Source: Rhodobiaceae bacterium
GTDB lineage: Bacteria > Pseudomonadota > Alphaproteobacteria > Parvibaculales > Parvibaculaceae
Assembly (NCBI GenBank): GCA_021404525.1
Contig: JAAWWE010000002.1
Location: 310,001-374,000, forward strand
DNA: 64,000 nucleotides
Direction of reading: 5' to 3'
Below are positions 1 to 64,000 of this stretch, one piece after another (within the stretch, counting starts at the first letter, position 1; every line of letters begins with the position of its first letter). Both the position numbers and the translations under genes were made by a program. The notes under the pieces were generated by a model that searched no databases, was not told the DNA's origin, and worked only from the letters and a program-made list of their open reading frames with translations.

Positions 1-717
1 CGCCAGGCGCTCTGCTTCTTCAAAGTCACCTTTTAGTCCCAATACCAAAGACAGGTTCTGTCGGGAGTGTGCTCCGGCAGATGGGTTGGCCACAGCACGC
101 CGAAGGGTCGTTTCGGCGGCATCAAGGTCGCCTGAAAGAGCGTGAGAAAGTCCAAGATTGGTCAATATGGTTGGATGGTCAGGTGCGAGCCGGAGCGCAA
201 GATTATATTGATCCTTCGCTCGGTCATGCTCGCCCATTTCGTCTAGCGCGACGCCCGCGGCCGACAGAATTGTCCAGTCCGTTGGATTAAGTACAGCCGC
301 TTTCGCCAGTAGCGCCGAAGCCTGATCCGGCTTGCTGCTTGCAGCAAGCGTCTTGCCATATTCTGTCAATATAGCGGCGTCATTTGGATGGAGCGCATTG
401 GCTTGGCTTAAAACACTTAAAGCCTGTGTGAGAGACCCCAGATGGCGCAGTCCACGGGCATAGCGAGCCGCAGCTTCAGCATTTGTCGGGTCCTGCTCAT
501 AAATGCCGCCCCAATAGGCCGCAGAAGCCACAAAGTCCCGCGGTTCGGAGAGGTGAACGGGAAGATCTGGTGCCGCACCCAATTCTGGTCGCTCTGGCTC
601 GCCATTTGTTGCGCAGCCGCCAAGCATCAAAGCGCCGAGCGCCGTGCCTAGAACAGATCGACCAAGCGCTGACCGCTTAGGGCCGGATTGTGAACGAAGG
701 AACGTTGGATAAGCCAT
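1..717 (-). CDS. TPR-repeat lipoprotein, TadD-like (3' end cut by window)
   Basis: The open frame begins at ATG 717 and runs off the left edge of the window, so the C-terminus is missing. The N-terminus has a basic stretch, a short hydrophobic segment and a lipobox ending LGGC near residue 35, so export and lipidation are likely. Residues from about 60 on form tetratricopeptide units, with patterns such as A-Y-W-G-G-I-Y-E-Q-D-P and L-N-P-T-D-W-T-I-L. Single lipidated TPR proteins of this kind include TadD, an assembly factor of Flp/Tad pili, but no other tad gene is visible here, so this is a family resemblance rather than proof of a pilus role. Confidence 0.75.
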   Translation of the reverse strand, partial: MAYPTFLRSQSGPKRSALGRSVLGTALGALMLGGCATNGEPERPELGAAPDLPVHLSEPRDFVASAAYWGGIYEQDPTNAEAAARYARGLRHLGSLTQALSVLSQANALHPNDAAILTEYGKTLAASSKPDQASALLAKAAVLNPTDWTILSAAGVALDEMGEHDRAKDQYNLALRLAPDHPTILTNLGLSHALSGDLDAAETTLRRAVANPSAGAHSRQNLSLVLGLKGDFEEAERLA

Positions 718-869
718 TGGTTTCCACATTTCATAGCAAATCGGTGGACACATGCATTTGTCCACACGCCATCCTCGCCTACAGGTCTCAAGAAAGGTTT
801 AAGCATAAACTTGGTCTCAAATTGCCAGTATCTCTTTCGGCAGCCGGTGGCTTGTTTGTATAGTGGGCC

Positions 870-1964
870 ATGGCGTCACATCGTTTCGAAAACCTCATCT
901 TAACAATCCGTAAAGGCATAGACCGGCTGGGCTTCGACCGGGTACTGCTGTTTGTGCTGGGGGCGGCAGTTTTGGGCCTTTTGGCATTGGGTATGGGAAA
1001 GAGCCTATATGGCGGGGACGAAAATGATGCTCGGGTCACTTTCTTCCAGATAGGGACAGGGTCCACCGGCGGGACCTATTTCCCCATGGGCGAAGCATTG
1101 GCGGCGGTGATTAGCCGACCGCCGGGGTCTGACCCTTGCATTCCCGGCAGCCGGTGTGGGGTCCCGGGCCTGGTGGCCATTTCCAAAGGGTCTGCCGGAT
1201 CTGTTGCCAATGCGAGAGCTGTTGCCGACGGCCGTCTGGAGTCAGCGCTTGTCCAGGCAAACGTCCTGGAGGATGCCTTTCACGGAAGAGGGGCTTTTGA
1301 GGGAGAGCCGCCGCGTGAGAATCTGCGGGTTATCGCCAATCTATATGTAGAGGCCATTCACCTTGTAACGGCGCGAGGGCTCGACATTAAAGGCGTTGAG
1401 GACCTGAAAGGTCTGCGGGTGTCGATCGGGTCTGAAGGCTCGGGCACTCGGGCGGATGCAATCGCCATTCTCAAAGCCTTCGGCGTTTCTCTCACGGATT
1501 TTGAGCCGGTTGACGCGGATGCATCGCGGTCGGCGGAAATGATCCTATCTGGCAATCTCGATGCCTATTTCCTCGTAGCCGGTGCGCCTGCGCGCTCAAT
1601 TGAGGATCTTTCTGTCAGAGGCGCAATTGATGTTGTCCCAATTGAGGGGGAGCCTGCGGACCGTTTGCGGATCGACCGCACTTTCTACAGCAACTTCATC
1701 ATCCCAGAGGACACTTATCGGTTTGTGGGGAATGTAAAAACCATTGGGATCGGGGCCCTATGGATTACCAGGTCGACCACGGACACCGATCTGGTGCATG
1801 CCATCACGCGCGCCCTGTTTGATGATCGCAACAGGGAAACACTCGTCACCGCCAACGCAAATGGACGGCACGTCAACCCCAACGCAGCTGTACAGGGGGT
1901 GCCGATCCTTCTGCACCCTGGAGCGGAACTTTTCTATTTTGAGAAGGGCATCCTGGAACGCTGA
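870..1964 (+). CDS. TAXI-family TRAP transporter solute-binding protein
   Basis: The 364-residue product has one hydrophobic segment (about residues 24-45) that is an uncleaved anchor or signal, followed directly by the family signature IGTGSTGGTYFPMGEAL. TAXI proteins bind carboxylates or amino acids in the periplasm and normally work with a fused DctQM permease. No permease is adjacent, so this is either an orphan receptor or one that shares a permease elsewhere. The insertion after the signature (about residues 85-100, two Cys within DPCIPGSRCGVPG) is usual in proteobacterial members. ATG 870 lies only five bases after a TATAGT hexamer (859-864) and has no clear ribosome-binding site. Confidence 0.85.
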   Translation: MASHRFENLILTIRKGIDRLGFDRVLLFVLGAAVLGLLALGMGKSLYGGDENDARVTFFQIGTGSTGGTYFPMGEALAAVISRPPGSDPCIPGSRCGVPGLVAISKGSAGSVANARAVADGRLESALVQANVLEDAFHGRGAFEGEPPRENLRVIANLYVEAIHLVTARGLDIKGVEDLKGLRVSIGSEGSGTRADAIAILKAFGVSLTDFEPVDADASRSAEMILSGNLDAYFLVAGAPARSIEDLSVRGAIDVVPIEGEPADRLRIDRTFYSNFIIPEDTYRFVGNVKTIGIGALWITRSTTDTDLVHAITRALFDDRNRETLVTANANGRHVNPNAAVQGVPILLHPGAELFYFEKGILER

Positions 1965-1970
1965 AACTGG

Positions 1971-2150
1971 TCAGCTTTCGTCGGGAGCCGCGTCTCGTAC
2001 CACTGCCTGGGCAACGATTGCGCGCTCACCGTTAAAAGTGATCGCAGGCGATCCGTGCAGGCGGTAGCCGTCATCGAGCGCCTTTGAAACCCGTTCACAG
2101 AACGCGTGGTCGTCAGGACCAGTGAGCAGTCGATATTTTAGATCAGACAT
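1971..2150 (-). CDS. DUF1737 small protein
   Basis: This 59-residue frame runs from ATG 2150 to TGA at 1971-1973. The product starts MSDLKYRLLTGPDDHAF and contains LDDGYRLHGSPAITFNGER, a pattern typical of the small DUF1737 domain, whose members are soluble and have no known function. It is convergent with the TAXI gene and divergent from the aminopeptidase gene. A hydrophilic, charged composition and the recognisable domain pattern make it a real gene despite its size. Confidence 0.75.
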   Translation of the reverse strand: MSDLKYRLLTGPDDHAFCERVSKALDDGYRLHGSPAITFNGERAIVAQAVVRDAAPDES

Positions 2151-2260
2151 GGGGACTCCATAGCGGGTGGGTCAGGGTCGGCAGGGCCTGGGATTGCAGG
2201 CCATTCAGTCCCTCTATACTGTTTGCGAGCGTTTGAGCAAATCCAAAAGAGGTCGCGCCC

Positions 2261-3646
2261 GTGGAAGATGTGTTTGTAACCGATAAAGATGCCGTCGCGT
2301 TGCCGATCTGGCCCGTCCAGTCAGGTGAGGTGCAGGCATGGTGTGATGCGCATGCAGGGGCCGGGGCCGCATGGGTTGGAACATCTGGGTTCACGGGTGA
2401 AGCTGGTCGCGTTTTGATGTTGCCTGATGAGTCCGGCAGTCTAGCGGGCGCCCTCCTGGGGCTCGGCAAGGCGGACGACCCCTTCATTTTTGCGGCGCTC
2501 TCCGAAAATCTGCCAGAGGGCACCTATCGATTGGCCGACATGAAGGGTCTGGACAATTCGAAGGCAGCATTGGGCTGGGCGCTCGGAACCTATGCATTTA
2601 ACAAATACAAATCCCGCGACCGTAACCTGCCAAAACTGGTAGTGCCCGAAGACGTCAATCTGGGCGAGCTGACGGATATTGTCGACGCGGTGTTTCTCAC
2701 CCGTGATTTGGTCAACACACCGACAAGCGATCTGGGGCCTGCAGAGCTGGAAACAGCGGTCCGGCAAGTGGCAGAAGGATTCGGTGTCTCTTGTTCAGTG
2801 ACTTCTGGGGATGATTTGCTCACAGAAAACTATCCTATGGTTCACGCAGTCGGCCGTGCCGCTGCAGAAACCGCGGCTCCCCGCTTAATGGACTTCACCT
2901 GGGGAGACGAAGCAGCGCCCAAAGTAACCTTGGTGGGCAAAGGCGTGTGCTTTGATACGGGCGGGCTCAATCTAAAGCCCGGCAATTCCATGGCGCTGAT
3001 GAAGAAGGATATGGGCGGTGCTGCGCATGTCCTCGCCCTTGCACAGCTCATCATGCGGGCGAACTTGAACGTTCGGCTTCGGGTGTTGATCCCGGCCGTT
3101 GAAAACGCTGTTGCAGGCAACGCTTTCCGACCCGGCGACGTTTTATCCAGCCGCAAAGGCCTGAGTGTAGAGATTGGCAACACCGATGCGGAGGGGCGCT
3201 TGATCCTGGCAGACGCGCTTGCTGAAGCCGACAGTGAGGAACCAGAACTGCTCATAGATATGGCAACGCTCACAGGCGCTGCCCGGGTAGCTCTCGGCCC
3301 GGATCTCCCACCCTTTTACACAAACGATGATGCATTTGCGGCGGCGTTGAGCGACGCAGCCGAACAGAATGCCGACCCATTGTGGCGAATGCCCCTATGG
3401 TCGGCCTATGACGGATGGCTAAGCAGCAAGATTGCTGACGTGAATCACATCTCAGATGGCGGCTTTGCAGGCTCCATCACGGCGGCGCTCTTCCTCGCGC
3501 GTTTTGTGGAGAAAGCAAAAACCTACGTGCATTTTGACGTCTTTGCCTGGGCGCCGCGCGCAAAACCCGGTCGTCCGGTTGGTGGAGAAGCGCAGGGCAT
3601 TCGCGCGCTCTATGCTTATCTCAAAAACACCTATGGCCCGCGCTAA
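2261..3646 (+). CDS. M17 leucyl aminopeptidase
   Basis: The 461-residue protein is a cytosolic M17 metallo-aminopeptidase, which removes N-terminal residues from peptides and normally works as a hexamer with two metal ions. The N-terminal domain covers about residues 1-150. The catalytic domain carries VGKGVCFDTGG (Lys227 plus metal-binding Asp), MKKDMGGAA and the family signature NTDAEGRL at 307-314. It is slightly shorter than E. coli PepA but no key residue is missing. The start is GTG 2261, preceded by an AGAGG motif. Several alphaproteobacterial genomes carry more than one M17 paralogue, so pepA/pepB is not assigned. Confidence 0.93.
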   Translation: MEDVFVTDKDAVALPIWPVQSGEVQAWCDAHAGAGAAWVGTSGFTGEAGRVLMLPDESGSLAGALLGLGKADDPFIFAALSENLPEGTYRLADMKGLDNSKAALGWALGTYAFNKYKSRDRNLPKLVVPEDVNLGELTDIVDAVFLTRDLVNTPTSDLGPAELETAVRQVAEGFGVSCSVTSGDDLLTENYPMVHAVGRAAAETAAPRLMDFTWGDEAAPKVTLVGKGVCFDTGGLNLKPGNSMALMKKDMGGAAHVLALAQLIMRANLNVRLRVLIPAVENAVAGNAFRPGDVLSSRKGLSVEIGNTDAEGRLILADALAEADSEEPELLIDMATLTGAARVALGPDLPPFYTNDDAFAAALSDAAEQNADPLWRMPLWSAYDGWLSSKIADVNHISDGGFAGSITAALFLARFVEKAKTYVHFDVFAWAPRAKPGRPVGGEAQGIRALYAYLKNTYGPR

Positions 3647-3733
3647 GCTACTTGGCGAGGGGCGCTCAAGCAGGGTAGACTGATCCGGCTCCGAAACGGA
3701 ATTCGAGCCCCTGATTCTGAACCCGGGAACCCG

Positions 3734-4078
3734 ATGGACATAAAGCCGCTTGATGCGCTGAAGCTTTGGCATGATGTCGTGCTTGATACGGTGCGGCGCG
3801 ACGTACCGGATCTGTCGGCACGGCAGATGGCTATTCTTCTGACGGTTTATCTCGAGCCGCCGCCCCACACTGTGAGAGGGCTGGCAGCGAAGCTCGATGT
3901 ATCCAAGCCAGCGATTACACGCGCTCTGGACACGATGGGCCAGAAGGACCTGCTGAAACGAAAACGCGACGACACCGACAAGCGGAATGTGCTCGTTCAG
4001 AGGACCGTGGCAGGCTCTGTCTATCTAAGTGAGCTCTCAGACACGATTATTTCCAAGGCAAAGGATCACCTGGCGTGA
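3734..4078 (+). CDS. MarR-like winged-helix regulator
   Basis: This 114-residue protein has the winged-helix fold of small MarR regulators. Residues about 25-90 include LSARQMAILLTVYL, then VRGLAAKLDVSKPAITRALD as the DNA-reading helix pair, and the wing KRKRDDTDKRNVLVQRT with the conserved D-x-R pattern. Its stop codon overlaps the GTG start of the NlpC/P60 gene (GTGA at 4075-4078), so the two are co-translated. The effector is unknown. The coupling suggests control linked to the cell wall, but that is inference only. Confidence 0.85.
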   Translation: MDIKPLDALKLWHDVVLDTVRRDVPDLSARQMAILLTVYLEPPPHTVRGLAAKLDVSKPAITRALDTMGQKDLLKRKRDDTDKRNVLVQRTVAGSVYLSELSDTIISKAKDHLA

Positions 4079-4944
4079 CAACGAAGAGCGCTCTCGACAA
4101 GCGGTTGAACCCCTACCGGGCAGATCTTGCAGCGGCCTATCTGCGCGGTGAGGTGGAGGCTGACAGGTTTGCGGAGAGTGAAGATTTTCAGGTGGCAGCA
4201 CCCCGCGCGCCACTTCTCCGCCGGGCCGAAAATGACGCACCAATGGATACGGAACTTCTCTTTGGTGAGACATTCCGCGTTTATGAGACGGAAGGGGATT
4301 GGTGCTGGGGGCAATCCGCTCAAGACGACTATGTTGGCTATGTCTCGGCGAACCTGCTTCGGTCACCGCAAGGTGCTGCGACCCATCGTGTCGTGGCGCT
4401 TCGAACCTTCATCTATCCCGATGCCGATATCAAATCACGCCCGGCCACACCATTGTCGATGAACGCAAAACTGGTTGTAACGGGCGCTGCAGGTAAATTC
4501 GTAGAGCTGGCAGGCGGCGGCTATATTGTCTCAGCCCACCTGTCGAAGATTGACACCTATGCTTCGGACTATGTGGCCGTCGCGGAAGAATTCCTTGGTG
4601 TTCCCTACCTGTGGGGCGGGCGTGATGCACGGGGCCTTGATTGCTCAGGACTTGTTCAGATGAGTATGGAGCGATGCGGCATCGCCTGTCTGCGGGACAC
4701 GGACCTGCAGGAGGCAACGCTCGGCGACGCGCTCAGCGATCCACAGGACCTGTCTTCCCTTCAGCGGGGCGACCTCATTTTCTGGAGGGGGCATGTGGGC
4801 ATCATGGTCGACAGGGATACTCTGCTCCATGCCAATGCAACTCACATGCGCACGGTGAAAGAACCTATTGCTGAAGCGGTCCGTCGGATTGATAAAAGCG
4901 ATGGGCCGGTGACCAGCATCAGAAGGCTTAAAGCCTCCGGCTAG
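4075..4944 (+). CDS. NlpC/P60 cysteine peptidase with SH3-like N-terminus
   Basis: The 289-residue product ends in an NlpC/P60 domain with the catalytic set visible: Cys190 in RGLDCSGLVQ, His240 in WRGHVGIM and a polar partner at His252 in LLHAN. NlpC/P60 enzymes cut the D-Glu to diamino acid bond in peptidoglycan stem peptides. Residues about 55-155 resemble bacterial SH3-like segments (ETEGDWCWGQ, GYVSANLL). No signal peptide is visible, so it may act on muropeptides during cytoplasmic recycling, as YkfC-type dipeptidyl peptidases do. That would fit the peptide importer encoded next to it on the other strand. GTG start at 4075. Confidence 0.88.
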   Translation: MTTKSALDKRLNPYRADLAAAYLRGEVEADRFAESEDFQVAAPRAPLLRRAENDAPMDTELLFGETFRVYETEGDWCWGQSAQDDYVGYVSANLLRSPQGAATHRVVALRTFIYPDADIKSRPATPLSMNAKLVVTGAAGKFVELAGGGYIVSAHLSKIDTYASDYVAVAEEFLGVPYLWGGRDARGLDCSGLVQMSMERCGIACLRDTDLQEATLGDALSDPQDLSSLQRGDLIFWRGHVGIMVDRDTLLHANATHMRTVKEPIAEAVRRIDKSDGPVTSIRRLKASG

Positions 4945-4948
4945 TGTC

Positions 4949-6595
4949 TCAGGACGCAGCTTCGCCGGGCCCGGTTTCGAGATCGAACGCGGCTGCCATC
5001 AGCGTCTTCGTATAGTCGGTCTCCGGCGCATCAAAAATCTTGTCTGCCGGGCCCTGTTCAACGACTTTGCCTGCCCGCATAACAATCACCTGGTCAGCAA
5101 GAGCGCGCACCACTTTCAGGTCGTGGCTGATGAAGAGATAGGCGAGATTGTATTTCTTTTGCAGCGAACGCAGCAGATCAACGATTTGAGCCTGCACGGA
5201 CATATCAAGTGCGCTTGTGGGCTCATCGAGCATCACAAATTTCGGCTGCAACGCCATGGCACGGGCAATTGCGATGCGCTGTCGCTGGCCTCCTGAGAAC
5301 TCGTGTGGGTAGCGGTCCTGCATGGCAGGGTCGATCCCCACCTCCTGCAGGGCGGAGCTCACCCGCGCGCGCCGCTCGGTAGAAGAAAGACCTCTGTTTT
5401 GAACGACAAGCCCTTCTTCCACGATCTGTGAGATGGAAAGGCGAGGGGATAAAGATCCAAAGGGATCCTGAAACACAATCTGCATATGTTCCCGCAAAGG
5501 CCGCACATCCTTTTCGGTAAGCCCATCAATCTGGTCCCCTTCAAACCGGATCGGACCTTCACTGGAAATGAGCCGCAGCAGTGCAAGGCCAAGAGTCGTC
5601 TTGCCAGACCCGGACTCGCCCACAATGCCGACCGTTTGTCCTTCCTGCACACGCACGCTGATCCCATCGACGGCCTTCACATGATCAACCGTCTTGCGCA
5701 AAAGACCTTTCTTGATCGGGAACCAGACCTTGAGATCATCTGTCTCCATCACCACCGGCGCATCGGTTCGGGGCGTTTCGGGATGGCCCTTGGGTTCTGC
5801 CGCCAGAAGATGCCGGGTGTAATCATGTTGCGGGTCAGAGAAAATCGTCTCGGTCTCACCCGTTTCAACAACTTCGCCGCCGGTCATGACATAGGTGCGG
5901 TCTGCCATTTTTCGCACAATGCCAAGGTCGTGGGTGATGAGCAGCATCGCCATGCCCATCTCCCGTTGCAGCTCTTTCAGGAGCGCCAGGATTTGCGCCT
6001 GCACTGTGACATCAAGGGCGGTTGTCGGCTCATCAGCGATGAGTAAATCAGGCTCATTGGCCAGCGCCATGGCGATCATGACACGCTGCCGCTGCCCACC
6101 TGAGAGTTGATGCGGATAGGCACCAAGGCGGCCTTCCGCATCCCGAATGCCGACCTTTTCAAGCAAGGTCAGCACCTCCGCGCGAGCGGCTTCGTTGCTG
6201 AGGCCTTTATGTCGGATCAAAACCTCCCCAACCTGCCGCTCAATTGTGTGCAGGGGATTGAGTGAGGTCATGGGTTCCTGAAACACCATAGAGATCTGAT
6301 TGCCGCGCACAGATCGCAGAGCACTCTCGTCGGTGCTCATGAGGTTCTCGCCGCGATAGCGAATAGCCCCCTGAGGGTGAGATGCCTGCGGATAGGGCAG
6401 GAGTTTCAGGATTGAGAGCGCGGTAACCGATTTGCCGGACCCGGATTCTCCGACGAGGGCGACAGTCTCGCCTGCGTCAATGCTGAGAGAAACGCCTTTG
6501 ACCGCATGGGTCACTTCTTCGCCCTGGCGGAAGTCCACATGAAGATTATCAATCTCAATCAGCGGAGTGGCGGCGGCGGTCGTGGTTTCCGTCAT
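4949..6595 (-). CDS. yejF: ABC peptide importer ATPase, two fused domains (YejF-like)
   Basis: At 548 residues this protein holds two complete ABC ATPase domains. Each has a Walker A ([12 protein letters not shown] near residue 51; [12 protein letters not shown] in the second half), a signature ([18 protein letters not shown]) and a Walker B ([26 protein letters not shown]). Such fused ATPases energise YejABEF, the oligopeptide/microcin C importer of the inner membrane. The start overlaps the end of the yejE-like gene by four bases (6592-6595). It closes the five-gene operon 12540 to 4949. Confidence 0.92.
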
Positions 6596-7659
6596 GTGAG
6601 TGTCTTTCTGGGATCAAACGCATCCCGTACCGCCTCACCTATGAAAATCAGCAGGCTCAACATGATCGCGATGGTGAAGAAGCCGGAGAAGCCAAGCCAC
6701 GGTGCCTGCAGATTGGCTTTCCCCTGCGCGAGAAGCTCACCAAGTGACGGAGACCCTGGAGGCAGACCGAAGCCCAGAAAGTCGAGCGATGTGAGGGTTG
6801 TGATGGACGCATTCAGGATAAACGGCATGAAGGTGAGCGTGGCGACCATGGCGTTGGGCAATAGGTGCTTATAGATGATGGTGCCGTTGGAGACGCCCAG
6901 CGCACGCGCCGCATTCACATATTCGAAGTTGCGCCCGCGCAGGAATTCTGCCCGCACAACACCCACAAGAGCCACCCAGCTGAAGAGCAGTAGGATACAG
7001 AGCAGAATCCAGAAATTGGGTTCAATGATCGCGGCGATGATAATGAGAAGGTAGAGCTGGGGAACGCTGGTCCATATCTCGATGAACCGCTGGAAGATGA
7101 GGTCAAGCCAGCCACCAAAATATCCCTGAACAGCCCCGGCAGCGACGCCAATGATGGACGAGAAGAAAGTGAGTGTCAGGCCAAAGAGGACGGAGATGCG
7201 GAAGCCATAGATCAGCCGGGCCACCACATCGCGGCCCTGGTCATCGGTGCCAAGCCAGTTTTCGGCACTGGGTGGGGCAGGCGCTGGAACCGGAAGGTTG
7301 CGGTTGATGGTGTCATAGCTGTAGCGAATGAGCGGCCAGATCATCACCCCGTCCGCATCTGCAATCAACTCCTGCACAAACGGATCGCGATAGTCAGCTT
7401 CTGTCGCAAAATCACCGCCAAATGTTGTCTCTGCATAGGTGTTGAAGGCCGGGATATAGAGCGAACCGTCATAGGTGAGAATGAGCGGCTTATCATTGGC
7501 GATAAGCGGCGCAAAGAGGGTGAGGAAAAACAGCACCAGGAAAATCCGAAGCGACCAGAAGCCGCGCCGATTGGCTTTGAAGTTTCGCCAACGTCGCTCA
7601 TTAAGCGGGGTCATCTGCGGAATGGTGATGTTGAGGCGGGCAAGCAGGGAGCGAAACAT
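6592..7659 (-). CDS. yejE: ABC peptide importer permease (YejE-like)
   Basis: The 355-residue inner-membrane permease has an N-terminal transmembrane segment (RIFLVLFFLTLFAPLIAN), then the extra-cytoplasmic stretch LTYDGSLYIPAFNTYAETTF and the YSYDTINRNLPVPAPAP region that mark YejE rather than DppC. Five further membrane segments follow, with the EAA loop ARALGVSNGTIIYKHLLPNA that docks on the ATPase. It forms the channel together with the YejB-like protein, and its start and stop codons overlap both neighbours by one to four bases. Confidence 0.92.
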   Translation of the reverse strand: MFRSLLARLNITIPQMTPLNERRWRNFKANRRGFWSLRIFLVLFFLTLFAPLIANDKPLILTYDGSLYIPAFNTYAETTFGGDFATEADYRDPFVQELIADADGVMIWPLIRYSYDTINRNLPVPAPAPPSAENWLGTDDQGRDVVARLIYGFRISVLFGLTLTFFSSIIGVAAGAVQGYFGGWLDLIFQRFIEIWTSVPQLYLLIIIAAIIEPNFWILLCILLLFSWVALVGVVRAEFLRGRNFEYVNAARALGVSNGTIIYKHLLPNAMVATLTFMPFILNASITTLTSLDFLGFGLPPGSPSLGELLAQGKANLQAPWLGFSGFFTIAIMLSLLIFIGEAVRDAFDPRKTLT

Positions 7660-8762
7660 CAGACCTCCCGCGTTTCAAAATCGATACGTGGATCAATCCA
7701 CGTATAGGTGAGGTCACTGATCAGCGTGATCACAAGTCCCAGCAGCCCGAAAATGTAGAGAGTGCCGAACACAACCGGATAATCCCGATTGATGATGCTC
7801 TCAAATGACAGAAGTCCGAGCCCATCAAGCGAGAAAATCGTCTCGATAAGCAGAGAGCCCGTGAAAAACACGCCCACAAAGGCCCCGGGGAAACCGGCTA
7901 TCACAATCAGCATAGCGTTCCGGAAGACATGGCCATAAAGCACTTCACGTTCGTTGAGGCCCTTGGCGCGTGCCGTCACCACATATTGCTTTTTGATTTC
8001 GTCCAAGAAGGAGTTTTTGGTGAGCAGCGTCGTCGTTGCAAATCCGCTGATCACCATCGCGGTAATGGGCAGCGCCAGGTGCCACATATAGTCGGTGATC
8101 TTGCCGAAGAGCGAGAGCTCCTCCCAATTGTCAGAGGTGAGCCCACGGAGCGGGAAGACATCAAAGTAAGACCCCCCGGCAAACAAGACGATCAGCACCA
8201 CCGCAAACAGGAAGCCGGGAATGGCATAGCCCACGATAATCACCGCACTTGTCCAGACATCAAGGCTCGAACCGTCACGAACGGCCTTCATCACCCCGAG
8301 TGGGATTGAGATCATATAGGTGATGAGTGTCGTCCAAAGCCCAAGCGAGATAGAAACCGGCATCTTCTCAAGAATGAGATCGATCACCTGCACATCGCGG
8401 AAGTAGCTTTCGCCGAAATCAAACCGGGCATAGTTCCACACCATCAAGCCAAAGCGCTCATAGACCGGTTTGTCGAAGCCGAACTGCTTCTCGAGGCTCG
8501 CAATAAACTCCGGGTCAAGTCCCTGGGCGCCGCGATATTTCGCCGTGACGTCACTTGCCGCAGCACCACCGCCACCTGAAAAATCGCTACCCGCGGTGCC
8601 GCCTACACGCGCCGTGGCGGAAACTTCCGTTCCCTGGATTTGCGCGATAATCCGTTCAATCGGGCCGCCGGGCGCAAACTGCACAATCGTGAAGCTCACC
8701 AGCATGATGCCCAGGATTGTCGGGATCATCAGAAGAAGCCGTCGAATAATATAGGCGGCCAT
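7659..8762 (-). CDS. yejB: ABC peptide importer permease (YejB-like)
   Basis: This 367-residue permease has the classical N-terminal membrane helix of DppB/YejB proteins ([19 protein letters not shown]), followed by [12 protein letters not shown] longer polar stretch at about residues 45-105 contains the glycine-rich [10 protein letters not shown] segment characteristic of YejB. The cytoplasmic coupling loop is [20 protein letters not shown]. It pairs with the YejE-like subunit and overlaps its gene by one base. The 86-bp gap to the upstream binding-protein gene holds no obvious terminator, so one transcript is likely. Confidence 0.92.
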
Positions 8763-8848
8763 GGTTTAGGTCCGGTCTTGCTGAGATGCGGGCGGAAATG
8801 CCCTTGAAACGAAGCGTGAGTCTAACTGAATCGCCCTCATGTCCCAAA

Positions 8849-10723
8849 TCACTCAGATTTTTCCGCCTGTGGGGCGTTTCCCGCCTTCGCTGGATCAATC
8901 CACCAAGTGTCGAGAACACCGCGTTTGTCAGTCACAGCACTCCCGCGGGAGTAGCGGGGCGCTTTCTCGGGGCGGGCGAATACATCCCAGAAGGCCAGCG
9001 TATGAGAGGCTTTGTACCAGTGGGGCACCCAGTAGAAGCCCGCACGCAACACGCGGTCGATGGCGCGTGCCGCCTGGACCTGGTCGTCGCGGCTTTCCGC
9101 ATTGATGATTTTATCCATGAGGGCGTCGATAACTGGGTCGCTAATGCCTGACAGGTTGAAACTGCCAGAGGTCTCAGCTGCTTCTGAGCTCCAATAGTTG
9201 GCAATCTCAACGCCAGGGGTGGCGGAGATGGAGAAGCGCCGCGACATGACATCAAAGTCGAAGACTTTCACCCGTTCCTGATACTCGGCGGAATTGACCG
9301 GTTTGATACTGGTCTCAATACCAAGCTGCGTGAGGTTCGCTTGAAACGCCGAAATCACCCGCTCAAACGTGGGCGCATCATTGAGAAACTCTACCGTGAG
9401 GACTTCTCCCGCAGCGTTCCGTCGTTTGCCGTCCTGGATTGTCCATCCGGCCGCCTCAAGAAGCTTGCTCGCCTGCAAAAGCAGACGGCGGTCCTTGCCC
9501 GATCCATCGGACACGGGTGGTTCAATCGCTTCGTCAAACACCCTGGCGGGCAACTGATCTCGATAGGGTTCCAGCAGTGCAAGCTCAGCCGGACCAGGTA
9601 ATCCCTCCGCCCGCATCTCAGAATTCTCAAAATAGCTACCGCTGCGTTGGTAGAGATCAAAGAAGTGGTTGCGATTGGTCCATTCAAAGTCGAAGGCAAG
9701 ACCCAGCGCTTCGCGCACGCGGGCGTCGGAAAATTGTTCGCGACGCGTGTTGAGGAACCAGCCTTGCGCGCCAGAGGGCGTTTCATCCTGCAGGGTGAGG
9801 AGGGCAACGCGGCCATCTTCGACAGCGGGGAAGTTATATTCTGTTGCCCAGACTTTGGACGTGAACTCTTCGCGCAGCAGATACTCTCCTGCTTTGAACG
9901 CCTCGAACTGGGCCGTGCGATCCCGATAGAACTCGTACCGGACCGTGTCGAAGTTCCAGCGCCCCACATTCACATTCAGATCGCGTGCCCAATAATCCTT
10001 AACCCGTTCATAGGTAATGTAGCGACCTTGCTCAATCTCTTTGACCCGATAGGGCCCGCTTCCCAGAGGCGCATCAAGTGTCGTCTCTTCGAAATCATGC
10101 GTCGTGTAATAAGCCTTTGAGAAAATCGGCAGCCCGGTGATGAGCAATGCGAGGTCGCGGGTTTGATTGCCCGTAAAGGTGACTTTGAGCCTATCAGGCC
10201 TGAGCGCCTCTGCACTTGCCATTTCCCGAATGGTCAGGGAGATCAGCGGATGCCCTTTTTCCTTGAGCAGCATAAGGGAGAAGGCTGCGTCTTCTGCGGT
10301 CAGCGGACTGCCATCGTGGAAGCGTGCTTCGGGACGCAGTTCAAAGATAATGCTATTGCCATCCTCGGCCATGTCTGCAGTTTTTGCGACCAGGCCATAG
10401 ACCGCGTCCGGCTCGTCGCCGGAGCGCGTCATGAGCGTGTCGAAGGTAAGTTCCGCTCCCATCGCGCCGTTGCCCTTAAGGATATAGCTATTGAGGCTGT
10501 CAAAGGTGAGCGGTGATTGGTTGAGAATCCAACTTGGACCGATCTGGCTGAAAGCGCCCCCTTTGGGAGCATCCGGGTTAACGTAGGAGAAATGCGGAAA
10601 ATCTTCCTCATACAGAAGATCGCCAAAGATCGACAGGCCATGGCGTGGCTCCGCAACCGCACTTCCCAGGGAAAGCGCGAAACTCACTGCTGCAATGGCG
10701 GCCCCCGTCCCCAAACGCCGCAT
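8849..10723 (-). CDS. Periplasmic peptide-binding protein, second YejA-like copy
   Basis: This is a family-5 extracellular solute-binding protein of 624 residues with a cleavable signal peptide (about residues 1-24, ending AVA). It starts its mature part with the YejA pattern HGLSIFGDLLYEEDFPHFSY followed by VNPDAPKGG. It shares this layout, and the GSGPYRV, DYWARDLNVNVG and ALGLAFDFEW stretches, with the gene just upstream, so the two are clearly duplicates. Its ATG overlaps the upstream stop by one base (TGATG). Two receptors feeding one permease would widen the peptide range. Confidence 0.9.
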   Translation of the reverse strand: MRRLGTGAAIAAVSFALSLGSAVAEPRHGLSIFGDLLYEEDFPHFSYVNPDAPKGGAFSQIGPSWILNQSPLTFDSLNSYILKGNGAMGAELTFDTLMTRSGDEPDAVYGLVAKTADMAEDGNSIIFELRPEARFHDGSPLTAEDAAFSLMLLKEKGHPLISLTIREMASAEALRPDRLKVTFTGNQTRDLALLITGLPIFSKAYYTTHDFEETTLDAPLGSGPYRVKEIEQGRYITYERVKDYWARDLNVNVGRWNFDTVRYEFYRDRTAQFEAFKAGEYLLREEFTSKVWATEYNFPAVEDGRVALLTLQDETPSGAQGWFLNTRREQFSDARVREALGLAFDFEWTNRNHFFDLYQRSGSYFENSEMRAEGLPGPAELALLEPYRDQLPARVFDEAIEPPVSDGSGKDRRLLLQASKLLEAAGWTIQDGKRRNAAGEVLTVEFLNDAPTFERVISAFQANLTQLGIETSIKPVNSAEYQERVKVFDFDVMSRRFSISATPGVEIANYWSSEAAETSGSFNLSGISDPVIDALMDKIINAESRDDQVQAARAIDRVLRAGFYWVPHWYKASHTLAFWDVFARPEKAPRYSRGSAVTDKRGVLDTWWIDPAKAGNAPQAEKSE

Positions 10724-12540
10724 CAGTTTTGGGCCTCGTCACCTGTATGCCACCAGATAGTGGGGAAGCCCGGATTAAACGCAGGCGTTGGATCTGGATG
10801 GGCAATGTGGGACCAGATCGCCGCACGGGTAAACGGTATATGCCACTGCGGCACCATGTAGTGGCGCCAGAGAAGCACGCGATCAAGCGCATGGCTCGCG
10901 GTCACGAGTGCTTCACGGTCCTTGGCAAGGATGATTTCATCAATCAGCGCTTCGACAACCGGGTCGCAAATCCCGATCACGTTGCGGCTGCCATTGCGCT
11001 CTGCAGCCTCGCAGCCCCAGAATTCCCGCTGCTCGTTTCCTGGGGACAGAGACTGACCGGCATTGTGAATGATCATGTCAAAGTCGAAACTGTCCAACCG
11101 GTTCTGATATTGGGATGTATCGACAATGCGAATGCTTCCATTGATGCCAAGCTTTGCAAGCGCCTGGATGTATGGCTGCACCACCCGCTCAAAGGTTGGC
11201 GAGACCAAAAGGAACTCTACCTCAAACGCCTCACCGCTCTCATTGTTGATCAGGATCCCCTCTTCGTTGACCGACCAGCCAGCTTCTTGAAGCAATCTGG
11301 TAGCGGTGCGTAGGTTGCGCCGATTGTCCCCGCTGCCGTCGGTCGTGGGCACACTAAATGTTTCGGTGAACAGGGAGGCAGGCAGCTGATCGCGGAAGGG
11401 CTCAAGAAGGGCGAGCTCCGCTCCTTCTGGCACGCTGCTTGAGGCGAGCTCAGAGTTCTCGAAATAGCTGTCCGTCCGAATGTACTGACCATAGAAGAGC
11501 GTCTTGTTCGCCCATTCAAAGTCGAAGGCGAGACCGATTGCTTCGCGCACGCGAGGGTCGGTGAATTTGCCCCGACGGAGGTTCAAGGCAAAACCCTGCA
11601 TGGGTTCGGGGTTGGATGTGTAAAGCTCCTGCTTGCGCACGCGCCCCTCGCGAGCTGCCGGAAAGTCGTAAGCGGTTGCCCAATTCTTGGCTGAGTTCTC
11701 AAGGCGGACGTCAATCTGTCCGCCTTTGAAGGCCTCAAGAGCGATGGTCCCGTCGCCAAAATAGCTAAAGCGGATCTCGTCGAAATTATTCGCCCCGACA
11801 TTCACGTTTAAATCGGCCGCCCAATAGTCGGTCACCCGCTCAAAGGTAATGGAGGTGGGGGCATCGACATCTGAAACACGGTAAGGCCCGCTGCCAAGCG
11901 GCGGCTCCAGGGTGGTCTCATTGAAGTCCCGCGTCTCCCAATAGTGTTTGGGCATGATCGGGAGTTGGCCAACGATCAACGGCAGTTCTCGATTGCCCGA
12001 CACGGAGAAGTTGAAACGCACCTCAAGCGGGGAGAGCTTCTCGACGCTTTCAACATCCGCATAATACGCATTGTAGAAAGGCGTGTTCGTCTTCAGCGTT
12101 TCAAGAGACCAGATGACGTCCTCTGGGCTCACCCGCTTTCCATCGTGCCACATAGCGTTTGGACGCAGCTTAAACGTGACGGATGAATAGTCCTCTGGAT
12201 GAGAAACTGTTTCTGCCAGCAGTCCATATTCGCTGGCAGGCTCATCCATGGAACTCACCATGAGTGTATCGTAGAGAAATGTCGAAACACCTGCGGCTGC
12301 CCGACCTTTAACGATGAAAGGGTTGAGGCTGTCGAAGCTGCCAATGCTAGCATAGCGCAGCGTGCCACCTTTGGGAGCCTCCGGGTTCACATATTCAAAA
12401 TGCTCAAAACCGGCTGGGTATTTGACTGACCCAAAAAGCGAGAGGCCATGGTGCTCAGTGTCTTCCGCGAAAGCGCTGCTTACGCCCACCATCAGAGCCA
12501 AACCTGCACCCGCAACACGTCCAATCCACACCAAACTCAT
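10723..12540 (-). CDS. yejA: Periplasmic peptide-binding protein, first YejA-like copy
   Basis: This first gene of the importer operon encodes a 605-residue family-5 binding protein with a signal peptide ending near SSAFA. The mature part begins HHGLSLFGSVKYPAGFEHFE and has VNPEAPKGGTLRYASIGSFD. Such proteins capture oligopeptides in the periplasm and hand them to YejBE. It is paralogous over its whole length to the following gene. No lipobox is present, so it is soluble. Which of the two is orthologous to yejA of other genomes cannot be decided by reading; the symbol marks the family. Confidence 0.9.
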   Translation of the reverse strand: MSLVWIGRVAGAGLALMVGVSSAFAEDTEHHGLSLFGSVKYPAGFEHFEYVNPEAPKGGTLRYASIGSFDSLNPFIVKGRAAAGVSTFLYDTLMVSSMDEPASEYGLLAETVSHPEDYSSVTFKLRPNAMWHDGKRVSPEDVIWSLETLKTNTPFYNAYYADVESVEKLSPLEVRFNFSVSGNRELPLIVGQLPIMPKHYWETRDFNETTLEPPLGSGPYRVSDVDAPTSITFERVTDYWAADLNVNVGANNFDEIRFSYFGDGTIALEAFKGGQIDVRLENSAKNWATAYDFPAAREGRVRKQELYTSNPEPMQGFALNLRRGKFTDPRVREAIGLAFDFEWANKTLFYGQYIRTDSYFENSELASSSVPEGAELALLEPFRDQLPASLFTETFSVPTTDGSGDNRRNLRTATRLLQEAGWSVNEEGILINNESGEAFEVEFLLVSPTFERVVQPYIQALAKLGINGSIRIVDTSQYQNRLDSFDFDMIIHNAGQSLSPGNEQREFWGCEAAERNGSRNVIGICDPVVEALIDEIILAKDREALVTASHALDRVLLWRHYMVPQWHIPFTRAAIWSHIAHPDPTPAFNPGFPTIWWHTGDEAQN

Positions 12541-12625
12541 TCTCCCTCGTGACTAAGCGACAGCCCCGCTATTCCAAGGAGGAAATGTGGCGAGACTGCG
12601 ATGCCGTTGGAAGCAGATTAGCATG

Positions 12626-12669
12626 AAAAAAGGCGCCAATCCTTGCCAAACTGGGCAAAGACGGCGCCT
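12626..12669 (-). terminator. Rho-independent terminator of the cytochrome c gene
   Basis: Read on the minus strand, this is a stem with AGGCGCC and GGCGCCT arms (12631-12637 and 12663-12669) and an inner TTGCC/GGCAA pairing, followed directly by a run of six T. It lies just downstream of the cytochrome c stop codon. Confidence 0.85.
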
Positions 12670-12693
12670 CTTAAAAAACTTTAATGTGTGCTC

Positions 12694-13245
12694 TTACTCA
12701 GCAGCAGGTAGCGGCACGTTCGACCCAAGCGAGTTCAGATAGGCAATGATGTTTGCCCGGTCGGTTGGTTTGCGAAGCCCCGCGAAGGACATGGAAGTGC
12801 CGGGTGCGTAGCGGCTTGGTTTTTCAAGAAACGCATTCATCGTTTCAAAGTCCCAGGTGCCGCCCATGCCTGCGAGGGCGCCGGAATAGTTAAAACCGTC
12901 AACCTGAGCTTTCGCCCGGCTGATCACACCATAAAGATTAGGACCAACCTTGTTGGCGCCACCATCATCAAACGTGTGACAGGCTGCGCACTTCTTGGCG
13001 ACCTTTTCGCCTTTGCCAATATCCGCGCTGGCGAGCAGGGCAGCAAGGCTCGGACCTTCGTCGGCAACGGCGCCAGCAGCATCGCCACCAGACGGCGCGC
13101 CGCTATCAGCGACTTCTACTGGGTAAGAGGCAGGGTTTGCCGCTTCAGGCGAAAACATCACGGAGGTCAGTTCCCGCACGCCCATCAGAAGCAGGATCGA
13201 AAAAAGGAATGCACCTGCGATTTTGTTGAATTCAAAACTATCCAT
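12694..13245 (-). CDS. Membrane-anchored c-type cytochrome (CycM-like)
   Basis: The 183-residue protein has one N-terminal membrane helix (about residues 9-27, GAFLFSILLLMG), a Pro/Ala/Gly-rich linker, and a class I cytochrome c domain with the haem motif CAACH at 86-90 and the axial Met152 in GTSMSFAG. This is the layout of CycM/c552-type anchored cytochromes, which pass electrons from the bc1 complex to terminal oxidases at the periplasmic face. It lies divergently upstream of kdsB, an arrangement I recall from other Rhizobiales. The gene has its own terminator. Confidence 0.93.
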   Translation of the reverse strand: MDSFEFNKIAGAFLFSILLLMGVRELTSVMFSPEAANPASYPVEVADSGAPSGGDAAGAVADEGPSLAALLASADIGKGEKVAKKCAACHTFDDGGANKVGPNLYGVISRAKAQVDGFNYSGALAGMGGTWDFETMNAFLEKPSRYAPGTSMSFAGLRKPTDRANIIAYLNSLGSNVPLPAAE

Positions 13246-13491
13246 GGAAAAGCGGCTCCGGCCTTAAAAAGTCTCTGGGAAGGGTCTTGGCGTTCGCAAT
13301 TGGCACCCGCAAAGCCCCCACCCGCTGGTTGGCGCGGAGATTACCCGCTTCCGTGAGGGCCCTGCAACCCGTATAACAGCCCAAAACATGCGGCGCTCTG
13401 CCGCCCTTTTGGAGCCGATCCGGTCTGGAGAGCAGTTCGGGCAGGTTTTAAGAGGCCGAATCACCCATTTTTCCTCATCTGACCGGATTTC

Positions 13492-14238
13492 ATGGCTATT
13501 TCCCCGATTATCCTCATTCCCGCCCGTTTGGCCTCAACCCGCCTGCCGAACAAGCCTTTGGCCGATATCGCGGGTGCGCCAATGATTGTGCAGGTCATGC
13601 GCCGGTCAGAAGAGGCTGGAATTGGCCGGGTGGTGATCGCCGCAGCCGAGCAGGAGATTGTCGATGCGGTCGAAGGGGCCGGTGGTGAGGCTGTTTTGAC
13701 AGATCCGGATCTGCCCTCCGGGTCGGATCGGGTATTTGAGGCGCTCAACGCTGTTGATCCGGACGGGAAACACGATGTGATTCTCAACGTGCAGGGAGAT
13801 CTGCCCACCCTTGATCCGACCATCATCAAGGCCGCGCTCACCGTGCTTGAGACCACACCAGCCGATATCTCAACCCTGGTGGCGGAGATCACCAATCCGG
13901 AAGAGAAAACCAACCCAAATGTGGTGAAGGCCGTGCTGTCGATGGCCGACGGCGCGCGGGCAGGGCGGGCGCTTTACTTCACGCGGGCGACGGCACCGGC
14001 GAATGACGGCCCTCTTTACCACCACATCGGACTCTATGGATATCGGCGCGCGGCCTTGGCGCGCTTTGTGGCGCTGCCTCCTTCACCTTTGGAGGTCAGG
14101 GAGAAACTGGAGCAGCTACGGGCATTGGAGGCGGGCATGCGCATTGACGCGGCTCTCGTTGACACCGTTCCACTCGGTGTCGATACTCCCGCCGACTTGG
14201 AAAAAGCCCGCGCGGAATTGTCCGCTTATCGGTATTGA
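13492..14238 (+). CDS. kdsB: 3-deoxy-manno-octulosonate cytidylyltransferase
   Basis: This 248-residue cytosolic enzyme activates Kdo with CTP to CMP-Kdo for the inner core of lipopolysaccharide. The nucleotide-binding start [20 protein letters not shown], the [11 protein letters not shown] stretch and [10 protein letters not shown] are all in place. Near the C-terminus [17 protein letters not shown] matches the family. The length is the usual one. It is followed after 27 bp by pheA on the same strand, so the two may be cotranscribed. No clear Shine-Dalgarno sequence precedes ATG 13492. Confidence 0.95.
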
Positions 14239-14265
14239 AGAAGGGCGGTTCCGGCCGCTAACCAG

Positions 14266-15135
14266 ATGGCAAAGCCAGCATCTCCCGACAACACAATCGC
14301 CTTCCAGGGCGAATTGGGGGCAAACTCCCACATCGCCTGCCAGCAAGCCTATCCGGATATGGATGTGCTGCCCTGCGATACGTTTGAAGATGCCTTTGCG
14401 GCGCTGACCGAAGGCCATGCCCGCCTTGCCATGATCGCCATCGAGAACTCGCTCGCAGGCCGTGTAGCTGATGTTCATCATCTGCTGCCCCAATCAAACG
14501 CCTATGTCATTGGGGAGCACTTCCTGCCCATTCGCCATCAATTGCTCGGCATGAAAGGCGCGAGCCTTGAGGGTCTGAAAACCGTTCAATCTCATGTCAT
14601 GGCGCTCGGCCAATGCCGCACCCTCATTCGTGACATGAAATTGAAGGCGGTTGTCGGTGCCGACACGGCGGGCTCAGCTCGGCAAATTGCGGAAGCAGGC
14701 GATCCCAGCCGCGCCGCTATTGCGACCAAACTTGCCGCTGACGTCTACGGGCTTGATATCCTGAAAGAGGATATTGAAGACGCCGCCCATAACACCACGC
14801 GCTTTCTGGTGATGGCGACAGAACCAGATGATGCCGAGCCCGAAGATGAGCCAGTCGTGACGAGTTTCATCTTCCGGGTGCGCAACGTGCCCGCCGCGCT
14901 CTATAAAGCCATGGGTGGTTTTGCAACCAACGGTGTCAACATGACCAAGCTGGAAAGCTACCAGCTGGGTGGGTCGTTCAACGCGACCCAGTTCTACGCG
15001 GATGTGGAGGGGCACCCGGCATCGCGCAATGTGCGTCTGGCACTGGAAGAGCTGGAGTTCTTCTGCTCGGAACTCAAAATACTCGGCGTCTATAAGGCAA
15101 GCCCCTTCCGCGCGGACATGCCAGCGAGCGACTGA
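14266..15135 (+). CDS. pheA: Prephenate dehydratase (PDT plus ACT domains)
   Basis: The 289-residue protein turns prephenate into phenylpyruvate in phenylalanine synthesis. The PDT domain covers about residues 10-190: AFQGELGANSHIA at the start, PIENS-like MIAIENSLAGRVAD, and NTTRFLVMA with the catalytic TRF triplet. The ACT domain follows (about 200-280), where TKLESYQLGG replaces the ESRP motif of E. coli PheA, as in other alphaproteobacterial enzymes I know. There is no fused chorismate mutase, so that step is encoded elsewhere. Phenylalanine feedback through ACT is expected but not shown. Confidence 0.95.
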   Translation: MAKPASPDNTIAFQGELGANSHIACQQAYPDMDVLPCDTFEDAFAALTEGHARLAMIAIENSLAGRVADVHHLLPQSNAYVIGEHFLPIRHQLLGMKGASLEGLKTVQSHVMALGQCRTLIRDMKLKAVVGADTAGSARQIAEAGDPSRAAIATKLAADVYGLDILKEDIEDAAHNTTRFLVMATEPDDAEPEDEPVVTSFIFRVRNVPAALYKAMGGFATNGVNMTKLESYQLGGSFNATQFYADVEGHPASRNVRLALEELEFFCSELKILGVYKASPFRADMPASD

Positions 15136-15138
15136 CCT

Positions 15139-15711
15139 TTAGCTTAAGGTAGTGAGAAAGGCGTCGATCTCAGCTTCTGCTCTGAGACGTTTCTCCTTTG
15201 TGGGCTCAAGTGTTGCACCAATCCCCAGACCATCAATCAGCATGACGAGACGATCTGCGATGATGGGGGCGTCTCTGTTGGACGTCAGGGGTTGAAGGGC
15301 AGAGGCAAGCGCCGCCCGCCACTCCTGATAACGGCGTCGGTTCTCTGCAGCCAGTTCCTTGTGGCCGATCGCCGCTGCCCAGAAGCTCAACCAGACCTGC
15401 CATTCTTTCAGCCGCCTTGTGTCGAGCGGTAGGCTTTCTAGCAAGATGGCCCGTAGCCGTTTGAGAGGATCTGTTTCTTTATCGGCAATGGTTTGCATCC
15501 GCTCAGCTGCTTGCGAATGGGCGAGGCGGAGGGAGGCAACAAGCAGTTCGTCACGACCCTCAAAGTAATGGGCGATCCGGCCTGTTGTGCATTGGGCAGC
15601 ATTGGCGACCCTGCGGAGAGAGACGCCCTCAAGCCCCTCTTTACAAAGGACATCCCAACTCGCCTGGACCAGCTCACGTCGTCTTTCGTCATGGTCGACT
15701 TTCTTCGGCAT
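15139..15711 (-). CDS. TetR/AcrR-family repressor
   Basis: The product (190 residues from ATG 15711; an upstream TTG at 15720 would add three) has the TetR N-terminal helix-turn-helix: ELVQASWDVLCKEGLEGVSL followed by RRVANAAQCTTGRIAHYFEGRDEL. The C-terminal part resembles BetI-type ligand domains. It is divergent from the small membrane protein at 15795, and a 34-nt palindrome lies between them over its own promoter (TTGTTA, 17 bases, TATAAA on the minus strand). It very probably represses itself and the membrane protein gene. The inducer is unknown. Confidence 0.9.
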   Translation of the reverse strand: MPKKVDHDERRRELVQASWDVLCKEGLEGVSLRRVANAAQCTTGRIAHYFEGRDELLVASLRLAHSQAAERMQTIADKETDPLKRLRAILLESLPLDTRRLKEWQVWLSFWAAAIGHKELAAENRRRYQEWRAALASALQPLTSNRDAPIIADRLVMLIDGLGIGATLEPTKEKRLRAEAEIDAFLTTLS

Positions 15712-15746
15712 AAACTCCAACCAAATTTGCTGTTGCGTGTGCTTTG

Positions 15747-15785
15747 TTTATAACATTACTATTGTTACGTAACAAACGTAATGTT
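15747..15785. promoter_or_regulatory. 34-nt palindromic TetR operator over the tetR promoter
   Basis: Positions 15752-15785 form an almost perfect palindrome: outer arms AACATTAC and GTAATGTT, inner 14-mer TTGTTACGTAACAA, with only two mismatched pairs between them. On the minus strand the -35 box TTGTTA (15775-15770) and -10 box TATAAA (15752-15747) are 17 bases apart, so the palindrome covers both elements of the tetR promoter. It sits immediately upstream of the divergent membrane-protein gene, which fits one operator controlling both. Confidence 0.8.
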
Positions 15786-15794
15786 GGGTGTGTG

Positions 15795-16235
15795 ATGAAC
15801 GCGGACGAAATATTCAGAAAAATGCGACCCTGGATGCTGGCTACCGATTGGTTGTTGCTGACCTATTGGTTCATCACCGCGCTGGTGGCTCTCGGTCTTC
15901 TTTCCGTTCCTGAAGGCTACCTGTTCAAGGATTATTATGATCCTCGTGTCATCGCCTGGAACTGGTCGTTTTTTCCGCTTGATGCAATCTTCGCGGTACT
16001 GGGCATCTATGCCGCATCGCTGTTTACCAAGGGCGATCCACGTTGGTTCGGATATGCTCTGGTCTCGGCGGCACTCACCTTCTGCGCAGGCTTCATGGCA
16101 ATCTGCTATTGGGTGATCCTCGGAGACTTTGACCCGAATTGGTGGATACCCAACCTCATCATTGCCGCCTGGCCGGTCTGGTTTGTTCCGCGGCTGATCT
16201 CAGCCAAACAAAAAGCCAGCGCGCCTGTCGCATAA
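15795..16235 (+). CDS. Small four-helix membrane protein (DUF5360/YvaD-like)
   Basis: The 146-residue protein starts at ATG 15795 (NADEIFRKMRPWMLATDW) and has four predicted membrane helices: about 18-38, 52-72, 83-106 and 110-130. The pattern with DYYDPRVIAWNWSFFPLD and LTFCAGFMAICYWVI resembles YvaD/DUF5360 proteins, whose function is unknown. It is divergent from the TetR repressor and probably its main target. By eye its codon use is more A/T-tolerant than that of kdsB or pheA, which suggests later acquisition. Confidence 0.75.
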   Translation: MNADEIFRKMRPWMLATDWLLLTYWFITALVALGLLSVPEGYLFKDYYDPRVIAWNWSFFPLDAIFAVLGIYAASLFTKGDPRWFGYALVSAALTFCAGFMAICYWVILGDFDPNWWIPNLIIAAWPVWFVPRLISAKQKASAPVA

Positions 16236-16322
16236 CGTTTTGGTGTTCATTTTTGATTTCCAGTTCATGCCCGCAACACCCATCTCAACTCTGCATCGGC
16301 GAGCGGATGCAGATGCAGAGAA

Positions 16323-16979
16323 GTGCTTACTCTGCAACGTCTCATTGTGGAGTTTTGTTTGCCTGGTCGTATGTTTTTAAAACATCCAGTGTCGTCATCT
16401 CGGACAGCCCAGATTAGCGACGGCGTCGTGATGACTCTCTTGCTAGCTACCGGCTTAGCTACGCATTTTTTCTATGGCAATGAGCGGTTCTATGGAGAGA
16501 ATGCGCTCTTCGAATCCAGTCAAAATCTGATGCTCTTCTGTGGCGTGCTGGCTTTCTTCCTTGCAGCTAGTCGAAGCCTCGAAAGTGCCTGTAAGTCTGT
16601 CTTGTGGGCATTGGCCTTGTTCTGTGCAGCAATGCTCCTACGTGAAATTGATGTGCGGGGGACGGGTCTGGAACCCTACCTAGGTTCCCTATTTGAGCAG
16701 CATATTCCCTATTGGGTCATACTGGTCTTTGGGGCTGCGTTGCTGCTGCCCGTTGCGATGGAGATGAGCAAGACATGGCGCCGGAGCATGCAATGGTTGT
16801 TCAGCCTTCCAGGTGCATGGTTTGCGACAGGCATCCTTCTTTATCTGGTGGGCGATGCTTCTGAGAAGAATCTCTTCACCGCCAATGACCGTCTTGCCCA
16901 GATGACAGAAGAGTCCGCAGAGCTTCTGGGTACCTTATTCATCTTTTGTGCTGGATATGTGACTCTGCGCCGTCAGTAA
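16323..16979 (+). CDS. Six-helix membrane protein of unknown function
   Basis: I do not recognise this family. The 218-residue product has about six hydrophobic segments (near 33-52, 65-83, 90-105, 126-145, 154-176 and 197-215). Charged, conserved-looking stretches face the loops: FYGENALFESSQN after helix 1, LLREIDVRG after helix 3 and GDASEKNLF plus MTEESAEL before helix 6. The start is uncertain: GTG 16323 gives the longest form, and ATG 16371 (FLKHPVSSS) is a plausible shorter one. Neither has a strong ribosome-binding site. It follows the DUF5360-like gene and may share its regulation. Confidence 0.6.
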   Translation: MLTLQRLIVEFCLPGRMFLKHPVSSSRTAQISDGVVMTLLLATGLATHFFYGNERFYGENALFESSQNLMLFCGVLAFFLAASRSLESACKSVLWALALFCAAMLLREIDVRGTGLEPYLGSLFEQHIPYWVILVFGAALLLPVAMEMSKTWRRSMQWLFSLPGAWFATGILLYLVGDASEKNLFTANDRLAQMTEESAELLGTLFIFCAGYVTLRRQ

Positions 16980-16983
16980 GCGC

Positions 16984-17925
16984 TCACCACCCCTCGACGA
17001 ATGCCTTTACCAGATGATGGGCAATAGCAAAGGCAGGCGGCACGAAAAATCCATCAGCTTTGCCGTCAAGCGCTGCTGCCAGCTCATCTCGTGTAAACCA
17101 GCGGCCCTCTGAAAGCTCAATGCCATCAATTTCAAAATCTTCACTGGTCGCTTCCGCGATGCAGCCAATCATCAGGCTGGACGGGAAGGGCCAGGGCTGG
17201 GTGGAGTGGTACCGCACCGACTTAACGTCAATCTTGGCTTCTTCATCGAGCTCGCGGGCGACGGCTTCTTCAATGCTCTCGCCGGGTTCCACAAAACCGG
17301 CAGCGGCAGAATACATGCCCTTCGGGAAAATTTTCTGACGACCGAGAAACGCCTTGTCGCCATAGGTTGCGAGCATAATGACGACTGGGTCTGTCCGTGG
17401 GAAGTGCTCAGCCTTACAGGACGGGCAGGCGCGTTTATATCCGGCCTCAGCAACTTCCGTCTGCGCACCACAAACCGCGCAATGACCGTGGCGCGCATGC
17501 CAGTCGATCATGGCCTTCGCCTGCGCCAGGATGGCAAGCTCGGTGTTGGGGAGTTCGCCCATCATGCCCACGGCACGAAGATCTTCAAATCCCCCCATAC
17601 CTTTGAAAGGGCCGTCGCCTTCTGGATCTTTGAGGCTCGACACATCATGGGCAAAGAGAGGTTTGCCCCGACGGTTAATCCCAAGGAAGACCGTTGTGCC
17701 ACTTGGGTTGGCAGCCTGAACCATATTGACCGGCAGCCACCCAACATCTTTCCCGGCACCCGGCTGCTCCTCGGGCAGAACCAGAGGTTTCAGGTTCCAC
17801 AATGGCACAGCGAGGCTGGCGCTGTCGGCAAGCTTCTCAGCGATCCAATCTGGATTCGTACGGAAATGCCCCGCCCGGTCGAGGGGATTATTGGCAAAAA
17901 TGTTCGGATTGGCTTCCAGCGCCAT
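16984..17925 (-). CDS. nudC: NADH pyrophosphatase, NudC-type Nudix hydrolase
   Basis: From ATG 17925 (ALEANPNIFANNPLDRAGHF) the product has 313 residues. It carries the four-Cys zinc site (HCAVCG and ACPSCK), the Nudix box starting GFVEPGESIEEAVAREL, and the NudC-specific motif QPWPFPSSLMIG. NudC splits NAD(H) into NMN(H) and AMP and removes NAD caps from RNA. One oddity is that the conserved Gly late in the Nudix box is Lys here (EEAKID). The reading frame stays open upstream to 18171, but that would place codons across the SRP RNA gene, so the shorter start is chosen. Confidence 0.92.
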   Translation of the reverse strand: MALEANPNIFANNPLDRAGHFRTNPDWIAEKLADSASLAVPLWNLKPLVLPEEQPGAGKDVGWLPVNMVQAANPSGTTVFLGINRRGKPLFAHDVSSLKDPEGDGPFKGMGGFEDLRAVGMMGELPNTELAILAQAKAMIDWHARHGHCAVCGAQTEVAEAGYKRACPSCKAEHFPRTDPVVIMLATYGDKAFLGRQKIFPKGMYSAAAGFVEPGESIEEAVARELDEEAKIDVKSVRYHSTQPWPFPSSLMIGCIAEATSEDFEIDGIELSEGRWFTRDELAAALDGKADGFFVPPAFAIAHHLVKAFVEGW

Positions 17926-18036
17926 AGGCCTGCCTCCAATGTCGGGGATTCTCGGAATTTTTGTTGCGGCAAGGTGGCACGGCCCCCGCAGAAATGCAAA
18001 ACCCTCAAGATTGGTGCGTGATTTCGCATCCAATTC

Positions 18037-18067
18037 TTGCCAATTCGCCTGCGAACCCTGATATAGT
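18037..18067 (+). promoter_or_regulatory. Promoter of the SRP RNA gene
   Basis: TTGCCA (18037-18042) and TATAGT (18062-18067) are 19 bases apart; an overlapping GATATA at 18060 gives 17. Either places the start a few bases before the RNA's first paired base at 18074. Confidence 0.55.
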
Positions 18068-18073
18068 GTCCTC

Positions 18074-18170
18074 GGGAGGTTGGCGGTGGACGAGTTTCTC
18101 GCCAACCCGGTCAGGTCCGGAAGGAAGCAGCCGTAACGAGCCCTACTCGGGTCTCTGTTCCAGCCTCCCA
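18074..18170 (+). ncRNA. ffs: Small signal recognition particle RNA (4.5S type)
   Basis: The central loop sequence GGTCAGGTCCGGAAGGAAGCA (18109-18129) is the hallmark of SRP domain IV, where Ffh binds. The ends pair as GGGAGG (18074-18079) with CCTCCC (18164-18169), giving a rod of about 97 nt without an Alu domain, as in proteobacteria. The RNA and Ffh target nascent membrane proteins to FtsY. Position just upstream of dnaX is conserved in alphaproteobacteria as I recall. Confidence 0.95.
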
Positions 18171-18198
18171 CTTAAGAATTCCAGCCCATGCGTCGGAG

Positions 18199-20064
18199 AT
18201 GAAGGCGAAATGCCCCTCAGGCGTCAGGCTTGCCAACCGGGGAGCGGCAAACCGCCAGATGGATGACGTCGCTGACAGTGCACCTGAACGGGAAGAAGCT
18301 CCCGACCCTGCAACTGAACCCGGATTCGACTTAGGCGGCGGCAGCGCAGCCCCAGCTGCAGACACCGGGTACCGCGTTCTTGCCCGGAAGTATCGTCCCA
18401 CAACCTTCGATGACCTGGTCGGCCAGGAAGCCATGGTGCGCACCCTCTCAAACGCCTTTGAGAGTGGCCGGATTGCCCATGCCTTCATGCTGACCGGCGT
18501 GCGCGGTGTGGGGAAAACCACCACCGCCCGTATTCTTGCCCGTGCGCTGAACTACACCAAAGCCGACGGTGATAAGCCGACCATTGAGCTGCATGATTTT
18601 GGCGAGCATTGCGAAGCCATCATGGAATCGCGCCACCAGGATGTGCTCGAGATGGATGCGGCGTCGCGCACCGGCATTGACGACATTCGCGAGATCATTG
18701 AGAGCGTGCGCTACAACCCGGTCAGTGCACGCTACAAAGTCTACATCATTGACGAAGTGCACATGCTCTCAAAAGCAGCCTTTAATGGGTTGCTGAAGAC
18801 ACTGGAAGAACCGCCGGAGCATGTGAAGTTCATCTTCGCCACCACCGAGATTCGCAAGGTTCCCGTTACGGTCCTCTCGCGCTGTCAGCGCTTTGATCTG
18901 CGTCGCCTGAGTGCCGAAGAGCTGATGGGGTTGCTGAAAAAGGTTGCCGACAAGGAAAGCGTGGCGATTGAAGACGCTGCCCTTGGATTGTTGGCGCGCG
19001 CGGCTGAAGGCTCTGCGCGCGATGGTCTGTCGCTCCTGGATCAGGGCATTGCCCATGGCGCGGGCACCATCAAAGAAGAAGACGTGCGCGACATGTTGGG
19101 CCTTGCCGACCGTGCCCGCGTCTTTGACCTGTTCGACCTGGTGATGAAGGGCGACATTGCCCCGGCATTGGCAGAACTTCGCGACCAATATGATGCAGGG
19201 GCCGATCCAGCTGTGGTCTTGTCCGACCTTGCAGAACTCACCCATTGGCTGACGCGGTTGAAGCTCGCCGAGAGTGCTGCAGACGACATGACCGTCACGG
19301 AGACAGAACGCGTCCGGGGTCAGGAGATGGCGAAAGCGCTGCCTGTGCGTGTGCTGTCACGAACCTGGCAGATGTTGCTCAAAGGCATTGGAGAAGTGCA
19401 GGGCGCGGCGAAACCGATCGCAGCGGCGGAAATGATCCTGGTGCGCTTGGCCTATGTGGCCGACCAACCTTCGCCGGAAGAGCTCGTGGCCAAACTGAAA
19501 GATCAACCTGCCGGCGCAGGTGCAGGAGGCAGTACCCCGAATATGGGCGGCGCGCCGAATGGTGGCGCACGCGCAAGTCTGGGGGGCGGCGGTGCCGCTC
19601 AGGCGGTAGGGCAGTCTCAACCACAAGGTCAGCCGGAACCCGCGCGCGCACCAGAATTTCGTGCCTATGCGGATGTGATCGCCTATGCCAAGTCCCAGCG
19701 CGACATCAGGCTCGCGCATCTTATGGAATCGGGCCTGCGTCTCGTGCATTTCGAGAAAGGCCGCATTGAGGTCAATGTGGTCCATGGCGACAATTCTGTT
19801 GCGGGCCAGCTTGCCGAGAAGCTGCGGCAATGGACGGGCGAGCGTTGGCTTGTGTCCATATCCAAGGCGGAAGGTGCGCCGACGCTCAGACAGCAGAAAG
19901 AGACCCGCCGGGACGAATTGCACCTTGAAGTGCAGGGTGATCCGCTGGTGAAGGCGGCGTTGGACGCATTTCCCGGTGCGAAAATTAAGAATGTTGTGGA
20001 GCCGGAGCTTCTGGGCCCAGCGCCTGCTGAGGGCGAGAGTACAAAAGACGAGGATGCAGATTGA
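18199..20064 (+). CDS. dnaX: DNA polymerase III subunits gamma/tau
   Basis: This is the clamp-loader ATPase, 621 residues from ATG 18199; ATG 18259 (MDDVADSAPERE) is an equally likely start. The AAA+ core begins at YRVLARKYRPTTFDDLVGQE, with Walker A GVRGVGKTTTARILARAL, Walker B YIIDEVHML and the sensor stretch FIFATTEIRKVPVTVLSRCQ. The zinc module is degenerate: only the Cys in GEHCEAI remains of the usual four, a pattern I recall from other alphaproteobacteria. A Gly/Ala/Gln-rich linker (about 440-490) leads to the tau-like C-terminus. The TGA overlaps the TTG start of ybaB. Confidence 0.95.
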   Translation: MKAKCPSGVRLANRGAANRQMDDVADSAPEREEAPDPATEPGFDLGGGSAAPAADTGYRVLARKYRPTTFDDLVGQEAMVRTLSNAFESGRIAHAFMLTGVRGVGKTTTARILARALNYTKADGDKPTIELHDFGEHCEAIMESRHQDVLEMDAASRTGIDDIREIIESVRYNPVSARYKVYIIDEVHMLSKAAFNGLLKTLEEPPEHVKFIFATTEIRKVPVTVLSRCQRFDLRRLSAEELMGLLKKVADKESVAIEDAALGLLARAAEGSARDGLSLLDQGIAHGAGTIKEEDVRDMLGLADRARVFDLFDLVMKGDIAPALAELRDQYDAGADPAVVLSDLAELTHWLTRLKLAESAADDMTVTETERVRGQEMAKALPVRVLSRTWQMLLKGIGEVQGAAKPIAAAEMILVRLAYVADQPSPEELVAKLKDQPAGAGAGGSTPNMGGAPNGGARASLGGGGAAQAVGQSQPQGQPEPARAPEFRAYADVIAYAKSQRDIRLAHLMESGLRLVHFEKGRIEVNVVHGDNSVAGQLAEKLRQWTGERWLVSISKAEGAPTLRQQKETRRDELHLEVQGDPLVKAALDAFPGAKIKNVVEPELLGPAPAEGESTKDEDAD

Positions 20065-20384
20065 AAAACCTGACCGACATGATGAAGCAGGCGCGGGAGC
20101 TGCAATCAAAGCTCGCTGATACGCAAGCCGAGCTTGAAAACACAGAAGTGGAAGGCTCCAGCGGCGCGGGCCTCGTGCGCGTCACTCTGTCAGGTAAAGG
20201 CACCATGAAGCGGTTGCATGTAGACCCAAGCCTTATGAAGCCCGATGAAGCGGAAATCCTGGAAGACCTGATTGTTGCCGCCTTCAATGACGGCAAGACA
20301 AAGGCTGAAGCTTTGGTGGCCGAACGCATGAAAGAGCTGACTGGCGGTCTGCCTCTGCCCCCTGGCATGAATTTCGGTCTCTGA
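20061..20384 (+). CDS. ybaB: YbaB/EbfC nucleoid-associated protein
   Basis: The 107-residue protein starts with TTG at 20061, overlapping the dnaX stop (TTGA). It opens KNLTDMMKQARELQSKLAD, the YbaB amphipathic helix, then has GLVRVTLSGKGTMKRLHVDP and ends LPLPPGMNFGL, matching the family over its full length. YbaB dimers bind DNA and coat the nucleoid, and the gene almost always sits between dnaX and recR, as here. ATG 20079 would be an alternative start but would cut the first helix. Confidence 0.93.
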   Translation: MKNLTDMMKQARELQSKLADTQAELENTEVEGSSGAGLVRVTLSGKGTMKRLHVDPSLMKPDEAEILEDLIVAAFNDGKTKAEALVAERMKELTGGLPLPPGMNFGL

Positions 20385-20385
20385 C

Positions 20386-20434
20386 TCGTGTTTCCAGGAA
20401 AAGTGGCCTTCCGGTTTTCCGTCCGGAAACACGA
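20386..20434. repeat. Palindromic intergenic repeat, copy 1
   Basis: Arms TCGTGTTTCC (20386-20395) and GGAAACACGA (20425-20434) pair perfectly, and inside them GGAAAA and TTTTCC pair around GTGGCCTTCCGG. It belongs to the same family as the elements at 49096 and 56439. It lies between ybaB and recR and could modulate read-through or message stability. Confidence 0.75.
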
Positions 20435-20452
20435 TAAAGAGATGAAAAAGTC

Positions 20453-21055
20453 ATGAGTACCCTGTCAGGACCAGAGATTGAGCGGTTGATTCAGCTGCTT
20501 GGCAAATTGCCAGGTTTAGGCCCTCGTTCGGCCCGGCGCGCGGTTCTGCATCTGGTAAAGAAAAAGCAGACCCTGTTGGAGCCGCTCGCAACGGCAATGG
20601 CGGACGCCGCGGAAAAGGCCGTGATCTGCACCACGTGTGGAAATGTGGATACGCAGGACCCCTGCATGATTTGCATTGATCCCCGTCGGGAGCCCAAAAG
20701 CCTCTGCGTGGTGGAAGATGTGGGCGACCTCTGGGCGCTGGAACGCGCAGGTGCGCACAAAGGCCGCTATCACGTTTTGGGTGGCACGCTCTCAGCGCTT
20801 GATGGCATCGGTCCGGAAGACCTCACCATCGGTTCTTTGCTGGAACGCGCGTCCGGCGAGGAGATCACAGAAGTGATCCTTGCCACCAACGCAACGGTTG
20901 ATGGCCAGACCACGGCGCACTACATCACTGATCGTCTGGCGAGCGCCGGCGTCTCCGTTACGCGTCTCGCCCACGGCGTGCCTGTGGGCGGGGAACTGGA
21001 CTATCTCGATGACGGCACGCTTGCGGCGGCCATGAAGTCCCGCCGCCCGGTTTAA
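20453..21055 (+). CDS. recR: Recombination mediator RecR
   Basis: The 200-residue protein has the expected parts in order: a helix-hairpin-helix ([19 protein letters not shown]), a four-Cys zinc finger (CTTCG then CMIC, about residues 60-75), and a Toprim domain starting [17 protein letters not shown] with [19 protein letters not shown]. RecR rings with RecO (and RecF) load RecA on gapped DNA. It is the last gene of the dnaX-ybaB-recR unit, with one palindromic repeat in the 68-bp gap before it. Confidence 0.96.
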
Positions 21056-21061
21056 CCTCGC

Positions 21062-21406
21062 TCAAACAACTTTGTTGACCGCAGTGCCCTTCATCTGTTC
21101 CAGGCGCATCTCTCGCAAATAGAGAAACATCGGTAATCCACACGACACGCCAACAAGGAACGTGCCAACGACCGGCATCCAGAGCCGCTCCATAGCGAGC
21201 CGCTTGCCTTCAATCAGAATGAAGGGAATGAGCACAAGGGCGGAGATGATGACATCCCAGCCGAAAAATCCGCCAATGCGTGTGGAAAAAAGCTCGCTGA
21301 TGAACAGCGGGATGTCGAGGCCGTGCTCCGAAAGCCAGGGCAGGAATTGCGACAGTGGCAGGAGTGTGCCCGCCACCATCGCACCAAGGTAGAACCAACG
21401 CAGCAC
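21062..21406 (-). CDS. DUF2834 membrane protein
   Basis: This 114-residue inner-membrane protein has three hydrophobic segments and the DUF2834 pattern: LPWLSEHGLDIPLFISELF, then FFGWDVIISALVLIPFILIE and VGVSCGLPMFLYLREM. The function of the family is unknown. It lies four bases downstream of the AGCS symporter gene on the same strand and is presumably cotranscribed. It converges with recR at a gap of only six bases with no visible terminator. Confidence 0.85.
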   Translation of the reverse strand: MLRWFYLGAMVAGTLLPLSQFLPWLSEHGLDIPLFISELFSTRIGGFFGWDVIISALVLIPFILIEGKRLAMERLWMPVVGTFLVGVSCGLPMFLYLREMRLEQMKGTAVNKVV

Positions 21407-21409
21407 AAA

Positions 21410-22777
21410 TCAGTCCGCGCTTTGTGGGTTTGCCGCCCGTTTTTCCCAATAGGTCTTGGTTGCTTTGAAGACCATTGGTCCGAGGATGATAAGGCCGATC
21501 AGGTTGGGGATCGCCATCATGGCATTAAGCGTATCCGCGAGCAGCCAGATGAACCCAAGATTGAGCGTCGCCCCAACAGGGATCGCGACAATCCAGATCA
21601 CCCGGTAGGGCAGGATCGCGAGATCACCGAAGAGATATTGCACCGAGCGTTCCCCATAATAGGACCAGCCGAGAATGGTCGTGAAGGCAAAGACGGCAAG
21701 CGCAACAGAAACGATTTCAGCACCGCCGGGGAGCGCCATCGCAAAGCTGGCGCTTGTAAGCGCAGCACCTGTATCGCCGGACGTCCAGAGACCCGACGTG
21801 ATGATCACGAGCCCGGTCATGGTGCAGACAATGATCGTATCGATGAATGTGCCGAGCATCGCAATGTGTCCCTGACGAACAGGGTCATTGGTCTTGGCTG
21901 CAGCATGCGCGATCGCGGCAGACCCAAGTCCTGCCTCGTTGGAGAAGACGCCCCGCGCGATCCCAAAGCGGATCGCGGCGGCAACCGTGGCGCCCGCAAA
22001 GCCGCCCGCGGCGGAAACGGGTTCAAAGGCGTGGGTGAAGATGAGCGCAAAGGCGTCTGGAATGGCCGCCGCATTGATCACGAGGATGACAATGGCGCTT
22101 CCCACATAGAGGACAATCATGAGAGGGACGAGCGCACCTGCCACGTCAGCAATGCGACGAATGCCACCGAGCAAAACGGCCGCCACAATGGCCATCATGA
22201 CAAGGCCCGTTGCGATGTGCGGCACGCCAAAGCTGGAGCTCATCGCATCGGCGACCGAGTTTGCCTGCACACCATTGCCGATACCGAAAGCCGCGACGGC
22301 TGCAAACAGCGCGAACAGAGGGGCGAGAACTTTGCCAAGGGCCGGGTATTTTTCACCGACACCGTTCTTGAGGTAATACATCGGCCCACCGACATGGTTG
22401 CCCTTGGCGTCGGTTTCCCGAAAGGTTACAGCGCACACGGCTTCTGCATATTTCGTCGCCATGCCGATCAACGCGATCAGCCACATGTAGAACAGCGCGC
22501 CGGGCCCGCCCAGAAAGATAGCGGTCGCAACACCGGCAATATTCCCTGTGCCCACCGTGGCGGAAAGGGCCGTCATCAGCGCCTTGAAGGGGGGGATGTC
22601 GCCGTCACCCGGTGCTGTGGGCGCGAGCAAAAGTTTAAAACCGTGCGCTAGCTTGCGAAGCGGCATGAAGAGCAACCCCGCCATCAGGAAGACGCCTGTC
22701 GCACCAATCAGGATGAGCATGGGCACGCCCCAGACGATGCTGTTCACCTGCCCCACAAATGCTTCGATCATTTCCAT
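21410..22777 (-). CDS. Alanine/glycine:cation symporter (AGCS family)
   Basis: The 455-residue protein has about eleven membrane helices and the AGCS hallmark near residues 70-110: ALSATVGTGNIAGVATAI, then GGPGALFYMWLIALIGMATK and YAEA. These carriers import alanine or glycine with sodium. Other typical stretches are FSNEAGLGSAAIAHAAAKT and TIIVCTMTGLVII. No glycine riboswitch is visible in the 32 bp to rmuC, so control must come from elsewhere. It is followed by DUF2834 in the same direction. Confidence 0.92.
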   Translation of the reverse strand: MEMIEAFVGQVNSIVWGVPMLILIGATGVFLMAGLLFMPLRKLAHGFKLLLAPTAPGDGDIPPFKALMTALSATVGTGNIAGVATAIFLGGPGALFYMWLIALIGMATKYAEAVCAVTFRETDAKGNHVGGPMYYLKNGVGEKYPALGKVLAPLFALFAAVAAFGIGNGVQANSVADAMSSSFGVPHIATGLVMMAIVAAVLLGGIRRIADVAGALVPLMIVLYVGSAIVILVINAAAIPDAFALIFTHAFEPVSAAGGFAGATVAAAIRFGIARGVFSNEAGLGSAAIAHAAAKTNDPVRQGHIAMLGTFIDTIIVCTMTGLVIITSGLWTSGDTGAALTSASFAMALPGGAEIVSVALAVFAFTTILGWSYYGERSVQYLFGDLAILPYRVIWIVAIPVGATLNLGFIWLLADTLNAMMAIPNLIGLIILGPMVFKATKTYWEKRAANPQSAD

Positions 22778-22809
22778 GTGCCGTCCCCCAGACGTTCTAT
22801 TCAGACATT

Positions 22810-24051
22810 CTATTCACCGGCAAGCAGGTCCGGTTGGTTTCCCGTTGTCTTGCCGCTTGATTGTATCTTGCTTTCAGAAGGCGGGGATAACTCGGCTGGA
22901 TCTTCCAGTTCGACTTCCTTAATCCGCTCGCCTTTCCGCGTAATTTTTGATGTGGATGTCTCGATGTCGCGAATATCCTTTTCCGCCTGCGCGAAATGCC
23001 CTTTAAGCTTGTCGACCCGCGCATCTAGCCGCCCCACATCTTCCAACAGTTTCCCCACTTCAGCTTGAATGACATGGGCCTGCTCGCGCATCTGGGCGTC
23101 TTTCAGCACTGCGCGCACCGTGTTGAGCGTCGCCATCAGCGTGGTGGGCGAGACAATCCAGACCCGCGCCTTATAGCCCTGGTCCACCACATCGGCGAAG
23201 CGCGCATGCAGCTCCGCATAGACAGCTTCTGATGGCAGGAACATGAGCGCTGATTCTGCGGTCTCGCCGGGAATAATGTACTTCTCCGAGATGTCCTTGA
23301 TGTGCTTCTGCACGTCCGCCCGCAATTGGCGGGTCGCAGCCACTTTTGCGGCTTCATCAGGCGCGTCGACCAACCGGCGGTAGCTGTCGAGGGGAAACTT
23401 GCTGTCCACCGCGATTGAGCCCGGCGGGTTGGGCAACTTGATCAGACAGTCTGGACGGCTTTTGTTGGAGAGCGGTGTCTGGAACGAATAGGCCGACGGG
23501 GGCAGAGCACTTGTCACAAGATCGTTCAGCTGAATTTCGCCAAACGCGCCGCGGGCCTGTTTGTTGCCGAGCACTTCCTGAAGCCCGACGACTTCAGTCG
23601 TGAGCCCATCCAGTTTCTTTTGCGCTTCGTCGATGCGCACCAGGCGTTCATTGAGCGCGCCCAACTGTTCTCCAAGCTGCTCCCGGTTTTTTAGCGAGGT
23701 CTCAGACAGGTTTTTGCTGACCTTCTCTAACCGCTCATTCAGCGTCTGATTGGTTTTTTGCGTGCTCTCGCTCAGGCTTTGATTGAGCCGCTGGCTCACC
23801 GCGTCGAGCCGTTCATTCAGCGCCTGGTTGAGCGTCTGTTGGCTGGTCGTCTGGCCTTCCTGAAGTGTCGCCAACCGGCCGGCCAGTTGGTTCTGCATGT
23901 CGGCAAGCTGTGCCAACTGGTGCTCGACCGGGTCCGGTCCTGTGGGTTCGTCCGTTGATGCACCTTTCTGCAAACGCAGCATAAGCAGCGCTGTCACGAC
24001 CACCGCTGTGACAACAGCCGAAACCAGATAGGGGAGGAAAGAAGCGTCCAT
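22810..24051 (-). CDS. rmuC: RmuC-family DNA recombination protein
   Basis: The product (413 residues) has an N-terminal membrane anchor (about 5-24), a long coiled coil rich in Leu, Gln and Glu (about 45-150, with repeated LNERLDAVSQRLNQSL-like units), and then the RmuC nuclease-like domain with GEIQLNDLVTSALPPSAY and SIAVDSKFPLDSYRRL. RmuC limits inversions at short repeats. In alphaproteobacteria it is often found beside def, as it nearly is here. The stop codon lies inside a 13-bp tandem duplication. Confidence 0.93.
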   Translation of the reverse strand: MDASFLPYLVSAVVTAVVVTALLMLRLQKGASTDEPTGPDPVEHQLAQLADMQNQLAGRLATLQEGQTTSQQTLNQALNERLDAVSQRLNQSLSESTQKTNQTLNERLEKVSKNLSETSLKNREQLGEQLGALNERLVRIDEAQKKLDGLTTEVVGLQEVLGNKQARGAFGEIQLNDLVTSALPPSAYSFQTPLSNKSRPDCLIKLPNPPGSIAVDSKFPLDSYRRLVDAPDEAAKVAATRQLRADVQKHIKDISEKYIIPGETAESALMFLPSEAVYAELHARFADVVDQGYKARVWIVSPTTLMATLNTVRAVLKDAQMREQAHVIQAEVGKLLEDVGRLDARVDKLKGHFAQAEKDIRDIETSTSKITRKGERIKEVELEDPAELSPPSESKIQSSGKTTGNQPDLLAGE

Positions 24052-24180
24052 CGAATCTCACATTTTTTCAGGCGCGCCAACTATACCCGAAATCATGGCT
24101 GGCGCAGCGCTCTTGACCTCAAGCGCGGGGCCCAGCCATAAAAGGGTGGGGTAAGTCTTTAGGTCTTAGGACGAGGGGAT

Positions 24181-24696
24181 ATGATGAAATTTCTCAGAGA
24201 TTTTGGCCGTTTTGCGGGTCTTTCAGCTGTCGCTCTTCTGGTCGCCGCCTGCGGGCCCGTGATCGAAACCCACTACGACTACACCCCGCCGTCCCAGCAA
24301 GGAGGCATGCAATGTCTGGCGCAATGCCAGCAGGGCCAAAATCAGTGCACGCGCAATGCGGACGCAGAACGTTCCGACTGCCGGTACCGCGAAGACGAGC
24401 GCGTTCGGAATGAAAATGCTCGTGCTCAGGAAAATTACGAGTATGAGCTCGACCAGTATCTCTATGAAAAACGCCGGGCTGAGAAGGCGCGCGAGCGGTT
24501 TTTCCGGGTAAATGGGACATATGAAGGTGCGCCCGGCCTCCCGGAACGCCCAGACTCTCCATATGAGCGCACCCCGTCCTACTATCAATGTGAGGATATC
24601 GGGTCCCAATGTGTGGGCCAATTCAACATGTGCTACAGCTCTTGCGGCGGACAGGTGCGTGAACGCCAGGTTTGTGTCGCAAACTGCGATCAATAA
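24181..24696 (+). CDS. Cysteine-rich lipoprotein with twin CX3C motif
   Basis: I do not recognise a named family. The 171-residue product has a lipoprotein signal (LLVAAC, lipidated Cys24), then a first Cys cluster (CLAQC, then two more Cys spaced by 6 and 10), a charged, probably helical middle rich in Arg, Glu and Tyr (about 65-120), a short PERPDSPYERTPS linker, and a second cluster with CYSSC and CVANC separated by nine residues. The ten Cys after the lipid anchor suggest disulfide-linked helical hairpins in the periplasm. It is divergent from rmuC and lies 90 bp upstream of def. Confidence 0.75.
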   Translation: MMKFLRDFGRFAGLSAVALLVAACGPVIETHYDYTPPSQQGGMQCLAQCQQGQNQCTRNADAERSDCRYREDERVRNENARAQENYEYELDQYLYEKRRAEKARERFFRVNGTYEGAPGLPERPDSPYERTPSYYQCEDIGSQCVGQFNMCYSSCGGQVRERQVCVANCDQ

Positions 24697-24786
24697 GGCG
24701 TCTGTCTGTATGGGTAGAGCGCCGCTGACCGGCCGGCAGACCGCGTAAGGCTTGACGCCAGATCGCTGGGGGCCTATCTCGTCCTC

Positions 24787-25314
24787 ATGACCATTCGCCC
24801 GATTGTGACAGCTCCCGACCGACGCCTGAAACAGGTCTCAACCCCTGTGGAAAAGGTGGACGATGAGCTGCGTCTCCTCATGGATGACATGTTGGAAACC
24901 ATGTATGACGCGCCAGGGATCGGCCTTGCCGCCATTCAGGTCGGCGTCCCGAAACGCGTGATTGTCATGGATCTCGCCCGTGAAGGCGAAGAACCGGAGC
25001 CACGTTATTTTGTGAACCCGGAGATCATCTGGACCGACGATAGCGAGACCCGAGTCTATGAAGAAGGGTGCTTATCGGTACCGGAATTCTATGACGAGAT
25101 TGAGCGTCCCGCGAAATGTCGTGTTCGTTTCCTCGACTATCAGGGCGAAATTCGCGAGCTGGACTGCGATGAGATGTTAGCGACCTGCCTCCAGCATGAA
25201 ATGGATCATCTCGAAGGCGTGCTCTTCATCGATCACCTCTCCAAACTGAAGCGCGATCGGGTTTTGAAAAAGCTCCTGAAAGAACGCCGCCTGAAAGAAA
25301 AAGAACTGGCCTGA
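24787..25314 (+). CDS. def: Peptide deformylase
   Basis: This 175-residue metalloenzyme removes the formyl group from the initiator Met of new proteins. All three motifs are intact: [20 protein letters not shown] (metal Cys) and [12 protein letters not shown] (two metal His and the catalytic Glu). A Lys/Glu-rich tail follows. It heads the def-fmt-truA run, with 28 bp to fmt. Confidence 0.97.
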
Positions 25315-25342
25315 CCGGTTCGAAACGCGCACCCTTAACTTT

Positions 25343-26287
25343 ATGACCAGTTCCAAACCTCTCCGTATCGCGTTTATGGGAACGCCCGACTTTTCAGTTG
25401 GCGTTCTCGCAGCGCTGGTCGACACCGGCCACGACATCGTTGCGGTCTACTCGCAGCCGCCAAGGAAGGCGGGGCGGGGAATGGATCTGAAAAAGTCACC
25501 TGTGCATGAATTTGCAGAGGCAAAAGGCATTGAGGTACGCACACCCAAAAGTCTGAAGGGCGAAGAGGAGCAACAAGCCTTTGCCGACCTCAATCTTGAT
25601 GTGGCCATCGTTGTCGCTTACGGCCTTCTGCTGCCAACGCCCATTCTTGAAGCCCCCCGTTTTGGATGTCTCAATCTCCATGCCTCCCTCTTGCCACGCT
25701 GGCGCGGCGCCGCACCGATCCAGCGCGCGATCATGGCGGGTGACGCCGAGACCGGGGTTATGGTCATGCAGATGGATGAAGGTCTGGACACGGGTCCGGT
25801 GCTTGGGACTGCGCGGGTCGCAATCACCAGCGAAATGACCGCGTCGCACCTCCATGATGAACTGGCTGGAATCGGTGCGCCCTTGATGGTGGAAACACTG
25901 GCAAAACTTGCGGCAGGTGAAGTGACCCCGGCTGTGCAATCTGAAGAGGGCATCACCTACGCCAAGAAGATCGACAAGGCGGAAGCCCGGATCGATTGGA
26001 CCCGGTCGGCCAAGGAACTGGACTGCCATATTCGCGGGCTCTCACCATTCCCGGGTGCCTACTTTGAAATCATGCGCAAAGGAAAACCGGAACGGGTGAA
26101 AGTCTTGCGCGCGGAAGCGACGGCAGGAAGCGGCGAGCCAGGCACGGCAATTGACGATGCACTCACGATAGCATGTGGCGAGGGCGCACTTCGTCTTCTT
26201 GAAGTCCAACGTGCTGGTAAAGGCCGCGCGACTGCGGAAGAGTTTCTCCGCGGCTTTCCGCTGACCAGCGGTGAGCACGTAACCTGA
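25343..26287 (+). CDS. fmt: Methionyl-tRNA formyltransferase
   Basis: At 314 residues this is the enzyme that formylates initiator Met-tRNA, the partner of deformylase. The N-terminal formyltransferase domain has [15 protein letters not shown], the catalytic stretch [20 protein letters not shown] and [13 protein letters not shown]. The C-terminal OB-like domain begins near [16 protein letters not shown]. Its TGA shares one base with the ATG of truA (TGATG at 26285-26289), so translation is coupled. Confidence 0.97.
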
Positions 26288-27027
26288 TGCCCCGCTACAA
26301 ACTCACCATTGAATATGACGGCGGACCCTATAATGGCTGGCAGTCCCAGACCAATGGACTGGCCGTGCAGGATCAGGTGACGAAAGCCGTCCGTGCGTAT
26401 AGCGGGGAAGAGGCAGATGTGTTCGCCGCCGGGCGAACGGACACCGGTGTCCATGCATTGGGACAGGTCGTGCATCTGGACCTTGAACGCGGTGATAAAG
26501 CCGACAAGGTGAAGGACGCAGTCAATTACCATCTGAAGCCCGCGCCGATCTCCGTTGTGGCGGCTGAAATGGTCAGCGATGAGTTTCATGCACGCTTTGA
26601 TGCCACAAAGCGCCACTACCTTTACCGCATCATCAACCGGCGAGCGCCCTTGACGCTTGATCTCGGGCAGGCCTGGGCTGTGCCCATACCTCTTGATGCG
26701 GACGCCATGCACAGAGCGGCGCAGGCACTCATCGGCAAACACGATTTCACGACCTTCCGGTCTGTCCATTGCCAGGCGAAATCGCCCGTGCGCACGATGG
26801 ATGAGATTACGGTCTCCCGCTATGGCGAAGAGATAGAAGTAATCTGTCGGGCACGCTCCTTCCTGCACAACCAGGTGCGCTCCATTGTTGGCTCTCTCAA
26901 ATGTGTTGGTGAAGGAAAATGGCGGCCAAAAGACATGGAGGCCGCTTTGAAAGCGGCGGACCGGTCACGCTGCGGCCCTGTCGCACCGCCAGACGGTCTT
27001 TATCTGACGGCTGTGGATTACGATTGA
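26287..27027 (+). CDS. truA: tRNA pseudouridine(38-40) synthase
   Basis: The 246-residue TruA makes pseudouridine at positions 38-40 of the anticodon arm. The catalytic Asp lies in [19 protein letters not shown], and the family start [18 protein letters not shown] and the C-terminal [14 protein letters not shown] are clear. It ends the def-fmt-truA unit. It converges with murI after ten bases and no terminator hairpin is visible between them. Confidence 0.97.
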
Positions 27028-27037
27028 GAGTCAGGTA

Positions 27038-27865
27038 TTAGGTGAGTTGGAGGTCCACCAACTCGACGGCAGTCGCATCGATCGGCGAGCCAAAGAAAAG
27101 ACCGCCGACGCGCGCAAATCGCTCCGGCGCATCGGTCGCGAAAAAACGCTCAGTCCCATTTGACCGATCGTTGGTCGCAAGGCCATGTTCTGCGAGCGCG
27201 GCTGCGACGGACTCAGCCGTGGTGGCTGCGCTGTCCACCAGGGTCACTCCATCACCCAGAACCCTGGAAATTGCGGGGGCGAGCACTGGAAAGTGGGTAC
27301 AGCCCAGGACAAGCGTGTCAGGTGCGGTGCCTGGATCATCAAAGAGCGGCTTCAAATACCGGCTTGCCGCGGCTTCTGCTATTGCGTCGTCTCCCCAGCC
27401 TTCTTCCGCCAGTGCAACAAACAGGGCACAGGGCTGCTGCCGAATCTGAACGTCGGGCGCAAGAGCGCTGATCGCACGGGCATAGGCGCCACCCTTAACC
27501 GTGCTTTCGGTCGCAAGAACCCCAATTCGATTGGTTTGTGTGGCGGCCACGCCTGCCCGCGCACCTGGTTCCACCACACCTATGACGGGAAGGGGCGCAT
27601 GTTGCTTTGCCAGCGGCTGAATAGCCACAGCACTTGCTGTGTTGCAGGCAATCACCACCATCTTCACATCGTGCCGGAGCAATTGCCGTGTGGCCTGCAG
27701 GGCATAGGCAGTGACGGTATCAGCGCTTTTGGTGCCATAGGGAAGGCGGGCTGTGTCGCCCAGATAGACAAGGTCCTCTTGCGGGAGCGAGTCGCGCAAC
27801 GCGCGCAGGACAGTTAGTCCTCCCATCCCGGAATCAAAGACACCAATCGCGCGCTCATCACTCAT
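27038..27865 (-). CDS. murI: Glutamate racemase
   Basis: This 275-residue enzyme supplies D-glutamate for peptidoglycan. Both catalytic Cys are present, in VVIACNTASAVA and VLGCTHFPVL, along with the N-terminal FDSGMGGLTVLRAL. The protein has the usual size. The gene abuts the preceding membrane-protein gene without any spacer (27865/27866) and so is read from the dapD promoter unless an internal one exists, which links diaminopimelate and D-Glu supply for the wall. Confidence 0.95.
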   Translation of the reverse strand: MSDERAIGVFDSGMGGLTVLRALRDSLPQEDLVYLGDTARLPYGTKSADTVTAYALQATRQLLRHDVKMVVIACNTASAVAIQPLAKQHAPLPVIGVVEPGARAGVAATQTNRIGVLATESTVKGGAYARAISALAPDVQIRQQPCALFVALAEEGWGDDAIAEAAASRYLKPLFDDPGTAPDTLVLGCTHFPVLAPAISRVLGDGVTLVDSAATTAESVAAALAEHGLATNDRSNGTERFFATDAPERFARVGGLFFGSPIDATAVELVDLQLT

Positions 27866-28462
27866 TTATTGAGGTCCAACTCCCAAAAACGAGCTGGCAA
27901 CGAAATTGATCAGGAAACCCAATACCAACTCGAAGGCCACAATGCCCGCAGCGATCGCCGGCGTGGTGCGGAAAACGGTCACGGCAATTTGCCAGCGGTA
28001 AAGAAGGGCGGTGACGAAAACCAGCAGGATAAGGAAAGCCGCTGTCTCAATAGAAGCAACGCCAAAACTATAGAGGACATAGGGCGGAGCAAGCAGAACA
28101 GCCACCAGGACAGACGACCAGTTGTAGGCGATAATATAGGGCGCGAAGTTTTGCGTTAGGTTTGCCGCCCGACAGACAAACACCATTGAGACGGGGTAGA
28201 GAACCCAAAAGGCGACATAAGATAGAAATTCAATGGTTGTGTAGCCAAGCAGCGTATTGGTCACGATAATGTCTGCTTCGCCGATCATCCGCCATTCAGC
28301 ACTGATAAAGACCAGATAGAATGGCATCGCAAAAATGAAGGCTGCGAAGGAACGCCAGAAAGCGTCTGCGCTGAAATCGAAGTGCGACAACGCAGTCGGG
28401 TCACGCCGCGCAATCTTCCAGGCGCCGATAAAGGCATTGATGATTTCTGTGCTTGTCGGCAT
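27866..28462 (-). CDS. Five-helix membrane protein of unknown function
   Basis: The 198-residue product has about five membrane helices (near 37-53, 72-95, 107-125, 136-155 and 167-190) after a polar N-terminus (STEIINAFIGAWKIARRDPT). I do not recognise the family; the layout is loosely like Yip1-type membrane proteins. It is wedged between dapE (five-base gap) and murI (no gap), so a role near cell-wall precursor supply is conceivable but is inferred from position alone. Confidence 0.7.
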   Translation of the reverse strand: MPTSTEIINAFIGAWKIARRDPTALSHFDFSADAFWRSFAAFIFAMPFYLVFISAEWRMIGEADIIVTNTLLGYTTIEFLSYVAFWVLYPVSMVFVCRAANLTQNFAPYIIAYNWSSVLVAVLLAPPYVLYSFGVASIETAAFLILLVFVTALLYRWQIAVTVFRTTPAIAAGIVAFELVLGFLINFVASSFLGVGPQ

Positions 28463-28467
28463 GGGGG

Positions 28468-29646
28468 CTAGCTGAAGTAACCTCTCAGAACAGTCTCGTA
28501 AATGTCAGCGAGTGCCGTAATGTCATCGACTTTGGCATGCTCATCAACCTTATGCATGGATTGACTGACCAGGCCAAATTCAACCACCCGCGCATAATTC
28601 TTGATGAACCGCGCATCAGAAGTGCCGCCACTGGTAGAAAGTTCCGGCGTCCGCCCGGTTGCCTTTGTCGTTGCCTCTGAAATCAGGGTACTCAATTGGC
28701 CAGGCGCGGTAAGAAACGCATCGCCGCTTGCAATCATCTTGAGCTCGTATGCGCCGCCCATCTCATCAGTCACCGCATCCAAGTGTGCCCGCACCCTTGC
28801 TTCCAGCTCGTCTGGAGTATGCAGATCGTTGAAACGAATGTTAAAGCGTGCTTTGGCTTCTGCGGGAATAACATTCGTCGCCTCATTGTCGACGCTGACC
28901 TGCGTGATCTCCAGATTGGAGGGTTGAAAGTGCTCGGTGCCTTCGTCCAGCAATTCACTCGTCAGGCGCTGAAGCATGGCGACCAGGCGTGGCGTCGGAT
29001 TGTCTGCTAGGTGCGGATAGGCGACATGCCCCTGAGCCCCATAGGCCGTGATCCAGCCATTTGTGCTGCCGCGGCGACCAATCTTGATCATGTCACCAAG
29101 TTCTTGTGGGTTGGTAGGCTCGCCCACAAGGCAATCATCAATTACCTCGCCCTGTGTCTGCATCCATTCGAGGACTTTCCGCGTTCCATTGATCGCCGGC
29201 CCTTCCTCATCACCTGTGATCAGAAGGCTGATGGAGCCTTTAACCCCACCCTCTGCCACAAGGCGGGAAACGGCTGATGCAAAGGCGGCGATAGACCCTT
29301 TCATGTCGGTCGCGCCACGCCCCAGCAAAAGACCGTCTTGAATGACCGCGTCGAACGGGGCGACGCTCCAGGCTTTCGCATCTCCCACAGGCACAACATC
29401 AGTGTGACCGGCAAAGCAAAAATTAGGACCTTGCGTGCCCAACCGCGCATAAAGATTGTCCACGTCCGGTGTGTCTTTGTCACTGAACGGAAGGCGGGTG
29501 CATTGAAACCCGAGCGCTGTGAGGTGGGATTCCAGCAAATCCAGTGCGCCGCCCTCAACAGGGGTGACGCTCTGACAGCGGATCAGATCTTGAGCAAGAG
29601 AGACGGGGTCAATCAGACCGCCGACTCCGGGTGTATCAGTTTCCAT
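28468..29646 (-). CDS. dapE: Succinyl-diaminopimelate desuccinylase
   Basis: At 392 residues this M20-family zinc enzyme frees LL-diaminopimelate in lysine and peptidoglycan synthesis. Metal-site motifs are visible: [26 protein letters not shown] and [13 protein letters not shown] (catalytic Glu). The [12 protein letters not shown] stretch near the end is DapE-specific. It follows dapD by 65 bp on the same strand, giving two consecutive succinylase-branch steps. Confidence 0.95.
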
Positions 29647-29711
29647 GACCCCGGTTTACCCGGTCGGGCAGGGGGCGGTCAAACCTGGGCAGGTTTTGCA
29701 CGGTCGAGCTT

Positions 29712-30557
29712 CTAGTCCCGCAGAAGCTCATTCACGGAAGTTTTCGACCGGGTGCGCTCATCCACGGTTTTAACGATCACGGCGCAGGCAAGGCTTGGGC
29801 CAGGGGTTCCGTCCGGGAGAGGTTTGCCAGGAAGGGCACCTGGGACCACAACGGAGTAAGGCGGCACATAGCCAATATGGGTCTCACCAGTGTCGCGGTT
29901 CACCACCTTGGTTGTTGATGTGATGAAGACGCCCATGGAGAGCACAGCGCCGGTGCCGACGATCACGCCTTCAGCCACTTCTGAGCGCGCACCAATAAAG
30001 CAGTTATCTTCAATGATGACAGGTCCGGCTTGCAGCGGTTCAAGAACACCACCAATGCCCGCACCACCTGAAATATGCACATTCTTGCCGATCTGAGCGC
30101 AGGACCCGACGGTTGCCCAGGTGTCAACCATGGTGCCGCTATCGACGCGGGCGCCCAGATTGACAAAGGAGGGCATCAACACCGCACCGGGCGCGATATA
30201 AGCGGATCGGCGCACAATGGCACCTGGCACAGCCCGGAAACCAGCAGCAGCGAACTCTTGTGCGCCCCAGCCTTCAAACTTTGAAGGAACCTTGTCCCAC
30301 CAGTTGGTCCCATTGCCGGGGCCACCTGCGATGGTTTCCATGTCATTCAGTCGGAAGGACAGAAGCACGGCTTTTTTCAGCCATTGATTGACCACCCAGC
30401 CCTTATCGCCTTTTTCGGCAACTCGAGCCTCCCCATTGTCCAATAGCGTCAGCGCTTCATTGACTGCGTCACGCACGTCACCAGTCGTTTTGGTGTCGAT
30501 GGTTTCCACATTGTCGAAAGCCGTGTCGATGATGGATTGAAGCTCTGCTGGGGTCAT
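29712..30557 (-). CDS. dapD: Tetrahydrodipicolinate N-succinyltransferase
   Basis: Starting at ATG 30557 ([15 protein letters not shown]) the enzyme has 281 residues, the normal length. The C-terminal half is a left-handed beta helix of hexapeptide repeats ([18 protein letters not shown], then [19 protein letters not shown]). It succinylates tetrahydrodipicolinate in the lysine/DAP pathway. The frame is open to 30638, but that stretch carries a good promoter (TTGACA/TATGGT at 30638-30611) and is therefore untranslated. Confidence 0.95.
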
Positions 30558-30610
30558 CTTGGGAAATCCTTGTTTCTCGGCAGCTTGTGCGCGCTTTTGA
30601 GCGCCGCGGC

Positions 30611-30638
30611 ACCATAGCGGGGGGCAGAGGCTTGTCAA
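30611..30638 (-). promoter_or_regulatory. Sigma-70 promoter for dapD-dapE-murI
   Basis: On the minus strand a consensus -35 TTGACA (30638-30633) is followed after 16 bases by TATGGT (30616-30611). This is 54 bases upstream of the dapD ATG and faces it. Confidence 0.7.
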
Positions 30639-30714
30639 CCAGGGCTTTCCAGTCGAAGTAGAAGCCCGCCAGTGCCTGGGATTTCGGCCAAAACAGGAGC
30701 GTTTAAGTGACAGC

Positions 30715-31434
30715 TTAGAGGCTCTGTAGGAATTCCGTCAGGTCGTCTGTTACGTGGTGCACATGGTCGCCATCAGCACCTTCGTGAGACATTTGCTGGT
30801 GCTTTTCCGGTCCCGGTTCGCCGGGGCGCACCCAGACGGTGGTCATGCCCATGTCGTGGGGCGCGAGCAGGTTCCGGGCGATGTCCTCAAACATGGCGGA
30901 CCGTGTTGGGTCTATGCCCGTACCGGAAACAAACCGCGCATAGGCTTGAGGCGCCGGTTTGGGCGTGTAGTCGACGGCCACAATGTCATAGACAGCGTCA
31001 AAATGGTGGGTAATTCCCAGCTGTTCCGTAACGTTCTCTGCGTGCGCTACCGTTCCGTTGGTGAAGATCACTTTGCGGCCAGGAAGCCGCTCAATCGCTT
31101 CGTTCAGCGCATCCGCCGGTGCAATATGGCTCACATCAATCTGGTGCACATAATCCAGGAACGCCTTCGGTGCGAGATCATGCACTTTCATCAGGCCGTT
31201 AAGCGTCGTGCCATGCTCAACATAATAAAGCTTCTGCAGGCGCCGGGCTTCTTCCGGATCAACGTTTAAATAGTCTGAAATGAAGTCCCGCATTCGCACA
31301 TCCACCTGCGAAAACAGATCGCATTCTGGCGGATAAAGCGTGTTGTCCAGGTCAAAAACCCAAGTCTCAATGTGGAGAAAATCGGGGTTTTTTAGGCTGT
31401 GCTGGGCTTCTTCAGACATATCAATGGCACTCAT
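30715..31434 (-). CDS. HAD-superfamily pyrimidine 5'-nucleotidase
   Basis: The 239-residue protein (ATG 31434; the frame is open to 31515) has all HAD motifs: the nucleophile in [10 protein letters not shown], motif II VIFTNGT, the Lys in [10 protein letters not shown] and the acidic pair in [12 protein letters not shown]1/YjjG-like members of this shape hydrolyse pyrimidine nucleoside monophosphates or related phosphates. In Rhizobiales the gene commonly lies between argB and dapD; here three other genes separate it from argB. Confidence 0.88.
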
Positions 31435-31560
31435 GTTGCTGAGCCGCACTCTGCCGATGCATTCACCAATTGGCAACCAACTTAAAGCACTGCTTAAAGG
31501 CCCATTAAGAGCCAATTGTTAGGGTTGCGACCTGTTCTGTTGAGTTCGAAGGTCCCCGTT

Positions 31561-33381
31561 TTGACGTCTAGCGCGCGCAGTGATCTACCTCCACTGGAGT
31601 TGATTGATGATGAAGCATCAATCGCGCCGCGCGCGCTGCTGCAGCGTTTCCGTGGGCCGGGTCTTCTGTTGGCACAAAACGGTGACGTGCTCGCAAAAAA
31701 TGACGCAGGCGATGACCTTATGACTTTATTGGCGGCGAGCTCAGGACAACCGCTGGATCAGATCAGCGAAACCGCGAACGCCTTCCTGAATGTTGGCCGC
31801 ACAGGCACGCCGCTCTCCAAACGCATCGTCGTTCCGGCGAAGGCGGCCGACGAGGGTAACTTGACCTATGATATTACGGCGCTTCCTGTAGATATCTCAA
31901 ATGGCACAGGTACGAGCATCCTTTTGCTTGCTCGAAATGTTTCGCTGGAAGGCAATCTCGTAGAGGCGCTCGTGAGCTCGCGCGCGCTCTATCGGGATCT
32001 GGCGGACTGCTCTGGCGACTTTGTCTGGGAAGTCGATGCATCGTCACGGTTTTCCTTCGTCAGCCCGCAAGGAATTGTCGGCTATCTGCCCCTGGCCCTA
32101 AATGGGGCCTCGCCCGCGGGCTTGGCCATGGATCCTCACGAAGCCGGGCACCTCGTGGCATTGTTTGGGGCGCGAGAACCAATCACGGAAACCGAGGTTT
32201 GGATTCGCGGAGAAGATGGGAATGCTGCCTGTCTTATTGCGTCGGTTCGACCACTGACTGACGATCGTGGGGAGTGGTGCGGTGCGCGCGGCGTGGCCCG
32301 TGATGTAACCGCTGACCGTCGTCGCGCACGCGAGCTCGACGAGCAGCGCGACGATGACGCGCTCATCTCCGCAATTGCCCGGGCGATCCAACAGGAAATG
32401 CAACCACGTGACATGCTCCGGGCGGCAGCACGTGTTTTGGTAACGTCATTCCAGGCCGCCGCCGCGTGGATTTTGCCTCTGCAAGCTGACGGCAGCCCAT
32501 TGAAGCCGGCAGCGCGCCATGTCGACTCAACGATGGCAACAGATCTGCCAGACCCGGATTTCGCGAACCTGATAGACACCGCCATTCCATCAGATGAGCA
32601 GGCGCAGCCTTACCAGATCTGGCGGGAGGGGCCATTCCTTTGCCTCCTCACCCACCATTGGGACGTCGTGAACGGGCTTGTCGTGCTGCTAGACACCGCC
32701 GGGCGTGCAGAGGCCATGTTGGCTCATGCGGCAGATCACTTGTCAAATGCGATTGAGCATGCACGCCAGCTCCGTGAGTTGGATCGGTTATCCAGGACCG
32801 ACGAATTGACGGGACTGTTAAACCGGCGCGCCTTCATTGCAGGTGTGAGTGAAAGCTTGGCGATGCATACCGGTGAGGACGCGGCGGGCAATCTCATGTT
32901 TATCGACATGGACAATTTCAAGGCCGTCAATGACACCTATGGTCATCCCGTTGGCGATGCGTTGCTGATATCGCTGTCTTCTTTGATGGGAGATGCGATC
33001 GCCGATCTGCCCAGCGGAGACCATCTTGCAGCGCGGCTGGGGGGCGATGAATTTGCCGTGTGGATCGGTGCCTGCGGCGAAGCGCCAGGGGCACTGGCGG
33101 CCCTTACGGCAGAGCGGTTAGTCCGCGCCTTTAATCTGATTGCGGCTGAATATGGTGAGGAGGTCTTACCGGGTCTCTCCATCGGGATCGCAAGCGCCAA
33201 CCCGGACGAGAAGCTTCAGAGCCTTATGGCCCGTGCAGACCAGACTCTTTATCAGGTGAAACGGTCAGGCAAGGGAACCTGGAAAATGGCGTCTGAGGAC
33301 AAGGGCATGAGCTTCGAGGAAACAGGCCGATCGACGGGCGACATGCAGACGGTCGGGAAACTGTCAGAAGGTGCATCATGA
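31561..33381 (+). CDS. PAS-GAF-GGDEF diguanylate cyclase
   Basis: The start is probably TTG 31561, with GAAGG eight bases before it (606 residues); TTG 31516 would add 15. A PAS domain with its C-terminal cap lies near 140-255 (DCSGDFVWEVDASSRFSFVS, GVARDVTADRR), a GAF-like region near 270-400, and the GGDEF domain from about 408. The active-site loop is an intact GGDEF (494-498), so c-di-GMP synthesis is expected. No RxxD inhibitory site precedes the loop (SGDHLAARL), so product inhibition may be absent. No membrane segment is seen. It overlaps the DUF2336 gene by ATGA. Confidence 0.88.
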   Translation: MTSSARSDLPPLELIDDEASIAPRALLQRFRGPGLLLAQNGDVLAKNDAGDDLMTLLAASSGQPLDQISETANAFLNVGRTGTPLSKRIVVPAKAADEGNLTYDITALPVDISNGTGTSILLLARNVSLEGNLVEALVSSRALYRDLADCSGDFVWEVDASSRFSFVSPQGIVGYLPLALNGASPAGLAMDPHEAGHLVALFGAREPITETEVWIRGEDGNAACLIASVRPLTDDRGEWCGARGVARDVTADRRRARELDEQRDDDALISAIARAIQQEMQPRDMLRAAARVLVTSFQAAAAWILPLQADGSPLKPAARHVDSTMATDLPDPDFANLIDTAIPSDEQAQPYQIWREGPFLCLLTHHWDVVNGLVVLLDTAGRAEAMLAHAADHLSNAIEHARQLRELDRLSRTDELTGLLNRRAFIAGVSESLAMHTGEDAAGNLMFIDMDNFKAVNDTYGHPVGDALLISLSSLMGDAIADLPSGDHLAARLGGDEFAVWIGACGEAPGALAALTAERLVRAFNLIAAEYGEEVLPGLSIGIASANPDEKLQSLMARADQTLYQVKRSGKGTWKMASEDKGMSFEETGRSTGDMQTVGKLSEGAS

Positions 33382-34646
33382 AGAACCTGTTGAAAAGGAT
33401 GTTCAGCTGGCGACGTTTGCCGAGTGATCTGAGCTATGAAGACGCCCGCGCCGTTCTAGAGAAGCACTCGAGGGTTGCCAAACGCGAACTGGCGTCCCGG
33501 ACGGATGCCCCTCGTGAGGTGCTGTACTACCTGTCGGAAGACGAACTGCTCGATGTGCGGGTTGCTGTCGCTGCGAACCCATCAACGCCGATCCAGGCCA
33601 GTGAGATTTTGGTGGACGACCCAGAAGAGATGGTGCGTGTGGAGCTTGCACGGCGGATCTCGAAATTGGTGCCCGGCGCCGATGAACATATGCAGGAAGA
33701 TTTATTGGAGCGGGTCATTGCGCTCGTTGAAAAACTCGCCGCTGACAAACTTCCACGGGTGCGTGCGATCGTCGCTGAGGAAATCAAAGCAACAGAAAAT
33801 GTACCGGCACGCATAGTCAAGAAGCTCGCCAAGGACGTGGAAATATCCGTGGCAGCCCCCGTGCTTGAATATTCACCCCTCCTATCAGATGCAGATTTGA
33901 TGGAACTTATCGCAGGCAGTGCGGTGGATGGTGCGGCGGAAGCCATTGCGCGTCGGGAAAACGTTGGGGAAGAGATCGTCGAGAAAGTTGCGCGCTCACT
34001 CGACATACCTGCCGTGACGGCGCTGCTCGCCAACCCGAATGTGCAGATCAGGGAAGATACGCTCGACCTGCTGATCACCAAAGCGATCGATATTGAAGCG
34101 CTGCACGAGCCGCTGGTGATGCGACCCAATCTATCCATTCGTGCCATCAAACGGATCGCGAGTTTCGTCGCTAGGTCGCTTCTGGAGGACCTGTTGGCGC
34201 GCGAAGGGTTGGACGACGAGACCCAGAAAGAGCTGCGTGACCGGGTTATGGAGCGCGTCGATGGTGAAGATGGTACTGAGAAACTGGATGCGACCCTCGC
34301 GTCCGTTCGCCAGGCCTATGAAGCAGGCAAACTGGATAATTCTGCGATTACAACGCTTGCCGATACTGGTCAGCGTGAATGCCTGAACATGGCGCTCTCG
34401 CTCTTGGTTGAAGTGCCGGTGAAAAAAATCACGGAGATCATGGAAGCCAAGTCTCCAGAGGGGATCACATCTATCTGCTGGAAAGCGGAGCTGAGTATGC
34501 GAACAGCGCTGGCGGTCCAAAAGGCGCTGCATATAAAACACACAGACCTGCTGCTGCCAAAAAACGGGTTCGAATACCCGCTTGAAGAAAAGAAGATGAA
34601 CCTGCAACTGGCCTTCTTTGAAGTGCCGCCTAAGGGTGAGAAATAG
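33378..34646 (+). CDS. DUF2336 HEAT/ARM-like repeat protein
   Basis: The 422-residue product is a DUF2336 protein, a mostly alphaproteobacterial family of helical repeats. Repeat-like units such as LSEDELLDVRVAVAANPST, DPEEMVRVELARRIS and VTALLANPNVQIREDTLDLL recur along residues 40-260. The C-terminus (about 300-420) has GQRECLNMALSLLVEVPV and FEYPLEEKKMNLQLAFFEV. Function is unknown; some members are studied near c-di-GMP and motility genes. The ATGA overlap with the cyclase gene implies a 1:1 output and possibly a complex. Confidence 0.85.
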   Translation: MKNLLKRMFSWRRLPSDLSYEDARAVLEKHSRVAKRELASRTDAPREVLYYLSEDELLDVRVAVAANPSTPIQASEILVDDPEEMVRVELARRISKLVPGADEHMQEDLLERVIALVEKLAADKLPRVRAIVAEEIKATENVPARIVKKLAKDVEISVAAPVLEYSPLLSDADLMELIAGSAVDGAAEAIARRENVGEEIVEKVARSLDIPAVTALLANPNVQIREDTLDLLITKAIDIEALHEPLVMRPNLSIRAIKRIASFVARSLLEDLLAREGLDDETQKELRDRVMERVDGEDGTEKLDATLASVRQAYEAGKLDNSAITTLADTGQRECLNMALSLLVEVPVKKITEIMEAKSPEGITSICWKAELSMRTALAVQKALHIKHTDLLLPKNGFEYPLEEKKMNLQLAFFEVPPKGEK

Positions 34647-34658
34647 AAACGAGACCAG

Positions 34659-35693
34659 CTATTTCAGCGTTTCGGTCCAGACAAGTGCTTCTCCGGTATC
34701 TATCCGCTTAAAACCGGTGTCATCAAAACCGCGTTCAGGGCAATTCTCTCGTCCCTCAATCTCAAACCGCGTCCCTTTTGTGCAGAAAGTATGGTTGCCT
34801 GCCCAAACCAAATCTTGACTGGCGCGCCGAGCGACAAGGCCACCGCCGTCTACCGCTTCTGCATAAGTGTAATAGTACTGTTCTTTGAGCTCGCCTTTGA
34901 TGGCTTTTTCACAACGGTCAGGTTCAATGCGGATCCAACCGCTTGAGGAAAAGTCCTCACCACTCTGATAGCCCACCGCGGCCCAGACAAGGAAGTCCGT
35001 GGTGTTGCAGATCGATAGGCCCGTAGCGGCCTGACGTTGCTCTGCGCTCTCGATAAGCGCATTGAAGAGCGCAGATGTGATTTTGCCATCTGCTCGAAGA
35101 TTGATCGATTGCTGAAAGTTCGTGATGGCAGTTGTCGTACGCCTGCCGCTCAACCCGTCTATCTGCGAAATGCTGGCGCCCGTATCGCGCAACAGTCTCT
35201 GGGCACCAGCGATTTCTGCTCGCTTTAGAGGGTAATTGCTGGGTTCCGAGAAGGTCGTTGTCCACTTGTTGCCGGTGCGTGTTTCAACACGGGTAAAGTC
35301 GAAACCGTCAAACCCGCGCGTGGCGCAATTTGTTCGGTCATTGACGAGAAAATCCCCTGGCGCTGTGCAGAAGCGGTCTGAGCCGCTGAAGTATTTTGTG
35401 CCACCCTCATGCGCATCGATCGAGCGGGCAAAAACATAATACTCCTCATATTCAATGCGCCCGGGAAGGACAGCATTGCAGGAACCGGGGAGAATGCGAA
35501 ACCAACCCTGGCTTTGCCAACCTTCGTCGGTTTCATAGCCAATCGCGGCATCGAGCACATAGGTCGTGGTATTGCAGAAGCGATATTCTGCTTGCGCTGG
35601 GGAGATAAGGGAAAAGAAGGCGAGGCAGAAAAAAACGGCCGCTGCGCCATAATACTGAGTGGACCATCGCAGGCCGCCGCTAACGTCGTTCAT
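34659..35693 (-). CDS. Secreted DUF1036-PG_binding-DUF1036 protein
   Basis: From ATG 35693 the product has 344 residues, with a signal peptide ending PAQA (near 36). Two DUF1036 domains (about 37-145, starting YRFCNTTTYVLDAAIGY, and about 228-340, starting LSICNTTDFLVWAAVGY) flank a peptidoglycan-binding-1-like segment (about 150-215: LLRDTGASISQIDGLSGRRT and INLRADGKI). Each DUF1036 has paired Cys. It is probably a periplasmic wall-associated protein of unknown role. It converges with the DUF2336 gene, and its long upstream frame is ignored because the signal peptide fixes the start. Confidence 0.85.
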   Translation of the reverse strand: MNDVSGGLRWSTQYYGAAAVFFCLAFFSLISPAQAEYRFCNTTTYVLDAAIGYETDEGWQSQGWFRILPGSCNAVLPGRIEYEEYYVFARSIDAHEGGTKYFSGSDRFCTAPGDFLVNDRTNCATRGFDGFDFTRVETRTGNKWTTTFSEPSNYPLKRAEIAGAQRLLRDTGASISQIDGLSGRRTTTAITNFQQSINLRADGKITSALFNALIESAEQRQAATGLSICNTTDFLVWAAVGYQSGEDFSSSGWIRIEPDRCEKAIKGELKEQYYYTYAEAVDGGGLVARRASQDLVWAGNHTFCTKGTRFEIEGRENCPERGFDDTGFKRIDTGEALVWTETLK

Positions 35694-35811
35694 ATTTCCC
35701 GACCCAAAACACATGCCCCCCGGCCAAGTTTCTTTGGGCAGACAATAGCATTCTGGGGAGACCTGCCAAGTGGTCATAGGGCGCCACGGTGAGTTTGTGG
35801 TCTCTTGCTTG

Positions 35812-36714
35812 CTAACTCTCTTTAATGAGGGTGCCGACACCATGTTCGGTGAAAAGTTCCAGCAGGACCGCGTGAGGTACCCGACCGTCCAGTATGACCA
35901 CGGCTTCCACACCGTCATTCACCGCATCAATGCAAGTTTCAAGCTTGGGGATCATGCCGCCGGAAATGGTTCCGTCCGCCATCAATGCCTTGGCTTCCGC
36001 AATGGTAAGGCCGGTGACGAGCTTTCCTTCTTTGTCGAGGACACCACTCACATCTGTAAGGAGGAGCAGGCGTTTCGAGCCAGTTGCAGCAGCAATGGCG
36101 CCTGCAGCTGTATCAGCATTGATATTATAGGTATCGCCTTTTTCGGAGACACCAAGCGGCGCGATCACCGGAATAATGTCAGAGGCAATCATGGTTTCCA
36201 GAATTTCCGGATTGACCGTCTGAGGCTCACCCACAAATCCAAGGTCGACCACCTTCTCCACATTGGAGTCCGGGTCGTGTTTTTGAGCGACTTTCCGAGC
36301 GATCAAGAGATTGCCATCTTTGCCGGACAGCCCAACCGCCCGGCCACCAGCCTGATTGAGCGCGCCGACAATCTGTTTGTTGATGGAGCCGGCAAGCACC
36401 ATCTCCACAACGTCAACGGTGTTTTTGTCGGTCACTCGAAGACCATCAGAAAAAGTGCTCTCAATATTGAGCTTTTTCAGCATGGCACCAATCTGCGGGC
36501 CGCCGCCATGGACGACAATCGGGTTAATGCCGGATTGTTTGAGCAGGACGATGTCGCGGGCGAACTGCGCTGACAGTTCAGCGTCGCCCATGGCGTGCCC
36601 GCCATATTTCACGACAACCGTCCGCTTGTCGTAGCGCTGCATGTAAGGCAGTGCTTCAGAGAGGATTTTTGCCCGGTCGATCCCGGTCTCTGGGTCGTTT
36701 TCTTGATCGATCAT
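35812..36714 (-). CDS. argB: Acetylglutamate kinase
   Basis: The 300-residue kinase phosphorylates N-acetylglutamate, the second step of arginine synthesis. Seen are the glycine-rich [14 protein letters not shown] near the start, [24 protein letters not shown] and [17 protein letters not shown], the last being part of the arginine-regulated class. It lies downstream of engB on the same strand (76-bp gap) at the end of the rpmH-rnpA-yidC-engB-argB run. Confidence 0.96.
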
Positions 36715-36790
36715 CGCTGCTATCTGATGGCCGCGCCTTCAAAAACGCTTGCCTGCCCCCTGCATTGTGAGCCTGGTATCGCGTCAGGCC

Positions 36791-37474
36791 TTACGTGCCA
36801 GCTTTATATCCCATGGGCGCAAGCTCTGCCAGTTCAGCAATATGGGCACGGAGCTCAGGAATGCCCGTGCCTTTTTCAGACGATGTAACCGCAATTTCCG
36901 GAAATGCCGCGACATGTTTGCGCAGCTGGGCCTTGGTTGCTTCCAGCCGTTTCTCGATCTGGCCTTTTTTGAGCTTGTCCGCCTTGGTGAGCACGATGAG
37001 GTAGGAGACTGCTGCCTTGTCCAGCATGGCCATGACCTCCTCATCATTCTTCTTGATGCCATGGCGGGCATCAATGAGCAGCAGCACCCGGCGCAGCGTG
37101 GCGCGGCCCTGCAGATAGGTCATCACCAGATCGGTCCAGCTCGCAATTCGGTCTTTCGATTCCCGGGCATAGCCATAGCCGGGCAGGTCGACCAGAAAGA
37201 GGCCCTCGCGACCGGGCTGCCCAAGGGTGAAATAGTTCACTTCCTGGGTGCGGCCGGGTGTGTTGGATGTGCGCGCGAGTGTCTTGCGGCCTGTCATCGC
37301 ATTGACGAGGCTCGACTTCCCTACATTGGACCGCCCCGCAAAGGCGATCTCCGGCAGCGGGTCATTCGGCAGACCGTCCAGATTGACGACACCCTTCACA
37401 AAGGTGCAGGGCTGCGCAAAGAGCCAGTGGCCCTTGTTTAGCCGTGCCTGTTCTTCAGGAGTGTCGTCGCCCAT
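36791..37474 (-). CDS. engB: Ribosome-biogenesis GTPase EngB/YsxC
   Basis: This 227-residue GTPase assists large-subunit assembly. The G motifs are G1 [15 protein letters not shown]3 VDLPGYGYA and G4 LTKADKL. The N-terminal extension (about 25 residues before [18 protein letters not shown]) is typical for proteobacteria. Only five bases separate it from the yidC stop, so they are cotranscribed. Confidence 0.96.
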
Positions 37475-37479
37475 GTGCG

Positions 37480-39291
37480 TCAGGTTTCATCTTTGCTGGC
37501 GGACCGTTTGAAGATTTTCTCCAGGCCGAGGTTTGAGAAAAGCTCAATCGGCACACCCTGCCGGCGCATGATGACGCCTTGCTGCAGAACAGACAGCAGG
37601 TTGTTCCATGCCCAGTAAATGACCAGACCCGCAGGGAAGCTTGCCAGGATGAAAACGAAGAAGACCGGCATCCAGGTGAAGATCATCTGCTGAGTGGGAT
37701 CAGCTGGCGCCGGGTTCATGCGCTGTTGGACAAACATGGTGATGCCCATAAGGAGCGGCCACACGCCAACCATCAGAAGCGATGGGGGATCCCACGGGAT
37801 CAGTCCGAATAGGTTGAACAATGTTGTCGGGTCGGGCGCTGAGAGGTCCTGGATCCAGCCATAGAAGGGCGCATGGCGCATTTCGATGGTGACAAACAGA
37901 ACCTTATAGAGCGCAAAGAAGACAGGGATCTGAATGAGGACAGGCAGGCAACCGGCAAGCGGGTTCACCTTTTCCTTCTTATAGAGCTCCATGATCTCCT
38001 GCTGTTGCTTCATCTTGTCGTCAGCATATTGATCCCGCAGCTTTTCCATGTCCGGCTGCAGCTTCTTCATCTTGCTCATTGCTTCGTAAGAGCGGTTGGC
38101 AAGCGGGAAGAAGAAGATCTTGATGATGACCGTGACGATCAGAATGGCGATGCCGAAATTGCCGACAATGTCGAAGACGTAATCGAGGCCCAGGAAAAGC
38201 GGCTTGGTAAGGAAGTAGAACCAGCCCCAATCAATCATCAGCTCAAAGCGGAAGATGCCTTCTTCATCATAAGCATCAATCATCTCGACCACTTTGGCAC
38301 CGGCATAAAGCCGCGCTGTATGGTTGAGGGAGGCGCCGGGAGCAGCCGTCAGTCCGTCGACCACCAGATAGTCTGTCTGATAGACATTCTTCCGTGGGTT
38401 CGGCCCCTCAGAGAAGCGCGCATCAAAGTTGACGCCTTGTTCGGGGATGAGAACCGTTGCCCAATATTTATCGGTGATGCCGAGCCAGCCTTCATTGGCA
38501 GTATATTTTATTTCGCGGTCTTCAAGGATCTCATCATAGTCAATCTCGACAAGGCCTTCTTCTTCGCCAAGGACGCCGATCATACCTTCATGCAGAATGA
38601 AGAAGCCTTCAATCTCCGGCGTGCCCGTGCGCGATACCAGGCCATAAGGATAGAGCGTGACAGGTGCGCCAGTATTGTTGGTGACATTCTGGTCGACGGT
38701 GAACATGTAGTTCTCGTCGATCGTGATCGTGCGATTGAAGATGAGCCCTTCGCCATTGTCATATGTCAGCGTGACCGAGCCATTTGCGGCGAGCGATGAG
38801 CCAGCAGGGGCTGTCCAGACCGTGTCACGGCTTGGCAGCTTGAGGCCCGCGGATGCCGGTGCCGACCAACCAAACTCGGCGAAATAGGGAGAGATGGAGT
38901 TCGCGGGGGAGAAGAGGACGATTTCAGGTGAGGTCGGGTCTACCGTTTCGCGGTAAGTGTGCAATTGCAGATCGTCGATCCGTGCGCCTGTGAGCGAGAT
39001 GGAGCCAGCCACAAGATCTGTGTTGATCTGCACGCGCTCGCTTTGTGTGAGTGCAAGATCACGCGGCAGACCTGTGAGTAGAGTGGAATCGCCAAGGTCG
39101 GCGGGGCTATTGGGTCGGCTCTCAAGTACCTGAGGGATTGCCGATTCAGCGGCTGCTTCCTGCGCTGCGGCAATTTCTGCCTGCTGCGCGCGCTCCGCTT
39201 CCATCTTCGGCTCAATAAAGAAATATTGCCATCCCGCAAGAACGGCCATCGATAGGACGGCGGCAAGAAGTAAGTTCCTATTGTCAGACAT
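37480..39291 (-). CDS. yidC: Membrane protein insertase YidC
   Basis: The 603-residue insertase has an N-terminal helix ([19 protein letters not shown]), a large periplasmic beta domain (about 60-350) and the conserved five-helix core from about 360, with [20 protein letters not shown], the coiled hairpin [20 protein letters not shown] and [20 protein letters not shown]. It inserts proteins alone or with Sec. Nine bases separate it from rnpA. Confidence 0.97.
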
Positions 39292-39300
39292 GAACTAAGA

Positions 39301-39687
39301 TCACCCTTGTTTCTGAGATGCCTGTCGCCGATTTTGTGTGTCGCGTGATTTCTGCGCGTGCACTTTGGCGAGAGCCGTTTCGAGATCCCGTGTGAGATCA
39401 ATGTAAGAGCGGGAAATGGTTCCCGCGCGTCCAATAAGGACGTAGTCGTACCCCGGACGGGCGGCAAGTGCCAGAACGTCAGTTGCGACAGAACGCAGCC
39501 GACGTTTCGCCCGATTTCGGATATGGGCTTTGCCCACTTTTTTTGTAACGGTAAAGCCGACGCGAGCCTCTGCATCGAGCTCGGTCTGTGTTCGCTTCTG
39601 GGCCTGAAGCACAAGCCCTGGGGCCGCCCATTTGCGGCCTCTAGCAGCTTTCAGGAAATCGCGGCGGGCCTTGAGGCGCTCCATCAT
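39301..39687 (-). CDS. rnpA: Ribonuclease P protein component
   Basis: From ATG 39687, preceded by AAGGGG at a five-base distance, the protein has 128 residues. The RNP signature is HIRNRAKRRLR, preceded by VGFTVTKKVGKA. It is the protein part of RNase P, which trims the 5' ends of tRNAs. The upstream frame (to 39765) spans a 17-bp tandem repeat and lacks the domain's normal start, so the shorter form is chosen. The C-terminal tail is Gln/Lys/Arg-rich. Confidence 0.95.
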   Translation of the reverse strand: MMERLKARRDFLKAARGRKWAAPGLVLQAQKRTQTELDAEARVGFTVTKKVGKAHIRNRAKRRLRSVATDVLALAARPGYDYVLIGRAGTISRSYIDLTRDLETALAKVHAQKSRDTQNRRQASQKQG

Positions 39688-39703
39688 TGGATCCCCTTGG
39701 GTT

Positions 39704-39737
39704 TTCGAAAATAGCGGGTCTTCGAAAAGAGCGGGTC
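39704..39737. repeat. 17-bp tandem repeat between rpmH and rnpA
   Basis: TTCGAAAATAGCGGGTC (39704-39720) is followed at once by TTCGAAAAGAGCGGGTC (39721-39737), differing at one base. It lies in the rpmH-rnpA gap, upstream of the rnpA start. A small hairpin, GACCC/GGGTC (39770-39788), lies nearer rpmH. Confidence 0.8.
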
Positions 39738-39805
39738 CTCGCAAAGAAAAAGGGGCTCTCCGCATCGCAGACCCTAAAAGAAAGGGTCATCTCGCCCTAA
39801 GGGAG

Positions 39806-39940
39806 TTAAGCGGAAAGCTTCTTACGGCCTTTTGAGCGGCGCGCAGAAAGGATCGCGCGGCCAGCTTTTGTTGCTTTGCGGGCGCGGAAACCATGACGGC
39901 GTTTGCGAACGAGTGCGCTTGGTTGATATGTCCGTTTCAC
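39806..39940 (-). CDS. rpmH: Large-subunit ribosomal protein bL34
   Basis: This 44-residue protein reads [17 protein letters not shown] after the initiator and ends [11 protein letters not shown], matching bL34 over its full length. The start is GTG at 39940. It is the first gene of the rpmH-rnpA-yidC-engB-argB run and has a consensus promoter 99-127 bases upstream of the start. Confidence 0.97.
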
Positions 39941-40326
39941 GGGTCTTCTCCGGCTAGGGCTCCTGACCAGGCAATCGCTGGTGTGCCCCCATAACAATAG
40001 AAGCCGCGGGCGGATGCCCAACGGCCAGACTGGCCGCGTGTATAAGCAATGGTGGGGGGCAAGTCAACGACTGTCGCGGCGTGTTTTGAAGGTAAAGGCC
40101 GCAGAAATCAGCCAGTTTTGCGGACAATCCGTCTCGAAACGGAGAAAAGTCGCAGATTCCGGTACTTCTGTTCCGATCACCTTGGCCTCACCGATGCTAA
40201 CGCTCTCTCACAAGCCGGTGACTTTTGCGGGTTTTTTCGCCTGAGGCACCCCACCTTCCGCTAAACACAAAGCATTGCGCCCGGCGAAACCCGACAGGAC
40301 GGAGACCCGGCGCAGAAGGAGGCAAT
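39941..40326. other. Gene-free stretch between rpmH and the DUF547 gene
   Basis: This 386-bp divergent gap holds the rpmH promoter (40039-40067) and the rpmH leader on the left. On the right an AAGGAGG ribosome-binding site stands just before ATG 40327. I see no convincing coding frame, RNA fold or repeat in the remainder. Confidence 0.6.
40039..40067 (-). promoter_or_regulatory. Strong sigma-70 promoter for rpmH
   Basis: Minus-strand TTGACT (40067-40062) and TATACA (40044-40039) are exactly 17 bases apart. Transcription would start near 40032, leaving a leader of about 90 nt before the GTG start. Confidence 0.8.
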
Positions 40327-41235
40327 ATGGTCGTAACAGTGACAGAGCGACATTATGAGCGTCTTGGGGGCTCAAAACGGGGTTCCAGGCGGTCGCGGCC
40401 CATTGGGTTGTTCTTTCTAGGTGTAATCGCCTTTGTTTGGCTCTTGATTGGTGCGACCCAGGTTCCGGCGGCAGATGCCTGGACCAGATGGAGCGCTTAT
40501 GAGGAGAGTTCGATCGTGACCATAGATCATTCTGACTGGCAGGCTCTCTTAGATGCCTATCTCGTCCCCGGCACGGATGGCGAGGCCAACAAAGTCGACT
40601 ATGCCAGCCTGGCCGCGAGTGAAGCAGACCGCGACAAGCTGGAGCTCTACATCACGAGCCTGGAGGCGGTGGAAGTAGATGCGCTCAACAAGAATGAGCA
40701 ATTTGCCTTCTGGGCAAACCTCTACAATGCTGCAACAGTGCGTGTGATCCTTGATCACTACCCCGTCAGCTCCATCCGTAAGATTAGTATCTCGCCGGGC
40801 TTCTTCTCAACCGGGCCTTGGGGCGCGAAGCTGGTGACTGTTGATGGTGAGCGTCTGACGCTGGATGATATTGAGCATCGGATTTTGCGGCCCATCTGGA
40901 AGGATCCCAGGGTCCACTATGCGGTGAATTGTGCCTCTATTGGCTGTCCCAATCTTCCAACAAAACCGTTTACCGGGAAAACACTCGAGGCAGATCTGGA
41001 ATCTGCCGCCCGCGCTTACATCAATAGTCCCCGCGGCGCATCTTTCCAGAGCGGTTCACTCCGTGTTTCCAAGATTTATGATTGGTACTCGGAAGACTTC
41101 GGAAAAGGCACGGCCAATCTCATCGCTCATCTGAAATCCTATGCCGAAGGTGATCTTGCTGAAAAACTCGAAAACACAACACGTGTGCAGGGATACGACT
41201 ATGATTGGTCCCTGAACGACACGTCCGGCTCGTAA
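40327..41235 (+). CDS. DUF547 protein with N-terminal membrane anchor
   Basis: The start is ATG 40327, with AAGGAGG six bases upstream (302 residues). A membrane segment (about 26-46, IGLFFLGVIAFVWLLIGA) precedes the DUF547 domain, recognised by NEQFAFWANLYNAATVRVI, then RILRPIWKDPRVHYAVNCAS and IGCPNLPTKPF. The FWANLYNA and NCAS..CP elements resemble transglutaminase-like Cys-His centres, but no activity is established. It opens a same-strand run with the VTT protein and the flavoprotein. Confidence 0.88.
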   Translation: MVVTVTERHYERLGGSKRGSRRSRPIGLFFLGVIAFVWLLIGATQVPAADAWTRWSAYEESSIVTIDHSDWQALLDAYLVPGTDGEANKVDYASLAASEADRDKLELYITSLEAVEVDALNKNEQFAFWANLYNAATVRVILDHYPVSSIRKISISPGFFSTGPWGAKLVTVDGERLTLDDIEHRILRPIWKDPRVHYAVNCASIGCPNLPTKPFTGKTLEADLESAARAYINSPRGASFQSGSLRVSKIYDWYSEDFGKGTANLIAHLKSYAEGDLAEKLENTTRVQGYDYDWSLNDTSGS

Positions 41236-41261
41236 AAAGCCGACTGGGAGGAAAAGTAGAT

Positions 41262-41993
41262 ATGAGTGACGAAAGTTCAGACACAAAACAATCAGGCTTT
41301 AGCCTCGGCAGGCTGGTGCCTTTGGTGGTCCTCGCTGCGGGGCTTGTCGCCTTCTTTGTCTTGGATCTCGGGCAATATGTGACCTTGGATGCACTGAAGG
41401 AGAACCGCGAGTTTTTGCAAACCTTCGTGGCGGAGAACACAGCACTCGCGTTCACAGTCTATATGGCGGTCTACACGGTCATGGTCGCCTTCTCATTGCC
41501 AGGTGCGCTGATCGCAACGCTCACCGGGGGCTTTCTCTTCGGAACCATCTTCGGTGGGCTGGCAACCGTCGTTGCAGCGACCATCGGGGCGACCATCGTC
41601 TTCCTGATCGCAAAGACAGCGCTGGGCGATACCCTGCGCGCAAAAGCAGGACCGGGAATTCAGAAGATGGAAGCCGGCTTTCAGAAGAACGCGTTTTCTT
41701 ACCTGATGGTGCTGCGACTGGTCCCGCTCTTTCCGTTCTTCCTTGTTAATTTGGCGCCGGCTTTTCTGGGCGTGAAGCTGCGCACCTTCATGGTGGCGAC
41801 TTTCTTTGGCATCATTCCCGGTACTTTCGTATTTGCGAGTGTGGGAAACGGTCTGGGTGCGATTTTTGATGAAGGCGGGGAGCCTAATCTCGGCATCATT
41901 TTCCAGCCGGAAGTGTTAGGGCCAATCCTGGCGCTCGCGGCGCTGTCGCTGGTTCCCGTCATTTACAAACGTTTTTCAAAAGACGAAGCATAA
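41262..41993 (+). CDS. TVP38/TMEM64 (VTT-domain) membrane protein
   Basis: From ATG 41262 (GGGAGG upstream) the product has 243 residues and about five to six helices. The VTT/SNARE-associated core is seen in AFSLPGALIATLTGGFLFG, the reentrant-like FGGLATVVAATIGATIVFLI, and LMVLRLVPLFPFFLVNLAPA followed by FLGVKLRTFMVATFFGIIPG. Family members (DedA-like fold) move lipids or undecaprenyl carriers in some cases; the substrate here is unknown. It lies 26 bp after DUF547 and 99 bp before the flavoprotein gene. Confidence 0.92.
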   Translation: MSDESSDTKQSGFSLGRLVPLVVLAAGLVAFFVLDLGQYVTLDALKENREFLQTFVAENTALAFTVYMAVYTVMVAFSLPGALIATLTGGFLFGTIFGGLATVVAATIGATIVFLIAKTALGDTLRAKAGPGIQKMEAGFQKNAFSYLMVLRLVPLFPFFLVNLAPAFLGVKLRTFMVATFFGIIPGTFVFASVGNGLGAIFDEGGEPNLGIIFQPEVLGPILALAALSLVPVIYKRFSKDEA

Positions 41994-42007
41994 ATAGAGC
42001 GCAATCA

Positions 42008-42029
42008 AGAAAAGTGTGGGCGGTTTTCT
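42008..42029. repeat. Degenerate copy of the palindromic repeat, copy 4
   Basis: Only the inner stem remains: AGAAAA (42008-42013) and TTTTCT (42024-42029) around GTGTGGGCGG, the same loop type as in copies 2 and 3. The outer arms have decayed. It lies in the 99-bp gap between the VTT and flavoprotein genes. Confidence 0.55.
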
Positions 42030-42092
42030 GCCAAGACTTAGGCGAATGCGCGATTAGAAAAACTCCTCTGTCTGGGAGTGTGAGGAAACATC

Positions 42093-43517
42093 ATGAGCAA
42101 TGTGATTGAAGCGGACATTTGTGTCATTGGAGGCGGCTCAGGCGGCCTGTCTGTTGCGGCAGGGGCCGTACAGATGGGGGCGAAAGTTGTTCTCATCGAA
42201 AAGGGCAAGATGGGAGGCGACTGTCTGAACTATGGTTGCGTTCCCTCCAAAGCACTGATTGCCGCTGCCAAACACGCCCATGGCATGGGCGACGGCGAAG
42301 CCTTTGGCGTGAAGCCACAAACACTCGAAGTCGACTTCGGCCGGGTTCATGACCACATCCATGAAGTGATCGCCGGGATCGCGCCCGTGGACAGCGTTGA
42401 GCGGTTTGAAGGCCTTGGCGTTCAGGTCATTCAGGCTGCTGCGCGCTTTGCAAGTCCGCAGACAGTGCAGGCGGGCGATCAGACCATCAAGGCCCGCCGT
42501 TTTGTCATTGCGACGGGATCGTCGCCCGCGGTGCCACCCATCCCTGGGCTCGATACCGTGCCGTTCCTCACCAACGAAACCATGTTCGACCTGAAAGAAC
42601 GCCCGGACCATCTGATCATTGTTGGTGGCGGCCCGATCGGAATGGAGCTCGCCCAGGCGCACCGACGCCTTGGAGCAAAAGTGACCGTGCTCGAAGGTCT
42701 GAAAGCGCTCGGAAAAGACGACCCGGAACTGACCTCGTTGGTGCTTGATGCCATTCGTGAGGATGGTGTCGACATTCGTGAAGGTGCGAAGGTTACCTCT
42801 GTTGCAAAAGACGGCGACGGGGTTAGCGTCTCCATCGAGACAGATGCAGGCGAGGAAACCGTGTCCGGGTCGCACTTGCTCATGGCGGTGGGCAGGCGCC
42901 CCAATGTTGATGGCCTCGACCTTGAAAATGCAGGCATCAAATATGAGCGCACAGGCATCACAGTGGATGCGCGTCTCAGGACCACAAACAAAAAGATCTT
43001 TGCCATCGGAGATGTGGCCGGGGGGCTGCAGTTCACCCACGTGGCCGGGTATCACGCTGGTATCGTAATCCGAAACATTTTGTTCCGTATTCCGGCCAAG
43101 GCGGACCATTCGTCCATTCCGTGGGCCACCTATACTGACCCAGAACTGGCCCATGTGGGTGAGACAGAGGAAGAAGCCCGCAAAAAACACGGCAAGATTG
43201 AAGTGTTACGCTGGCCGCTTGCTGAGAATGATCGGGCGCAGGCCGAACGCCGCACCCGTGGCCTCGTCAAGGTCGTGACAGACAGTCATGGCCGTATTCT
43301 GGGCGCAAGCATTGTGGGGCCACATGCAGGCGACTTGCTGCAACCCTGGGTGCTTGCCAAGTCGCAAGGACTCAAAATCGGCGCCATGGCCGGTGCAGTT
43401 GCCCCATATCCAACATTGACGGAAATCAGCAAACGGGCTGCCGGGTCCTATTACACACCGACCCTCTTTAGTTGGAAGACCAGAGCAATTGTGAAGTTCC
43501 TCGGCCTGTTCGGATAG
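42093..43517 (+). CDS. MerA-like FAD/NAD(P) disulfide oxidoreductase
   Basis: The 474-residue flavoprotein has the FAD motif GGGSGGLSVAAGAVQMGA, the redox disulfide Cys44/Cys49 in GGDCLNYGCVPSK, a central NAD(P) motif IIVGGGPIGMELAQAHRRLG and the second FAD motif KIFAIGDVAGG. At the C-terminus, where lipoamide dehydrogenases have His-Pro-Thr..Glu, it has Tyr439 (APYPTLTE), as in mercuric reductase. It lacks both the N-terminal HMA domain and the C-terminal Cys pair of true MerA. Reduction of an unknown disulfide or quinone is more likely than of Hg(II). Confidence 0.88.
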   Translation: MSNVIEADICVIGGGSGGLSVAAGAVQMGAKVVLIEKGKMGGDCLNYGCVPSKALIAAAKHAHGMGDGEAFGVKPQTLEVDFGRVHDHIHEVIAGIAPVDSVERFEGLGVQVIQAAARFASPQTVQAGDQTIKARRFVIATGSSPAVPPIPGLDTVPFLTNETMFDLKERPDHLIIVGGGPIGMELAQAHRRLGAKVTVLEGLKALGKDDPELTSLVLDAIREDGVDIREGAKVTSVAKDGDGVSVSIETDAGEETVSGSHLLMAVGRRPNVDGLDLENAGIKYERTGITVDARLRTTNKKIFAIGDVAGGLQFTHVAGYHAGIVIRNILFRIPAKADHSSIPWATYTDPELAHVGETEEEARKKHGKIEVLRWPLAENDRAQAERRTRGLVKVVTDSHGRILGASIVGPHAGDLLQPWVLAKSQGLKIGAMAGAVAPYPTLTEISKRAAGSYYTPTLFSWKTRAIVKFLGLFG

Positions 43518-43535
43518 GGTCCCTTTCCGCTATAC

Positions 43536-45062
43536 TTGATGCCAGCGCATAAGTGCCGCGCGATGGAAAACAGGCGGAACATGGATCGCGAGAAGAGCGA
43601 TGTGACGGATGCAGATAAGGGTGACGGGCCGCGGGCTGCCGCGGCGCCGGTCGCGCGTCTTGTCGCTCCTTTGCGCCGCAGCCTCTCCGCGCAACTCCTG
43701 GTTCTCACAGTTCTGTTTGTGATGCTTGCCGAAGTGCTGATTTATGTTCCGTCTCTCTCAAATTTCAGAGATAGCTGGATCAAGCAGCGTCTTGCACGGG
43801 CGCAGATCGCAACGCTTGCGCTCGAAGCAACCCCCGACAATATGGTGGCCAATACCCTTCGCGACGAACTTCTGACCAACGCGGAAGCCTTTGCGGTGGT
43901 TTTGCATAGAAATGCAGCGCGTCGATTGATCCTTCGAGACGACATGCCCCCCGCAATCGATGCGACGTATGATCTGCGTGATGCGACGTTCCTCGACATC
44001 ATCATGGACATGTTTGACTGTTTGATGGCGGAAGACGGCCGCACCATTCGGGTGATCGGCAAGCCACGCTTTGAAGGTGGCGACTTCATCGAAATCGTTT
44101 TTGACGAAACGCCCCTCCGGCAGGCCATGCTCGATTTCTCAACCAACATCCTGAACTTGTCGATCCTGATCTCCATCATCACAGCCTCCCTTGTATTTTT
44201 TGCCCTCAATTTTTTCTTGGTTCGTCCCATGCGCCGGATCACGGAAAATATGGTGGCGTTTAGCAAAAAACCGGATGATGCATCGCGGGTGATCGAGCCC
44301 TCAACACGCCTCGACGAAATCGGTGTCGCAGAACGGGAACTGGCAGATCTCCAGACGCAGGTGCGCTCGACACTGAACCAACAGGCGCGCCTTGCCTCTT
44401 TGGGAACGGCCATCAGCAAGATCAATCACGACCTGCGGAATATTCTGGCGAGCACGCAGCTTATTTCAGACCGCCTTGGCGGTGTGGACGATCCGACAGT
44501 GCAAAGTCTCGCTCCCCGGCTGTTTGCGTCGATCGACCGTGCCATTCAGCTCTGCACCAACACGCTTAAGTTCGGTAGCAGTGAAGAAGCGCCGCCCTCC
44601 CGTCGTCCGGTTGCGCTAAAAAACCTCGCGACCGAGGCGATGGAAGCAATCGGCCTCGAAGAAGACAGCCCCGTCAGCGTCCGCATTGAGATTGCCGACG
44701 AGATGGAAATTGACGCTGATCCAGATCATTTGTTTCGAGTTCTTCTCAACCTTGGGAGAAATGCGGCACAGGCCATGGAATCTGGCGGAGAGATTTCTCT
44801 ATCGGCCGTCAATGATGTAGACTCGGTCACCATCGAGTTAGCTGATACGGGTCCTGGTATTCCTGATGCTGCCCGCGACCGGCTGTTCCAGCCCTTTGGG
44901 GGCACAACCCGCCAAGGTGGTACCGGGCTCGGCCTTGCGATTTCCGCAGATCTTGTACGCGCGCATGGCGGCGCGCTGGAACTGGTCGAAACAGGTGCCA
45001 ACGGCACCCGGTTTAGAATATGCATACCTCACCGCAAGGACATGGTCCGCGCAGCGCAGTAA
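43536..45062 (+). CDS. Two-helix membrane sensor histidine kinase
   Basis: Up to 508 residues (TTG 43536; ATG 43563 or 43581 are also possible starts). Two membrane helices (about 52-71 and 205-230) enclose a periplasmic sensor of about 130 residues without a recognised domain. A HAMP-like linker, then His298 in ISKINHDLRNIL, and an ATPase domain with LLNLGRNAAQAM (N box), ADTGPGIPD (G1) and GGTGLGLAIS (G2) follow. No response regulator gene is adjacent. The 18-bp gap after the flavoprotein gene suggests cotranscription. Confidence 0.88.
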   Translation: MMPAHKCRAMENRRNMDREKSDVTDADKGDGPRAAAAPVARLVAPLRRSLSAQLLVLTVLFVMLAEVLIYVPSLSNFRDSWIKQRLARAQIATLALEATPDNMVANTLRDELLTNAEAFAVVLHRNAARRLILRDDMPPAIDATYDLRDATFLDIIMDMFDCLMAEDGRTIRVIGKPRFEGGDFIEIVFDETPLRQAMLDFSTNILNLSILISIITASLVFFALNFFLVRPMRRITENMVAFSKKPDDASRVIEPSTRLDEIGVAERELADLQTQVRSTLNQQARLASLGTAISKINHDLRNILASTQLISDRLGGVDDPTVQSLAPRLFASIDRAIQLCTNTLKFGSSEEAPPSRRPVALKNLATEAMEAIGLEEDSPVSVRIEIADEMEIDADPDHLFRVLLNLGRNAAQAMESGGEISLSAVNDVDSVTIELADTGPGIPDAARDRLFQPFGGTTRQGGTGLGLAISADLVRAHGGALELVETGANGTRFRICIPHRKDMVRAAQ

Positions 45063-45121
45063 AAGCGATCATCGAGTCGACTTACCGTCTGACGAAAAGC
45101 TTCGAACGAAAGAGGTGCACT

Positions 45122-46120
45122 ATGGAACACATAAAAGACGGTTCACGCGTGCTTGTTGCGGACATCGGCGGCACCTATGCGCGCTTCTCCTACGCTGACG
45201 CCTCGCTCGGCGTGTCCTCCCTCACACCACCCTTTGTCTTGGAGACAGAGGGGTTTGCGAGTTTTGGTGACGTTCTTCAGGAAGTGATGGATGAGACGGG
45301 CCGTCCTGGGGTGAACGCTGCAGCGATCTGCGGCGCTGGCCCGGTGGTTGGAGACGAAGGCTCTGCAGCGATTGATATGACCAACTGCCCCTGGACGCTG
45401 ACCGAGGCAGAGCTGAAGGAACGGCTTGGGACTTCCCGAGTGCGACTCGTCAACGACTTTGCCGCAATTGCTCATGCGCTTCCGCTGTTTGACGATGAAG
45501 AACTCCTGCAACTTGGCACAGGCGCGCCGGACAGAGAGGGACCGCTTGCGGTACTGGGGGCCGGGACCGGGCTCGGCGTCGCCGGATTGGTGCCGGACGG
45601 GAAGGGAAGCTACGCACTGATTGATGGTGAAGGCGGGCACGCAGATATTGCGCCTGCAAATACGCGCGAGATCGCTATCTATGAACGTTTGCTACGTCGC
45701 TTTGGGCATGTCAACGCGGAAACAATTCTCTCTGGCAGTGGCCTTGAAGCACTCCATGATGCCCTGTGTGAGATGGAGGGACTTAAGAGCGAACCCGTCA
45801 GCGCCGCAGAAATAGCTGCGCGCGCGGCAACAGGGGGCGAACCAGTCAGTGCAGAAGCTGTGCACTGCTTCACCAGTTGGTTAGGCGCAGCAGCTGCCAA
45901 TGTCGCGCTCACGATGGGCGCGACAGGCGGTGTTTACATTGCCGGTGGTATCGTTCCGCGTTGGGGCGGCCTCTTCGAGGCGAACCGGTTCCGCACGCGG
46001 TTTGAGGACCGCGGGAAAATAAGTGCATACGTGAAGCCGATCCCGACCTATCTTGTCGTGGCACCGGATCCGGCGCTTAAGGGACTGGTGAAGATCGCAT
46101 CGGGCCTGCTGGCAACCTAG
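45122..46120 (+). CDS. glk: Glucokinase (ROK-unrelated Glk family)
   Basis: The start is ATG 45122 after an AGAGG site (332 residues). Glk features are LVADIGGTYARFSYAD (phosphate loop), RLVNDFAAIAHAL, LGAGTGLGVAGLVPDG and IDGEGGHADIAPANTRE with sugar-contact residues. It phosphorylates glucose to glucose-6-phosphate. It follows the kinase gene by 59 bp; whether they share a transcript is open. Confidence 0.93.
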   Translation: MEHIKDGSRVLVADIGGTYARFSYADASLGVSSLTPPFVLETEGFASFGDVLQEVMDETGRPGVNAAAICGAGPVVGDEGSAAIDMTNCPWTLTEAELKERLGTSRVRLVNDFAAIAHALPLFDDEELLQLGTGAPDREGPLAVLGAGTGLGVAGLVPDGKGSYALIDGEGGHADIAPANTREIAIYERLLRRFGHVNAETILSGSGLEALHDALCEMEGLKSEPVSAAEIAARAATGGEPVSAEAVHCFTSWLGAAAANVALTMGATGGVYIAGGIVPRWGGLFEANRFRTRFEDRGKISAYVKPIPTYLVVAPDPALKGLVKIASGLLAT

Positions 46121-46131
46121 AGGCGACCGTC

Positions 46132-47883
46132 CTAAAGCTGACCACCCAGAACGACCCCTTCGCGGCGCAGGTCGGCGCCGCCTTCAAGCCCGCCTTCCAG
46201 TCTCCGGATACCATGCAGTCCGCTCGTGATCTCTTTCACCACCACGTCATGGCCGAGCTGTTCCAGCTCTTCCTTCAAATCGGCGACCGGTGTGCCTTCT
46301 TCAATCTCTAGCGGGCCATTGCGGTTCACATGTCGCGGTTGATTGATGGCCGCCTGCATCGGCAGGTGGTGATCAAGAAGAGCAACAAGTGTCTGGGTGA
46401 CGTAAGCGATGATCCGGCTGCCGCCCGGAGACCCAATTGCCAGGTGAAAATCACCCTCTGCATCGAACACCATGCTGGGTGTCATGGAGGAACGGGGCCG
46501 CTTGCCCGGGGCCACCGCATTGGCAACAGGCCTTCCGTCAATGATGGGGCGAAACGAGAAGTCGGTGAGCTGATTGTTGATAAAGAACCCGGCTGCCATC
46601 AGGTGGCTGCCAAAAGGCGCTTCGATGGATGTTGTCATGGACACCGCGTTCCCATGTCCATCAACAATGCTGAAATGACTGGTGGAGGGGCGTGACCTGG
46701 ATTCGTTGGGAGCATAGAGAGAGCCTAGGTCTCCCATCGCTTCCGGTGTTCCTGCGTCCGCTTTGCCGAGACTGCGGGATAGGTCAATCAAACGTGCCCT
46801 GGAGGTAAGGTAGTCCTGGTCCAACATTGCATCGACGGGGACATCAACAAAAGCGGTGTCGCCGATATAGAGGTCGCGGTCCGCATAAGCGAGGCGGCTT
46901 GCTTCTGTGATGAGATGCACAGCTTCCACGGAGCCGGGCTTGAGCGCCCCCATATCAAAGGACTCCAGAATACCAAGGATCTGCAGGCTTGTGAGACCGC
47001 CTGAGCTCGACGGTGGCATGCCACAAACAGTATAGACGCGGTATTCTAGGCAGATCGGCGCGCGTTTAACTGGCTCGTAAGCTGCCATGTCATCCATGCT
47101 GAGCGTGCCAGGACGCGACGGCGCATTTTGCGAGGCCGCGACGATCGCTTCAGCAATTTCGCCTTTGTAAAAAACATCGGGGCCTTGCTCGGCGATCAGC
47201 CGAAGGGATTTTGCATAGGCTGGGTTTTTCAGACGTGTTCCGATGGCGAGCGGAACGGCGTTTCCATCCTCATCTTCAGTAAAAAAATAGGCCCTTGACC
47301 ATGGCAGGTGGGGCAGTGCTGGTGACCAGGCAATGAGCTTGTTGAGGCGCGGTGTAACAAGAAAGCCCTCTTCCGCAAGACGGATGGCGGGCTGAAATAG
47401 ATCCGCCCATGGCAAGCGTCCATGTTCTTGATGTGCCAGGTGCAGCATGGCGATGGCGCCCGGCACGCCATTGGATTGGCCCGCGACGACAGCATCAAAA
47501 AAAGAAAGGGGCTCACCTGCCTCATCCAGAAACAGTTCCGGTGTGGCACCAGCGGGCGCTGTTTCACGCCCGTCATAGGTTTCAAGCAGACGCGCTCCCT
47601 CGTCCCAATGCAGCATGTAGGCACCGCCACCAATGCCGGACGATTGAGGTTCGACGAGCGTGAGGACGAGCTGAACCGCAATCGCCGCATCAACCGCAGA
47701 GCCGCCCCGTGCCAGCATCTCCTGTCCTGCCTTGCTGGCTTCAGGGTGAGCAGAAGAGACCATGTACTCTGCCGAGCCACTGACTGGATTGTTTGCTGTG
47801 CCTGAATGGCTCCACCAGATGCCAAGCGGAGCAGAGACAATGGCGATACCCACCAGCACAAGCAAAGCGCGAGAAAATTTCAT
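46132..47883 (-). CDS. ggt: Gamma-glutamyltransferase
   Basis: The start ATG 47883 has GGAGG five bases upstream (583 residues). An N-terminal signal or anchor (FSRALLVLVGIAIVSAPLGI) directs it to the periplasm. The proenzyme cuts itself before the catalytic Thr in RPSTSHFSIVDGHGNAVSM, and the substrate loop GNAVSMTTSIEAPFGSHLMA follows. It hydrolyses or transfers the gamma-glutamyl group of glutathione and related peptides. It converges with glk at an 11-base gap. Confidence 0.94.
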   Translation of the reverse strand: MKFSRALLVLVGIAIVSAPLGIWWSHSGTANNPVSGSAEYMVSSAHPEASKAGQEMLARGGSAVDAAIAVQLVLTLVEPQSSGIGGGAYMLHWDEGARLLETYDGRETAPAGATPELFLDEAGEPLSFFDAVVAGQSNGVPGAIAMLHLAHQEHGRLPWADLFQPAIRLAEEGFLVTPRLNKLIAWSPALPHLPWSRAYFFTEDEDGNAVPLAIGTRLKNPAYAKSLRLIAEQGPDVFYKGEIAEAIVAASQNAPSRPGTLSMDDMAAYEPVKRAPICLEYRVYTVCGMPPSSSGGLTSLQILGILESFDMGALKPGSVEAVHLITEASRLAYADRDLYIGDTAFVDVPVDAMLDQDYLTSRARLIDLSRSLGKADAGTPEAMGDLGSLYAPNESRSRPSTSHFSIVDGHGNAVSMTTSIEAPFGSHLMAAGFFINNQLTDFSFRPIIDGRPVANAVAPGKRPRSSMTPSMVFDAEGDFHLAIGSPGGSRIIAYVTQTLVALLDHHLPMQAAINQPRHVNRNGPLEIEEGTPVADLKEELEQLGHDVVVKEITSGLHGIRRLEGGLEGGADLRREGVVLGGQL

Positions 47884-48041
47884 CAAGTCCTCCATTTGAG
47901 GGTAAGCCCCTCATGGGTCTATGCGGCTGCGTAGATCCCACCATACCCATTTGAACGACGATTGACCCGGCGGTGGCAGATCGCTAGCGTCCGGCACCAA
48001 AGGTACGTCTATTCTGCGTGCCACAGCGCGCGAGGAAAACC

Positions 48042-49082
48042 ATGACCACACCGTCTTCCCTTAGTGGCGTTCAAACAGGCCCCCGTAATTTGATCACGGA
48101 TGTCGATGGGATCAAGGTCGGACAGGCCGAAGATGTGGGCGCGTGCACCGGGGCAACCGTGATCCTTCCAGATGCACCTGTCACCGCTGCTGTGAATGTG
48201 ATGGGCGGCGCGCCCGGAACGCGCGAGACAGACGCGCTGGATCCCAGCAGATTGCTCGGCGGGGTCACAGATGCTGTGACGCTGTCGGGCGGGTCCGTTT
48301 ACGGTCTCGACACAGGCTCCGGTGTCACGGCCTGGCTCGGTGCACGGGGCCGGGGATTTGAAATTGCCGGCAGTGACATCCGCGCCCCCATCGTACCTGG
48401 TGCCATCCTCTTTGATCTCTCCAATGGTGGAAGTAAAGACTGGGGCGAAGAGCCTCCCTACCGCCGTTTGGGGGCAGAGGCCGCTGAAGCAGCATCAGAG
48501 AGTTTTGCGTTGGGCAATGCAGGGGCGGGCTATGGTGCGCGCGCAGGCAGCATTAAGGGCGGGACAGGATCAGCGTCGCTTGTGTCTACTGGTGGATTGC
48601 AGATCGGCGCGCTGATGGCCGTTAACTCCTATGGGTCAGCCGTCGTGCCGGGAACCCATGCCTTTTGGGCAGCCCCCTTTGAACGCGAAGACGAGTTTGG
48701 TGGTGTTGCCCCTAAGGGGCTCGCGCCAGATGCCGAATGGCTTGAAGGCACAAAGGCTGGCAATCCGGGACTCCGCCAAAACACCACCATCGGCATTGTC
48801 GCAACCAATGCCGACCTCACCGCCGCAGAGTGCAACCGTGTCGCGGTAATGGCGCATGATGGTCTCGCGCGAGCACTCCGTCCGGCGCACGCGCCGGTAG
48901 ATGGGGATGTGATCTTTGTCATTGCAACCGGCGCACATGCCTTGGGCGATGAGATGCGGGTGCGCCACCTGTCAGAGATCGGCACCCATGCAGGCGATTG
49001 CGTTGCCCGGGCGATTGCCCGCGGCGTCTATGAAGCGGAAACTCTGGGTGAGATGGTCGGCTATCGGGATGCCGCAAAATAA
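48042..49082 (+). CDS. P1-family (DmpA/NylC-type) N-terminal nucleophile peptidase
   Basis: The start is ATG 48042, with GAGGAAAA upstream (346 residues). The P1/S58 pattern is ITDVDGIKVGQAEDVGACTG at the start, VNVMGGAPGTRETDALDP, and GGSVYGLDTGSGVTAWL. The probable self-cleavage site is Asn-Thr in RQNTTIGIVATNADLT, where the freed Thr acts as nucleophile, as in NylC. Members cleave beta-aminopeptides, D-amino-acid amides or oligoamides; the natural substrate here is unknown. No signal peptide is seen. Confidence 0.9.
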   Translation: MTTPSSLSGVQTGPRNLITDVDGIKVGQAEDVGACTGATVILPDAPVTAAVNVMGGAPGTRETDALDPSRLLGGVTDAVTLSGGSVYGLDTGSGVTAWLGARGRGFEIAGSDIRAPIVPGAILFDLSNGGSKDWGEEPPYRRLGAEAAEAASESFALGNAGAGYGARAGSIKGGTGSASLVSTGGLQIGALMAVNSYGSAVVPGTHAFWAAPFEREDEFGGVAPKGLAPDAEWLEGTKAGNPGLRQNTTIGIVATNADLTAAECNRVAVMAHDGLARALRPAHAPVDGDVIFVIATGAHALGDEMRVRHLSEIGTHAGDCVARAIARGVYEAETLGEMVGYRDAAK

Positions 49083-49095
49083 AAGCCCCGCGGCA

Positions 49096-49142
49096 TCGCG
49101 TTTGCAGGATAAGTGTGCGCGGTTATCCGTCCGAAAACGCGA
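49096..49142. repeat. Palindromic intergenic repeat, copy 2
   Basis: Outer arms TCGCGTTT (49096-49103) and AAACGCGA (49135-49142) and inner arms GGATAA and TTATCC pair perfectly around GTGTGCGCGG. Relative to copy 3 the inner A-to-T change is matched on the other arm. Confidence 0.75.
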
Positions 49143-49157
49143 CCACCCAAAAAAGCT

Positions 49158-49192
49158 AAAGCCCAGTTCCGATCTAGTCAGAACTGGGCTTT
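49158..49192 (-). terminator. Bidirectional-type terminator between convergent genes
   Basis: A perfect 12-bp stem (AAAGCCCAGTTC, 49158-49169, with GAACTGGGCTTT, 49181-49192) closes an 11-base loop. On the minus strand it is followed by TAGCTTTTTTGG, so it mainly ends the OmpA-like gene; it may also stop plus-strand transcripts. Confidence 0.8.
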
Positions 49193-49226
49193 AAAGCAGT
49201 GCTTTTGAATATCTATGTAAGACCTG

Positions 49227-50336
49227 TTAGCGAACGTAGATGCGCACTTCATTGGAAGACACACCAGCGCTTGTGGTCGCCGACAGCTGAACCCGATCAG
49301 GCGGCAGCCCCATGTCACTCATGGAGCGAAAGACCCGCTCTGCATTTTCGCGTGACTGAGACTGAGCCAACTGAACATTAGCCGCTGTTCCACCTGCTGG
49401 CGAAACCGCGAGAACCGTGAACTCTGCGCCAGGGCGAAGCTCGAGAGCTTGGCTGAGGGCAGTGTAGAGTGAGCGTTCATATTCAACGCCGGGGCGGTCA
49501 AAGCGAATAGTGACAAGAGGCGGCGTGCCGGGAACCTCGCCTGCAGCGCGGGGCGCAGCAGCAAGGCTCGGTGCTGCAGAAGGCGTTTGCGAGACAGACA
49601 GACCACCACCATAAATCTGGCCGCGCTTGATGGCGTTAGACAGCGTGTTGAGGGCGGCGCGCTCATTAGCGAGATAGGTTGTCTGCCGCGCCGTATCTTC
49701 GCGCAATTCACTGAGCAGGCTGTTGATCACAACAATCGTCTGCTTGGTATTGTCCTGCAGCGTCTCCAACTGAACATGGTCAGCGTCTACGGCACCCGAT
49801 AGACCGAAGGTCGCCTGGATCGTGTCTAGAAGGTAGGTGGCGGTTGAGGCGTCACCGGCAATGGCTGTCGAAAGCGCAGTCATATTGTTTATGTCCCGAG
49901 CCATTTGGTCGAGTTCAGCCTGGGTCTGGTTCCAGGCGGACACGAGGTTCGGGTTGCCTGGTGTTGTGCCCACCTGCAGTCTGGCTTCAATACCCGCCTT
50001 GCTGGCGTGGTAAGCGCTTGCATGTGTGCTTGTCTGGGAGCGAATGCTCTCAAGCTCCGCAGAGCGCGTATTCATGGCGCTTTGGAGCCGACCAAGATCA
50101 CCGCGAAGCTGGGCGACGCGGGCACCAACAGGTGTCCCTGTAGCCGCGCCAGGCGTCACCGTCAGACCCGAGGCTGTGCTGGTGCCAAGGGCAGGGGCAG
50201 CATTTGCCCCCGTTTGAGCTTCATCGCCTGCGACGGTCGGCCAAATGACCTCGTCGGCAAAGGCGCAGCCGCCGAGTGCGAGCACCGCACTAAGGGCCAG
50301 AAGGCGAAGGCTTTTAGGTCCAATCTGACTCGACAT
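49227..50336 (-). CDS. OmpA-like lipoprotein with coiled coil
   Basis: The 369-residue protein has a lipoprotein signal (LLALSAVLALGGC, Cys near 24), a low-complexity Ala/Thr/Gly stretch, a long helical region (about 70-230) rich in Gln, Ala and Ser, and a C-terminal OmpA-like fold (about 270-369) with VTIRFDRPGVEYERSLYTAL, QSQSRENAERVFRSMSDMGL and VRIYVR. The peptidoglycan-contact residues are only partly recognisable. It is probably an outer-membrane-anchored wall tether. The minus-strand terminator at 49158 ends it. Confidence 0.75.
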   Translation of the reverse strand: MSSQIGPKSLRLLALSAVLALGGCAFADEVIWPTVAGDEAQTGANAAPALGTSTASGLTVTPGAATGTPVGARVAQLRGDLGRLQSAMNTRSAELESIRSQTSTHASAYHASKAGIEARLQVGTTPGNPNLVSAWNQTQAELDQMARDINNMTALSTAIAGDASTATYLLDTIQATFGLSGAVDADHVQLETLQDNTKQTIVVINSLLSELREDTARQTTYLANERAALNTLSNAIKRGQIYGGGLSVSQTPSAAPSLAAAPRAAGEVPGTPPLVTIRFDRPGVEYERSLYTALSQALELRPGAEFTVLAVSPAGGTAANVQLAQSQSRENAERVFRSMSDMGLPPDRVQLSATTSAGVSSNEVRIYVR

Positions 50337-50860
50337 GATTTTTTAAATCCACACCCGTTATATGGCCGATTTCTGAGGGAAATCCTCAGGAATTCGGCAG
50401 TTCGGCGGCTTGGCAGCCGCACCCGTTGTTTAAGGAACATCCAACAAAATGACCGGATTTCGGGAATAAAGACCGCCTTTTTGAGCCGATCACACCCCTC
50501 CAACGCTTAAGCCATCAATTGGCCTCGATGCCCCTCTTATAGCCGCCGCGCGACAAGCCAACTGTCATGCCGCGCGCATGACGGCATTTCGCGGATGCGA
50601 AAGCAATTTAACCAAAGGGATTTTAGGCCACAAGTCCTTATGGCGAAAGCAAGAAGTTTGACCATTGCGGGGCTTCAGGCCGCAATTGTTGAAGTTGAAA
50701 AGCCCAAAGGCGTCCTCTGGGAGGATAAATCCAAATTTCCTAAAAAGGACGGCTCTCTGCGGCTTGCCTTTAAAAGGGGATCGCTATATGAGTGTCGCTC
50801 CCAAGGGCGGAAACGCTGTTGGCGAGCAGACGTGGGGCTTTTGTCCCGTCGCCTAAATGC
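50337..50860. other. Gene-free stretch between the OmpA-like gene and tRNA-Arg
   Basis: These 524 bp carry the OmpA-like promoter region with a 6-bp hairpin (CTGAGG/CCTCAG, 50373-50389). Nearer the tRNA are several weak reading frames. One of 22 codons (50788-50856) has a good AAGGGG site before its ATG and ends five bases before the tRNA. Nothing resembles a known family. Confidence 0.5.
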
Positions 50861-50937
50861 GCACCGGTAGCTCAGCTGGATAGAGTACTTGACTACGAAT
50901 CAAGGGGTCGGGAGTTCGAATCTTCCCCGGTGCGCCA
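50861..50937 (+). tRNA. tRNA-Arg (anticodon ACG)
   Basis: The 77-nt cloverleaf folds fully: acceptor GCACCGG with CCGGTGC, D arm GCTC/GAGT, anticodon stem CTTGA/TCAAG with loop CTACGAA (anticodon ACG), and T arm GGGAG/CTTCC around TTCGAAT. CCA is encoded. After A34-to-I editing it reads CGU, CGC and CGA. Confidence 0.96.
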
Positions 50938-51158
50938 TTCCCTCCTCGATCCAGAAAAAATGACATCCAACACCGTCAATATGGTGGTCGGTGGTTCGCC
51001 CTAGCCACCTGGTCTGATCAGCACAGCCTCCGACATTTCTGTCCAGACTCATGTGTTTTGAGGCCGGATGCCTTGAGATGTTTGTACTGGTCTCTCGACA
51101 ACGAAACTGTTGAATGGAAGCACAACTTCGGTACTAATCTTCCGAAGGGGACTAATAA

Positions 51159-52934
51159 GTGAAATTGCTTGACGAAATCCGACGGCGCAAGGTGCTTCAG
51201 GGGGCTGTTGCCTACGCGGTTGCCGGTTGGCTGCTGATTCAACTAGCGATCGCTTTCGAAGACTCGTTGGAGCTCCCTCAGTATGTTGATCGCTGGACCA
51301 CAATTATCGTATTGGCCGGCTTTCCGGTCGCTGTCCTCATATCGTGGTTCTTCGACGTTTCCCTCACCGGGATAAGTTTTACAAAAAAGGAAACGTCCAA
51401 AGAACGGAAGGTATCGTCATACCCGAGTCCTCCAAAAAATAAAGCTGCGCCTAAACACTCTATTGCAGTGCTGCCGTTTTCGGACATGAGCCAACAACAA
51501 GACCAGGAATACCTTGGCGATGGGGTTGCTGAAGAAATACTGAATGCACTGGTCAAGGTAACGCCATTGAAAGTGTCAGGGCGCACTTCGTCTTTTTCGT
51601 TTAAGGGAAAAGGCCGGGACATTCAGGATATCGGCCGAGAACTAAATGTCGCCAACGTTCTGGAAGGATCGGTCAGAAAGCAAGGGGATAGAGTTCGGAT
51701 CACTGCACAGTTGATCAAATCATCCGATGGATTTCACATTTGGTCTGAAACCTATGATGGGGAATTAAATGACATCTTTGAGCTTCAGGACCGCATTGCC
51801 AAATCGATTGTGCACGCATTGGAGATTGCGCTTGAAGTCGACAAAATTCGGCTTGTTGCTAAAAAGACGTCCGATCTCGAAGCCTATGAATATTTTCTGC
51901 GTGGTCGCAAACTTGCGTACAAGCAGGACGGAGCGGGGGTTCTGGCTGAAGCAATAGGGTACTTACAGCGGGCGGTGGAGCTTGATCCAGAGTTTTCCGA
52001 TGCGTGGTCTATGCTGTCTTCGGCACATTTTTGGGTCCTGGAGCATTCGGTAGCCAAAAACTGGCAGGATCACATCAATGAGGGATCTCGCGCAGCACGT
52101 CGTGCCTTCGATCTCGAAAAAACGCGCTTTCATACCTATGGCGCCATGTACACCGTGGACCTGATGGAGGGCCATTTCGGCGATGCCCTCGATCGTTTGA
52201 CGCAAGGGCTCGCAGCAGAGCCACAGCTGCCATCCTCGAAGCTTTTTTTGGGCGTCAACCTCGCGGCAATTGGGTTGGTTGAAGAAGGCAGCACGATAAT
52301 ATCCGAAGCGCTTGAGCAGGACCCGCGTTCAGCAAGTTTGGTGATGGTGTCAGGTCACCCTCTGTGGGCAAATGGGGAGGTGGAAAAAGCAAAAGCCGCC
52401 TATCTAAAGGGGTTCGAGCTTGGATATTATGGTGGGGGTATTGCGCACGCTTGGTTGTTGTCAAACGTTGTCGGCGCCGCAGAGGCAATCCGATTCTTCA
52501 ATGATCACTTCAGCGACATGGGTCCGATCGTGAAGAAACAACTACGCAACCCTCTGTTGAGGTTTGGTTTTATCGAAGGGGTCTTTAAGAAACGAGCGTG
52601 GTGCCGTTGGGTGATTAGCAAGGTGCTCGAGCGCCAGTTGAGGTCGCAGGATAGGCCCCCTTCAACCGATCTGACACTGGGGCTGCTTTACGCTGGCGAT
52701 GCACGTTTGTTCTTGGATGCGCTCAGGAACAAACCTCACCCCTATATGTCTTCACCGTTGATGCACCTGTGGCTGCCGACGCCAGAGTCAAAATCTGTTA
52801 GGATGCACCCGGACTTTCCAAAATTTGCCAACGACATTGGTCTGGTGAAAGCGTGGCAAACCTACGGGTGGCCGAAACAAATCCGGCCTTATCCCGGGAC
52901 AGATGGCTCTAATTTGCAATTCACCGTCAGCTAA
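51159..52934 (+). CDS. Membrane-anchored FlgO-like/TPR protein
   Basis: The start is GTG 51159, with AAGGGG nine bases upstream (591 residues). Two membrane helices (about 14-31 and 46-66) carry the N-terminal pattern LDEIRRRKVLQGAVAYAVAG found in many proteins annotated as adenylate-cyclase-like, but no cyclase domain follows. A FlgO-like domain (about 101-225: SIAVLPFSDMSQQQDQEYLG, VEGSV-type VANVLEGSVRKQGDRVRITA) leads to TPR-like helices (from about 240). Its AT-richer codon use and its place downstream of tRNA-Arg suggest horizontal gain. Confidence 0.82.
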   Translation: MKLLDEIRRRKVLQGAVAYAVAGWLLIQLAIAFEDSLELPQYVDRWTTIIVLAGFPVAVLISWFFDVSLTGISFTKKETSKERKVSSYPSPPKNKAAPKHSIAVLPFSDMSQQQDQEYLGDGVAEEILNALVKVTPLKVSGRTSSFSFKGKGRDIQDIGRELNVANVLEGSVRKQGDRVRITAQLIKSSDGFHIWSETYDGELNDIFELQDRIAKSIVHALEIALEVDKIRLVAKKTSDLEAYEYFLRGRKLAYKQDGAGVLAEAIGYLQRAVELDPEFSDAWSMLSSAHFWVLEHSVAKNWQDHINEGSRAARRAFDLEKTRFHTYGAMYTVDLMEGHFGDALDRLTQGLAAEPQLPSSKLFLGVNLAAIGLVEEGSTIISEALEQDPRSASLVMVSGHPLWANGEVEKAKAAYLKGFELGYYGGGIAHAWLLSNVVGAAEAIRFFNDHFSDMGPIVKKQLRNPLLRFGFIEGVFKKRAWCRWVISKVLERQLRSQDRPPSTDLTLGLLYAGDARLFLDALRNKPHPYMSSPLMHLWLPTPESKSVRMHPDFPKFANDIGLVKAWQTYGWPKQIRPYPGTDGSNLQFTVS

Positions 52935-53103
52935 GTGCAATTGCAGCGGTCCCGGAGGACGGTTCGCATATTGTTGGGTGAGTTGTGTCGGCGCGACGGA
53001 GCAACAAATTGATCACGTCTTGATGGTCGCGCGTTTCGTTCAAAGAGCGACCGCTTCGAGGGAAGCGCACCTCCGCGAAGTTGCATCGGCAGAATTTACG
53101 GAA

Positions 53104-54345
53104 TTAGAGCAGACTCACCAGCATCAGCGCGACGGAGCCAAGAGCGCCAAGGGCGGGTATGGCAAGGATTTGCACGGAAGGTACCTGGGTGAGCCGCCAT
53201 CCTGCTTCGCGCAATGTGATCGCTATGAGCGCACCATTCACGAGCGCGAATACGACGAACGTGATCTGGGACGTCGTTTCTGCAAGTCGCGCAAGCGGAA
53301 AGGCGAGCGCCAGGGCCAGGGTAATGGCCGCCACAATCACGGTCGCGGTGACGGGCGTGTGAGTTCGAGGATGTACATAAGCCAGAAACTGGGGCATCTC
53401 TGCTTGCCGCGACAGCCCATAGAGCACTCTTGAGGCCATGATGATCTGAATGAGGATCCCATTCAGCGCTGCCAACACCCCAATGCCTGATAGAAGGTCT
53501 GGCGAGATCAGGCCTGTGCGTTCTGCGATAAGGGAAATGGGTGCGCCCGCATCCCCTAGTTCCTGCTGCTCGACCAATGAGATGGAGATCGTGCTCACCA
53601 GAAAGTAGAGCACCATGGTCACTAAGAGCGTGATGGCAATGGCGGGAGGAAAAATCCTCTCCGGCTCTTTCACTTCTTCGGCCACATTCACCATGTCTTC
53701 AAAGCCGATAAAAGCATAGAAAGCAAGCACAGCAGAGGCGCTGATAAGACCAATCGCGTGAAAGTCAAACATAGCGAAGGGGGCTGCCATACCGGCCCAG
53801 ATGGCCGGCGCGTCTGAAATAAATCCACCGCCAATAATGAGAAGCAGTCCCCCCACTTCAATGAGTGTGAGGATAGCAGCGGTGACAGCAGACGCTTGAA
53901 TGCCCAGGATAGCAAGCCCTGTGAAGATCACGATAATGAGCGTGACGAGGAGCGGAGAAGGGATGGAAATAAATTCCTGCACATAGCCAATGCTCCCAAC
54001 AGAGATCGTCGCCGAGGAGACAATGCCCGCAGACGCCACCAGTAACCCGATGATAATCGCGAGCCATTTCTGGCGGTAGCCTTCTTCCACATAGCGTGCT
54101 TCGCCTGCGCTGACTGGAAACCGCACCACAAGTTTCGCGAAGGCATAGGTCGTTGGCGCGATGAGAAGGGCTGCTAGCAAAAAGGCATAGGGTGAAAAGA
54201 CGCCTGCCTTGTGGCCGATCTCACCGATCAGGACATAGATGCCCGCTCCGACGGTGACGCCGAGCCCGTAGAGCACGAGAAGTGGTAGAGTAAGACGCCG
54301 TGCGAGCTGTGGGCGCTCATGCCCTGGACTTGATCGTTCAGTCAC
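53104..54345 (-). CDS. APC-superfamily amino acid permease
   Basis: The chosen start is GTG 54345, with AAGGGG seven bases upstream (413 residues). Twelve membrane helices are expected. The first has the APC binding motif LYGLGVTVGAGIYVLIG, then YAFAKLVVRFPVSAGEARYV and FYAFIGFEDMVNVAEEVKEP. The latter stretch resembles cationic or broad-range amino acid permeases. The gene is divergent from the PPIase gene, with 194 bp between them. Confidence 0.9.
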   Translation of the reverse strand: MTERSSPGHERPQLARRLTLPLLVLYGLGVTVGAGIYVLIGEIGHKAGVFSPYAFLLAALLIAPTTYAFAKLVVRFPVSAGEARYVEEGYRQKWLAIIIGLLVASAGIVSSATISVGSIGYVQEFISIPSPLLVTLIIVIFTGLAILGIQASAVTAAILTLIEVGGLLLIIGGGFISDAPAIWAGMAAPFAMFDFHAIGLISASAVLAFYAFIGFEDMVNVAEEVKEPERIFPPAIAITLLVTMVLYFLVSTISISLVEQQELGDAGAPISLIAERTGLISPDLLSGIGVLAALNGILIQIIMASRVLYGLSRQAEMPQFLAYVHPRTHTPVTATVIVAAITLALALAFPLARLAETTSQITFVVFALVNGALIAITLREAGWRLTQVPSVQILAIPALGALGSVALMLVSLL

Positions 54346-54539
54346 CCCAAACCCCTTGAAACAAGACCACCCATTTCCCACCCAGTTTGGGATCAACGGC
54401 ATGTCCTGTCAAAAGGCCCGTCGTCGCAGCACGTCCCATTGTGACGAAACAATGGGAAAAATCTGTGTCTGGCGAGAGGTTTTTGCTCCGGGTCATGGTA
54501 TAAAAAGTCTCCAAAACAGACGCCGCCAAAGGTGCTTTC

Positions 54540-55427
54540 ATGAGCAGAATTTTCCGTGATCCTCTTTTTCATTTTGTCGTCGTAGGGCTCGCGCTCTTTT
54601 TCCTCTTTTCCGCTCTTGGGCAGGCTGAGAGCGATGCAGATAGCAGTGAGATACGGGTCGATCGGGAGACCATGTTGACCTTCATCCAGTATCGCACCCG
54701 CAGTTTTGATCGCGCGATGGCGGAGCAGCGGCTGAACGCTCTGAGCGAGGAAGACGTCAACCGTCTGGTTGACGAATATCTACGCGAAGAAGTTCTCTAC
54801 AGGGAAGGGCTGGGCCTCGGGCTTGATGCGGACGATTATGTGATCCGACGTCGCCTCATCCAAAAGGTGGAGTTCCTAGCCGAAGGTTTTGCAAGTGCAG
54901 CCGTCGATCTGACAGACGAAGATCTGCAGGCGCATTTTGAAGCCAACAAGCAAGACTATTTCGTTGCGCCGTCCATCACTTTCACCCACGTCTATTTTGA
55001 CAAAGCAAAACACGGGGATGCTGCGCTATCGCTGGCAGAGGCCGCGTTGGCGCGATTGAATGCTGAGCAGGTCCCATTCTCAGGTGCGCCAGGTCAGGGC
55101 GACCGCTTTCCTTTTCATCTGAACTATGTGGAACGAACCTACGACTTTGTTGCCAGCCACTTCGGACCAGAAATGACTGCTGAGCTTTTTGTGCTTGAAG
55201 CGGAGGATGGCGTTTGGCAGGGCATATTCAAATCTCCTTATGGTGCCCACCTTGTGATGGTGACGTCTGTGTCACAGGGGCAGGATGCAAACTTCGAAGA
55301 TGTAAAAACGCGCGTGACCGAGGATGCGCGCCGCGTTCGGCTTGATGAAGATAAAGAGGCCGCGATCGCTCAGATCGCCGCGGAATATGACATTGAGATT
55401 GATCTGAGTGCAGGAGCGGCCGAATGA
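54540..55427 (+). CDS. Membrane-anchored parvulin-like peptidyl-prolyl isomerase
   Basis: The 295-residue protein has an N-terminal anchor (about 10-27, FHFVVVGLALFFLFSAL), an SurA-like helical part (about 40-115, with VNRLVDEYLREEVLYREGL) and a parvulin-type domain (about 120-245) starting FVAPSITFTHVYFD and ending SPYGAHLVMVTSV. It would assist folding of an exported partner. Its last four bases (ATGA) overlap the HupE/UreJ gene, so the partner is probably that protein. Confidence 0.82.
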   Translation: MSRIFRDPLFHFVVVGLALFFLFSALGQAESDADSSEIRVDRETMLTFIQYRTRSFDRAMAEQRLNALSEEDVNRLVDEYLREEVLYREGLGLGLDADDYVIRRRLIQKVEFLAEGFASAAVDLTDEDLQAHFEANKQDYFVAPSITFTHVYFDKAKHGDAALSLAEAALARLNAEQVPFSGAPGQGDRFPFHLNYVERTYDFVASHFGPEMTAELFVLEAEDGVWQGIFKSPYGAHLVMVTSVSQGQDANFEDVKTRVTEDARRVRLDEDKEAAIAQIAAEYDIEIDLSAGAAE

Positions 55428-56437
55428 GTCGGTTTCTCTTTATCGTTCTGGGACTCTTTGTTTGGTTGAACGGTCCGGCAGCTGCCCATGAAGGTAGGCC
55501 GCTTTTCATTGAGATTGAGGAGAAAGAGACCGGCGCTGTTTTTCTGAAATGGCGTGTACCCTCCACCATTGATCGAAACAATGCCCCGCAAATTACGCTG
55601 CCAGACGCCTGTGAGCGGGTGCAGTCGCCGGAGACCGCAGCGAGCCCAACGCTCAATATTGGCCAAGGCCTTTATGATTGCCGCGCCCTCAACGGACCGC
55701 TGACCGTGTCCATCGCCTATCCGCGCGGAAACCCGGCAGTGTCGTCATTGGTGCGGGTCATCCGTCCGTCAGGCGAAGTGCAGGTCATCCGCAATGGGCC
55801 TGATGCCGTCCTGATCGACATTCCAAATGCAGAAGAGGCGGGCAGCATCGTCCTGGAATATTTGATTCTGGGTGTTGAGCATATTCTCACTGGCTACGAC
55901 CATCTTCTGTTCGTCGCATGTCTGTTGATGTTGGCCGGCACAACAAGACGGGTTCTACTCATTGTAACCGGGTTCACGCTTGCTCACTCCGTAACCCTGG
56001 CTCTCGCCGCTCTGGATATTGTAAGTGTCCCCGTGGCACCGCTTGAGGCGGTAATTGCTCTCTCAATCGTGTTTGTCGCAGCAGAGCTTGCGCGTCCGGC
56101 GCGGGACACGCTCACCTGGCGCTACCCTATCCTGATCTCAAGCGGTTTCGGGCTCCTCCACGGGTTTGGTTTCGCCGCAGTGCTGGGGGAGATTGGCCTA
56201 CCCCAAACGGAAGTGCCGCTGGCCTTGCTTTTCTTCAATCTCGGCGTCGAGGTTGGGCAGATCGCTTTCATTCTGTTTCTGGTTGCCATCACCTATGTGG
56301 GCCTCCGAGTCATTGCACTTGTCAAAGAAGATGCAAAAACATGGGGTTTGAAAGAAGTGACCCTGCCCACTGCCTATCTTGTGGGAAGCCTTGCAGCTTT
56401 ATGGAGTGTTGAACGTTTTATCGCGGTCGTGGCCTAG
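55424..56437 (+). CDS. HupE/UreJ-family membrane protein
   Basis: This 337-residue product has a signal peptide (ending AAAHEG), a periplasmic domain (about 22-140) and six to seven helices. The first helix of the HupE core holds EHILTGYDHLLFVACLLML, with the His and Asp expected to bind metal, and ISSGFGLLHGFGFAAVLGE is the second conserved stretch. Classical HupE/UreJ carry Ni2+ or Co2+, but no hydrogenase or urease gene is present. The periplasmic domain makes it longer than classical HupE. Confidence 0.88.
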   Translation: MSRFLFIVLGLFVWLNGPAAAHEGRPLFIEIEEKETGAVFLKWRVPSTIDRNNAPQITLPDACERVQSPETAASPTLNIGQGLYDCRALNGPLTVSIAYPRGNPAVSSLVRVIRPSGEVQVIRNGPDAVLIDIPNAEEAGSIVLEYLILGVEHILTGYDHLLFVACLLMLAGTTRRVLLIVTGFTLAHSVTLALAALDIVSVPVAPLEAVIALSIVFVAAELARPARDTLTWRYPILISSGFGLLHGFGFAAVLGEIGLPQTEVPLALLFFNLGVEVGQIAFILFLVAITYVGLRVIALVKEDAKTWGLKEVTLPTAYLVGSLAALWSVERFIAVVA

Positions 56438-56438
56438 A

Positions 56439-56481
56439 GCATTTTCAGGAAAAGTGTGAGCGGTTTTCCGTCCGAAAATGC
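56439..56481. repeat. Palindromic intergenic repeat, copy 3
   Basis: Outer arms GCATTTT (56439-56445) and AAAATGC (56475-56481) and inner arms GGAAAA and TTTTCC pair around GTGTGAGCGG. This is the form closest to the repeats I recall from Rhizobiales. Confidence 0.75.
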
Positions 56482-56483
56482 GA

Positions 56484-56513
56484 CAAAAGAAAAGGGCAGC
56501 TGATGCTGCCCTT
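56484..56513 (-). terminator. Terminator of the DUF3604 gene
   Basis: AAGGGCAGC (56492-56500) and GCTGCCCTT (56505-56513) form a nine-bp stem with a four-base loop. On the minus strand it is followed by TTCTTTTG, just downstream of the DUF3604 stop codon. Confidence 0.75.
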
Positions 56514-56538
56514 GCTGGTTTGAAAGATGCTGAGATCA

Positions 56539-58425
56539 TCAGGGCTTGTACCAGATCGCCGATGAGTAGGCTCGCTCCTGGATTGTCGCGGGATGGTTTG
56601 TTTCTTCCACATCAATACCAAGTGCAAGCGCATCAAACAAAGAGTGGCGCGGCGTTGGGATTTCGAGAACACGGGCATAGTAGAACGCGTTCTGCGAAGC
56701 ATCAAAGTCCGGGTCTTCCCAGACCGCTGAGAGCTCTGCCGCACCGATTGTGTTTTCATAGCGACCGGTCGTGATGTCGACCGTGTTGCCAACTGGCGGG
56801 ATCTTTCCGTTCACATCTGCCACACGATCATCAGACCAGACAACGTTGTAGACTCGTTCCTGTGTTTCGCCGTCAGCCCCAAGCCAGCCTTTCACGATCT
56901 GTACTCGGTCCAGATTGCCAGACTTGGGATCTTTCGTTGCGCGGACAAGAAACTTTGGTGCCTGGTCAGCTGGGGCACCTGTCAGGTCGCCGCCCATAGG
57001 CACGCCACCCGCATAGCCAATGTCGGCAAGGTCACCCGCTTCTGCGGCAGCTGCGTCATAGTCCCACCCGCCGAAAAAACGCACAGCGATGCGCGGGCCT
57101 GTCGTGCCATAGACTTCGCGCCGCTTAAAGGCAGCGAAGATGGACTCGCGCGTGTTTTCTTCTGCCCACACAGCTGCAAGGCCGGACGCAGACATGGACC
57201 ACCCATTTGGTCCTAGACTGCCACCGGATCCTGTACGAAAGCCGCCGGTTTTCCCGAATGGAGTCGTATCGCGCGGGAACTTGCCCCAGAAGTTAGGTTC
57301 CTCTGCAGAGGCAAGACCCGTGTGGCTGTCTGTTGAGCCGATGACGCCAAACGCAAAGGGGTTTGTGCCAATCTTGTTTTCAATCTCAAGGCCGCTCAGA
57401 AGGGCGGAGCGCACATAGTCGCCCGCAACAGGTGCATATTCAGGCGCATTCTGCTGGATGTAATGGCGGTATGTTTCGAAGTCTGCAAATTCATCATCCG
57501 GCGAGAGGGATGGATGGGTTTCGCTATCGCCTTTGAACTGTGTGATCTCGACGACCGGTTCCCATTCCATACGGATCGCTGCCATCTCCGCAGTGATGGG
57601 CTCGCTGCGCAGGTTCGTCTCTGAAAACATGTAGCCTTTGGAGATATTCGAGTTGTGGGGAATGGCCACAAACTCAGCACCGGTGCGTTCTGATGTTTCC
57701 TCCAGCCAGTTCCAAAGGTCCTCTGGGTAATTGCTGTCAGATGTCGAGAAGGGCTGGAACTGACCTGCGACATCTGCACCATTTGGCGTGAACACCACCC
57801 GGTGCATATTCGCGCCTGCCGGAATGGAGCTCCACTCCCACCCAATGAAGGACGAGAACTTGCCTGGCTCATAATGGCTGTCGGTGACGGCAATGGTTTC
57901 CTGCCAGCTTGTGCGCGCCATGGTTCGCCAGCCTGGGATGCCGGCACCTAAGGGTGCTGCGGCAGCTTCTTCAACCGACATGGGCTGAGGCAGGAACGAG
58001 GCAAAGGCCGACATGCCTTCATCATCAGCAACCACGCCGCGCAGCCAGCGCTGCGCGTACCAGGCCCGGGCACGGTCAATAAGCCCCATATCGTCTGTCG
58101 GAATGCCCTTATCAACAATGTGTCGCATGCCACCCAGCATCACTGCGTGGTCAGCGATAACGAGAAAATCGAGCGGCGTTTCAATCTGCACGCGACCCTG
58201 GTGCCCCGGGTTCACAACCGGTAGGCCCTTGGCGTAGCGGTAGGCGGTGTCGGGGTCCGCTGTCTGGTTGCGGTTGAGGTAAGCGTCGAAGGAGTAGGAC
58301 GTGTGAAGGTGGGTGTCGCCCCACAGCAATGTTGTGTCCGCGGCCTGCGCTGTCTGGCTTGCGAGTGCCAGCGCGAACGCCGTCACGGTGCCCAGCAGGT
58401 GCTGTTTTAAATCGTTCGTACCCAT
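56539..58425 (-). CDS. Exported DUF3604 (PHP-like) protein
   Basis: The 628-residue protein begins with a signal peptide (ending TAQA near 28) and then LLWGDTHLHTSYSFDAYLN, the DUF3604 start whose D-T-H-x-H pattern resembles PHP metal sites. Further His/Asp-bearing motifs are FLVIADHA, FIGWEWSS and IGSTDSHTGLA. A metal-dependent hydrolase in the periplasm is the natural reading, but no DUF3604 substrate is established to my knowledge. It converges with the HupE/UreJ gene and has its own terminator. Confidence 0.85.
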   Translation of the reverse strand: MGTNDLKQHLLGTVTAFALALASQTAQAADTTLLWGDTHLHTSYSFDAYLNRNQTADPDTAYRYAKGLPVVNPGHQGRVQIETPLDFLVIADHAVMLGGMRHIVDKGIPTDDMGLIDRARAWYAQRWLRGVVADDEGMSAFASFLPQPMSVEEAAAAPLGAGIPGWRTMARTSWQETIAVTDSHYEPGKFSSFIGWEWSSIPAGANMHRVVFTPNGADVAGQFQPFSTSDSNYPEDLWNWLEETSERTGAEFVAIPHNSNISKGYMFSETNLRSEPITAEMAAIRMEWEPVVEITQFKGDSETHPSLSPDDEFADFETYRHYIQQNAPEYAPVAGDYVRSALLSGLEIENKIGTNPFAFGVIGSTDSHTGLASAEEPNFWGKFPRDTTPFGKTGGFRTGSGGSLGPNGWSMSASGLAAVWAEENTRESIFAAFKRREVYGTTGPRIAVRFFGGWDYDAAAAEAGDLADIGYAGGVPMGGDLTGAPADQAPKFLVRATKDPKSGNLDRVQIVKGWLGADGETQERVYNVVWSDDRVADVNGKIPPVGNTVDITTGRYENTIGAAELSAVWEDPDFDASQNAFYYARVLEIPTPRHSLFDALALGIDVEETNHPATIQERAYSSAIWYKP

Positions 58426-58542
58426 CGTGCGTCCCCTCCCTTTAGCCGCGCCGAGCGCGCAGATCCTTAGCTTTAGGTTTTAGGGGAATGGGTGCAAGCC
58501 ATCAGCGGCAGATTTAGCGAGTTCCGGTCTGCGGAATAAGGC

Positions 58543-59139
58543 TCACGCTCCGCGAATAATCGCCAAAATACCCGCTAACTGCGCCTCGATGACATCTGCG
58601 GCGTCCAACTGCTGAACATTTTTCATGCGCGTCCAGGAATCGTAAGAAGCAACCTGGTCTGCTGCATGTTGAAGTGCGGGAGAAAGCTCCTGCAACTCAG
58701 GCAGGTTCTTGAAAAGAAATTTGCGTTGAAGTTCAGCAAAAGCGTCATAGGAGCGGGTTAAATACGGCGACTTCCATTTTCGCGCGATTGTGCATGTCAT
58801 AAATGGGTGAACTGTTTCGAAGAAATGAGCGCGGCGTTCGATCAGCTTGCGGGCTCGGTCTTCCAAAGGACCAGTAAGCGTTTTCAGGTCAAATTCGGGG
58901 AACACCCGCGCCTTGATGACCTGATCGACTTCCTGATAGAGCGTCTCCATATCCTCAAAATGGCGGAATACAGTGCGAAGGCCGACATTTGCTCGGTCCG
59001 CTACATCCTCACTGGTAGGTGCAGCATTCCCTTCGCCGACCAGCGAAACCATTGCCTCGACGATCGCCGCACGTGTGCGGGTGCTCCGGTTCAGCCGACC
59101 ATCAACTTGCTGTGTTGTCTTGCCTTCTACGATGGACAC
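58543..59139 (-). CDS. TetR-family regulator
   Basis: The chosen start is GTG 59139, with AGGAG eight bases upstream (198 residues); TTG 59160 would add seven. The helix-turn-helix is seen in RAAIVEAMVSLVGEGNAAPT followed by SEDVADRANVGLRTVFRHFE. The C-terminal domain is not assigned. It is divergent from the DUF1330 gene, with a palindrome at 59183-59199 in the gap covering its own likely -10 box, so it probably represses itself and DUF1330. Confidence 0.88.
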   Translation of the reverse strand: MSIVEGKTTQQVDGRLNRSTRTRAAIVEAMVSLVGEGNAAPTSEDVADRANVGLRTVFRHFEDMETLYQEVDQVIKARVFPEFDLKTLTGPLEDRARKLIERRAHFFETVHPFMTCTIARKWKSPYLTRSYDAFAELQRKFLFKNLPELQELSPALQHAADQVASYDSWTRMKNVQQLDAADVIEAQLAGILAIIRGA

Positions 59140-59182
59140 CTGAGGATCTCCTGTTTTCAATCTACTGGACGAGGATAACTAA

Positions 59183-59199
59183 TGGCACTTATAGTGTCA
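59183..59199. promoter_or_regulatory. Palindromic operator between tetR and DUF1330
   Basis: TGGCACT and AGTGTCA flank TAT, with one mismatched pair. On the minus strand TATAAG (59193-59188) within it is a plausible -10 box, with ATGACA (59217-59212) 18 bases upstream as -35. Confidence 0.55.
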
Positions 59200-59247
59200 A
59201 AAAACAGATATTGTCATATGCTTTTGATAGCAGAAGGAGCAGGAAAA

Positions 59248-59661
59248 ATGGATGTCGTAAATGCCATGCGTCCAAATGAAGCGCAGATCAAGGAATGGAC
59301 CAGCGGTTCAGTGGACGGACCGATTGTCATGGTCAATCTGCTCAAGTTCTATGACAAAGCTCAATATGCCGACGGGCGGGACCCAGATATTAGCGGCGCG
59401 GAAGCCTATCAACGCTACGCTGTTGAAGTCTCAAAACTCGTAGAAGGTCTGGGCGGCAAAATGATCTATGGCGGTGCGGTGACACTGACATTGATTGGAG
59501 AAGTTGCCGAAGACTGGGATGTGATTGCCTGCGTTCAGTATCCCTCACGGAAAGCCATGCTCGAAATGACCATGTCTCCGGAGTACCAGGCGATTGAAGT
59601 TCATCGGGATGCGGGGCTCGCCGGTCAGCTCAATATTGAGACGGTTTCGGGTGCATTCTAA
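59248..59661 (+). CDS. DUF1330 protein
   Basis: ATG 59248 follows a GAAGGAGCAGGAAAA stretch, which fixes the start (137 residues). The ferredoxin-like DUF1330 fold is seen in GPIVMVNLLKFYDKA, AYQRYAVEVSKLVEGLGGKM and the C-terminal VQYPSRKAMLEMTMSPEYQA. These small dimeric proteins have no settled function. The upstream in-frame ATG at 59182 would put codons over the operator and is rejected. Confidence 0.88.
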   Translation: MDVVNAMRPNEAQIKEWTSGSVDGPIVMVNLLKFYDKAQYADGRDPDISGAEAYQRYAVEVSKLVEGLGGKMIYGGAVTLTLIGEVAEDWDVIACVQYPSRKAMLEMTMSPEYQAIEVHRDAGLAGQLNIETVSGAF

Positions 59662-59743
59662 CGCTCCCTCCCGCGCTGTTTAGACGCTACAGTCCCATAA
59701 TTGAAAAACAGATCGCCAATAGGCGACGCATTGGAGGCAACCT

Positions 59744-60379
59744 ATGGCCCTTACATTTTACGATTACACACCTGCGCCCAGTCCTCGCCGCGCCCGCATA
59801 TTCATGGCGGAAAAAGGCGTGAAGGCCGAAAACATCCAGATTGATATGGCGAAGGCCGAACAGCTGACGGATGAATTCAAAGCGATCAATCCGGCCTGTA
59901 CCATTCCGGTTCTGAAACTGGAAGACGGCACGATCCTCACCGAGAATGATGGCATCGCAGCCTATCTGGAAGCGGCCTACCCTGAGCCGCCGCTCCTCGG
60001 TGTTACACCGGAAGAAAAAGGCCTGGTTGCCAATTGGCAGTCGCGCATGTTGATGGAAGGTCTCTCAGCGGTGGCGGAGACATTGCGCAACTCCTCACCC
60101 GGCATGAAAGATCGCGCCACCACAGGGCCGGTCAACTATGCACAGATTCCCGAACTGGCAGAGCGCGGGCGTGCGCGTCTCACGGTTTTCATGGACACGC
60201 TCAACTCCCGCCTCAAAGACCGCGAGTTCGTGGCGATTGATACCTACAGCTATGCCGACATCACCGCGCAAGTCGTGGTCGATTTTGCAAAATGGGTGAA
60301 GGTGACGCCGACCGACGATCACACAGATCTGCAACGCTGGCACGCGGCAGTGTCTGCTCGCCCGAGCGCATCCGCATAA
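59744..60379 (+). CDS. Glutathione S-transferase
   Basis: The 211-residue protein has a thioredoxin-like N-terminal domain (about 1-80) with PAPSPRRARIFMAEKGV, the cis-Pro in ACTIPVLKLEDGT and the glutathione-contact TENDGIAAYLE, then an all-helical C-terminal domain (about 90-205) with YSYADITAQVVVDFAKW. It would conjugate or isomerise electrophiles in the cytosol. It is likely cotranscribed with DUF1330 (82 bp upstream). Confidence 0.92.
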   Translation: MALTFYDYTPAPSPRRARIFMAEKGVKAENIQIDMAKAEQLTDEFKAINPACTIPVLKLEDGTILTENDGIAAYLEAAYPEPPLLGVTPEEKGLVANWQSRMLMEGLSAVAETLRNSSPGMKDRATTGPVNYAQIPELAERGRARLTVFMDTLNSRLKDREFVAIDTYSYADITAQVVVDFAKWVKVTPTDDHTDLQRWHAAVSARPSASA

Positions 60380-60390
60380 AGCGCATCCGC

Positions 60391-61512
60391 TTAGTCTGAG
60401 GACGCACCTTCTGGGCGTTTGCCGTCCAGAAACCAATCCAGGATGCGGGCATTTTCTTCGCGCGGATAGGTGTGGCTGAGGTCACTGATTTCGCGATAGA
60501 CAATGTCCGCACCGCCGCCACCGAGTGCCCGGTATGCCGTGCGCGCAATATCGATGGGGAACATCCAGTCCTTCGCCCCGTGGGTGAGGTAAATGGGCAG
60601 GCCGTTGAGCCGCTCACCATCCACAACTTCAAGCAAAAAAGGATGAAAGCTCGCTGAGATAGGGGCGAGATGTGTGAACTTGGAATCTGTTTGCAGGCCT
60701 TGAACATAGGTGAAGGTCCCGCCATCGCTCATGCCAGTGAGAAGCAGCTTGTTGGTGTCAATCGACCAGTTCTCAGTGACGTGGGCGAGCATGCGCTCAA
60801 GGTTCGGACTGTCCACGTCTTCGCCCATAAGAGACCAGGTGCCGTCCGAAGAGCTTGGGCTTAAGAGGATCACACCTCGGCTGCGCGCGGCCCGGATCCA
60901 CGACCAGAGAAAATCGCGCCCGTGTCCGCTGCCCCCATGCATCGCAACCATGAGTGGATAGGTTTTTGAAGGGTCGTAGTTTTCAGGCACATAGAGCGAG
61001 AAGCCGCCGCGCTCTTTCTTTTCATTGCCAAAATGATGTACCCCAACGCTTGGCCCCTCAGTTTGTTCAGCAGCCAGTGCCTGCAAAAGCGCTGCATCGT
61101 CCCGTTGCTCCTCCTCCAGGAAAAAGCGGCTGACAGGCGGCAGAACAGCGGCAACGGGATAGAGCGCTTCCAGCGCGCGTGAAGAATGTCGGAGGGCACG
61201 GTAAGCGGCCATGATTCCGTTTTCGGGATCATCAAGCGCGCCGCGCAACTCTTCATAAGCGCGCATAACAGATGTGGATGATGCGACAATACGATCCCGA
61301 AAGGGATGAAAATCGTCAGGCCAGTCCGCCGCCTGGAACCCGACCAGTGCGTCTTCAACACCTTTGTCGAGCGCGCCCACATGTTTGACAACTTCTTCAA
61401 GGCGTGGCGGATGCAAATGTCGGCTAATGAACAAAAGGCCCTCCAAGGAATGAAGCAGAGGTGGGACCAGCGCAGTGATCGCGTCTGACAATTGATCGGT
61501 GTTTTCGTTCAT
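60391..61512 (-). CDS. Alpha/beta hydrolase, phospholipase/carboxylesterase type
   Basis: ATG 61512 gives 373 residues. The N-terminal 160 residues form a helical region of unknown role; the C-terminal half is an alpha/beta hydrolase with MVAMHGGSGHGRDFLWSW (oxyanion), the nucleophile in LLTGMSDGGTFTYV, an acid in THGAKDWMFPID and the His in SDLSHTYPREE. The layout resembles PHB-depolymerase/feruloyl-esterase-like enzymes. No signal peptide is seen. It converges with the GST gene at 11 bases. Confidence 0.85.
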   Translation of the reverse strand: MNENTDQLSDAITALVPPLLHSLEGLLFISRHLHPPRLEEVVKHVGALDKGVEDALVGFQAADWPDDFHPFRDRIVASSTSVMRAYEELRGALDDPENGIMAAYRALRHSSRALEALYPVAAVLPPVSRFFLEEEQRDDAALLQALAAEQTEGPSVGVHHFGNEKKERGGFSLYVPENYDPSKTYPLMVAMHGGSGHGRDFLWSWIRAARSRGVILLSPSSSDGTWSLMGEDVDSPNLERMLAHVTENWSIDTNKLLLTGMSDGGTFTYVQGLQTDSKFTHLAPISASFHPFLLEVVDGERLNGLPIYLTHGAKDWMFPIDIARTAYRALGGGGADIVYREISDLSHTYPREENARILDWFLDGKRPEGASSD

Positions 61513-61617
61513 GGATTGGCTCAATAGGTGTTTCGGATGCGCGCAGTGTGTCACCCGTTGCTCGCCGCGTCCATGCGCGAAGAGGGCCCAGATTTGATCA
61601 GCGGGCAGGTGGGGTTC

Positions 61618-61878
61618 TTAGGTCTCGATCCGCAGATATTTGAGAATGGTCCAGCGGGCAAAGATGCCAAATACACCCGCTATCGTTACGGCAAACAAAA
61701 ATCCGCTGACCGAGAAAGAGGATAGATCACCCATCCACCATGCTCGCAGCAAACCATAGGCGGGATAGAGGATGAACAGAATATAGGCCGACAAAGCGGC
61801 AGCGATACGCGTAACCAGAGCCTGGCTGAAAGCGAAAGGGCGAACCGTGGTGGCATCTGTCTGAGGGAGTGGGGTCAT
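61618..61878 (-). CDS. Small two-helix membrane protein
   Basis: The 86-residue frame from ATG 61878 (TPLPQTDATTVRPFAFSQAL) has two hydrophobic segments (about 21-42 and 51-74). I do not recognise a family. It follows the larger membrane protein by 14 bases on the same strand and may be its small partner. Confidence 0.6.
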   Translation of the reverse strand: MTPLPQTDATTVRPFAFSQALVTRIAAALSAYILFILYPAYGLLRAWWMGDLSSFSVSGFLFAVTIAGVFGIFARWTILKYLRIET

Positions 61879-61892
61879 GGGTCTGTCTCTCC

Positions 61893-62426
61893 TCAAAAGG
61901 GTTTCACAATGGCGAGGTAAAAAGTGAAGGTGATCGACACGATCACGATCGGCGTGGTGATGATCAGGAACCACCAATGCAGATGAATGGCCTTTTCATG
62001 TGCAACGCCATCACCTGCTTCACGCAGGCGTTCTTTATTGCCGCCAAAATGGGCCAGGTGAAAGTCGGCGATCTCAATCGGCAGGAAGACTAGAACGATC
62101 AGCACAAGCTTCATGGCAAACCACCCGCTGTCCGGCGTCCAGCCGCCGGCAAGCATCAGCAGCGGGCCGGTGATGAGCAACATGGGGAACGCTATATGCT
62201 CAAGCTTGGCACCATCATCAAAGCGTTCCATAGCCCAGTTGCGAAGCCGAATGCGCTCAGGGTCATGTGGCGCCCGCTGCCAGTCGCGGAAGAGCGGCAC
62301 AAGATAGTTTCCATAAGCGACCGACGTGCTCCAGGCCCATATGGCTGCAAAAACCATATGCACAAATTTCAGCGTCAAATAGTAATCGCTTAGAAAATCG
62401 TTCGCTGTAGTGAATAGTGTGTCCAT
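61893..62426 (-). CDS. Four-helix membrane protein with conserved histidines
   Basis: The 177-residue protein has four membrane helices (about 16-36, 74-92, 99-120 and 145-172). His residues sit near membrane edges (LKFVHMVFAAIWAW, KLEHIAFPMLLIT, ADFHLAHFGG, AIHLHWWFLI). This arrangement recalls CopD/DUF2269-type or haem-binding membrane proteins, but I cannot name the family. It lies between the Ser hydrolase and MarR genes, with the 86-residue protein following on the same strand. Confidence 0.72.
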   Translation of the reverse strand: MDTLFTTANDFLSDYYLTLKFVHMVFAAIWAWSTSVAYGNYLVPLFRDWQRAPHDPERIRLRNWAMERFDDGAKLEHIAFPMLLITGPLLMLAGGWTPDSGWFAMKLVLIVLVFLPIEIADFHLAHFGGNKERLREAGDGVAHEKAIHLHWWFLIITTPIVIVSITFTFYLAIVKPF

Positions 62427-62466
62427 GATCGATCACTCTCCCCTCATGTGATCGGATTTGCATGCC

Positions 62467-62949
62467 TTATGAAGCAGTGGTCTCCGTTTCAGTGGCGACA
62501 TTTGGTATCTCGCCCCACTCTTTGCGGAGCCCCTTGAGCAGGGCATCAATCGTAGGCTCGCCCAGGCGATCAACGAGAGCGGCTTCCAGGTTCGACATGA
62601 TACTTGCAGCGGCTAGGTGGACCGGTCGACCTTCTCGCGAAAAGCGGATCAGTTTGCAGCGCTTGTCTGCTGGATCAGGCGTCAGCTCAATCAACCGCTT
62701 TTCTTCCAGTTCCCTCACGGCGGAATTGATCGACTGGCGTGTAACGCCGAGCGTGCGCGCAAGATCGCTTGGCCTTTGAATACCTGAGGCCACATAGACC
62801 AGCACCATCGATTCCAGTCGCCGCACACTCGGAAGCCCATGCGCCTGCAGGTTTTGCTGCAACCCGCGGTCGAGCCACATAAAGCCTTCGAGCAGGCTCG
62901 TCATAAGGCCCCGTCCAACCGGAATATTCTGTTTTAGCCGCTGCGTCAT
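62467..62949 (-). CDS. MarR-family transcriptional regulator
   Basis: ATG 62949 gives 160 residues; the frame is open further upstream but that stretch is the promoter. The winged helix runs about 60-130: VLVYVASGIQRPSDLARTLG, then VTRQSINSAVRELEEKRLIE and the wing LTPDPADKRCKLIRFSREG with the D-x-R pattern. It is divergent from the CMD gene, with a perfect palindrome between them, so it very likely controls that operon and itself. Confidence 0.9.
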   Translation of the reverse strand: MTQRLKQNIPVGRGLMTSLLEGFMWLDRGLQQNLQAHGLPSVRRLESMVLVYVASGIQRPSDLARTLGVTRQSINSAVRELEEKRLIELTPDPADKRCKLIRFSREGRPVHLAAASIMSNLEAALVDRLGEPTIDALLKGLRKEWGEIPNVATETETTAS

Positions 62950-62970
62950 CTCTCTCCCCACGTGGGTAGC

Positions 62971-62999
62971 TTGAATATATTGTAAGTTTATCTTACAAA
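62971..62999. promoter_or_regulatory. MarR operator and divergent promoter
   Basis: Perfect arms TTGTAAG (62980-62986) and CTTACAA (62992-62998) flank TTTAT. On the plus strand TTGAAT (62971-62976), 17 bases and TACAAA (62994-62999) form a promoter whose spacer and -10 box are covered by the palindrome. Confidence 0.75.
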
Positions 63000-63028
63000 T
63001 AGCAAAGACAATTGTGAGGGAGAAAGCC

Positions 63029-63670
63029 ATGCCCAGATTGGCGCAAGTGGCAAAAGCCGACGCGGATCCGTTCATCGATCAGATCTACCAACTCTTGTTC
63101 CAGGATCGCGATCCGGTCGAGTCACCAGGCACAGCAACCGGCACCCCCGGCAACTGGTGGACTGTCTTCGCACTTGTGCCCGATTGCTTCAAGCATGCGG
63201 TGGAGGGCTTTCAGTTCTATCGCGACCCCAATCGCAAACTGAGCCCTAAATTGCGCGAGCTCGGACAAACCCGCGCTGGCTATGTGCGGGGCTCCCAGTT
63301 TGTTTTTTCGCAACACTGTAAGTCCTGCCGTGATGTCGGTTTTTCCGAAGAACAAATTGACGCGCTGCCGCACTGGCATGTGGCGGATTGTTTTTCAGAA
63401 GTTGAACGCGCGGTCCTCGCGTATACCGACGAGATGGTGATGGACAATGGGCGCGTGTCAGACGGCACATTTGCGGTTTTGAAGAAACATCTGAGCGACG
63501 TGGAGATCCTTGAGCTCACCTACATCACGGCCATGTATGAGATGCACGCGATCATGAGCCGAGCACTGAAGCTCGAATATGACGATGTCGACGAACGCGT
63601 TGTTGAGGTACCGATGCCTGATGGAGACGGCTCCTCCGACGTGATGAGCATGGTCGATACAGACAAATAA
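63029..63670 (+). CDS. AhpD/carboxymuconolactone decarboxylase-like protein
   Basis: ATG 63029 follows GAGGGAGAAAG (213 residues). The CMD-type core is seen in PKLRELGQTRAGYVRGSQFV, the CxxC in SQHCKSCRDVGFSEEQIDAL and VERAVLAYTDEMV. AhpD members use the CxxC pair as a thiol peroxidase or reductase; the His usually three residues after it is Asp/Val here. It heads a same-strand pair with the VOC gene, under the MarR operator. Confidence 0.85.
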   Translation: MPRLAQVAKADADPFIDQIYQLLFQDRDPVESPGTATGTPGNWWTVFALVPDCFKHAVEGFQFYRDPNRKLSPKLRELGQTRAGYVRGSQFVFSQHCKSCRDVGFSEEQIDALPHWHVADCFSEVERAVLAYTDEMVMDNGRVSDGTFAVLKKHLSDVEILELTYITAMYEMHAIMSRALKLEYDDVDERVVEVPMPDGDGSSDVMSMVDTDK

Positions 63671-63686
63671 ACGGAGGAGAAAGCAA

Positions 63687-64000
63687 ATGGGATATCATCA
63701 CCTGGCGCTTGCCGCCAAAGACATGAAAGCGATCCACGACTTCTACGAAGGGGTGATGGGCTTTGACTTGGTGAAGGTCGAGGTTGCCCCGGTTCAGGAA
63801 GGCGGCTGGGCGAAACACTTCTTCTACCGCATGGAAGATGACAGCAAATTCATCGCTTTCTGGGAAATGCACGATGTGCCAGGAACCGAAGGATTTGAAA
63901 CCAACCTCTCAAAGGCGGCCGGTGTGCCCGACCAGATCAATCACATCTCTTTTGATGTGCCGGATATGGATGCCTTCAATATGCGTATGCAGCAATGGTT
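63687..64000 (+). CDS. VOC (glyoxalase/dioxygenase) superfamily protein, partial
   Basis: The gene starts at ATG 63687, with GGAGGAGA upstream, and is cut by the window edge after 104 codons. GYHHLALAAKDMKAIHDFYE and GVMGFDLVKVE are the first VOC module, with a metal-type His at position 4 or 5; DQINHISFDVPDMDAFNMR begins the second. VOC enzymes include glyoxalases, ring-cleavage dioxygenases and antibiotic resistance proteins. Being 16 bp after the CMD gene, it probably shares its substrate. Confidence 0.88.
   Translation, partial: MGYHHLALAAKDMKAIHDFYEGVMGFDLVKVEVAPVQEGGWAKHFFYRMEDDSKFIAFWEMHDVPGTEGFETNLSKAAGVPDQINHISFDVPDMDAFNMRMQQW

Follow-up and report, generated by a model that had tools for sequence, protein, structure and literature searches.

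A recurrent alphaproteobacterial gene row divergent from yidC contains a COG0398-like VTT protein and a disulfide oxidoreductase as its probable working pair

A row of four same-strand genes, encoding a DUF547 protein, a TVP38/VTT membrane protein (VTT), a flavoprotein of the disulfide oxidoreductase type and a sensor histidine kinase, was analysed in a window of 64,000 nt, the whole stretch of DNA under study, from a Rhodobiaceae bacterium (assembly GCA_021404525.1, contig JAAWWE010000002.1, positions 310,001 to 374,000). Comparison of sequences and gene neighbourhoods indicates that the row is an old and recurrent alphaproteobacterial operon with VTT and the flavoprotein as its working pair, and the grouping of the genes is far beyond chance. 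The reading preferred here, to which a probability of roughly 0.45 is given, is that an ancestral alphaproteobacterial operon encodes an NADH reductase that docks on the membrane and acts together with a lipid scramblase, its core being a membrane redox-lipid pair. The genes of the locus are the following (window coordinates):

37480..39291, minus strand: yidC (ORF, named by eye), divergent neighbour and marker of the ancestral place
39301-39765, upstream of yidC: rnpA (ORF, named by eye)
about 39805-39940, upstream of yidC: rpmH (ORF, named by eye)
40327..41235, plus strand: DUF547 protein, 302 aa (PF04784, 3.1e-26; 92.3 bits, cut-off 27)
41262..41993, plus strand: VTT/DedA-superfamily membrane protein, COG0398-like, 243 aa (PF09335, 2e-21; 77.2 bits, cut-off 33.9)
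42093..43517, plus strand: FAD/NAD(P)-disulfide oxidoreductase, MerA-like, 474 aa (Pyr_redox_2, 9.8e-64; Pyr_redox_dim, 1.9e-27)
43581..45062, start uncertain, plus strand: orphan sensor histidine kinase (HATPase_c, 7.5e-23; 81.5 bits)
45122..46120, plus strand: glucokinase (TIGR00749, 248 bits, cut-off 225)

The four ORFs were confirmed at the coordinates of a preliminary description of this DNA, whose family calls were matched by the domain profiles. Its gaps of 26 bp (DUF547-VTT) and 99 bp (VTT-flavoprotein) are correct, and its third gap of 18 bp holds for a kinase start at TTG 43536; it becomes 63 bp with ATG 43581, in front of which the better ribosome binding site (AGGCGGAAC) stands, and 43539 and 43563 are further alternative starts. 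The DUF547 ATG is preceded by the Shine-Dalgarno sequence AAGGAGG, and the four genes are probably co-transcribed, divergently from argB-yihA-yidC-rnpA-rpmH (gene names by eye from the ORFs). Glucokinase follows 60 bp 3′ of the kinase gene and is itself followed by a convergent gamma-glutamyltransferase gene; read-through from the kinase gene is possible, and glucokinase is on the same strand in only 6 of 81 loci and lies outside the conserved core. An Rfam scan gave no element upstream of the run, and the only two matches in the whole window were a bacterial small SRP RNA and a tRNA gene (18075-18171, 50861-50934).

Conservation of the neighbourhood was followed in two sets of loci in which few genomes overlap. 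Set 1 was obtained by searching 144 alphaproteobacterial genomes for the flavoprotein and comprises 81 loci, including that of the window, with flanks of about 7 kb. Set 2 consists of 80 loci from named genomes, including Ruegeria, Shimia, Marivita, Roseibium, Mesorhizobium, Hyphomicrobium, Methylobacterium and Roseomonas as well as the gammaproteobacterium Piscirickettsia. VTT adjoins the flavoprotein gene in 68/81 loci of set 1, the other 13 having no adjacent VTT, and in 77/80 of set 2. The kinase gene accompanies the flavoprotein gene in 45/81 and 65/80 loci, a yidC homolog in 43/81 and 42/80, and DUF547 in 11-12/81, depending on the distance allowed, and 11/80. Within 6 kb, 44 flavoprotein-kinase pairs were observed against 0.21 expected and 12 DUF547-flavoprotein pairs against 0.2 expected under random placement; because the loci share descent, the P values of these pairs exclude random placement only and do not count independent events. 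The families that the preliminary description had seen side by side at one locus thus co-occur beyond chance. The simplest account starts from DUF547, VTT, flavoprotein and kinase in one ancestral row divergent from yidC, followed by step-by-step loss and by relocation of the core, with the kinase as an independent resident.

The strongest evidence for a task shared by VTT and the flavoprotein is their repeated re-pairing. On a FastTree flavoprotein tree of 100 rows with many open forks, 12 changes were counted between the order VTT-flavoprotein and the reverse order, at least 6 of which are forced by the starred branches, and uninterrupted fusions with VTT first were found in 25 of 160 Proteobacteria. 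Repeated order flips together with fusions argue that the two proteins are functionally coupled. The preliminary description had mentioned such fusions and had extended a shared task to the set; the fusions have indeed been published, VTT-flavoprotein (PF07992/PF02852) being the commonest COG0398 fusion (Todor, Herrera & Gross, mBio 2023, PMC10127716), and the shared task stands for VTT and the flavoprotein and is weak for the kinase. Among 20 relocated loci, in which the flavoprotein gene precedes VTT, DUF547 is present in 4 and the kinase in none. The relocated modules stand with genes for TIGR04283 or TIGR04282 glycosyltransferases, radical SAM proteins or CDP-alcohol phosphatidyltransferases, neighbours that point to lipid or sugar-lipid chemistry. 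The CDP-alcohol phosphatidyltransferase-like gene lies near the relocated pair at four loci and was confirmed by PF01066 for one of them (L119) and named by similarity for the others (L102, L106, L107), which is a hint of phospholipid chemistry. A cytochrome b561 gene adjoins one further relocated copy (L103).

The redox pair of the flavoprotein is formed by C44 and C49, and the CxxxxC motif is kept in 159/161 flavoproteins. Tyr439 (Tyr439-Pro-Thr), likewise kept in 159/161, takes the place of the catalytic His found in lipoamide dehydrogenase (Lpd) and aligns with the Tyr of APYLT of mercuric reductase (MerA) in the alignment to 5x1y. A His-Glu flavin disulfide reductase of the Lpd or glutathione reductase (GR) kind was rejected, since the His of HPTxxE is replaced by Tyr439, though Glu444 is retained in the alignment. 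The solved structure closest to the flavoprotein is the mercuric reductase 5x1y (282 bits). The flavoprotein scores 389.9 bits against the MerA model TIGR02053, with a cut-off of 454.45, and falls below every NCBIfam equivalog cut-off shown; the C-terminal Cys-Cys pair of MerA occurs in 0/161 flavoproteins and an HMA domain is absent, and identity as a mercuric reductase was rejected on these grounds. The place of the MerA Cys-Cys tail is occupied by a conserved, basic and amphipathic C-terminal tail (LFSxRTRxxVRFL), which was found in 153 of the 161 flavoproteins scored, with a median moment of 0.56. The moment is weak (0.24-0.26) in the two VTT-fused flavoproteins, as would be expected if the tail served as a membrane anchor and fusion made it dispensable. 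In this superfamily, a preference for NADH is indicated by an acidic residue that closes the second beta strand of the NAD domain; such a residue, read by eye, follows VTV in 20 of 24 cases and suggests that the flavoprotein uses NADH.

Judged by motif, the window VTT is COG0398-like. In the alignment, read by eye, its first re-entrant stretch is free of D/E and there is one invariant Arg, Arg152 in LRLVPxFPF, in agreement with the published distinction that COG0398 proteins, compared with the COG0586 UndP flippases, lack acidic residues at the tip of the first re-entrant stretch and have fewer basic ones at the second (PMC10127716). No bacterial function is known for the COG0398 DedA proteins, and members not matched to the window VTT gene were reported to be essential in Caulobacter crescentus and Dinoroseobacter shibae (PMC10127716). 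By analogy with eukaryotic relatives, COG0398 proteins may be scramblases.

The DUF547 protein has a single N-terminal membrane helix (signal or anchor, residues 27-41 in the model), and its main domain is presumed to be periplasmic. Cys202, Cys207, His197 and N131xYN are invariant in the alignment. The AlphaFold model is confident (pLDDT 89, pTM 0.83), and a fold search of it against solved structures gave nothing similar (best E 1.4, TM at most 0.22), so that a catalytic analogy cannot be drawn; judging from the model, the fold may be undescribed experimentally. A transglutaminase-like fold was considered and received no support from this search. Within the 144 alphaproteobacterial genomes, the family has 57 copies in 44 genomes, and operon and non-operon copies are mixed together in a tree of weak support. 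Its place in the loci varies (5′ of VTT, between the flavoprotein gene and VTT, or following VTT, the flavoprotein gene or the kinase gene), and together with the counts given above this bears out DUF547 as a recurrent partner.

The kinase has a sensor domain of about 115 aa and of mixed alpha/beta structure between two transmembrane helices, a long helix, an HDLRN box and HATPase_c (model pLDDT 80). Pfam HisKA did not match, and the call as a histidine kinase rests on HATPase_c and the HDLRN-type phospho-acceptor box, H288-D-L-x-N, which is invariant in 21 homologs. No response regulator is encoded in the operon. A single-copy ortholog of the kinase is present in 71 of the 144 genomes. Of 22 loci read in which it is away from the flavoprotein gene, 15 still have it divergent from yidC, either on its own or accompanied by VTT or DUF547 only (L140, L144, L240, L242, L249). 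Due to the fact that it never accompanies the relocated pair and persists alone at yidC, the kinase is the weakest member of the set, and the case for it as part of one functional set is weak. The divergent arrangement of this orphan kinase and yidC is thus kept across Alphaproteobacteria even after partner loss (L236-L255, L140, L144), with no response regulator seen beside it.

A possible link to arsenosugar genes was followed separately. The 'arsenosugar' glycosyltransferase TIGR04283 is present in 57/144 genomes, within 6 kb of a DUF547 gene in 5 of them, including the source genome, and within 6 kb of the flavoprotein gene in 4 (4 pairs among 63 glycosyltransferase copies); a link in so few genomes may describe a subtype and not the window operon. 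ArsS (TIGR04167) occurs in only 2/144 genomes, exactly the two that carry a VTT-flavoprotein fusion (G012, G127), directly downstream of the fusion, and had no match in the source genome. Among 59 further genomes it lies at most 3 kb from the fused gene in four (G253, G212, G244, G233), and in G161 its neighbour is a split gene. At a Methylobacterium locus (L175), flavoprotein, VTT and DUF547 stand with TIGR04283, TIGR04282, a rhodanese, a radical SAM protein and a TIGR03169 oxidoreductase. The arsenosugar neighbourhood mentioned in the preliminary description is therefore found mainly for the fused subtype and not for the window operon; its remark that arsenosugar genes are not seen here was accurate for ArsS, though a second DUF547 gene of the source genome (G000:C3, L003, 8235-10494) is convergent with TIGR04283 and a DUF3047 gene. 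The same DUF547-TIGR04283 pairing is present in G001, G053, G064 and G123.

According to the preferred reading, the flavoprotein would dock on the cytoplasmic membrane face via its C-terminal tail, or by fusion to VTT, and would pass electrons from NADH via FAD to Cys44-Cys49 in order to reduce a membrane-resident substrate. VTT, a putative scramblase of the COG0398 type, would bind or flip this lipid-type substrate, and the anchored, periplasm-facing DUF547 protein would act on the same product at the opposite membrane face. The kinase, as an older resident of the yidC locus, may sense the state of the envelope and would not be needed by the module. A more specific version, in which the Tyr-modified disulfide centre reduces a lipid-linked substrate, the scramblase flips it to the periplasmic DUF547 protein, and VTT is the very COG0398 protein that was reported to be essential in Caulobacter and Dinoroseobacter, is doubtful.

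The nearest rival is that the flavoprotein is a type-II-like NADH:quinone oxidoreductase which balances NADH and quinone pools in aerobic cells, with VTT merely as its platform. This is conceivable, if on the unlikely side: a quinone acceptor fits nearly as well as a lipid, the membrane-type tail, the NADH-type motif and the cytochrome b561 neighbour suit it, and COG0398 is associated with aerobic lineages (PMC10127716). However, a plain quinone reductase does not need the invariant CxxxxC, and the DUF547 and glycosyltransferase neighbours are left unexplained. Shared ancestry only, that is a slowly rearranging yidC neighbourhood whose genes have no common task, is the favoured reading for the kinase, which stays there in genomes lacking VTT and the flavoprotein, and half of the loci occupy this same place. 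As an account of the whole set it is improbable, because VTT and the flavoprotein move together, in both orders, and fuse, and DUF547 goes along in some relocated loci.

Three further proposals have little weight. Metal(loid) detoxification by a mercuric-reductase-like enzyme with a membrane partner draws on the 5x1y match and the MerA-type Tyr439, and is very unlikely in view of the TIGR02053 score, the missing Cys-Cys pair and HMA domain, and an operon free of mer, ars and transporter genes. Slightly less probable again is a role in arsenosugar biosynthesis: in 6 genomes the distance between the fused gene and ArsS is about 0.1-3 kb, and the second DUF547 gene adjoins TIGR04283, but most loci lack any arsenosugar gene, and for the window operon the proposal was rejected as the source genome lacks ArsS. 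Hardly credible is a DsbD/CcdA-like thiol relay from the cytoplasmic dithiol through VTT to the Cys pair of DUF547, which would use Cys pairs on both sides of the membrane (C44/C49 and C202/C207). The window VTT has zero cysteines, 64 of 145 VTT domains are likewise free of them, and Cys does not exceed 20% in any alignment column; the lack of a conserved membrane Cys excludes a relay of this type.

The redox-lipid reading thus builds on a pairing of VTT and flavoprotein that was already known from fusions (PMC10127716). The DUF547/yidC-linked operon form is absent from that paper, and in the open-access literature searched no description was found of this form, of the separation of kinase and core, or of an ArsS link concentrated on fusions; beyond the mBio 2023 paper, no paper was found there that joins DUF547 with VTT or TVP38 with mercuric reductase. 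The evolutionary record points to a specific NADH flavoprotein as the partner of COG0398 and to DUF547 as an accessory, and it sets the core apart from the arsenosugar subtype as well as from the kinase linked to yidC. An orphan membrane family thereby becomes a two-protein system open to testing, in which the residues to be mutated are defined.

Compared with known systems, the window flavoprotein shares CxxxxC, the overall domain layout and a Tyr in place of the catalytic His with MerA, and differs from it by the missing HMA domain and C-terminal Cys-Cys pair, the score below the family cut-off, the NADH-type motif and the amphipathic tail. With lipoamide dehydrogenase and glutathione reductase it has the domain layout and CxxxxC in common, and with Lpd also the NADH-type motif, whereas the His of their His-Glu pair is Tyr in nearly all of the flavoproteins. 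Clusters with TIGR04282, TIGR04283 or ArsS contain VTT, the flavoprotein and DUF547 in several genomes (Methylobacterium L175, Roseomonas L187/L195, G012, G127), whereas the window operon is without any of the former genes. The fused COG0398-PF07992/PF02852 proteins (PMC10127716) pair the same two families, with VTT N-terminal and the flavoprotein C-terminal in the fusions read here, and their flavoprotein domain is 42-43% identical to the window flavoprotein; in the window, by contrast, the two are separate genes that stand together with DUF547 and the kinase at a conserved place divergent from yidC.
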